DNA of 32,276 nucleotides from NCBI GenBank assembly GCA_013298545.1, contig JAAFIA010000055.1, forward strand, positions 1-32,276. The letters run 5' to 3'. Shown here piece after piece: positions 1-32,276 of this stretch. Source of the DNA: Bacteroidota bacterium. Its GTDB lineage: Bacteria > Bacteroidota > Bacteroidia > Palsa-965. The notes beneath the pieces are model-generated. The model ran no database searches. It saw only the letters and a list, made by a program, of their open reading frames with translations, and was not told where the DNA came from. Numbering within the stretch: the first letter of the stretch is position 1; each line of letters begins with the position of its first letter. A program made the position numbers and the translations under genes.

Positions 1-53
1 ATACGTTCTTTGAGATTTGGAATTGGGTCGGTACTGATTGGGAGGTCTTCCAT
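1..53 (-). CDS. 5' start of an unidentified gene (partial)
   Basis: On the minus strand an ATG at 51-53 opens a frame that stays open to the window edge, reading MEDLPISTDPIPNLKER. It lies 7 bases downstream of the stop codon of the thioredoxin-like gene, the spacing expected of a co-transcribed next gene. Seventeen codons are too few to identify a family. The call rests only on the open frame and the tight spacing. Confidence 0.4.
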   Translation of the reverse strand, partial: MEDLPISTDPIPNLKER

Positions 54-60
54 GTGGCAA

Positions 61-666
61 TTAGTGGCCGGTTGTGGTTGGGGGAGCGGGTGGGGCGGGG
101 GGAAGTTCCGATTTAAAGGTTTTCAGAAAATCTTCAAAACTCATTTCTTTTTCCTTGCCTTCGCCATAATAGTGCATGTAGGGTTCAAATTTATCTGCCG
201 GCTGGTAGCCTTGCATGATGGTAAACTGCGTCCGTGTTTTGTCAATGAATACAAACGATGGGTAACTCAATCGACCTTGCAAGGCTTGAATCGCGAAATC
301 ATTGGCCGAACGCTGATTGGCACCGCCACGGTTGGTGAATTGCTGTCCATTAAAAATGACCGTATCGCGGGTTTCGGCATCGAATTTTACGCAGTAAAAA
401 TGCTCGTTCATGTATTTGGCAATGGTTGGATTGGCAAACGTATTCGCATCCATTACTTTGCACCAACCGCACCAAGACGTGTACATATCAACAAACAATT
501 TGCGTGGTTCTTTATCACTCAAGGCTTGCGCTTCTTCGAGTGTGTACCAATGAATGGGCGATGTCGTTTCGCCTTTGGTCAGTACAATTTCTTTTTGCCA
601 GCTAAATGCCGAAAAACCAAGGGCAAGAAGCAAAACGCCAGATACGAGGAGCAGATTTTTTTTCAT
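61..666 (-). CDS. exported thioredoxin-fold protein (DUF255/thioredoxin-like)
   Basis: A 201-residue protein with an N-terminal hydrophobic signal segment (about residues 4-20, after MKKN), so it should act in the periplasm or at the membrane. A thioredoxin-like domain follows, with the redox motif WCGWCK (Cys66 and Cys69) preceded by KLFVDMYTS, and a later YPSFVFID segment that resembles the cis-Pro strand of thioredoxin folds. The C-terminus is a short proline-rich tail (PPAPPAPPTTTGH). I chose the ATG at 666 because it gives a normal signal peptide; an in-frame ATG at 708 would add 14 unlikely residues. The likely role is disulfide reduction or isomerisation of exported proteins; the substrate is unknown. 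The W-C-G-W-C-K form is typical of thioredoxin_7/DUF255-type proteins rather than classical TrxA (WCGPC). Confidence 0.85.
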   Translation of the reverse strand: MKKNLLLVSGVLLLALGFSAFSWQKEIVLTKGETTSPIHWYTLEEAQALSDKEPRKLFVDMYTSWCGWCKVMDANTFANPTIAKYMNEHFYCVKFDAETRDTVIFNGQQFTNRGGANQRSANDFAIQALQGRLSYPSFVFIDKTRTQFTIMQGYQPADKFEPYMHYYGEGKEKEMSFEDFLKTFKSELPPAPPAPPTTTGH

Positions 667-767
667 GTCAGATCGAATGATCGGTTTTGAATAACCGAAT
701 TTTAACATAGACGTGCAAAGTTACGAAAAATCGTATGCACAGCATTGTCAAACGAAGTGCCAAGCTC

Positions 768-1502
768 TTATCGTAACATAAGTTGTGATAAAAATTCTTC
801 TTTGTATTGGTCGCCAATAGGAATACGATTTGTGCCAATCATCACATAATTGGATCCAACAGAGACAAGGTGTTTTTTAGAGATGATGAATGATCGGTGA
901 ATGCGCAGAAAATCGGAGCTGAGCGCGGTTAACTCTTGTTCAAACTTAGATAAGGCGATTAAAGGCGAATACGTTTTGTTGTTGGTGGCAACAACTTTGG
1001 TGTAGTTTTTCATGGCTTCGCAATAGAGAATGTCTTGGGTTTGCACAGCATATTTTTCGCCATTTGATTTCACATAAAGAACCGATTCAGGTTTTTGTTC
1101 AGTAGGCGAAAGACTCAATAATGCTGCCGCCCGCAAACGCTCAGTAGCTTTAAAAACCGCTTTGGTAAAGCGTTCAAATAAAAATGGTTTCAATAAATAA
1201 TCGGCTACGTTGATGTCGTAGCTTTCCAAGGCAAATTCAGAATAAGCCGTTGTAAAAATAATTTGTGGCTGCCGCGAAAGAATTTTTACCATCGCCGTTC
1301 CGCTGATGTTGGGCATGTTGATATCGAGAAAAACGATTTCGATGGTTTCGTCGCTATTGATTTGATCAATGGCTTCAAACGCATTTTTGCATTCGCCCGC
1401 GAGTTCGAGTTTGGGCAATTGCGCAATGTAGTTTTTGACAATTTTCCGAGCTATGGGTTCATCATCGACAACCAAGCAGCGGTATTTTTTCAACGTATTC
1501 AT
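768..1502 (-). CDS. LytTR-family DNA-binding response regulator
   Basis: A 244-residue regulator. The receiver domain (about 7-125) shows the acidic pair Asp13-Asp14, the phospho-acceptor Asp60 in VFLDINMPN, and the Lys of YLLKPF. The C-terminal part (about 140-244) is a LytTR DNA-binding domain, recognisable from LYVKSNGEKYAV, the ILYCEAMKNYTKV segment and FLRIHRSFIISKKHL. Its start overlaps the end of the upstream histidine kinase gene by 4 bases (ATGA-type overlap), so the two are translationally coupled. LytTR proteins bind pairs of 9-bp direct repeats; a fitting pair lies just upstream of the kinase at 2623-2650, suggesting autoregulation. The physiological target cannot be named from sequence. 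Confidence 0.93.
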   Translation of the reverse strand: MNTLKKYRCLVVDDEPIARKIVKNYIAQLPKLELAGECKNAFEAIDQINSDETIEIVFLDINMPNISGTAMVKILSRQPQIIFTTAYSEFALESYDINVADYLLKPFLFERFTKAVFKATERLRAAALLSLSPTEQKPESVLYVKSNGEKYAVQTQDILYCEAMKNYTKVVATNNKTYSPLIALSKFEQELTALSSDFLRIHRSFIISKKHLVSVGSNYVMIGTNRIPIGDQYKEEFLSQLMLR

Positions 1503-2572
1503 TCGGTTGCAGTAAAATTGATTTGCAGCAAGACACGAAATTCATTTTCTTTTTTCTCAATCTGTAATTCGTGTTGTGTGCCTGGATAAAATGCATTCAG
1601 TCGTTTGCGCGCATTTTCAAGCCCAATACCATTGGCTCGGAAATTTTGTAGGCTGTCGTCTTTCAAACAATTGTTGCGCACTTCAAACAAGAGTGTGTTC
1701 GTCGCACTTACAGCAAGGCGAATGCGGATGCGGATGACTTCTTCCTTTACATTTTTAGCATGTTTAAACGCATTCTCTACAAATACAACCAACATTAGCG
1801 GAATGATTTGAATCTGACTTGTTTCATCCACGTCAACCGTAAATTCAAAATCGAGTGTGTCTTCAAGTCGGATTTTTTCTAGCTCAACATAATTTTTCAA
1901 ATACTTGACTTCATTGACGAGTGGTACCGTTGGGCTGTTGGTTTCGTAAAGCGAATAGCGTAAAAGCTCGGAAAGACCAACCATCAACGCGGGTAATTTT
2001 TTGGATTGCTCAACGGCAAGCCCGTAAAAATTATTCATGGTATTGAATAAAAAGTGCGGCGAAATTTGTGCTTTTAAATGTTGCAGTTCGGTAATGAGTT
2101 GTAGATTTTTCTTTTCGCGTTCGTAGTATTGTTTGATGAAATTGTCTTTAAAATACTTGCACATTGATACGAGAATGAATAAGACCAAGTACGTGGGCAA
2201 TTGATTCCAATAAATATCCGACCAAGCTGTTTCGGCAATTTCGGAGAGTGTTTGCAAGTATGTTTTTTGAAACGTAACAATGCCTGCAAGCAAACTAGCC
2301 CATGTCAATAAACCCACTGTGGCGTAAATCAAATAGCGGTTCTTGGCTATTAAACGGCGATAAAGCCAAATCGTAAAATAAACGCACGCCACAAACGGAA
2401 TGCGTGTGATGAGCATAAATTCTAAATACTTAACATCGTAATACGCAATGGTGATGTAATAATTTCGATACTGAAAGAGCGCATACGCCAACCAAAATAA
2501 AACATGCCAAAGCCAACGTTTGTTGACGAGCAATTCGGTTACATTTTGAAAATTGGAAAAGGGATGTTTCAT
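1499..2572 (-). CDS. LytS-like sensor histidine kinase (His_kinase family)
   Basis: A 357-residue membrane kinase. The N-terminal half (about residues 18-145) carries several hydrophobic segments, consistent with four membrane helices. The cytoplasmic part contains the His_kinase motif LKAQISPHFLFNTMNN with phospho-acceptor His173, followed by an ATPase region with the N-box VVFVENAFKHA and the glycine motif NGIGLENARKRL. No separate sensor domain (PAS, HAMP or large periplasmic loop) is visible, so the signal is probably sensed in or near the membrane. It overlaps the LytTR regulator gene by 4 bases and is first in the operon. A plausible promoter (2586-2616) and a repeat pair resembling a LytTR site lie directly upstream. 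Confidence 0.92.
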   Translation of the reverse strand: MKHPFSNFQNVTELLVNKRWLWHVLFWLAYALFQYRNYYITIAYYDVKYLEFMLITRIPFVACVYFTIWLYRRLIAKNRYLIYATVGLLTWASLLAGIVTFQKTYLQTLSEIAETAWSDIYWNQLPTYLVLFILVSMCKYFKDNFIKQYYEREKKNLQLITELQHLKAQISPHFLFNTMNNFYGLAVEQSKKLPALMVGLSELLRYSLYETNSPTVPLVNEVKYLKNYVELEKIRLEDTLDFEFTVDVDETSQIQIIPLMLVVFVENAFKHAKNVKEEVIRIRIRLAVSATNTLLFEVRNNCLKDDSLQNFRANGIGLENARKRLNAFYPGTQHELQIEKKENEFRVLLQINFTATE

Positions 2573-2585
2573 GCAATAGACGATG

Positions 2586-2616
2586 CAAAGATTATGTGAT
2601 TCGCTGATTTATCAAA
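2586..2616 (-). promoter_or_regulatory. candidate promoter of the LytS/LytTR operon
   Basis: On the minus strand TTTG (2616-2613) is followed after 19 bases by AATCTTTG (2593-2586). This is one mismatch from the Bacteroidota -7 box TAnnTTTG, with the usual 19-nt spacing from the -33 TTG. The start codon is 13 bases downstream, implying a very short leader. Inference from pattern only. Confidence 0.4.
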
Positions 2617-2622
2617 CAGACA

Positions 2623-2650
2623 AGGACGAAAAGCCAATAATCAGGACGAA
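2623..2650 (-). promoter_or_regulatory. candidate LytTR operator: two direct repeats
   Basis: The octamer TTCGTCCT (minus strand) occurs twice, at 2650-2643 and 2630-2623, separated by exactly 12 bases. LytTR regulators are known to bind two 9-bp direct repeats spaced by 10-13 bases with a core like the CGT seen here. The site is immediately upstream of the -33 element of the kinase/LytTR operon, a position suited to autoactivation. A third copy, in the opposite orientation, lies at 2748-2755 facing the CHRD gene. Confidence 0.45.
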
Positions 2651-2896
2651 GGATTTATTGAGCATTCCTAAATGTACGCGAAATGCGGTCTTGTAGTTTT
2701 GAAAATGTTGCCTTAAACAACGCTTTTTATGCGCGCTGAATGGCTGCTTCGTCCTTGATTTTTAGTGTATGTCCACATATTTTACGGTTAGACAAAATAG
2801 ATTTTTTCTTTCATTTTGATTGAAGATGTTTGCTGTCGAAAATCAGCTATATGCCTTGATTTTAAAGCAATGATATAACCTTTAAACAACAACAAG

Positions 2897-4741
2897 ATGA
2901 AAAAAATGCTATTTACTTTTGCCACAATATTGTGGTGCGTGATTCAGGCGCAAGCCATCACATTCAGAGAAAATTTATTGTTCTCGGCCAAAATGGAAGG
3001 GGCACAAGTTGTTCCTGCTGTGGCCACAAACGCAAAAGGTATTGCAAGCCTCATGCTCAACAAAACGCGCGATTCTATCGCCGTTAATATGAGTTTCAAT
3101 GGCTTGAGCGGAATACCTACAAGCGTTTGGCTCTATCAAGGACCCGCTGGTTCGAATGGTGTGCAATTGATTGATTTGACGGCTTACCTCACCGGAAATC
3201 GTATTGCCATGCATTTGAACGGTGCATCGGTTTCAGGAAACATGGCCAATTTGTTTAAAGAGCAGATTTACGTGTTGGTCTCAACAGCGGCAAATCCTAC
3301 TGGCGAAATTCGTGGACAGGTTAAGCTCGAATCGGATTGGAATTTTGCGGCTGATTTGACAGGCCAAGAAGCCATTCCGGCGGTTTCTGGCAATGCGTAT
3401 GGATTGGGTTCATTCACGCTTTCGCTCGATAAAACAAAATTGTCGTACCGCATTATTTGTCAGAACCTGACAGGTTCAATTACTGGCGCGATGTTGCATT
3501 TTGGTGCAATTGGTCAAACAGGAACAATTGCCGATGATTTAACCGCATCGGTCAACGGCAATATTATTTCTGGAACACTTGTGCCAACAAGTATGCTGTT
3601 GGACAGTTTGTTTGCGCGAAAAATTTATTTGAACATTACAACAGCAGCCAATCCTACAGGCGAGTTGCGTTCGCAATTAATCACGTACAAAGGATTGACG
3701 TTTGAAGCGATGATTGATGGTGCACAGATGGTTCCGGCCATTGCTTCGCCCGGACAAGGTATTTCGCTCATTCGCCTCAGTCCAAGTATGGATACATTGT
3801 ACTACGATGCGGTGATGGACAACATCAATACGAATATCGACTACGCGCATTTGCATGTGGGCAATGCTGGATTTGCGTATGGTGCTTTGCAAGTTGATTT
3901 TACGTCAGATATTAACGGACATCGCATCAAAGGCATGAAAACCGGTTCGGGCGTATCGGCCAATACCATCAAGCGTTTGCTCATTAGCAACCTGACATTT
4001 ATTGTGCATACAGTAGCTTACCCCAATGGCGAAATTCGTGGTGCGGTGATTCGATATGCGCGCGAGGGTTTGACGATGAATTGTACGGGATCGCAAGTGG
4101 TTTCGCCAGTTGTTACATCAGCCTATGGTTCGGGTATTGTTTCTGTTGGAAGGGGCGATGACAATATTCATTACATGTGGGTTGTTGGTGGTTTGAGCAG
4201 TGTAGCTACGGGTGCGCATTTCAATCACAATATTGCAGGGCAGAATGGTCCAGTAATTTATGATATGAGTACACTTATGAGTGCGCAGAATGGCGATGCG
4301 TCTGCTTTTGGCTATTGGAAAAGCACCGATAGCAATCCGTTTTTGGTGAGTCATTCCAAACAATTCCAGACCGATAGTGTGTATCTCGAAATTACGAATG
4401 CGCTTTATCCCAATGGCGAATTGCGCGGGCAGGTGGTGAAAGGAACAATTTTTTACGCGCCAACATCAATCGTTGAATCCGCATCAGCACCGTTTAACGT
4501 ATCTGTTTATCCAGTTCCGGCACAAAACGAATTAACCATTCAGTATGCAACGAATAGCGCTCAAACGGTTCGCATAGAACTGACGGATATGCTGGGCAAA
4601 ACAATTTTTGTAAGCACTGTCGAACAAGCGTTAGGCATGCAGCAAATGCAAATGGATGTATCGGGATTAAAAGCGGGAATGTATATGGTGCGCATTATTG
4701 GCGCAACAAATGCAGAAACAGTAAAACTGATTAAAGAGTAG
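2897..4741 (+). CDS. T9SS-exported protein with four CHRD repeats
   Basis: A 614-residue secreted protein. A signal peptide ends near AQA (residue 20). Four successive repeats of roughly 115-120 residues follow (about 25-145, 146-265, 266-385 and 386-510). Each starts with a strand such as LTGQEAIPAV or IDGAQMVPAI and ends with a variant of ANPTGEIRGQV. This is the CHRD pattern, first described in chordin and common in bacterial extracellular proteins, where its function is poorly known. The fourth repeat is more divergent (SQVVSPVVTS in place of the AVPAV-like strand). The last 80 or so residues (VYPVPAQNELTIQY to TVKLIKE) form a type A T9SS sorting domain, so the protein should be released or anchored at the cell surface through that system. 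It is divergent from the LytTR operon and ends in a bidirectional terminator. Confidence 0.9.
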   Translation: MKKMLFTFATILWCVIQAQAITFRENLLFSAKMEGAQVVPAVATNAKGIASLMLNKTRDSIAVNMSFNGLSGIPTSVWLYQGPAGSNGVQLIDLTAYLTGNRIAMHLNGASVSGNMANLFKEQIYVLVSTAANPTGEIRGQVKLESDWNFAADLTGQEAIPAVSGNAYGLGSFTLSLDKTKLSYRIICQNLTGSITGAMLHFGAIGQTGTIADDLTASVNGNIISGTLVPTSMLLDSLFARKIYLNITTAANPTGELRSQLITYKGLTFEAMIDGAQMVPAIASPGQGISLIRLSPSMDTLYYDAVMDNINTNIDYAHLHVGNAGFAYGALQVDFTSDINGHRIKGMKTGSGVSANTIKRLLISNLTFIVHTVAYPNGEIRGAVIRYAREGLTMNCTGSQVVSPVVTSAYGSGIVSVGRGDDNIHYMWVVGGLSSVATGAHFNHNIAGQNGPVIYDMSTLMSAQNGDASAFGYWKSTDSNPFLVSHSKQFQTDSVYLEITNALYPNGELRGQVVKGTIFYAPTSIVESASAPFNVSVYPVPAQNELTIQYATNSAQTVRIELTDMLGKTIFVSTVEQALGMQQMQMDVSGLKAGMYMVRIIGATNAETVKLIKE

Positions 4742-4768
4742 GATTTGGTTTGAATAAAGTCCGAAACG

Positions 4769-4804
4769 AAAATCCCCGTCAATTTGTTTTGACGGGGATT
4801 TTTT
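4769..4804. terminator. bidirectional rho-independent terminator
   Basis: A perfect 12-bp stem (AAAATCCCCGTC at 4769-4780 pairing with 4791-4802) with a 10-base loop is flanked by T on the plus side and A on the other side. It sits between the convergent CHRD and POT transporter genes and can serve both. Confidence 0.88.
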
Positions 4805-4822
4805 ATGGAAAGAAGATTGATA

Positions 4823-6874
4823 CTAGAGAATACCATTCATCATTTTTACCATTTTCTTTGAGAGGAAGAAGAGGCAAACTGCGGCCAATCCCGACATGAT
4901 TACAAAGAGCATGAAGAAATTGTAGAGGTTAGAGATTTCAAATCCTGCAAAAGAAGGTTTCTTAGGACTAATATTCCAAATAGAAACACCACCTTTTCCC
5001 CAAACAGCAATCGATTTTCCGTCAGACGTAAATGTATAATTTACACGACGTTCATCTGTGCGGGCAAGCCATTTGCCATCAATTTTTTTCTGTTCGGCTG
5101 CATCATCAGAAATTTCTTTCACCTCACTCAAATGAATAATTTGTTTAAGCTTATACATTGGGATTTGAAATGTATTTGAAGCAAAATTGTTTGTAATTTG
5201 CTTGATGTGCATTTCTTTTTCGCCTTTTTCGTTTTTAACAGAATCGGCAACAAAATCCCACGTTGGTTGACCAGCTTTAAGCATCACAACACTATCTTGT
5301 CCAGGCTCTCCTGGTTTTACATCAAAACTAGCAGCAAGTGTTGCCGTTGGTTCTTTGAATGTATTAACGATAAAAGCACTATCATTCGCTACGTTCATTT
5401 TTTGTTCAGGAACAGAGTCATGCGCAGCAGTAACTAAGTAAGAGAATGATTTAGCAACATATTCTTGTTCCATTTTCACATCTTCAGGGTACAAAGCACT
5501 CAGTGTTCCTGCAAATTTGTTAGCAGCAGCAGTTGACAAGAACCAAACACCCATAAGCAAGGACGCAAATTTTATTGGGGCTAACTTGTTTACCATTGAC
5601 AAGCCAATTGGTGAAAGACAAAGTTCGCCAAAGGTGTGAATGAGGTAAAGTGCCAACAGCCACATCATGTTTGATTTTTCTCCTGGAACAAGGGCTTTCA
5701 CACCAATGGCAATAACTAAATACCCAAGAGAGAGTAAAGCCAGACCATAAGCTTGTTTGTAAGGAGAAGCGGGTTCACGATTGCGCTTACTGAGTGTTGA
5801 CCAAAGTGCAGCAAATAGTGGAGCAAAAATTACAATGGCAACAGCATTAACAGATTGAAAAAGGGAAGCTGGGACAAGCCAACCAAACAGATTTCGATTC
5901 GTTTGTTCTTCTGCAAAAAATGTAAGCGATGCGCCTGCTTGTTCGAAGGCGGCCCAAAAGAAAATGACAAAGAATGCAGCAATATAGATTACCCAAATAC
6001 GTTCACGCTCAACTTTAGAAAGCGTTCGGTCTGAAATAATTAATCCCGGAACGGCTAAGGATAACGAGAAAATAAATGAACCAATTAAATCGACATTTAA
6101 GACCCAAAAGAAAAGCGCAAAAGAGGCAACTAAGACAGTACCCCAAGTCATAAATTGAACAGGTTCAAATGCTTTTTTAGCTTCTTGCGCTGTATCAACA
6201 TCTGCAGTTTCACGATTTTTATTTGGTACAGCTCCAATTGGGCCACCTTCTGGCGTAACAAGGAAACGGTCTTTTAACCAAACAAAAATGATAAGACTAG
6301 CAACCATACCAATACATGCTGCCAAAAAGCCCCATTTAAAATCTGCTGGATCACCAGTATCGCCTAATGTACCGCAAATAATAGGCGAGAAGAACGCACC
6401 TAAATTGATACCCATATAAAAAATGGTAAACGCCGAATCAACACGTTTGTCGCCTTGTGCATAATGTTGGCCAACCATCGTTGAAATATTAGGCTTAAAG
6501 AAACCATTCCCTATAATAAGGAAGGTTAATCCACCCAACATAATCATCCGCGCTAGATCCGTATTCTCATAAAATGATCCACTCAGGAACATTAAAAACT
6601 GACCAAGAGCCATAACTGCACCACCAAATAAAATGGATTTACGATTGCCCCAGTACCGGTCAGCAACGTAACCGCCTAAAAGTGGTGTTAAATAGACAAG
6701 TCCAGTATAGCTACCATAAATATTGGCTGCCGCCGCTTTATCATATAAAAGCGCTTTGGTGAGAAACAGAATAAAGATGGCGCGCATGCCGTAATAGCTA
6801 AAGCGCTCCCACATTTCTGTAACAAAAAGAACATACAATCCCCGTGGATGTCCTTTTGGTGTAGTTTCAGTCAT
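4823..6874 (-). CDS. POT/PTR2-family proton-coupled oligopeptide transporter
   Basis: A 683-residue inner-membrane transporter of the major facilitator superfamily that imports di- and tripeptides with protons. The first helix holds the ExxER motif (EMWERFSYYG) typical of POT proteins. The PTR2 signatures IGNGFFKPNISTMVGQ and FYMGINLGAFFSPIICG are intact. The length is well above the roughly 500 residues of the family because about 185 residues (about 460-645) of non-membrane sequence lie between the penultimate and last membrane helices; the final helix is LYNFFMLFVIMSGLAAV. The gene is followed on the same strand upstream by the DPP-IV-like peptidase, a logical partner that generates dipeptides, although the 74-base gap does not prove a common transcript. 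High confidence for family, moderate for exact substrate. Confidence 0.93.
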   Translation of the reverse strand: MTETTPKGHPRGLYVLFVTEMWERFSYYGMRAIFILFLTKALLYDKAAAANIYGSYTGLVYLTPLLGGYVADRYWGNRKSILFGGAVMALGQFLMFLSGSFYENTDLARMIMLGGLTFLIIGNGFFKPNISTMVGQHYAQGDKRVDSAFTIFYMGINLGAFFSPIICGTLGDTGDPADFKWGFLAACIGMVASLIIFVWLKDRFLVTPEGGPIGAVPNKNRETADVDTAQEAKKAFEPVQFMTWGTVLVASFALFFWVLNVDLIGSFIFSLSLAVPGLIISDRTLSKVERERIWVIYIAAFFVIFFWAAFEQAGASLTFFAEEQTNRNLFGWLVPASLFQSVNAVAIVIFAPLFAALWSTLSKRNREPASPYKQAYGLALLSLGYLVIAIGVKALVPGEKSNMMWLLALYLIHTFGELCLSPIGLSMVNKLAPIKFASLLMGVWFLSTAAANKFAGTLSALYPEDVKMEQEYVAKSFSYLVTAAHDSVPEQKMNVANDSAFIVNTFKEPTATLAASFDVKPGEPGQDSVVMLKAGQPTWDFVADSVKNEKGEKEMHIKQITNNFASNTFQIPMYKLKQIIHLSEVKEISDDAAEQKKIDGKWLARTDERRVNYTFTSDGKSIAVWGKGGVSIWNISPKKPSFAGFEISNLYNFFMLFVIMSGLAAVCLFFLSKKMVKMMNGIL

Positions 6875-6948
6875 AGTATTGACAGTTCGTTTTAAAGTTG
6901 AACGACGAAGATAATAAGTTTGTTTAGAAACACACTATTCACAAAAAA

Positions 6949-9144
6949 TTACAAATTGCTTTCAATAAAGCCTGTAATCTTTGTAAAAAGGTGCAAACGC
7001 GCATTGCCACCGCGAATGCTATGGTTTTTGTCAGGATACATATAAAAATCGAACTGCTTGTTGTTTTTGACCAAGGCATTCACCAGTTCAATCGAATTTT
7101 GAAAATGCACATTATCATCAGCCGTTCCATGCACGAGCAATAATTTCCCTTTCAATTTATCCATGTTGTTTGTCGGCGAAAATGCATCGTAGCCTTTACC
7201 GTTGCTTTGTGGCATGCCCATGTAACGTTCGGTATAAATAGAATCGTAATACCGCCAGTTTGAAACAGGAGCCACCGCAATGCCCAATTTAAACACATCG
7301 GCACCAACGGCAAGGCATAAACTCGCCATATAACCGCCATAACTCCAACCCTGAATACCAATCCGATCCTTATCCACATACGACTGTGTACCGAGCCACT
7401 TCGCTGCATCAATCTGATCCGCGCTCTCCAATTCGCCCATTTTACCATACGTCGATTTCTTAAACGCCGCGCCACGGTATTCTGTACCGCGATTATCAAC
7501 AGAAACCACCAAATAGCCTTTCTGCGCCATCAGTTGTTGCCAGTAAAAATCACTCGTCTCCCATTGATCCACAACCGTATTGCGTCCTGGGCCGCCGTAA
7601 ACTACCATCAATACCGGATATTTTTTCGACGCATCAAAATTGGCAGGCTTAATCATCCAACCATGCAAGGTCATTTTCTCGCGATTCTCGAACGTGAAAA
7701 ATTCTTTTTTCGAGAAACCATATTCCGCCACTTTTTGCGACAAGGCTGTATTGTCTTCCAATTTTTTAATCTCTTTCCCATCCGCACTATTTACCGAAAA
7801 ATACCAAGGCGTATTCGCCGCAGAGTATTGATTGGTGAAATACTGAAACCCTTTGCTAAAGGTTGGAACGTTGTTGCCTTCACGCGTAGAAATTTTCTTC
7901 TTGGTTTTCCCATCTAACGAAACCGAATACACCGCGCGTTTGGTTACATGCTCTTCGTTTGATTGGTAGTACAGTATTTTCTTTTTCTCATCAATTCCAT
8001 AAAACGCAATCACATCCCAATTGCCTTTTGTGATTTGTGTCATACGTTCACCGTCTGCCGAATAATGATACAAATGTTGGTTGCCATCCTCATCGCTGCT
8101 CCAAATAAAACTGCCATCGGCGAGGTACGTCAAATCATCGTTCACTTCAATGTATGTATCGCGTTTTTCGGTAAGCACCACACGCGATTTTCCAGAAGCC
8201 GCATCCACATACAGCAATTCTAATTTGTTCTGCAACCGATTCAAACGCGTAACGGTAAGTGTTTTGGGATCATTCGTCCATTTGATGCGTGGAATGTATT
8301 GATCTTTTTCGCTGCCCACATCAACCAAGGTTGTTTGTTTGCTTACAACATCGTAAATGCGAATGCTTACAATCGAATTTTCTTCACCTGCTTTGGGGTA
8401 TTTGTAGCTATACGGTTCTGGATAAAGACCCGTGTTGTACATCGTCATGCCAAATTCTTTGACACGGCTTTCATCAAATTTATAAAAGGCCACACGCTTG
8501 CTATCGGGCGACCATTGCAAGCCTTTGGGCAAAGCAAATTCTTCTTCATATACCCAATCTGTTCCACCATTGATGATTTTGTTCCATTCGCCATCTGTAG
8601 TAATTTGTGTTTCTACTTTTGAGTCGAGATCGGTTACAAATAAATTGTTGTCGCGCACAAACGCTACTTTTTTACCATCGGGCGAAAACGTGGCGAGGCG
8701 TTGCTTTCCACCTTTCGAGAGCGCTGTCATTTTCTTCGTTTTCAGATCGAAGATGTAGCAAACTTCTTTGGTGGAGTAGCGGTAAATATTTTCGGTTTCG
8801 GTACTGATGAGGACTTTTTGTTCGTTTGGACTAAATTCAAAATTGTCCATGTCCACGGGTTTTGTTTGGCCTTCGGGAATGAGTTCGTTTGCTGTAAAAA
8901 GCACACCCACTTCTTTTCCGGTTTTGTATTCATATTTCAGCAAGGCATCGACCTCGTTCTTTTTCCCCATAGCCATGTAATGCAAGCCGTCATTCATGGA
9001 AGCCAATCCGCCAATAAAATTGGGGCGAAAAGTTCCTTTCAGCCACACATCGTCGAGGGTAATTTGTTTTTTCTGAAATTGAGCCGTTGCCGGAATGCTT
9101 GCCGTAAGCACAAAAGCGGCGATAATATTGCGCAGGTGTTTCAT
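6949..9144 (-). CDS. S9-family prolyl oligopeptidase, dipeptidyl-peptidase IV type
   Basis: A 731-residue exported serine peptidase that removes X-Pro dipeptides from peptide N-termini in the periplasm or at the surface. The signal peptide is MKHLRNIIAAFVLTASIPATAQ. The N-terminal beta-propeller region carries the DWVYEEEF motif, whose Glu pair binds the substrate amino terminus in DPP-IV. The C-terminal alpha/beta hydrolase domain has the nucleophile Ser601 in GWSYGGY, the acid in GTADDN (Asp676/677) and His708 in NHSIRG. I chose the ATG at 9144 because it gives a clean signal peptide; an alternative in-frame start at 9225 adds 27 residues that do not fit one. It lies upstream of the peptide transporter and is divergent from the FAD oxidase gene. 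Confidence 0.94.
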   Translation of the reverse strand: MKHLRNIIAAFVLTASIPATAQFQKKQITLDDVWLKGTFRPNFIGGLASMNDGLHYMAMGKKNEVDALLKYEYKTGKEVGVLFTANELIPEGQTKPVDMDNFEFSPNEQKVLISTETENIYRYSTKEVCYIFDLKTKKMTALSKGGKQRLATFSPDGKKVAFVRDNNLFVTDLDSKVETQITTDGEWNKIINGGTDWVYEEEFALPKGLQWSPDSKRVAFYKFDESRVKEFGMTMYNTGLYPEPYSYKYPKAGEENSIVSIRIYDVVSKQTTLVDVGSEKDQYIPRIKWTNDPKTLTVTRLNRLQNKLELLYVDAASGKSRVVLTEKRDTYIEVNDDLTYLADGSFIWSSDEDGNQHLYHYSADGERMTQITKGNWDVIAFYGIDEKKKILYYQSNEEHVTKRAVYSVSLDGKTKKKISTREGNNVPTFSKGFQYFTNQYSAANTPWYFSVNSADGKEIKKLEDNTALSQKVAEYGFSKKEFFTFENREKMTLHGWMIKPANFDASKKYPVLMVVYGGPGRNTVVDQWETSDFYWQQLMAQKGYLVVSVDNRGTEYRGAAFKKSTYGKMGELESADQIDAAKWLGTQSYVDKDRIGIQGWSYGGYMASLCLAVGADVFKLGIAVAPVSNWRYYDSIYTERYMGMPQSNGKGYDAFSPTNNMDKLKGKLLLVHGTADDNVHFQNSIELVNALVKNNKQFDFYMYPDKNHSIRGGNARLHLFTKITGFIESNL

Positions 9145-9250
9145 ATCGGTTTGAAAAGGATAATTTTGGCTGAAATTACATAAATCGTCCCGTTTCTGAA
9201 CATGCTTTTGTTCAACGGCACACAAAACAGATCAAAGGAAAACACGACGG

Positions 9251-10660
9251 ATGAATACGATACTGGAACCTGAACAAATTGTGTATTTGCGCGCGCAGGT
9301 AGGCGAGGAGCATTGTTTTACAGATGATGAGCGGCTGACGCAATATGGACAAGATGAAACAGAGGATTTGGTGTATAAACCAACCATCGTTTTGCGTCCG
9401 GCCAATGCACAAGAGGTTTCGGCGATTTTAAAATACTGCCAGGCGCATCAGATTCCGGTTACGCCGCGCGGTGCGGGAACGGGCTTGAGCGGGGGCGCAT
9501 TGCCCGTGTATGGTGGCGTGTGTTTGTCGATGGAACGATTTAATAAAATCATCGAAATCGACGAGCGCAATTTGCAAGCTACCGTTGAGCCGGGGGTGAT
9601 TAACGAAGTTTTTCAAGAGGCGGTAAAAGAAAAAGGTTTGTTTTATCCGCCCGATCCGGCGAGTAAAGGCAGTTGTTTTTTGGGCGGAAATTTGGCGCAT
9701 AGTTCAGGCGGCCCCAAAGCGGTGAAATATGGCACGACCCGCGATTATGTGCTGAATATGGAATTGGTTTTGCCTACGGGCGAAATTATTTGGACAGGTG
9801 CAAACGTGCTTAAATATTCTACGGGTTACAACCTCACACATTTGTTGATTGGGAGCGAGGGAACGTTGGGAATTATTACCAAAATTGTGTTTCGGTTGAT
9901 TCCACTTCCAACTTATAACTTAGTGCTGTTGGTGCCATTTTTCTCGGCAGCGCGGGCGTGCGAGGCCGTGAGCGCGGTGTTTCGGGCGGGCATCACCCCT
10001 TCGGGCATGGAGTTTATGGAACGCGATGCGATTGATTGGGTCATGAAATTTGAAACCGATCTCAACGTAAGTGTGAAGCCTGAAGTACAAGCGCATTTGT
10101 TGATTGAGGTGGACGGCAACGATTTGGATTTGCTCTACAAAGACTGCGAAAAAATTAGCGAAGTGGTGCAGCAATTCGACTGCGACGAAATTTTATTCGC
10201 CGATACCGCCGACCAGAAAAATATGTTGTGGAAAATGCGGCGCAAAGTAGCCGAAGCTGTCAAATCGAATAGTGTGTATAAGGAAGAAGATACGGTTGTG
10301 CCCCGCGCCGAATTGCCCGCGCTCTTGGAAGGTGTAAAACGCATTGGCAAAAAATATGGTTTTAAATCGGTGTGTTATGGCCATGCCGGCGATGGCAATT
10401 TGCACGTCAACATCATCAAAGGCGATTTGCCCGATGCCATTTGGGAAAACGAATTGCCCAAAGGAATCGCCGAAATTTTTGAACTCTGCGTCCAATTAGG
10501 CGGCACCATTTCGGGCGAGCATGGCATTGGTTTGGTGCAGCAGCCATACATTGGCATTGCGATTGATGCCAAACGACTGGAATTGATGCGCGGCATTAAA
10601 ACCCTTTTTGATCCGAATGGAATTTTGAATCCGGGGAAGATTTTTGGTGGGGGGAGGTGA
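9251..10660 (+). CDS. GlcD-like FAD-linked 2-hydroxyacid oxidase/dehydrogenase
   Basis: A 469-residue flavoprotein of the GlcD/D-lactate dehydrogenase group. The PCMH-type FAD-binding domain (about 40-220) contains PRGAGTGLSGGA and the GGNLAHSSGGPKAVKYG segment. The C-terminal FAD-oxidase domain has CYGHAGDGNLHVNI and the terminal GTISGEHGIG, which carry conserved histidines of the family. It probably oxidises glycolate or D-lactate (or another D-2-hydroxy acid) and passes electrons to the quinone pool or a partner. No GlcE, GlcF or LldEFG partner gene is adjacent, and there is no iron-sulfur domain, so the substrate cannot be fixed. The name glcD would be a guess. The stop is followed within 13 bases by a palindromic repeat. 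Confidence 0.9.
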   Translation: MNTILEPEQIVYLRAQVGEEHCFTDDERLTQYGQDETEDLVYKPTIVLRPANAQEVSAILKYCQAHQIPVTPRGAGTGLSGGALPVYGGVCLSMERFNKIIEIDERNLQATVEPGVINEVFQEAVKEKGLFYPPDPASKGSCFLGGNLAHSSGGPKAVKYGTTRDYVLNMELVLPTGEIIWTGANVLKYSTGYNLTHLLIGSEGTLGIITKIVFRLIPLPTYNLVLLVPFFSAARACEAVSAVFRAGITPSGMEFMERDAIDWVMKFETDLNVSVKPEVQAHLLIEVDGNDLDLLYKDCEKISEVVQQFDCDEILFADTADQKNMLWKMRRKVAEAVKSNSVYKEEDTVVPRAELPALLEGVKRIGKKYGFKSVCYGHAGDGNLHVNIIKGDLPDAIWENELPKGIAEIFELCVQLGGTISGEHGIGLVQQPYIGIAIDAKRLELMRGIKTLFDPNGILNPGKIFGGGR

Positions 10661-10672
10661 ATTATTAATAGT

Positions 10673-10697
10673 TCCGCAGGATTTCAAATCCTGCGGA
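10673..10697. repeat. palindromic intergenic repeat, copy 1
   Basis: A perfect 25-base inverted repeat with arms TCCGCAGGATTT and its complement around a central C, followed by AGCG. It lies between the FAD oxidase gene and the small cassette. The same unit recurs at 11744, 11818, 22958 and 23025, with a degenerate half copy near 23081. Confidence 0.85.
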
Positions 10698-10716
10698 GCG
10701 AATACTCTAAATAGCC

Positions 10717-11157
10717 ATGAATAAACTAATGATTACAGATCAGCAGATTGTTTACCTTGCTGAAAATGCATTTAGATGGAATTCGTGGACTTTACCGCTA
10801 ACTGCGATACAATTGATTGGTTTTGTAAATGGTCTGGTTGGCGATGACGATACCGATGTGCTTGTATTTGTTGATGATAAAGCACAATTGTATTGTATCG
10901 CAGTTTGTAGCGACCATCATGAATTAGATAACCTCTTGAAAGAACGTTTTCAACTAAACTTACCAGAACAAATTACAGATGCGGACATGGTTTTATTTCC
11001 ACCTCATTTACAAGGAAGGCCATTATACGACCAAGGATTATTACAAAAGATAAAACGCAAATTGGGATTTCACAAGAACCTTGAAGGTAATTTGAGTCCA
11101 GAAATTTTGGCATATCTACTAAGTTTAAATACTAAAGATCAAGCGTATGGGACTTGA
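10717..11157 (+). CDS. uncharacterised protein, first gene of the small cassette
   Basis: A 146-residue acidic protein that I do not recognise. There is no signal peptide and no clear membrane segment, so it is probably cytoplasmic. The middle part (DDDTDVLVFVDDKAQLYCIAV) looks like alternating beta strands, and the C-terminal third is helical and rich in lysine (LLQKIKRKLGF). Its last 11 bases overlap the ATG at 11147 of the carrier-protein-like gene, so the two are probably co-transcribed and coupled. Both genes look more AT-rich than the flanking FAD oxidase and lie between copies of a palindromic repeat, which hints at acquisition as a unit. An internal start at 10729 (MITDQQ) is also possible. 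Confidence 0.7.
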   Translation: MNKLMITDQQIVYLAENAFRWNSWTLPLTAIQLIGFVNGLVGDDDTDVLVFVDDKAQLYCIAVCSDHHELDNLLKERFQLNLPEQITDADMVLFPPHLQGRPLYDQGLLQKIKRKLGFHKNLEGNLSPEILAYLLSLNTKDQAYGT

Positions 11158-11700
11158 TTCTGTTGTATTGTTAATGGAATGGGAAGATTTTTTGGAATCG
11201 AGATTCCAAATCAGGAAGCGGCTAAGATTGATACGCTTGCTGATGCAATTCAATGCATTTCAAAATTGAGTCAATTTACGCCAACCAATACCGATCTTAA
11301 AAAAGAAGTTTGCGAGAAACTAGCAACTGCTTTTCTTTATTTGAATTTTTCTTCGGAATCACTGCTATCCGAAGACCTTATTTTCGCTATACCCGATGAA
11401 GAACAAATTGAAAATTGGCAAAAACTAGAAGGTCTTACCCATTTGAAATTACCGCTGCCGCAAAAATCATTTTTTGGAAAATTCATAACAAACAATCAGC
11501 ACTCAAAAAAGATCACACTTGATCGATATGTGGATATTGTTTGTGCTGTGAACTATAAACTATTATTAGGGAATAGACCTGTTCAGAATGAATACGAAGT
11601 ATTTGTTGGTTTGGCCGGAATAACCATTGAGAAAATAGGAATTGATCCATTCTCCATTGATTTGAACAAATCATTTGTCAATGACTATGGTCTTGACTAA
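11147..11700 (+). CDS. acyl-carrier-protein-like, permuted at the Asp-Ser site; apparent frameshift
   Basis: A frame opens at ATG 11147 with MGLDSVVLLMEWEDF and leaves its homologous track in a T6 run at 11188-11193. It resumes one frame back as FFGIEIPNQEAAKIDTLADAI and continues to the stop at 11700. Joined, the product is 184 residues. Its N-terminus matches helices II-IV of an acyl carrier protein starting at the phosphopantetheine serine (Ser5 in GLDS; compare E. coli ACP ADSLDTVELV and DTEIPDEEAEKITT). Its C-terminus, about residues 149-184 (ITIEKIGIDPFSI, then SFVNDYGLD and stop), matches ACP helix I and the loop ending just before that serine (compare SFVEDLGAD). About 100 unrecognised residues lie between. 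Without the missing T, only a 173-residue product from ATG 11179, lacking the serine, is made. Causes could be an assembly error, a decayed gene, or -1 slippage. Confidence 0.65.
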
Positions 11701-11743
11701 CACGTTTCTCCAACACTGAATTATAGCATAAGTTTATAATAGT

Positions 11744-11767
11744 TCCGCAGGATTTGAAATCCTGCGG
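11744..11767. repeat. palindromic intergenic repeat, copy 2
   Basis: The arms are those of copy 1 with a central G, and the AGCG tail is missing. The upstream flank TAATAGTT is also shared with copy 1, giving a 19-base direct repeat (10666-10684 and 11737-11755) on either side of the two-gene cassette. Confidence 0.85.
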
Positions 11768-11817
11768 CTTCAAGTAACTATAAATTAAAAAGATAGGAAT
11801 AGTATAACATTCTATTT

Positions 11818-11842
11818 TCCGCAGGATTTCAAATCCTGCGGA
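11818..11842. repeat. palindromic intergenic repeat, copy 3
   Basis: Identical to copy 1 over the 25-base palindrome and also followed by AGCGAA. It lies 50 bases after copy 2, downstream of the carrier-protein-like gene. Confidence 0.85.
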
Positions 11843-11859
11843 GCGAAGCATATAAAAAT

Positions 11860-11895
11860 AAAAAGCGGCATTCGTATTTCGGATGCCGCTTTTTA
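11860..11895. terminator. bidirectional rho-independent terminator
   Basis: A 15-bp stem (AAAAAGCGGCATTCG at about 11860-11874 with one G-T pair) and a TATTT loop sit between A and T runs. It lies between the cassette (plus) and purL (minus) and can terminate both. Confidence 0.85.
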
Positions 11896-11910
11896 TAAAT
11901 ATGCAAAAAC

Positions 11911-14136
11911 TTAGTTCATCAATTTACCTAATGAATTGTTAAACAAATCACTCAATTCGGCCAATGTGCCAAACGATTCTTGGTCAACGACACAGGTATT
12001 GCCTTTCACTTCACCAAGCATCATGAAATCAACTTCTTGATTCATGAGGAATTGAATAAACGCATCTTCATCTTTGCGCGATACACTCACCACAACGCGG
12101 CTTTGTGCTTCGCCAAACAGAAACGCATCTTTGCGCACATCTTCGCTGCAACTGATGTCGAAACCTAAGCCGCGTGGCATCGCACTTTCGAGAAGTGTAA
12201 CAAATAACCCACCATCTGCACAATCGTGTGCCGATTGAATCAAACCTGCACGAATTACACCTTTTACGGCTTGTTGAACAGCATATTCTTCGTCCAAATC
12301 AAAATGTGGTGCTGGCGTATTTTTGATGCCGTGATACGAATACACATATTCGGAAGAGCCAATATCGTTGCGCGATTCGCCAATCAAATAAATCATATCA
12401 CCTTCATTTTTGAAATCAAGTGTCATGATGTGTTTCTTGTCCTGAATCAAGCCCAACATACCGATGGTTGGTGTTGGGAAAACAGGTCCTTCGTACGATG
12501 ATTGGTTGTAGAAACTAACGTTTCCGCCAGTTACGGGTGTTTCAAATTTCAAACACGCTTTGCCCATGCCTTTGATTGCGCCCACAAATTGCCAATACAC
12601 TTCGGGGTTGTATGGGTTTCCGAAATTCAAGCAATTGGTAACCGCGCTTGGTTCGCCACCGCCGCAAACAATGTTGCGAGCTGCTTCTGAAACTGCAATG
12701 GCGCAACCTTGTTCAGGATCGGCATTGACGTAACGCGAATTGCAATCGACCGAAAGGGCAAGTGCTTTGTTTGATCCTTTGATGTTGACAATAGCGGCAT
12801 CGCTTGGCGCATTGGTACTCATGTTGACGGTTCCAACCATCGAGTCGTATTGGTTGTAAACCCAACGTTTAGAAGCAATGTTGTGATGGCCAGCCAAATG
12901 TTTGGCCACATCGGCATAATTTTTAGGTTCGGCTACTTGACTGATGTCGAATTTCTTGGATTCGGCATAATAAGCAGGTTCTTTGTAATCGCGCTTATAA
13001 ATTGGTGCGCCACCACCCAGTACGAGTGATTCGGCAGGAACATCGGCTACTTTTTCGCCGTGCATGAAATAATTTAGGCGATCGCCGTCAATAACTTCTC
13101 CAATTTGCACGCAGTTGAGATCCCATTTCGCAAAAACATCCATCACATCTTGTTCGCGGCCTTTGTGCACAATGACCAACATCCGTTCTTGTGATTCAGA
13201 CAACAAAATTTCCCAGTCTTTCATATTGGCTTGGCGTGTCGGAACACGATCGAGCCATACATTCATGCCGCTTTTTCCTTTGGCCGACATTTCCGATGTA
13301 GAGCAAATGATTCCGGCAGCACCCATATCTTGCATGCCCACAACAGCACCTGTTTTAATGACTTCGAGTGTTGCTTCGAGCAGTAATTTTTCCTGAAACG
13401 GATCGCCAACTTGCACCGCTGGAAGATCGTTTGCCGAATCTTCGGTAATGTCTTTCGATGCAAACGCAGCACCGTGAATACCATCTTTGCCGGTTGAAGA
13501 ACCAACAATGAAAACGGGATTTCCAGCACCATACGAAATGGCCGAAACGGTTTCGCCATTTTTCACAATACCCACAGACATGGCATTGACCAATGGGTTG
13601 ACGTTGTAGCATTCGTCAAAGAACACTTCGCCACCAACAGTTGGAATACCGAATGCATTGCCATAATCGCCAATGCCTTTCACTACACCACGAACGAGCC
13701 ATTTTGTTTTTTCCAGTTTCGGATCACCAAAACGGAGGGAATTGAGTTGCGCAATTGGGCGCGCACCCATGGTAAAAATATCGCGGTTGATTCCGCCCAC
13801 ACCAGTCGCCGCACCTTGATACGGTTCAAGCGCAGAAGGGTGGTTATGCGATTCGATTTTAAATGCGCAGCCTAAACCGTCGCCAATATCAACAAGTCCG
13901 GCGTTTTCTTCACCTGCTTTGGCAAGCATGTGCGGGCCGTCTTTGGGCAAAGTTTTGAGCCAAGTAATGGAGTTTTTGTAAGAACAGTGCTCCGACCACA
14001 TCACCGAATAAATACTCAGTTCGGTAAAGTTGGGGGTACGGCCCAATATGGATTTTATTTGCTCAAATTCCTCGGGAAGAAGTCCCAATTCTTTAGCAGT
14101 ATCAACGGTTACAAGGTTTTCGGCTGTTGCAGACAT
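11911..14136 (-). CDS. purL: phosphoribosylformylglycinamidine synthase, large subunit (PurL)
   Basis: A 741-residue ATP-dependent enzyme of purine synthesis (step 4, FGAR to FGAM). The length and absence of a glutaminase domain mark it as the small-type PurL, which works with separate PurQ and PurS proteins; neither is in this window. The N-terminal signature YSVMWSEHCSYKNS (His50) is intact, as are the ATP-binding segments IKSILGRTPN and FKIESHNHPSA and the two AIRS-type repeats, including GGVGGINRDIFTMGARPIA and NCLNFGNPYNPEVYWQF. It is a single-gene unit here, convergent with the cassette and divergent from rlmI. A possible -7 box TATTTTTG lies 20 bases upstream of the start. Confidence 0.97.
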   Translation of the reverse strand: MSATAENLVTVDTAKELGLLPEEFEQIKSILGRTPNFTELSIYSVMWSEHCSYKNSITWLKTLPKDGPHMLAKAGEENAGLVDIGDGLGCAFKIESHNHPSALEPYQGAATGVGGINRDIFTMGARPIAQLNSLRFGDPKLEKTKWLVRGVVKGIGDYGNAFGIPTVGGEVFFDECYNVNPLVNAMSVGIVKNGETVSAISYGAGNPVFIVGSSTGKDGIHGAAFASKDITEDSANDLPAVQVGDPFQEKLLLEATLEVIKTGAVVGMQDMGAAGIICSTSEMSAKGKSGMNVWLDRVPTRQANMKDWEILLSESQERMLVIVHKGREQDVMDVFAKWDLNCVQIGEVIDGDRLNYFMHGEKVADVPAESLVLGGGAPIYKRDYKEPAYYAESKKFDISQVAEPKNYADVAKHLAGHHNIASKRWVYNQYDSMVGTVNMSTNAPSDAAIVNIKGSNKALALSVDCNSRYVNADPEQGCAIAVSEAARNIVCGGGEPSAVTNCLNFGNPYNPEVYWQFVGAIKGMGKACLKFETPVTGGNVSFYNQSSYEGPVFPTPTIGMLGLIQDKKHIMTLDFKNEGDMIYLIGESRNDIGSSEYVYSYHGIKNTPAPHFDLDEEYAVQQAVKGVIRAGLIQSAHDCADGGLFVTLLESAMPRGLGFDISCSEDVRKDAFLFGEAQSRVVVSVSRKDEDAFIQFLMNQEVDFMMLGEVKGNTCVVDQESFGTLAELSDLFNNSLGKLMN

Positions 14137-14156
14137 ATAAGATGCGTTTGAAGCCG

Positions 14157-14164
14157 CAAAAATA
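14157..14164 (-). promoter_or_regulatory. candidate -7 box for purL
   Basis: TATTTTTG on the minus strand fits the Bacteroidota -7 consensus TAnnTTTG and ends 20 bases before the purL ATG. No TTG is present at the expected -33 position, so this is a weak call. Confidence 0.3.
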
Positions 14165-14233
14165 AGGTCTTTTTCTCAGCAGATGGGTTTTGTTGATGAA
14201 ATGTTATTTAGTTTTCTGGGCGTATTGCCGATG

Positions 14234-14337
14234 TGAGACGCTAGACAAGAGACTTGAGACAAGAAACAGGGGAAATAGGTGTTTCAACCAATCAAGTGCA
14301 AGCCCGTTCGGTCTCAAGTCTCTTGTCTAGCGTCTCA
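14234..14337. repeat. 27-bp perfect inverted repeat made of 7-bp units
   Basis: Positions 14234-14260 and 14311-14337 are perfect reverse complements separated by 50 bases. Each arm is itself a run of heptamers beginning GTCT (GTCTCAA, GTCTCTT, GTCTAGC, GTCTCA-). On the right the 7-base period continues to 14345; on the left it continues to 14267 with GTTTCTT. It occupies the gap between purL and rlmI. Confidence 0.85.
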
Positions 14338-14395
14338 TGTCTGCGTTGGCAAGCGCGCAGCTAAATCGAAGCGTCGAAAAGCGTACCTTCGCGCC

Positions 14396-15583
14396 ATGTC
14401 AAAAGAACGTACACGCATCATTCTCGGATCTGGAAAAGATCAATCGTTAAAACGGTTTCATCCTTGGGTGTTTTCAGGAGCAATCAAAAAAATCAATGGT
14501 ATTGTCAACGATGGCGATATTGTCGATGTTTATTCCAATAAAGATGAATATCTCGGAACCGGACATTACCAAGATGGTTCCATTGCCGTACGTGTTTTTT
14601 CATTTGAGCAAATTGAGCCAGATGCTGCATTTTGGGAATCAAAAATTCAAAAAGCAATTGATTACCGTAGGCAAGTGGGTTTGCTTGGGCAGGCGCATAC
14701 CAATATCTGCCGGTTGATTTTTGCAGAAGGCGATGGTTTGCCCGGTTTAATTGTCGATTTTTATAACGGAACGGCTGTTTTGCAAGCGCATTCGATTGGT
14801 ATGTACCGCAACCGCAACGAAATTGCGCAAGCCTTGAAAAAAGTACTGGGCGATGATTTGCAAGCGGTGTACGATAAAAGTAGCGAAGCCTTGCACAAGC
14901 AAGAAAATACAGGTGCTGCAAATGGTTTTTTGCTGGGCAATACCGGAAGCGGAACAGAAGCCATAGAAAACAACCACCGCTTTTTGATTGATTGGGAAAA
15001 CGGCCAAAAAACAGGATTCTTCATCGATCAACGCGATAATCGTGCTTTACTTGCGAAGTATTCCAAAGGCAAAAAAGTATTGAATACGTTTTGTTACACA
15101 GGTGGTTTCTCGGTGTATGCCGGAATGGCCGGAGCAACAGAAGTACATAGCGTTGACAGTTCCAAAAAAGCCATTGAACTGACGGATCAAAATATGAATC
15201 TAAATGGGTTGACGAATCATGCTTCGTTTGCCATGGATACATTTGAGTTTTTGAAAGATAAAAATGATTTGTACGATGTGATTGTGCTCGATCCACCAGC
15301 TTTTGCAAAACATGTAAACGCCCGACACAATGCCGTGATGGGCTACAAGCGATTGAATGCTGAAGCGATTAGCAAAATTCGTCCGGGTGGAATTTTATTT
15401 ACGTTTTCTTGTTCTCAGGTTGTCGATCGGTATTTGTTTACGGGCGCAGTAACTGCAGCTGCAATCATTGCCGGAAGAAATGTGCGTATTCTGCATCATT
15501 TGACACAACCTTCAGATCATCCCATCAATATCTTTCATCCAGAAGGCGAGTATTTGAAGGGATTGGTGGTGTATGTGGAGTAA
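14396..15583 (+). CDS. rlmI: RlmI-like class I SAM-dependent rRNA cytosine methyltransferase
   Basis: A 395-residue enzyme of the RlmI/YccW family, which methylates a cytosine (m5C) in 23S rRNA. The N-terminal PUA-like RNA-binding domain (about 1-80) shows RFHPWVFSGAI and GDIVDVYSNKDEYLGTGHY. The central part has GLPGLIVDFYN, and the Rossmann methyltransferase domain has GFFIDQRDNR, then NTFCYTGGFSVYAGMAGA (SAM-binding) and the catalytic-side DPPAFAKH and FSCSQVVD. I chose the ATG at 14396. The open frame runs upstream to 14279, but that extension is translated intergenic repeat sequence. Heptamer repeats bracket the gene (14234-14345 and 15592-15654). The exact rRNA site, and hence the symbol, is inferred from the family. 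Confidence 0.88.
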   Translation: MSKERTRIILGSGKDQSLKRFHPWVFSGAIKKINGIVNDGDIVDVYSNKDEYLGTGHYQDGSIAVRVFSFEQIEPDAAFWESKIQKAIDYRRQVGLLGQAHTNICRLIFAEGDGLPGLIVDFYNGTAVLQAHSIGMYRNRNEIAQALKKVLGDDLQAVYDKSSEALHKQENTGAANGFLLGNTGSGTEAIENNHRFLIDWENGQKTGFFIDQRDNRALLAKYSKGKKVLNTFCYTGGFSVYAGMAGATEVHSVDSSKKAIELTDQNMNLNGLTNHASFAMDTFEFLKDKNDLYDVIVLDPPAFAKHVNARHNAVMGYKRLNAEAISKIRPGGILFTFSCSQVVDRYLFTGAVTAAAIIAGRNVRILHHLTQPSDHPINIFHPEGEYLKGLVVYVE

Positions 15584-15591
15584 AGTGTAAA

Positions 15592-15654
15592 GTTTCAAGT
15601 TCCAGGTTTCAGGTTCCAAGTTCCAAGCTCCAGGTTCCAAGTTTCAAATTCCAA
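15592..15654. repeat. nine tandem 7-bp repeats, consensus GTTYCAR
   Basis: Nine contiguous heptamers follow the rlmI stop codon: GTTTCAA, GTTCCAG, GTTTCAG, GTTCCAA (twice), GCTCCAG, GTTCCAA, GTTTCAA, ATTCCAA. The unit is related to GTCTCAA upstream of the same gene. The run lies between convergent rlmI and the DASS transporter gene, where no hairpin terminator is evident. Confidence 0.85.
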
Positions 15655-15681
15655 CTGCTGAATTTCTAAAATAGCTAATTC

Positions 15682-17133
15682 TCACAACAGCATTGCAGCA
15701 CCCGTTACCAATAAAATTCCAACCAAATCGACAAAGAATCCGGCGAGGTACATATCGCGGGTGCGGATGCGTTTGCTGCTAAATACAATGGTGTTTGGCG
15801 CGGTGGCTACGGGCAACATAAATCCGAGCGAAGACGCAAGCGTTGCGGGCAAATACAAACTCAACGGGTGCATACCCAAAGCGCGGTGCATGGGCGAAAG
15901 AATTTGCAAGACAAGTTGAATACACGTAACGTTCGATGCAAATTCACTAATCAAGGTGATGATTACGGCCAAACACAAAATCAAAAGCGGGTAGGGAAGT
16001 CCTTCGAGTGCCGTCATATTTCCTTCGAGCCATTCTTTCAATCCCGATTCTTTAAACCCCGCCGAAAGTGCAAAACCACTTCCAAAAACAAGAATAATAT
16101 CGAGCGGTAATTTCTCCGCGTCTTTCCACGTGATGAGGGTTGATTTTTCTTTGCGCGCTGGCCATAAAAACAACATCAAAGCCGCTAAAATAGCAGGTAA
16201 GCAATCTTGAATCCAAAGTGCTTTTTGCGTGAATAAATTTTCCCAACCGTGCATTTTAAAACCACCAAAATCAATCGTCGATCGCGTAAACCAAAGCACA
16301 ACCGTCATGAGAAAAATGCCGAAAACAACTTTTTCTTCGTAACCCATTTTGCCCAGTAAACGATACGAATCATTGAAATACGTTTTGTCGATGGTGATGT
16401 TGATTTTTTTGGACACAAAAAACGCGCGTAAAATAAACCACGTAGCAATCAATAAAAGCATGGAAACAGGCAAACCAAATTTCATCCACGTCAGAAAATT
16501 AATATCTGTCGCCATCGGATATTCTTTGGTATAATGCGCCAAAAAAATCATGTTGGTAGGCGTTCCTACCAATGTGGCCATACCACCAATACTTGCTGAA
16601 TATGCTAATCCAATCAATAAACCCGTTGCAAATTTGCGGCGCAGTTTTTCGTCGCTCACGTGTTCTTCAATTTGATGAATGATGGCAAACACCGCTGTAA
16701 TCAACATCATCACGGTTGCCGTATTGGAAACCCACATCGAAATAAAATAGGCGGTTAGCATTACGCCCAATAAAATACGATCGGGTTTGGTGCCAACGGC
16801 CATGAGAATTTTTAAGGCAATGCGTTTGTGCAAATTCCAACGTTCAAATGCAAACGCAATGAGAAAACCGCCAATAAACAGAAAAATAATATCGTCCATA
16901 TAACTCTGCGCAACAGTTTTCGCAGAGGCAATGCCCAACAAGGGTAAAAGCAAAATAGGAAGTAAGGCTGTAACAGCCATGTGTACCGCTTCGCTCATCC
17001 ACCACCAAGCCATCCACACCGTAACCGCCGCCATAGCCGTAACCTGTGGCTTCCCAGGAGCCAAATCGGCAAAGAGCCAGACTGTTAATCCCAATAAAGG
17101 GCCAATAAAAAGGTGAATGTTGATGCGTTTCAT
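15682..17133 (-). CDS. DASS/SLC13-family anion:sodium symporter
   Basis: A 483-residue inner-membrane transporter with about 11 hydrophobic segments. It carries the SNT substrate/Na+ motif of the DASS family at WVSNTATVMM (Ser136) and a second related motif SEFASNVTCIQL near residue 405; in VcINDY the second motif is SNT, so Val replaces Thr here. Other family features are WWMSEAVHMAVTALLP and LVGTPTNMIFL. The substrate is probably a dicarboxylate or sulfate, but sequence alone does not separate these. It is transcribed divergently from the small lipoprotein gene with only 27 bases between start codons, so the two promoters must overlap. Confidence 0.9.
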   Translation of the reverse strand: MKRINIHLFIGPLLGLTVWLFADLAPGKPQVTAMAAVTVWMAWWWMSEAVHMAVTALLPILLLPLLGIASAKTVAQSYMDDIIFLFIGGFLIAFAFERWNLHKRIALKILMAVGTKPDRILLGVMLTAYFISMWVSNTATVMMLITAVFAIIHQIEEHVSDEKLRRKFATGLLIGLAYSASIGGMATLVGTPTNMIFLAHYTKEYPMATDINFLTWMKFGLPVSMLLLIATWFILRAFFVSKKINITIDKTYFNDSYRLLGKMGYEEKVVFGIFLMTVVLWFTRSTIDFGGFKMHGWENLFTQKALWIQDCLPAILAALMLFLWPARKEKSTLITWKDAEKLPLDIILVFGSGFALSAGFKESGLKEWLEGNMTALEGLPYPLLILCLAVIITLISEFASNVTCIQLVLQILSPMHRALGMHPLSLYLPATLASSLGFMLPVATAPNTIVFSSKRIRTRDMYLAGFFVDLVGILLVTGAAMLL

Positions 17134-17142
17134 CTATTTTTG
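17113..17142 (+). promoter_or_regulatory. candidate promoter of lipoprotein-fmt
   Basis: GTG at 17113 (one mismatch to -33 TTG), a 19-base spacer, then TATTTTTG at 17135-17142 (a full TAnnTTTG match), 18 bases before the lipoprotein ATG. It overlaps the 5' end of the divergent transporter gene. Confidence 0.4.
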
Positions 17143-17160
17143 CCAAAATTTATTTCAGAC

Positions 17161-17487
17161 ATGAACAAACATAAGAAACTTGCGCTTGCTTTATTGCCGC
17201 TTTTGATTTTTGCTTCCTGCAGTTTATTCAGAGGCAAGAAAACAAAAGAAGTCGTAATCGATTATGCCGGTCAAGGCTATGTCCAAGCCGAAGTGCGCGA
17301 CTACGATTTAGATGGCTGTCGCTACATGCTTTATTTGGATGCAAACCGCAAACTAGAACCGGATTATTTGCCAACAGAATTTCAGCAAGATAGTGTTCCT
17401 GTGTGGATAAAATACGAAGTCGAAAACCGCATGAGTGTTTGTATGGCTGGCGAGACCGTAAAATTGCTCGATATTAAAAAGCGGTAA
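17161..17487 (+). CDS. small lipoprotein of unknown function
   Basis: A 108-residue protein with a lipoprotein signal peptide ending in the lipobox IFASC (Cys20), so it should be anchored in the cell envelope. The mature part starts with a basic SLFRGKKTKE. It contains QAEVRDYDLDGCRYMLYLDANRKLEPDYLP split by short charged segments, and an IKYEVENRMSVCMAGETVKLLDI end that looks like a small beta domain. I do not recognise a named family. It lies 17 bases upstream of fmt and may be co-transcribed. The ATG at 17161 is chosen over one at 17113 because only it gives a correct lipoprotein signal. Confidence 0.78.
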   Translation: MNKHKKLALALLPLLIFASCSLFRGKKTKEVVIDYAGQGYVQAEVRDYDLDGCRYMLYLDANRKLEPDYLPTEFQQDSVPVWIKYEVENRMSVCMAGETVKLLDIKKR

Positions 17488-17504
17488 GTCAATACGCGAC
17501 GGAT

Positions 17505-18467
17505 ATGAAAGACGCTAAAGCGCTTCGCATTGTGTTTATGGGAACACCAGGTTTCGCTGTTGCATCGCTAGATGCGCTGGTGAAAAATGGTTTTAATGTT
17601 GTTGCGGTTATTACCGCTCCCGATAAACCCGCGGGGCGCGGTCAACAAGTGCAACAGAGCGAAGTGAAACATTATGCCGTTGCACACAACTTGCTTGTAC
17701 TTCAACCGGAGAAATTAAAAGCAGCATCGTTTATTGACGAATTACGAGCGCTACAAGCCGATTTACAAATTGTGGTTGCTTTTCGGATGTTGCCCGAAGT
17801 GGTGTGGAATATGCCGCCTTTGGGCACATTCAATTTGCATGCTTCGCTTTTGCCGCGCTATCGTGGTGCAGCGCCGATTAATTGGGCGGTGATCAACGGC
17901 GATCAGAAAACAGGGGTAACGACGTTTTTTCTGCAACACGAAATTGATACGGGGAATATTGCGTTTCGCGAAGAGGTGCCGATTGGCGAAAACGATACTG
18001 CTGGAATGGTGCATGATCGGTTGATGGGTGTTGGTGCTTCTTTGGTATTGAAAACAGTTGAAGCGGTTGCGGCTGGAACTTGTCCGAAAATTCCGCAAGA
18101 AGAAATTATGTTGGCCGATGATTTGACCCATCATGCGCCTAAAATTTTTAGAGAGACGTGTCGGATTGATTGGTCGCAATCGGGAGCTGCAATTCACAAT
18201 TTGGTGCGTGGCATGAGTCCTTATCCTGCGGCTTGGACGGAATGGCATACAACGAGTGGGAATGCGGTGGTGTGGAAAATTTTCAAGACACGATTTGAGT
18301 TGGGTACACATACGGAAGCGTTGGGTACATTGATGGCGGGCTTGCGTGTAGCGGTGCGCGATGGATGGATTGTGATAGAGGAATTGCAAGCGGCGGGGAA
18401 GAAGCGGATGGGTGCAGCGGACTATTTGCGGGGAGCGCGGGTGGGCGCGGGCGAGCGTCTGAACTAA
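17505..18467 (+). CDS. fmt: methionyl-tRNA formyltransferase
   Basis: A 320-residue enzyme that formylates initiator Met-tRNA with 10-formyl-tetrahydrofolate. The N-terminal catalytic domain has IVFMGTPGFAV, the family hallmark FNLHASLLPRYRGAAPI (Asn110, His112 and the folate-site SLLP loop) and VTTFFLQHEIDTGNI, with the conserved Asp in GENDTAG. The C-terminal OB-like domain starts near RIDWSQSGAAIHNLVRGMSPYP. The length is typical (about 310-320). def is not adjacent here. The gene is followed by 285 bases leading to the first HU gene. Confidence 0.97.
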   Translation: MKDAKALRIVFMGTPGFAVASLDALVKNGFNVVAVITAPDKPAGRGQQVQQSEVKHYAVAHNLLVLQPEKLKAASFIDELRALQADLQIVVAFRMLPEVVWNMPPLGTFNLHASLLPRYRGAAPINWAVINGDQKTGVTTFFLQHEIDTGNIAFREEVPIGENDTAGMVHDRLMGVGASLVLKTVEAVAAGTCPKIPQEEIMLADDLTHHAPKIFRETCRIDWSQSGAAIHNLVRGMSPYPAAWTEWHTTSGNAVVWKIFKTRFELGTHTEALGTLMAGLRVAVRDGWIVIEELQAAGKKRMGAADYLRGARVGAGERLN

Positions 18468-18680
18468 GGTTGTAACACCTGATTTTACGCTAGTTTATTG
18501 GTTTCTTGCTGAAGCCTCTGGTATATGGCTTTTCAGATACCTATATATATGAATGTATTTCATAGCGGATGATACAGACTAAGTAGTACTTCAAAGCCTT
18601 ACCTATTGGGCGAATCAGCCTCAGTTATTAACAAACAGGCCCATTTTTCAACAAAAATGCTCTTTTATCGCTTCTAGCCC

Positions 18681-18710
18681 TTGACTGGTAAGGAACAGCG
18701 ATTACATTTG
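18681..18710 (+). promoter_or_regulatory. promoter of the first HU gene
   Basis: TTG at 18681-18683, a 19-base spacer, then TACATTTG at 18703-18710. This matches the Bacteroidota sigma-ABfr pattern (-33 TTG, -7 TAnnTTTG) in full. The start codon lies 42 bases after the -7 box. The rest of the gap from the fmt stop (18468-18680) shows no gene or clear hairpin. Confidence 0.72.
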
Positions 18711-18752
18711 CTTCGTTCAGTTAAAACAAACAAACACTTAACAAAAAAAATC

Positions 18753-19028
18753 ATGAACAAAGCAGAACTCATCGAAGCAATCGCTAATGATGCGAAAATC
18801 ACTAAAGCTGATGCTGGTCGCGCACTCGATGCAACCATCAACAGTATCTCTAAAGGATTGAAAAAAGGTGATCGCATCACACTCGTTGGTTTCGGAACAT
18901 TCTCTGTAAGCAAGCGTGCTGCGCGTGCTGGCCGTAACCCACAAACAGGCAAAACCATCCAAATCAAAGCGAAAAAAGTAGCTAAGTTTAAGGCTGGTGC
19001 TGACCTTGCGAAAATTGTAAACAAGTAA
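18753..19028 (+). CDS. HU-family histone-like DNA-binding protein (copy 1)
   Basis: A 91-residue basic protein of the HU/IHF fold that bends and compacts DNA as a dimer. The N-terminal helices ([26 protein letters not shown]) and VGFGTFSV precede the beta arm with [10 protein letters not shown], whose Pro63 is the intercalating residue. The length is standard. It has its own promoter and terminator and lies 225 bases before a second HU gene that differs at 16 of 91 residues. The ATG at 18753 gives the canonical MNKAEL start; the in-frame upstream codons from 18681 lie inside the promoter. Confidence 0.97.
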
Positions 19029-19043
19029 TCTTGTTTTACCTTT

Positions 19044-19086
19044 AAAAACCTGTCCGATCATTTTGTTCTGGCAGGTTTTTATTTTT
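19044..19086 (+). terminator. rho-independent terminator of HU copy 1
   Basis: The stem AAAAACCTG (19044-19052) pairs with CAGGTTTTT (19072-19080), with extra partial pairing inside, followed by ATTTTT. It starts 16 bases after the HU stop codon. Confidence 0.75.
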
Positions 19087-19187
19087 AAATCAAATCAGTC
19101 AAGACCTTTGTTTATTGCCAATAAGGACTTATGCACAATGGTGTTTTAAATTGTTGAAAAAATATCTTTAAAAAAAGTGCTAATTTC

Positions 19188-19217
19188 TTGCATAGCTTGC
19201 AATAACAGATAGTTTTG
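19188..19217 (+). promoter_or_regulatory. promoter of the second HU gene
   Basis: TTG at 19188-19190, a 19-base spacer, then TAGTTTTG at 19210-19217. The architecture is the same as for the first HU gene, and the ATG lies 36 bases after the -7 box. Confidence 0.72.
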
Positions 19218-19253
19218 CTGCCACAATTCACACAAACAAAAAAACAAAAAAAC

Positions 19254-19529
19254 ATGAACAAAGCTGAACTTATCGAAGCAATCGCTGCAGAATCAAAATT
19301 GACCAAAGCTGATGCTGGTCGCGCTCTTGACGCAACAATCACCGCTGTTTCTAAAGCATTGAAAAAAGGTGACCGTGTTGCTCTCGTTGGCTTCGGAACT
19401 TTTTCTATAAGCAAACGCGCTGCACGTACAGGTCGCAATCCACAAACTGGCAAAGCAATCAAAATTGCTGCTAAAAAAGTTGCTAAGTTTAAAGCTGGAG
19501 CTGATCTTGCTAAAACTGTCAACAAGTAA
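19254..19529 (+). CDS. HU-family histone-like DNA-binding protein (copy 2)
   Basis: A 91-residue HU protein with the same start ([11 protein letters not shown]) and the same arm motif [10 protein letters not shown] (Pro63) as the neighbouring copy. About 82% of residues are identical. Most changes are conservative (for example Ile42 to Val, Val52 to Ile), but Gln70 to Lys and Lys72 to Ala alter charge next to the arm. The independent promoter and terminator suggest that the two copies are expressed separately, possibly as alternative homo- or heterodimer subunits. Confidence 0.97.
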
Positions 19530-19545
19530 TTGATTGACCTCTCTT

Positions 19546-19585
19546 AAAAAATTCCTCTTCGGTTTCCGAAGAGGAATTTTTTTTT
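19546..19585 (+). terminator. rho-independent terminator of HU copy 2
   Basis: A perfect 17-bp stem (19546-19562 with 19566-19582), a 3-base loop and a 9-base T run. It begins 17 bases after the HU stop. Confidence 0.9.
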
Positions 19586-19642
19586 AGACTAATTTGAATG
19601 TTTGAAACGACATCACATTATACTCGTCTAAAAAAACATCCT

Positions 19643-20566
19643 ATGCAAACTATTCTCGGATCAGGCGGTGCCATTGGTACAGAACTCGCTCGCGCACTTG
19701 CCAACTACACCACTCATGTTCGACTTGTTAGTCGTAATCCCAAAAAAGTTACTGGAAACGAAGAACTTTTTCCTGCCGATCTCAATAGCGCAACCGATAT
19801 AGACCGCGCTGTTCAAGGATCAGAAGTGGTTTATATCACTATTGGATTCGATTATTTCACAAAAGTATGGCAAGAAAAATGGCCATCATTTATGCGCGCT
19901 ACACTTGATGCTTGTGCCAAACATGGTGCAAAACTTGTTTTCTTCGACAATGTGTATATGTATGCCGATAGCGAAATTCCGAACATGACCGAAAATTCGC
20001 GCATTGCACCATCCAGTAAAAAAGGCCTCGTTCGGAAAGAAATCGCCGATCTTTTAGTAGATGCTGTTGAAACAAAAAAAATTCAAGCACTCATTGCCCG
20101 CGCTCCCGATTTTTATGGCGTTGGTGTTGAAAAAAGTGTTGTTCTTGAAACCGTTCTGAAAAACATCCAGAAAGGAAAAAAAGCACAGTGGCCTGGAAAA
20201 ATAAATTTTAAACATAGTTTTATTTGGACACCCGATGCCGCAAAAGGCACAGCTTTGCTCGGAAATACACCCGATGCATTCAATCAAGTTTGGCATCTGC
20301 CTACCGATAAAAATGCCCTGACGGGTGAAGCCTTTGTTGCAGCATTTACAACCGCAATGCAAGCCAAACCCGGTGTTTCCGCTTTACCCAAATGGCTTGT
20401 TGGTGTTCTTGGCTTATTCATTCCATTCATGAAAGAATTTCACGAAATGATGTACCAATACGACCGCGATTATGTTTTCGATAGCTCGAAATTTCAAAAA
20501 AGATTTCCTGATTTTCGCATCACAACCTACCAAGAAGGAATTGCGCAGATTGCAAAAGCAGTCTAA
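19643..20566 (+). CDS. NAD(P)-dependent epimerase/dehydratase-like protein (SDR fold)
   Basis: A 307-residue extended-SDR protein. It opens directly with the Rossmann glycine motif GSGGAIGTEL followed by strand 2 (VRLVSRNPKKV). SEVVYITIGFDYFTKVW and the LVFFDNVYMYAD segment follow; the usual YxxxK is not obvious, although a Ser-Ser-Lys-Lys-Gly stretch sits where it might be. It may reduce or epimerise a sugar or other small molecule, or be a regulatory NmrA-like member; the substrate is unknown. The ATG at 19643 is chosen because the fold starts immediately after it; an upstream in-frame ATG at 19598 is possible. Its stop codon overlaps that of the convergent lysA by 4 bases. Confidence 0.8.
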   Translation: MQTILGSGGAIGTELARALANYTTHVRLVSRNPKKVTGNEELFPADLNSATDIDRAVQGSEVVYITIGFDYFTKVWQEKWPSFMRATLDACAKHGAKLVFFDNVYMYADSEIPNMTENSRIAPSSKKGLVRKEIADLLVDAVETKKIQALIARAPDFYGVGVEKSVVLETVLKNIQKGKKAQWPGKINFKHSFIWTPDAAKGTALLGNTPDAFNQVWHLPTDKNALTGEAFVAAFTTAMQAKPGVSALPKWLVGVLGLFIPFMKEFHEMMYQYDRDYVFDSSKFQKRFPDFRITTYQEGIAQIAKAV

Positions 20567-21735
20567 AAATAAAGCGTAGGCGCACGTTCGCGCAAATTGT
20601 AATTGCTCGCCATCACTTCGCCATACGCTCCCGTGGAACGGATTGCAATTAAATCGCCGCGTTTGGTTTCGGGTAAGTCAACGGCTTTGCCAAAACAATC
20701 AGACGATTCGCAAACCGGACCAACAACATCGTAACGTTGTGTGGCTGTTTTTCCGATTGCCGAAAGATTTTCAATTTTATGGTATGCTTGGTACAATGCC
20801 GGACGAATCAATTCCGTCATACCTGCATCTAAAATGGCAAATTGCGTTTGTACCCCTTGCTTGATATACGTTACCCGCGAAAGCAAAGCACCACATTGTG
20901 CAACCAAGGAACGACCCAATTCAAAATGGACTTCCTGATTGGGACGAACATGCAAATGCTGTGAGAAAATATCGAAATACTGTTCTAGATTCGGAAACGC
21001 GTCGCGATCTGGCTCGTGGTAATTCACACCGAGACCACCACCCACATTAATTACCTTCAACGCAATTCGGCGCGAAGCAAACCATTCTTGCAGTTCATTT
21101 ACACGCATACACAGGGTCCGAAAAACTTCCATGTCGGTAATCTGTGAACCAATATGAACGTGCATGCCAAGCAATTCTAAATTTGGATGCGCCAAAACAA
21201 AATCAACTACGCTACTCAATTCGTGCATCCCAATTCCAAATTTATTTTCTTCCAACCCCGTTGTAATGTAATGGTGTGTATTGGCTTTTACATTTGGATT
21301 TAAACGCAACGCAATACGCGCAACACGATTTGTTTGGGCAGCGAGTTCGGCAATTACTTGTAATTCAGGCATCGACTCCGCATTGAAACAAAAAATATCG
21401 TGCTGCAACGCCAATTGAATTTCAGCATCCGTTTTTCCGACACCCGCAAACGCAACCTGATTGGGGCGAAACCCATTGTCGATAGCGCATTTCACCTCTT
21501 GTCCACTCACACAATCAGCACCCAATCCTGCTTCGCGCACGATTTCTAAGATACGTTTATCCGTATTGGCTTTGAACGCATAATGCACATGAAAATTCCG
21601 TGGACTCACAGCCGCTTGCAAACGGTTCAATGTTTCGCCTAAAATGTTTAAATCATAAACATAACATGGCGTAGCAACTTCATGAAGCGAAGCCATGCGT
21701 TCGGGCGAAAAAAAAGAAGTTGTCGCAACGTTCAT
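20563..21735 (-). CDS. lysA: diaminopimelate decarboxylase
   Basis: A 390-residue PLP enzyme that makes L-lysine from meso-diaminopimelate. The N-terminal TIM barrel carries the PLP lysine in HYAFKAN (Lys55), followed by the His of GMHVHIGSQI and the glycine loop INVGGGLGVNY. The C-terminal domain has the cysteine motif CESSDCF and the GAYGEVMASNYN segment that contacts PLP and substrate across the dimer. It is a little shorter than many LysA proteins (about 415). An in-frame GTG at 21741 would add two residues. It begins 8 bases downstream of bshA on the same strand and is probably co-transcribed with it. The end overlaps the convergent epimerase gene. Confidence 0.93.
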   Translation of the reverse strand: MNVATTSFFSPERMASLHEVATPCYVYDLNILGETLNRLQAAVSPRNFHVHYAFKANTDKRILEIVREAGLGADCVSGQEVKCAIDNGFRPNQVAFAGVGKTDAEIQLALQHDIFCFNAESMPELQVIAELAAQTNRVARIALRLNPNVKANTHHYITTGLEENKFGIGMHELSSVVDFVLAHPNLELLGMHVHIGSQITDMEVFRTLCMRVNELQEWFASRRIALKVINVGGGLGVNYHEPDRDAFPNLEQYFDIFSQHLHVRPNQEVHFELGRSLVAQCGALLSRVTYIKQGVQTQFAILDAGMTELIRPALYQAYHKIENLSAIGKTATQRYDVVGPVCESSDCFGKAVDLPETKRGDLIAIRSTGAYGEVMASNYNLRERAPTLYF

Positions 21736-21743
21736 AAGCACGA

Positions 21744-22874
21744 TTAGTTTTTTGTTGCGACAAGCCGCACATACAACGCTTCGTAAACAGGCAAAATTTC
21801 TTTAATGTCGAATTTCTTGGCTTGCTCTAATGCATTTGTTCTAAATTTTTGCAACGAAGCATCATCGCTCAAAATGGTCATGGCATTTTTGGCCATATCA
21901 TCCACATCGCCAACATCGCTCATGAAACCAGAATAACCATGAATGTTTACTTCTGGTAAACCACCGGTGTTCGTTGATATAACAGGCATGCCCGAAGCCA
22001 TCGCTTCTAAGGCCGAAAGACCAAAACTCTCTGTTTGCGAAGGCAATAAAAACAAATCGCCAACACATAAAATATCAGCCGGATTTAAGACTTTGCCCAA
22101 CGTGTGAATTTCATTGCAGGTATCTAATTCACGGCAAAGACGTTCAATGTTTGTTCGTTCGGGACCATCGCCAACCAAGATCAATCTGGCCGGAATCTGT
22201 TTCCGAACACGATCAAAGACATGCAAGACATCTTCTACACGTTTTACTTTTCGGTAGTTCGATACATGAATCAAAATACGTTCGCCATTGGGTGCAAAAA
22301 TGCTTCGTTGGCAATCGCCTTTGGGTTTTCCGTAATCTTCTAAGCAAATAAAATTGGGAATGACTTCGATGTCTTTGGTAACCTTAAAAAATTCGAGCGT
22401 GTCTTTTTTCAAACTTTCAGAAACTGCCGTAACCGCATCGGAATTGTTGATGGCAAATGTAATGACAGGTTCAAATGAAGCATCGCGTCCGACAAGCGTA
22501 ATGTCTGTTCCGTGCAAGGTTGTAATAAACGGAATGTTGATGCCTTGCGAACGTAAAATTTGTTGCGCCATCCAAGCCGCCGAAGCATGTGGAATGGCAT
22601 AATGCACATGCAATAAATCCAGTTTTTCATTTTTAACCACATCGACCAAGCGGCTACTCAAAACCAATTCATACGGCTGAAAATCGAAGAGCGGATAATC
22701 GCTCACCACGACTTCGTGGTAAAAGATATTGGCCGCAAACCGATCGAGACGAAACGGCTGGCTGTAGGTGATGAAATGAATTTCGTGTCCTTTTGCAGCA
22801 AGTGCTTTTCCAAGCTCGGTAGCCACAACACCCGATCCACCAAATGTGGGATAGCAAACAATTCCAATACGCAT
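21744..22874 (-). CDS. bshA: N-acetyl-alpha-D-glucosaminyl L-malate synthase (bacillithiol synthesis)
   Basis: A 376-residue GT4 glycosyltransferase that joins GlcNAc from UDP-GlcNAc to L-malate, the first step of bacillithiol synthesis. The family-specific start MRIGIVCYPTFGGSGVVATE is intact, as are LHVHYAIPHA, TTLHGTDITLVG and the donor-binding segment SQTESFGLSALEAMASG with STNTGGLPEV. Length and motifs are those of BshA rather than a general GT4 enzyme. bshB and bshC are not in the window. A TACCTTTG box on the minus strand (22886-22879) ends only 4 bases before the ATG; without a -33 TTG it is not a convincing promoter. Confidence 0.93.
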   Translation of the reverse strand: MRIGIVCYPTFGGSGVVATELGKALAAKGHEIHFITYSQPFRLDRFAANIFYHEVVVSDYPLFDFQPYELVLSSRLVDVVKNEKLDLLHVHYAIPHASAAWMAQQILRSQGINIPFITTLHGTDITLVGRDASFEPVITFAINNSDAVTAVSESLKKDTLEFFKVTKDIEVIPNFICLEDYGKPKGDCQRSIFAPNGERILIHVSNYRKVKRVEDVLHVFDRVRKQIPARLILVGDGPERTNIERLCRELDTCNEIHTLGKVLNPADILCVGDLFLLPSQTESFGLSALEAMASGMPVISTNTGGLPEVNIHGYSGFMSDVGDVDDMAKNAMTILSDDASLQKFRTNALEQAKKFDIKEILPVYEALYVRLVATKN

Positions 22875-22957
22875 GTGTCAAAGGTAGCAGTTTTGTTTTT
22901 GGGAAAGTAGGCTTAAAATTAGAAGTGTTTTTTACTTTTTGGTAGTTAAATAAATGC

Positions 22958-22982
22958 TCCGCAGGATTTGGAATCCTGCGGA
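22958..22982. repeat. palindromic intergenic repeat, copy 4
   Basis: TCCGCAGGATTT and its near complement around the centre (one mismatch: TTTGGAAT). It is the same family as the copies around 10673-11842 and is followed by AAAAAG instead of AGCG. Confidence 0.85.
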
Positions 22983-23024
22983 AAAAGTTACAATTAATGC
23001 GGTGAATTTTAATATGAGTATATG

Positions 23025-23047
23025 CCGCAGGATTTTAAATCCTGCGG
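23025..23047. repeat. palindromic intergenic repeat, copy 5, with degenerate half copy at 23081-23100
   Basis: CCGCAGGATTTT with a 23-base inverted repeat, followed by AGCG like copies 1 and 3. A decayed right half (ATTTTAAATCCTACGGAGTG) follows at 23081-23100. The stretch from 22875 to 23115 has no gene. Confidence 0.8.
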
Positions 23048-23115
23048 AGCGTGGTTAGTAGTAGAAGTATGGCGAAGTAAATTTTAAATCCTACGGAGTG
23101 CAAAAAGAAAACACA

Positions 23116-23745
23116 TCACGAACCACGGTAGCGCGATTGCCAAGCCACATCTTGCATATCGTGTAGCAAGCGGAAGGCATTGTCGCCATAAATTAAATCG
23201 ATGATAAATACAGCGCCGTAGGGACGAAGCATTTGCAACTGACCTTCGGAAGGTGCGTTTGGATTTCTGGCCCAACCCGCATTGACTTTTGGTGCGGTAG
23301 GATCTACAATGCTTACTTTATTGCCTTCAACGGCAAACGGATATTCGCCATAACGCAATTTCCACAATTCATCAACGATGGAGCATTGCCAACTGGCTTT
23401 GTACAGCATGTGATTGATCACGGTATCGCGGCCAAAACTACAATCGGTAATTTCGTTTTTGATGAATAAATTTTCGCCTTTGAGGTTGGCGGTGCTACTT
23501 TGCGCTCCGGTGGCGATGCGTAAAAATTCATCGCGTGAAATGTTTTGCACCACGGGTGCCATGCTTTTGTTATCGTAAATACGAACGATTTTGAACGAAA
23601 CAGGCGTACTGTTTGCGCCTGGCATGAGCGAAAAGCCCAAATGGTCGGTAAACGCATAATCCGATTTGGACTGCTGAAGCGCACCCATACTCACCAAAAT
23701 GAGCAGGGAAATACGAAAAACTTCAATTATGCGTTTGATAGGCAT
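23116..23745 (-). CDS. uncharacterised exported protein
   Basis: A 209-residue protein with an N-terminal hydrophobic stretch (IIEVFRISLLILVSMGAL, about residues 5-23) after a basic MPIKR, so it is probably exported or membrane-anchored. The mature part contains two cysteines in a CSFG and a WQCSIVDELWKLRYG context. Its end is GAVFIIDLIYGDNAF then MQDVAWQSRYRGS. I do not recognise the family. It is divergent from the membrane protein gene at 23865 with 119 bases between starts, and follows the palindromic repeat cluster. Confidence 0.7.
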   Translation of the reverse strand: MPIKRIIEVFRISLLILVSMGALQQSKSDYAFTDHLGFSLMPGANSTPVSFKIVRIYDNKSMAPVVQNISRDEFLRIATGAQSSTANLKGENLFIKNEITDCSFGRDTVINHMLYKASWQCSIVDELWKLRYGEYPFAVEGNKVSIVDPTAPKVNAGWARNPNAPSEGQLQMLRPYGAVFIIDLIYGDNAFRLLHDMQDVAWQSRYRGS

Positions 23746-23864
23746 TGTAACTGCTTTGTAACGTATTATGACGCAGAAAGTTGCAAACTACACACCAAAA
23801 TCGTGCTAAACTTGCAGAAATGTGTAATTTTACAAACCTACAAAAAACCTAAAAAGCCCAATCT

Positions 23865-24386
23865 ATGGATGTTGCATTCGAAATCGCCAAAATTTTATTG
23901 CCCTGTTTGGTTGTCTTCGCAACCTGTTTTTTTACCGTAAAACATTTTCTCGACACCGAAACCAAGCGTCGGTTGGCCGAAATTCGACTCGCCAATCAAA
24001 ACGTGGTTACGCCGATGCGTTTGCAAGCGTATGAACGTGTCGCGATTTTGCTCGAACGCATCAATCCAAACCACCTCGTTACACGCGTACACAAACAAGG
24101 CATGAGCGCGCGCCTCTTGCAAACCGAACTTACCAAAGCCATTCGTACCGAATACGAACACAACCTCTCGCAGCAAATTTATATGTCTAACCATGCTTGG
24201 GAAATGGTGAAAACATCGAAAGAAGAAATTGCAAAACTCATCAATGTTGCGGCTTCAAAATTGCCCGATACGGCTACTGGAATTGAACTGAGCCAGATGA
24301 TTCTGCAAGTAACACAGCAAATTGATAAAATGCCTACACAAGTAGCGCTCGAATATATCAAACGCGAAGTAGGCCAAGTATTCTAA
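23865..24386 (+). CDS. membrane-anchored uncharacterised protein (resembles DUF7935)
   Basis: A 173-residue protein with one N-terminal membrane helix (about residues 6-25, ILLPCLVVFATCFFTV), followed by a helical, charged cytoplasmic part. KRRLAEIRLANQNVVTPMRL split by short helices and the segment LQAYERVAILLERINPNHLV resemble a small Bacteroidota family of unknown function that I associate with DUF7935; that name is from memory. The rest (HNLSQQIYMSNHAWEMVKTS, then IAKLINVAASKLP) is predicted helical. No enzymatic motif is visible. A strong terminator follows at 24419-24461. Confidence 0.72.
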   Translation: MDVAFEIAKILLPCLVVFATCFFTVKHFLDTETKRRLAEIRLANQNVVTPMRLQAYERVAILLERINPNHLVTRVHKQGMSARLLQTELTKAIRTEYEHNLSQQIYMSNHAWEMVKTSKEEIAKLINVAASKLPDTATGIELSQMILQVTQQIDKMPTQVALEYIKREVGQVF

Positions 24387-24418
24387 AAATCAGTTGCGAA
24401 AATATTACTAGTCAAATT

Positions 24419-24461
24419 TCGCCCCGTCAATCTGCCCAAAGCCGAACGGGGCGATTTTTTT
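24419..24461 (+). terminator. terminator hairpin directly before the mutase gene
   Basis: The stem TCGCCCCGT (24419-24427) pairs with ACGGGGCGA (24446-24454), followed by seven T. It should end the transcript of the 173-residue membrane protein. Its T run finishes only 10 bases before the next ATG (24472), so it could also act as a leader attenuator for the mutase operon. Confidence 0.82.
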
Positions 24462-24471
24462 AAACTACCGC

Positions 24472-26055
24472 ATGAAAAAAACGACTACCGAAGAAACCGA
24501 ACGCCAAGAAAAATTTCTCACCGATTCGGGCATTGAAATACAACGTACTTACGAGAAACGCGATATTGCCGAAGAAAAACCAGGCGAATATCCATTTACC
24601 CGTGGTGTTCAACCCACCATGTACCGCGGAAAATTGTGGACGATGCGGCAGTACGCCGGATTTTCTACCGCCGAAGAATCGAACAAACGTTACCATTATT
24701 TATTGAACAATGGCACAACGGGTTTGTCTGTGGCGTTTGATTTGCCTACACAAATTGGGTATGATTCTGATCATGCGTTCGCTGAAGGTGAAGTCGGGAA
24801 GTCGGGTGTGGCCATTGACTCCTTGCGCGATATTGAAATTTTGTTTGATGGCATCAGTCTGGAAAATGTAACCACTTCCATGACGATCAATTCTACTTCG
24901 GCCATCTTACTGTCGATGTATGTGGCCTTGGCCAAAAAGCAAGGTGCCGATCTGAAAAAAATTTCGGGCACGATTCAAAACGATATTCTGAAAGAATACG
25001 CCGCGCGTGGCACCTACATTTATCCACCCAAACCGTCGATGCGCATCATCACCGATATTTTTGCGTATTGCAGTACCGATGTGCCGAAATGGAATACGAT
25101 TTCTATTTCTGGTTATCACATTCGCGAAGCGGGATCTACCGCTGTTCAGGAATTGGCTTTTACGCTGGCCAATGGAAAAGCGTATTTGAAAGCAGCTATT
25201 GAAAAAGGATTAGACATTGATGTGTTTGCACGTCGCTTGTCGTTTTTCTTCAATGCACACAATAATTTCTTTGAAGAGATTGCGAAATTCCGCGCTGCGC
25301 GGCGCATGTGGGCAACCATTGTGAAAGAGCTTGGCGCAAAAGATAGTCGTTCCATGATGTTGCGTTTTCACACACAAACAGGCGGTTCGACGTTAACGGC
25401 GCAACAACCACAAAACAATATTGTACGCGTTACTTTGCAAGCGATGGCGGCTGTGATGGGCGGAACACAAAGTTTGCATACCAATGGTTTTGACGAAGCC
25501 TTGGCCTTGCCCACCGAAGAAGCGGCGCGTATAGCTTTGCGCACACAACAAATCATCGGTTACGAAAGTGGCGCTGCCGATACGGTTGATCCGATGGCCG
25601 GAAGCTGGATGGTTGAAAGTTTGACGGATGAAATTGAAGCAAAAGCATGGGAATACATTCGCCGCATTGATGCGATGGGCGGTTCTGTTGCAGCCATTGA
25701 ACAAGGCTATATGCAAGATGAAATTGCGGCATCGTCTTATGCTTATCAGCGCGCTATTGAACGCAACGAAAAAATTATTGTGGGTGTCAATAAATTCAAC
25801 GTCGAAGAAAAACCGATGGATAATTTATTTACCGTTGATGATAGTATTCGCGCCATGCAGATGGAAAAAATCCGTCAAGTGAAAGCAGAACGCGATCAAG
25901 CTCAAGTAACACAAGCCTTGCAAGCGATTGATGCTGCTGCACGTTCGGAAGAAAATTTGATGCCCCGTATTTTGACAGCCGTAGAAGCATACGCAACGCT
26001 TGGCGAAATTGCTGATGTGTTGCGTAACGTTTATGGCGAATACAAAGGCAACTAA
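24472..26055 (+). CDS. methylmalonyl-CoA mutase, catalytic (alpha) subunit without B12 domain
   Basis: A 527-residue protein covering only the substrate-binding TIM barrel of the adenosylcobalamin-dependent acyl-CoA mutases. The B12-binding domain (DxHxxG motif) is absent, so a separate small subunit is needed, as in archaeal-type enzymes; none is in the window. The methylmalonyl-CoA-specific residues are present: Tyr51 and Tyr61 (TMYRG, RQYAGF; Tyr75 and Tyr89 of the Propionibacterium enzyme), Arg179 (ARGTYIYPP; Arg207) and His216 (SGYHIREAG; His244). Isobutyryl-CoA mutase has Phe and Gln at the Tyr89 and Arg207 positions. The substrate is thus likely methylmalonyl-CoA/succinyl-CoA from propionate and branched-chain amino acid breakdown. 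It is first in a likely operon with fumarylacetoacetase. A terminator-like hairpin lies 10 bases before the start. Confidence 0.93.
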
Positions 26056-26095
26056 TTACGAATTCAAAAAAATAACACCGCGCAAATTCTTTTTT

Positions 26096-27367
26096 ATGAT
26101 TTCTGCAAATGATCCATCTCGTCGCTCTTGGGTAACCATTCCTGCCAACAGCGATTTTACCATTCAAAATTTACCCTTCGGGATTTTCAAAACGGCACAG
26201 CTTACGCCCCGCGCAGGTATTGCCATTGGCGAACACATTCTCGATTTAGCCGCCGCCGCCGAATTGGGTTATTTCAATGATCTAAATTTTGATCTTGCTG
26301 TTTTTCGCGCAACTACGCTGAATGATTTTATTGCACTCGGTCGTCCGGTTTGGCGCGCTGTGCGCGATCGTGTGGCCTCGTTACTCGATGCACAACATAC
26401 GACCTTGCAAAACGATGCTGCTGCACAAGCGCGTTGCTTGATTTTGCAAAGCGCGGCAACAATGCTCTTACCAATTCAGATTGGTGATTACACGGATTTT
26501 TATTCGAGCATTGACCATGCCACGAATATGGGCAAAATGCTGCGCGATCCGGCCAATGCGTTGTTGCCAAACTGGAAACACATTCCGGTGGGCTATCATG
26601 GCCGCGCTTCTTCTGTTGTGGTTTCAGGCAATCAGTTTCGCCGTCCCAAAGGGCAACAAAAACCTGCTGATGCCGAAGTACCCGTTTTGGGTCCAACCAA
26701 ATTGCTCGATTTTGAATTGGAAACCGCATTTGTGATTGGCAGATCCACACAACTCGGCGAAACCGTTTCTACCGCACAAGCCGAAGAACATATTTTTGGC
26801 ATGTTGTTGTTTAACGATTGGAGCGCGCGCGATGTGCAGGGTTGGGAATACATTCCACTCGGACCATTTTTATCGAAAAATTTCTGTTCTGTTGTATCGC
26901 CTTGGATTGTTACGCTTGATGCGCTGGAGCCTTTTCGAGTGGCGGGTTATACGCAAGAACCCAAAGTCTTGCCGTATCTCGAATACACCGGAAATTGCAA
27001 CATCGACATTCATTTAGAAGTTGCCATTCGTCCCGAAGCTGCATCCGAAACGGTTGTTTGCCGCTCGAATTATAAATACATGTATTGGACGATGGAACAG
27101 CAACTGGCGCATCATACGTGCAATGGCTGCAATATTAATGTGGGCGATTTGATGGCCTCAGGAACAATCTCGGGGCCAGACGAAGGTTCGTTTGGTTCGA
27201 TGATGGAAATTACATGGCGTGGTACAAAGCCTGTAACCATGAGCGATGGCAGCGAACGTAAATTCATCAACGATGGCGATACGGTTATTGTGCGTGGATA
27301 TGCCGAAAAAAATGGTGTGCGCGTTGGCTTTGGCGAATGTGCTTCAAAAGTTTTACCTGCTTCATAA
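26096..27367 (+). CDS. fahA: fumarylacetoacetase
   Basis: A 423-residue enzyme that splits fumarylacetoacetate to fumarate and acetoacetate, the last step of tyrosine breakdown. Family motifs are complete: DYTDFYSSIDHATNMGKMLR with the metal-binding Asp134, PVGYHGRASSVV with the catalytic His168, the metal ligands in FELETAFVIG, NDWSARDVQGWEYIPLGPF and the terminal MASGTISGP. The ATG at 26096 gives the standard N-terminus; the open frame upstream overlaps the mutase gene. It follows the mutase by 40 bases and precedes a lipoprotein by 9, suggesting one transcript for amino-acid catabolism. The fah/hga/hpd genes of the pathway are not otherwise present here. Confidence 0.95.
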   Translation: MISANDPSRRSWVTIPANSDFTIQNLPFGIFKTAQLTPRAGIAIGEHILDLAAAAELGYFNDLNFDLAVFRATTLNDFIALGRPVWRAVRDRVASLLDAQHTTLQNDAAAQARCLILQSAATMLLPIQIGDYTDFYSSIDHATNMGKMLRDPANALLPNWKHIPVGYHGRASSVVVSGNQFRRPKGQQKPADAEVPVLGPTKLLDFELETAFVIGRSTQLGETVSTAQAEEHIFGMLLFNDWSARDVQGWEYIPLGPFLSKNFCSVVSPWIVTLDALEPFRVAGYTQEPKVLPYLEYTGNCNIDIHLEVAIRPEAASETVVCRSNYKYMYWTMEQQLAHHTCNGCNINVGDLMASGTISGPDEGSFGSMMEITWRGTKPVTMSDGSERKFINDGDTVIVRGYAEKNGVRVGFGECASKVLPAS

Positions 27368-27376
27368 ATTCAATTC

Positions 27377-28186
27377 ATGAACCGATTTTTATTCGTTGCT
27401 TGTGTTGCGCTTGCCGCTTGTTCTTCGCCTGAGGAAAAAAGATCTGCAGCAAATGATTCGACACAAAAAAGTGCTGAGCCTGAAAAATTAGTTGTCGAAA
27501 CCGATAGTGGCCGTATTGAATATACCATGGCCAATGGGCAGCGCGATGGTTGGGCTGTGCTGTATTCCAAAGACGGAAAAATAAAATCTGTCGCCATGTT
27601 TGATAACGATGTGCAGTCGGGCGTTTTGAAACGGTACGACGAACAAGGCAAACTCATTGAAGCAAAGCATTATTCCAACGGAAAAGCCTTGTTCGATTTA
27701 GAACTTGCCGATTTTGATTTAACAACATTTCAAGATTCTGCCATTGGTTTAAGCATCATGATTCCGAAAGGTTGGACCATGTTGCCTTCTCCCAATCCGA
27801 AGTTGATGGCCTCGTTTCAAAAACCTATCGATTCGACAGCAGTTGCTTTGCGTCCGAATATCAATATCGTTACGGCAAAATTGAAAAAAGGAGAGACGCT
27901 TGATGTACTCGCTAATATGTCGTTTGATATGATGGAGAAGGAGCTAGGCCCTGTCAACAAAGTATTTGAAGAACGCCTTCGCATAGATGGTTGCGATGCT
28001 TTTAAGCGTTACGGCATGTATAAGACAGATGCTTGCTTAGTCGGATTTTTAGATGCGATCATTGTTTCGGGCGACAATGTTTGGTTTGTCAGTTGTGCCG
28101 CACAAAACAACCAGAACTCCGAATTTTTAAAATATCAAGCGGTGTTTGATGAAATTATTTCGAGTTTTAAACGCACGGAGCATTGA
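27377..28186 (+). CDS. lipoprotein with MORN/YwqK-like repeats
   Basis: A 269-residue lipoprotein: the signal peptide ends with the lipobox ALAAC (Cys15), followed by a low-complexity linker. Residues about 45-100 hold short repeats of the YwqK/MORN-variant type (GQRDGWAVLYSKDGKIKSV, VQSGVLKRYDEQGKLIEA, HYSNGKALFDL). The C-terminal region (about 110-269) resembles no family I can name; IGLSIMIPKGWTMLP looks like the start of an outer envelope-associated domain found in several Bacteroidota lipoproteins. It lies 9 bases after fahA and ends before a strong terminator, so it is probably the third gene of the operon, but no functional link to tyrosine breakdown is evident. Confidence 0.8.
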   Translation: MNRFLFVACVALAACSSPEEKRSAANDSTQKSAEPEKLVVETDSGRIEYTMANGQRDGWAVLYSKDGKIKSVAMFDNDVQSGVLKRYDEQGKLIEAKHYSNGKALFDLELADFDLTTFQDSAIGLSIMIPKGWTMLPSPNPKLMASFQKPIDSTAVALRPNINIVTAKLKKGETLDVLANMSFDMMEKELGPVNKVFEERLRIDGCDAFKRYGMYKTDACLVGFLDAIIVSGDNVWFVSCAAQNNQNSEFLKYQAVFDEIISSFKRTEH

Positions 28187-28202
28187 TAGATAATCAATAA
28201 TT

Positions 28203-28239
28203 AAACAAAAAGGTGCGACTCAATCGCACCTTTTTGTTT
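28203..28239. terminator. bidirectional rho-independent terminator
   Basis: A perfect 16-bp stem (28203-28218 with 28224-28239) has a 5-base loop and A and T runs inside the stem. It lies between convergent genes and can end both transcripts. Confidence 0.9.
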
Positions 28240-28272
28240 AGAAAAATTTAAAGAGGCGTTAAGCCCATAAAT

Positions 28273-28692
28273 CTATTTCACTTCATTTCCATTGGCATCA
28301 AAAAGCAAATCAGTTTCTTTACGACCAACTTTAATTTCGGCTTCGTAAACCACTGAATTATCGGCGCGTTGAATTTTTGCCGCTTCCTTGATTTTTGCTT
28401 CAGGATGCGTTTTCTTTAACTGCGCTAAAACTGCTTGCGGAAGTTCGGCCACCTGAATTTCGGTCTCGGTTTCTTGCCATGTCCCATCGGCTTTATAAAC
28501 GGCAGAAAGCTCTTTGCCATCAAGCAAAAACTCAGCTTCAAAAAGTTCGGATGTTTCTTTTTCCCATTTTACTTTTTTAGCTGTTGGAAATTGTTTGGCA
28601 AAAGCTGTTTCAACCACATCGGGCACTTCGATTGCATGTATTGTTGCTGCTGACAAAAGCATACAGGCAACTAAGAAAAAGATATTTTTCAT
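28273..28692 (-). CDS. exported PepSY-like protein
   Basis: A 139-residue protein with a signal peptide (MKNIFFLVACMLLSAATIHA). The mature part contains two PepSY-like repeats, seen as VETAFAKQFPTAKKVKWEK and LAQLKKTHPEAKIKEAAKI, each followed by strands such as LFEAEFLLDGKELSAVYKAD and VVYEAEIKVGRKETDLLFD. This two-repeat form is common in Bacteroidota periplasmic proteins of unknown function (BLIP-like PepSY group). It is probably a periplasmic binding or inhibitor-type protein; no partner is adjacent. It is bordered by the terminator at 28203 and by the 165-bp hairpin element just upstream of its start. Confidence 0.85.
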   Translation of the reverse strand: MKNIFFLVACMLLSAATIHAIEVPDVVETAFAKQFPTAKKVKWEKETSELFEAEFLLDGKELSAVYKADGTWQETETEIQVAELPQAVLAQLKKTHPEAKIKEAAKIQRADNSVVYEAEIKVGRKETDLLFDANGNEVK

Positions 28693-28705
28693 GTTCTGTT
28701 TTTTT

Positions 28706-28870
28706 AGAGCCTGTTTAAAATTTGTTTTTGAGAATTGTTATGATGCATTTTTGTGCCAGACGAGGCGCGTTTTGCAGGCCATAGCAGTGCGACTACGGTC
28801 AAAAAACGCAACGAAGTATGGTGCAAAAAGGCGCATAACAAACTCAAAGGATGAAATTTAAACAGGCTCT
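28706..28870. mobile_element. 165-bp hairpin element (MITE-like, non-coding)
   Basis: The ends are inverted repeats (AGAGCCTGTTTAAAATTT at 28706-28723 and the reverse complement, with one base fewer, at 28854-28870). Interior segments also pair imperfectly (for example TTGTTATGATGCATTTTTGTG with a segment near 28820-28840), so the whole element can fold into one long hairpin. TTA is repeated on both sides (28704-28706 and 28870-28872), as expected of a short target duplication. No protein of convincing length is encoded. It sits in the gap between the PepSY-like gene and the next gene upstream. Confidence 0.65.
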
Positions 28871-28892
28871 TAGTTATTTTTTAGAAATACGA

Positions 28893-29297
28893 TTACGACA
28901 ACTCGGTTGACAAAATCGGAGGACGAAAAACAGTTGCTGAAAAATTGAAACTGTACAAATTTTCAGATTGTACAGTATGTGTTTTATGGATGCAAGAAGG
29001 TGCTATTTTCAAATTTATAAAATCAGCAAGAGGTATGGCAAGCGAGGAATTTGTTTTATGCTGAAACGGTTTGTGCGGTTTTTGGTCGTCGTCATTGGTG
29101 TGTTTATCAAAAATACCATCTATGTTCATGAGGTGGTCTGTGATAAAATCCAACGCATTCATGTCTTGATCTTCGGTACTTTGACAAGTCTTGTAGTGTT
29201 TGTGCAATTCCGATAGCAACGAAAAATCAGCATGAGGCAACAAAATTGTGCCTAACACATAATAGCAAAGTAGAAAAATTAGACTTATTTGTTTCAT
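28893..29297 (-). CDS. small exported protein of unknown function
   Basis: A 134-residue protein starting MKQISLIFLLCYYVLGTILL, a signal or membrane-anchor sequence. The mature part is short and polar, with histidine- and aspartate-rich runs (DGIFDKHTNDDDQKPHKPF) that could bind metal ions, one CIHKTH segment, and a conserved-looking end YSFNFSATVFRPPIL. I do not recognise a named family. In Bacteroidota, short proteins of this kind often precede metal-efflux operons, but no such operon is seen here. The ATG at 29297 is chosen because it gives the cleaner signal sequence; an alternative at 29321 adds eight residues. Confidence 0.55.
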   Translation of the reverse strand: MKQISLIFLLCYYVLGTILLPHADFSLLSELHKHYKTCQSTEDQDMNALDFITDHLMNIDGIFDKHTNDDDQKPHKPFQHKTNSSLAIPLADFINLKIAPSCIHKTHTVQSENLYSFNFSATVFRPPILSTELS

Positions 29298-29346
29298 CTC
29301 GGATGCAAGACCATAACGCAATAACCCATGAAAGATACAAAAACAA

Positions 29347-29802
29347 TTAACTCAACCATTCGTACCAACAGGTCGTTTCGTCGCGCACAAAATTTTCGTT
29401 TTCGTAAAGTTTTTGGGCTGTTGTATTGTTGAGTGCTGTTTGCAGCAATAAACCTTTTGCTTTTGTTTGTACCGCGAATGCTTTTGCTTTACGAATCAAT
29501 TCGCGTCCTAAGCCTTCGCCACGATGATCGGCGGCCACAAATAAATCATTCAACAACCAATGCTTTTGTGTGCCTACCGAAGTGAAAATAGGAAAGAGGT
29601 GAACAAAGCCACAACCCTTTCCGGCACGATCAATGGCCATAAAAAAAACAGTATCGTTTTCTGTCAATCGTTCTTGTACGAAATTTCGCGCCCGTTCAAT
29701 ATCAGAAGCTTGTTCATAAAAAACACGATACCCATCAAAAAGCAAACTCAATTCTTCGAGATGTGCTAAGGTCGCTTGACGGAATTGACACGGAGGAATC
29801 AT
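29347..29802 (-). CDS. GNAT-family N-acetyltransferase
   Basis: A 151-residue acetyl-CoA-dependent acetyltransferase. The acetyl-CoA-binding motif HRGEGLGRELIRKAKAFA is preceded by the characteristic WLLNDLFVAADHR strand, and the end (NNTTAQKLYENENFVRDE) is the usual C-terminal helix-strand. The length is standard for GNAT. The acceptor is unknown. The start overlaps the end of the DinB-like gene by 4 bases, so it is the last gene of the M1 peptidase-DinB-GNAT unit. Confidence 0.92.
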   Translation of the reverse strand: MIPPCQFRQATLAHLEELSLLFDGYRVFYEQASDIERARNFVQERLTENDTVFFMAIDRAGKGCGFVHLFPIFTSVGTQKHWLLNDLFVAADHRGEGLGRELIRKAKAFAVQTKAKGLLLQTALNNTTAQKLYENENFVRDETTCWYEWLS

Positions 29803-30299
29803 GTTGCTGTTCGGCTATTCCATGCTGCTAAATTGCGATTCATTTGTGCGATGTGTACCGGAATATGATCGGCATAGATTTGTAACCATTCATCCATTGT
29901 TATTTCACCGATTTCGCTATGCACCACTTTGTTTTTCCAGATATGTGGTGGTTGACGACGAATTAAGCGTACAGTAGCCGAACGCAACAAGCGAAACAAA
30001 TCGATCATTTCGTAAACGGGTTGGTTGTGATAAACTAAATCATTGGCCCAAGCATCTTGATCGTAGCCCAAAACAGCAGAACCATTTTCAGCAATAAACC
30101 GACGGCAACGGATATAACTATTTACTTCGCTATCGGTAATGTGAATCAGAATTTCGTGAATGCTCCATTTATCGGGCGCAGGTTTCCACATCCACATTTC
30201 GCGCGGATAGTTTTGTAAGGCTTCGGTCAAAAGCATATACGCATCTTCGTACCGATTGATTTCAGCGATACGATCGTCGTAAGTCAATTCTTTTTTCAT
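29799..30299 (-). CDS. DinB/YfiT-like four-helix putative metal-binding protein
   Basis: A 166-residue protein of the DinB superfamily, whose members form four-helix bundles with a metal site made of three histidines. The matching residues are in IHEILIHITDSE (first helix pair) and YADHIPVHIAQMNR (last helix). Some members are thiol-dependent transferases (bacillithiol or mycothiol type), which fits a bshA-bearing genome, but the substrate here is unknown. Translation starts one base inside the stop codon of the M1 peptidase gene (TAATG) and ends inside the GNAT start, showing tight coupling. Confidence 0.85.
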   Translation of the reverse strand: MKKELTYDDRIAEINRYEDAYMLLTEALQNYPREMWMWKPAPDKWSIHEILIHITDSEVNSYIRCRRFIAENGSAVLGYDQDAWANDLVYHNQPVYEMIDLFRLLRSATVRLIRRQPPHIWKNKVVHSEIGEITMDEWLQIYADHIPVHIAQMNRNLAAWNSRTAT

Positions 30300-32276
30300 T
30301 AGTGTCGGATAATTACTTGTGTATCGCCAATCAATTTTCCAGCACGTGTAGCCCGAATCTGATACATACCCGCATTCCAGCGCGCAGCCTGCATATAGAC
30401 ACGATCAGTTGTCGCCGTTTCGCTATGCATCAAACGTCCTTCGAGGTCATATACTTCGAGCAAAACAGGACCCGCACCTGGATCTGACGACCACTCTAAG
30501 GTAATTTGTTCACCAGCTGGATTGGGATAAGCAAGCAACGTTGGTGCTTCGTCTGCAATTTCGTTCACGCTAATCAAAACGGTAGAAATACCATTTGCAA
30601 AACAGTATTGACCAAGATAAAGCGTATCAATATTAACATAACCGTATTTCGAGGTCGCTTGTTGTCCGATGATTGATTTGGTGTAGTGCGGATATTCTGT
30701 CCAATCATCTGCCGGACTGCGGCGGTACAGCAAAATAATGCTGTCGCCATTCGGAATGGTTAAATCATTGTCTAAATGATTTCCGCCACCCGATGTTGTT
30801 GTTGTACGACCATCATAATAAAAACGTGCGGTTGCATGAAAACCTGGCGTAAGCATGCCGTCCACATTCCAATACCGTTTTGAAGAAATGCGAAAATTGC
30901 TCGTGTTGTTTTGAATCGGATCGGGTGCTACATAATTGTGTTCTACACGAATCAAGGTAGAATCGGTGATTGTAGAAACCGTCATGTTCATACGCGCTGT
31001 AATGAAATTATGAGCACCTGTTGTGGCAACCGTTTGTGTTTGGGCTGTCAGCGCATCGCTAATCAATTCGTCAAAATCCATAGCCGTATAAACAGGGGTA
31101 AAGGGAAGTGTAAACTGAAAACTCATGTTCTGCCCAGACATTTGCATCGTGCGTACTTCGCGGTTTCCATTGGCATCGAAAAAAGAAACTTGCAAGGGCA
31201 CGTTGGTATAAAGTGCAGGCGCACCAAATAATCTTTGCCGCACATGAACTGTTACATCGGTGTTTGGTCCGTTTGGCGTAGAAAGCACAGAATCAATGGA
31301 GAAATGTGGCCAGCCTGGATTGAAAACCCAGTCGTTGAAAAAATCGTTGAGGTTGGTTAAGCCTGTTGCCGCAATGAGGTTGTCGCGAAAATCGGCACTG
31401 CTTACGTCTTTCAAATGACTCTGAACGAGGTGATATTTCAGACCAAGGAAAAACAACGAATCGCCCATATAGCCGCGTAAACTATGCGCAACATCAGCAC
31501 CTTTATTGTAAACGTGATCGCCATACGTGTATTGGTGTGGTAAGCCAGAAACGGCACGGAATCCGCCTTCGCGCAAGTGGCAGTAATGCACCATATCGTC
31601 GTGGTTGGCGGTAACGCTGGTTAAGTAAGCGGCACGGCCATACATCCATTCGGTAAAAATAAATGACGAGTACGAAGCCCAACCTTCGTTGAGCCACATG
31701 TCTTCTGCCGTGCGGCAGGTTGCTAAATCGCCCCACCAGTGGTGTGCAAATTCATGCGCCATGAGCGATGCTTCGTAAGTCAAGGTGCCGTTTGCAGCCG
31801 CGCGCGGGTAGGCAATGTTTGTGGCGTGTTCCATAGCCCCATTGCTGAATGGAACAAGGCAATAACCAATGCGGTTCCATTGGTATGGGCCGTACCGATT
31901 TTCAAATGCATTCAAACAATTGCTCAGGTTGATGAACGAGTTTTTAAGATTCGTTGTATCAGCAGGCAAGGCTGTTAACACCACCGGAATTGGCCCATTG
32001 ATGCCGTTGTAAATAAAATTGACGTGTGTGTATGCCGCAACAGCAACAGAAGCAAGATATGTTGGAATGGTGGTGGGCATTTCCCAAGTACGCCAACGGA
32101 TCGACGTATTCGCATCGGTTGTATCAGTCGTTAACATGGCATTGCAGTAGGCCACTTTTCCACCGTTTGTACCAATGATGAACGTATAAGTAGAACGCTC
32201 AACAGAATTATCGAAGCACGGAAACCAAACGCGACCATACACATGCGGATCGGCAGCAAAGCCAACCCCCAAATTG
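30299..32276 (-). CDS. M1-family zinc aminopeptidase with T9SS sorting domain (5' partial)
   Basis: The frame is open to the window edge, so the N-terminus (signal peptide and start of the M1 fold) is missing; 658 complete codons are seen. The zinc motif is HEFAHHWWGD with the third ligand Glu in WLNEGWASY (HExxH-18-E), and GAMEHATNIAYPR stands for the GAMEN exopeptidase motif with His in place of Asn. The last part (AYPNPAGEQITLEW to QVIIRH) is a T9SS type A sorting domain, so this peptidase is exported through the outer membrane, where it should trim amino acids from extracellular peptides. It is the first gene of the unit with the DinB-like and GNAT genes, which does not suggest a shared pathway by itself. 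Confidence 0.9.
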   Translation of the reverse strand, partial: NLGVGFAADPHVYGRVWFPCFDNSVERSTYTFIIGTNGGKVAYCNAMLTTDTTDANTSIRWRTWEMPTTIPTYLASVAVAAYTHVNFIYNGINGPIPVVLTALPADTTNLKNSFINLSNCLNAFENRYGPYQWNRIGYCLVPFSNGAMEHATNIAYPRAAANGTLTYEASLMAHEFAHHWWGDLATCRTAEDMWLNEGWASYSSFIFTEWMYGRAAYLTSVTANHDDMVHYCHLREGGFRAVSGLPHQYTYGDHVYNKGADVAHSLRGYMGDSLFFLGLKYHLVQSHLKDVSSADFRDNLIAATGLTNLNDFFNDWVFNPGWPHFSIDSVLSTPNGPNTDVTVHVRQRLFGAPALYTNVPLQVSFFDANGNREVRTMQMSGQNMSFQFTLPFTPVYTAMDFDELISDALTAQTQTVATTGAHNFITARMNMTVSTITDSTLIRVEHNYVAPDPIQNNTSNFRISSKRYWNVDGMLTPGFHATARFYYDGRTTTTSGGGNHLDNDLTIPNGDSIILLYRRSPADDWTEYPHYTKSIIGQQATSKYGYVNIDTLYLGQYCFANGISTVLISVNEIADEAPTLLAYPNPAGEQITLEWSSDPGAGPVLLEVYDLEGRLMHSETATTDRVYMQAARWNAGMYQIRATRAGKLIGDTQVIIRH

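Follow-up and report, generated by a model that had tools for sequence, protein, structure and literature searches.

Upstream of a sensor kinase–regulator operon in this Bacteroidia genome an octamer recurs in both orientations, and a gene for a CHRD protein with a type IX secretion (T9SS) sorting tail begins on the other side of the same intergenic region. We were curious to know whether these repeats are operators of the adjacent LytTR regulator and, if so, whether they would serve its own operon, the CHRD gene or both. The window, i.e., the whole stretch of 32,276 nucleotides that was analysed, is an entire contig of a genome of 4,533,363 bases.

The intergenic region and the kinase-facing repeats

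The locus comprises the following genes, as assigned by Pfam:

768-1502, minus strand: response regulator, Response_reg plus LytTR DNA-binding domain, 244 aa
1499-2572, minus strand: sensor histidine kinase, LytS-type His_kinase, 357 aa
2897-4741, plus strand: divergent gene, CHRD (four stretches) plus Por_Secre_tail (type IX secretion sorting tail), 614 aa

These matches uphold the gene assignments of the earlier note, which had named a LytS/LytTR operon and a T9SS CHRD gene from the sequence. The LytTR domain of the adjacent regulator is matched at 2.1e-13, and its residues FLRIHRS conform to the FhRhHRS motif given in PMC4227749. The kinase and regulator genes overlap by 4 bp, the region between the kinase and CHRD genes measures 324 bp, and the regulator gene is followed, after 60 bp, by a thioredoxin-like gene of the same orientation (61-708, minus strand). 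Rfam gave no match at gathering scores in 2400-3100, and the matches of a sigma-70 and terminator scan did not rise above those in shuffled sequence. Candidate promoter elements were read in the -33/-7 promoter form. For the -7 box, the form TAnnTTTG has been described (PMC9723704). The kinase-facing elements are:

2643-2650, minus strand: outer half-site TTCGTCCT
2623-2630, minus strand: inner half-site TTCGTCCT, 12-bp spacer to the outer half
2613-2616, minus strand: TTTG, candidate -33 element, offset 15 from the inner half-site
2586-2594, minus strand: TAATCTTTG, candidate -7 box, its TTTG (2589-2586) at offset 42 from the inner half-site

A direct pair of TTCGTCCT with a 12-base spacer had been noticed before the operon, and it was indeed recovered at 2650-2643 and 2630-2623 (minus strand). 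The 12-bp spacer corresponds to a 20-bp period, 8-mers with a spacer of 12 being the same as 9-mers with a spacer of 11, and the repeats end 6 bp before the TTTG of the candidate -33 element. With an adjacent LytTR regulator, a spacing of about two turns and a place upstream of their own predicted promoter, the kinase-facing repeats have the makings of a direct-repeat LytTR operator and are predicted to be one.

TTCGTCCT occurs four times in the window against 0.69 copies expected, a number reached in none of 100 shuffles, and the exact pair with N10-14 occurs a single time in the genome. When the 324-bp region was dinucleotide-shuffled 20,000 times, any exact 8-mer pair at a period of 19-22 arose 614 times (3%), and such a pair plus a third copy on either strand arose 44 times (0.2%); the pair alone is therefore not rare, but the triple is. 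The former figure favours the view that the octamers are chance repeats or sites of some other factor, unrelated to the LytTR protein, to which we return below with the regulator tree. The fourth copy of TTCGTCCT lies alone at 28920-28927 (minus strand), just inside an ORF at 28893-29321 (minus strand).

Probable operators of related kinase–regulator operons

A full-length CHRD match was found in none of 11 genomes of the same genus and family, and no kinase match exceeded 43% identity in the 15 genomes compared, which included the same genus and family, or 48% in 80 loci. CHRD relatives were present in three of 59 genomes (G041, G017 and G048; 33-43%), none of them beside a LytTR operon, and no CHRD gene stood beside the relatives' kinase–LytTR operons among the ORFs of the loci used. 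Since no close ortholog was found, footprinting was performed on more distant operons. Conservation of the octamers and their spacing upstream of relatives, which the earlier note had named as a check, was borne out in part: no relative held both genes, pairs did recur upstream of regulators 35-47% identical to that of the window, and their period was 21, not 20.

The five best regulators by blastp score (L038, L172, L173, L040 and L174) are 43-46% identical, and in all five operons a TTCGTC-like pair at period 21 precedes the start of the kinase gene by 82-105 bp. Their mean score of 10.0 out of 12 was reached by none of 59 permuted motifs and by 48 of 100,000 random sets of five operons, while the single scores of 9 (L173 and L040) are not striking alone. 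This test repeats, with the five closest by score, an earlier one on six rows that was biased, as L053 had joined the training set partly for carrying the motif.

When two families, of 150 and 151 genomes, were searched with profiles, a distinct regulator group emerged, from which 34 loci formed a held-out set; three of these, as well as three of 23 control loci, were dropped for want of a kinase–regulator pair, leaving 31 and 20 operons, respectively. In a scan with a PWM that counts the window's two half-sites among its 14, a kinase-facing pair scored 15 bits or more in 20 of the 31 held-out operons, invariably at period 21, compared with two of the 20 control LytTR operons, and an opposite-facing pair of at least 15 bits was present in 10 of 31 versus none of 20. 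In the deduplicated counts, from which L261 (same sequence as L038 of the training set) and L259 (91% like L174) were left out, the kinase-facing pair was retained in 15 of 26 operons (controls 2/20) and the opposite-facing pair in nine of 26 (controls 0/20); at a threshold of at least 10 bits, opposite-facing pairs were seen in 22 of 26 versus two of 20. A de novo tied two-block search in the 26 deduplicated held-out operons, run without the window, returned TTTCGTCAGC at period 21 with 7.80 bits; the eight other periods gave 4.62-6.10 bits, making 21 the most informative of the nine.

When the relatives' models were applied back to the window, a PWM lacking the window's half-sites scored the kinase-facing pair at 18.4 bits, compared with 13.5 for the best operon outside the group and the window. 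Two other models, window-free or nearly so, placed the pair first in the whole window, one of them being the de novo model (15.5; next 14.0). Counted from the inner half-site, 20 of 30 relatives have TTTG or TTTA at offset 42, as do 12 of 19 operons of the deduplicated held-out set, and the window has its TTTG at this very offset; at offset 14, TTTG or TTTA is found in 11 of 30, compared with the TTTG at offset 15 in the window.

How far such pairs extend was surveyed in the 77 operons that remained after deduplication at 60% regulator identity; a match to the window's regulator at 1e-30 or better is present in 249 of 395 genomes. In a first periodicity test, a 9-mer pair at period 21 occurred in 18 of 77 operons versus a mean of 2.9 at other periods, with 10.2 per 77 at period 21 in control regions that were overlapping ORF calls and had not been deduplicated. 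Counted by position within 200 bp upstream, the 77 operons held 23 pairs at period 21, seven at 20 and 0-6 at the others (15-27); elsewhere in the loci, periods 15, 18, 21, 24 and 27 were alike (110-125), which is codon periodicity. TTCGTC pairs at period 20-22 were carried by 10 of 76 operons (window excluded); the 59 permuted motifs averaged 2.2 and never exceeded 6. Among 41 kinase–LytTR operons from the window's own taxonomic family, periods 20-21 were not enriched, and degenerate pairs counted genome-wide showed no excess over controls (30 vs 60; 71 vs 86). A wider regulon in the window's own genome was considered and rejected: pairs with up to three mismatches were not above a reversed-pattern control, and the placed pairs with up to two (C46, C111, C122 and C141; L201-L208) overlap ORFs. 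A rule linking a T residue behind the NY in the first LytTR loop to a TTCGTC site held in five of 12 rows, two of which are the window itself, and is a lead only.

Divergent genes and the CHRD-facing site

In the six training operons, the gene on the divergent side encodes an outer membrane beta-barrel (OMP_b-brl_3), and a barrel gene adjoins the kinase in 19 of 20 further upstream stretches, L329 being the one without; three weak barrel matches were confirmed by Pfam, and L317, counted among the 20, is identical in locus to L038. In the window, the place of OMP_b-brl_3 is taken by CHRD plus Por_Secre_tail. On the divergent side of the relatives, on the opposite strand, TTTG is found at offset 63 (42 + 21) in 17 of 33 regions, drawn from the held-out and training operons, and at 42 in seven of 33. 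We read the TTTG at 63 as the mark of a third half-site, and which half-site is the inner one there is our own reading. The barrel-linked upstream regions L254-L290 often seem to contain three half-sites in 21-bp steps facing the barrel gene, with a -7 box 42 nt from the innermost. Judged by their upstream sequences, the regulators of the barrel-linked relatives very probably serve both directions, and two-directional control there makes the same reading natural for CHRD. Outside this clade, a Mucilaginibacter operon (L037, 4500-4660) has pairs facing both ways, with a beta-lactamase-fold protein and an M28 peptidase as divergent genes.

In a tree of 95 regulators, the barrel-linked group forms one clade (22 rows, 100/96), outside which the window's regulator joins L182 and L183 (98/90); the backbone of this tree is poorly settled and its bootstrap had not converged. 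Neither of these two neighbours has such a pair. The code that the window shares with the barrel-linked group is hence either old or regained. The separation of the window's regulator from the group with the matching motif speaks, like the shuffles above, for chance repeats or another factor's sites; yet the motif, the period class and the distance to the -7 box all recur before related LytTR operons, and we regard an origin unrelated to the LytTR protein as highly improbable.

The period also differs, being 20 in the window versus 21 in the barrel-linked relatives. In a paralogous kinase–LytTR operon of the same genome (L233, 2931-2960; G000:C63), the regulator gene and a YCII-domain gene flank a period-20 pair, GTTCGTCATC/GTTTGTCAGC, which hints that period 20 may be the form of this lineage; more GTC-rich copies come after this pair. 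Another kinase–LytTR operon of the genome (L126; G000:C35) carries the pair ATGAACCAA/ATGAACGAA, again at period 20; it lies at -79 relative to the start of the kinase gene, as far away as the pair in the window.

The third octamer had been described as a single opposite-orientation copy pointing to the CHRD gene. Its orientation stands, whereas a mismatch scan reveals it to be the outer half of a second pair, with a degenerate partner 20 bp on (TTCGTCCT-N12-TATGTCCA, 2748-2775, plus strand):

2748-2755, plus strand: outer half-site TTCGTCCT
2768-2775, plus strand: inner half-site TATGTCCA, 5/8 match, 12-bp spacer
2781-2784, plus strand: TTTA, candidate -33 element, offset 14 from the inner half-site, register read off the sequence
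2808-2812, plus strand: CTTTC, weak candidate -7 box, its TTTC at offset 42, one mismatch to the relatives' TTTG, register read off the sequence

Could the regulator act on the kinase-facing pair only, the third octamer and its poor partner being a chance or auxiliary site and CHRD being driven otherwise? The weak inner half-site fits this view, as roughly 4% of trials yield a partner as good as TATGTCCA at +20 or -20. Ranked by its half-sites only, the CHRD-facing site comes 11th in one model, with four of 74 other operons scoring as high, and about 25th in the pooled short list of the de novo model. The TTTC of its -7 candidate and the 95 bp between the two operators, which lie closer together in most relatives, point the same way. 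On the other hand, a 68-column operator-plus-promoter model built from 22 relatives and run over 128,828 positions puts the kinase-facing pair at the top (17.9), followed by the CHRD-facing site (2747, plus strand) in second place (13.3) and by a third position scoring 8.3, and this order is unchanged for 11 choices of the spacer column dropped to fit period 20. The rows of this model were chosen with a PWM containing the window's two half-sites, a mild circularity that the de novo search avoids. Simulating 40 stretches of 32 kb gave top scores of 12.2 on average and 17.8 at the highest, so that 13.3 is meaningful only within the 324-bp region, where it was reached on one strand in two of 3000 simulations. 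Relatives that carry the operator, moreover, have a divergent target. We therefore hold control of the kinase side only to be unlikely. The predicted strength of the CHRD-facing site lies in the exact outer half, in a spacer rich in T and in the register of the promoter elements (TTTA at 14, TTTC at 42).

Known LytTR systems and a possible mode of action

Direct repeats with 12-bp spacers and autoregulation are already known for LytTR regulators; here, the code is traced across many relatives. For the LytTR protein HdrR, direct repeats of 9 bp have been described, with gel shifts, upstream of -35; their spacers measure 12 bp, in some cases 11 or 13 (PMC6193735). As in the Streptococcus mutans LytTR Regulatory Systems (LRS) HdrRM and BrsRM, the window has direct repeats with such a spacer; there, the repeats lie 4-11 bp upstream of -35 and the regulator acts on its own operon and on other genes (PMC6193735). 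Unlike those systems, with half-sites ACCNCTTAN and a membrane inhibitor protein as the regulator's partner (PMC6193735), the window pairs its regulator with a His_kinase and is thus not an LRS, which is defined by regulator plus membrane inhibitor protein. AgrA of Staphylococcus aureus is likewise a LytTR response regulator with two direct repeats between divergent promoters, the inner repeats near -60, but it has another half-site, belongs to a quorum-sensing system and serves promoters P2/P3 with 18/20-bp spacers (PMC4227749). The AlgR site of Pseudomonas aeruginosa, CCGTTCGTC, contains the same TTCGTC core and occurs in both orientations at algD; these AlgR sites, however, are given as single entries, frequently distant from the promoter, and not as a 20-bp pair (PMC4064291). 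The barrel-linked kinase–LytTR operons of other Bacteroidia resemble the window in their TTNGTC half-sites, in the 42 nt that separate inner half-site and -7 box and, if the CHRD-facing site is one, in having pairs that face both ways; they differ in their period of 21, in the beta-barrel as divergent gene and in a regulator clade to which the window's protein does not belong. Our literature search, whose scope was outside subscription journals, found no study of such operators in this phylum.

We consider it probable, on the strength of these comparisons, that the repeats are operators of the adjacent LytTR regulator, which would act in positive autoregulation and in control of CHRD. The earlier proposal that the regulator may control both itself and CHRD is thereby backed strongly for the kinase-facing operator and moderately for the CHRD-facing one: predicted autoregulation is well supported, predicted CHRD control moderately. 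Following a putative signal, a dimer of the phosphorylated regulator would occupy both half-sites, each with one of its LytTR domains, on the same DNA face at a distance of two turns, and the dimer, bound just upstream of a -33/-7 promoter, would recruit RNA polymerase. At 2650-2623 this would activate the regulator's own kinase–regulator operon, and at 2748-2775, from a weaker site, the CHRD/T9SS gene, with whatever role the CHRD protein may have. For a -7 box spanning -12 to -5, transcription would be predicted to start near 2581 (minus strand) and 2817 (plus strand).

The same operators might instead be repressor sites, or a looped divergent switch in which the opposite pairs hold each other, rather than independent activator sites. 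The opposite-facing pairs are close together in most relatives and would allow contact between bound dimers; nonetheless, the pair lies upstream of the -33/-7 elements and not over them, and sites so placed serve activation by AgrA and HdrR (PMC4227749, PMC6193735). Repression or looping hence seems to us quite improbable, and activation from both sites is the reading that we carry forward.

A broader proposal, which we judge to be evenly poised, is that a module widespread in Bacteroidia, which co-switches the kinase–regulator operon and a divergent outer-surface gene, is governed by one LytTR operator code, namely T-N-N-G-T-C pairs at a distance of two turns whose inner half stands 42 nt from the -7 box. 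The surface gene would be exchangeable, a beta-barrel in most and a T9SS-exported CHRD protein here, while the two-sided operator would be kept or rebuilt. Kinase–LytTR operons are numerous in Bacteroidia, and if this is right, such sites would allow the targets of their regulators to be predicted from sequence, and the CHRD/T9SS protein would be tied to one signalling system.
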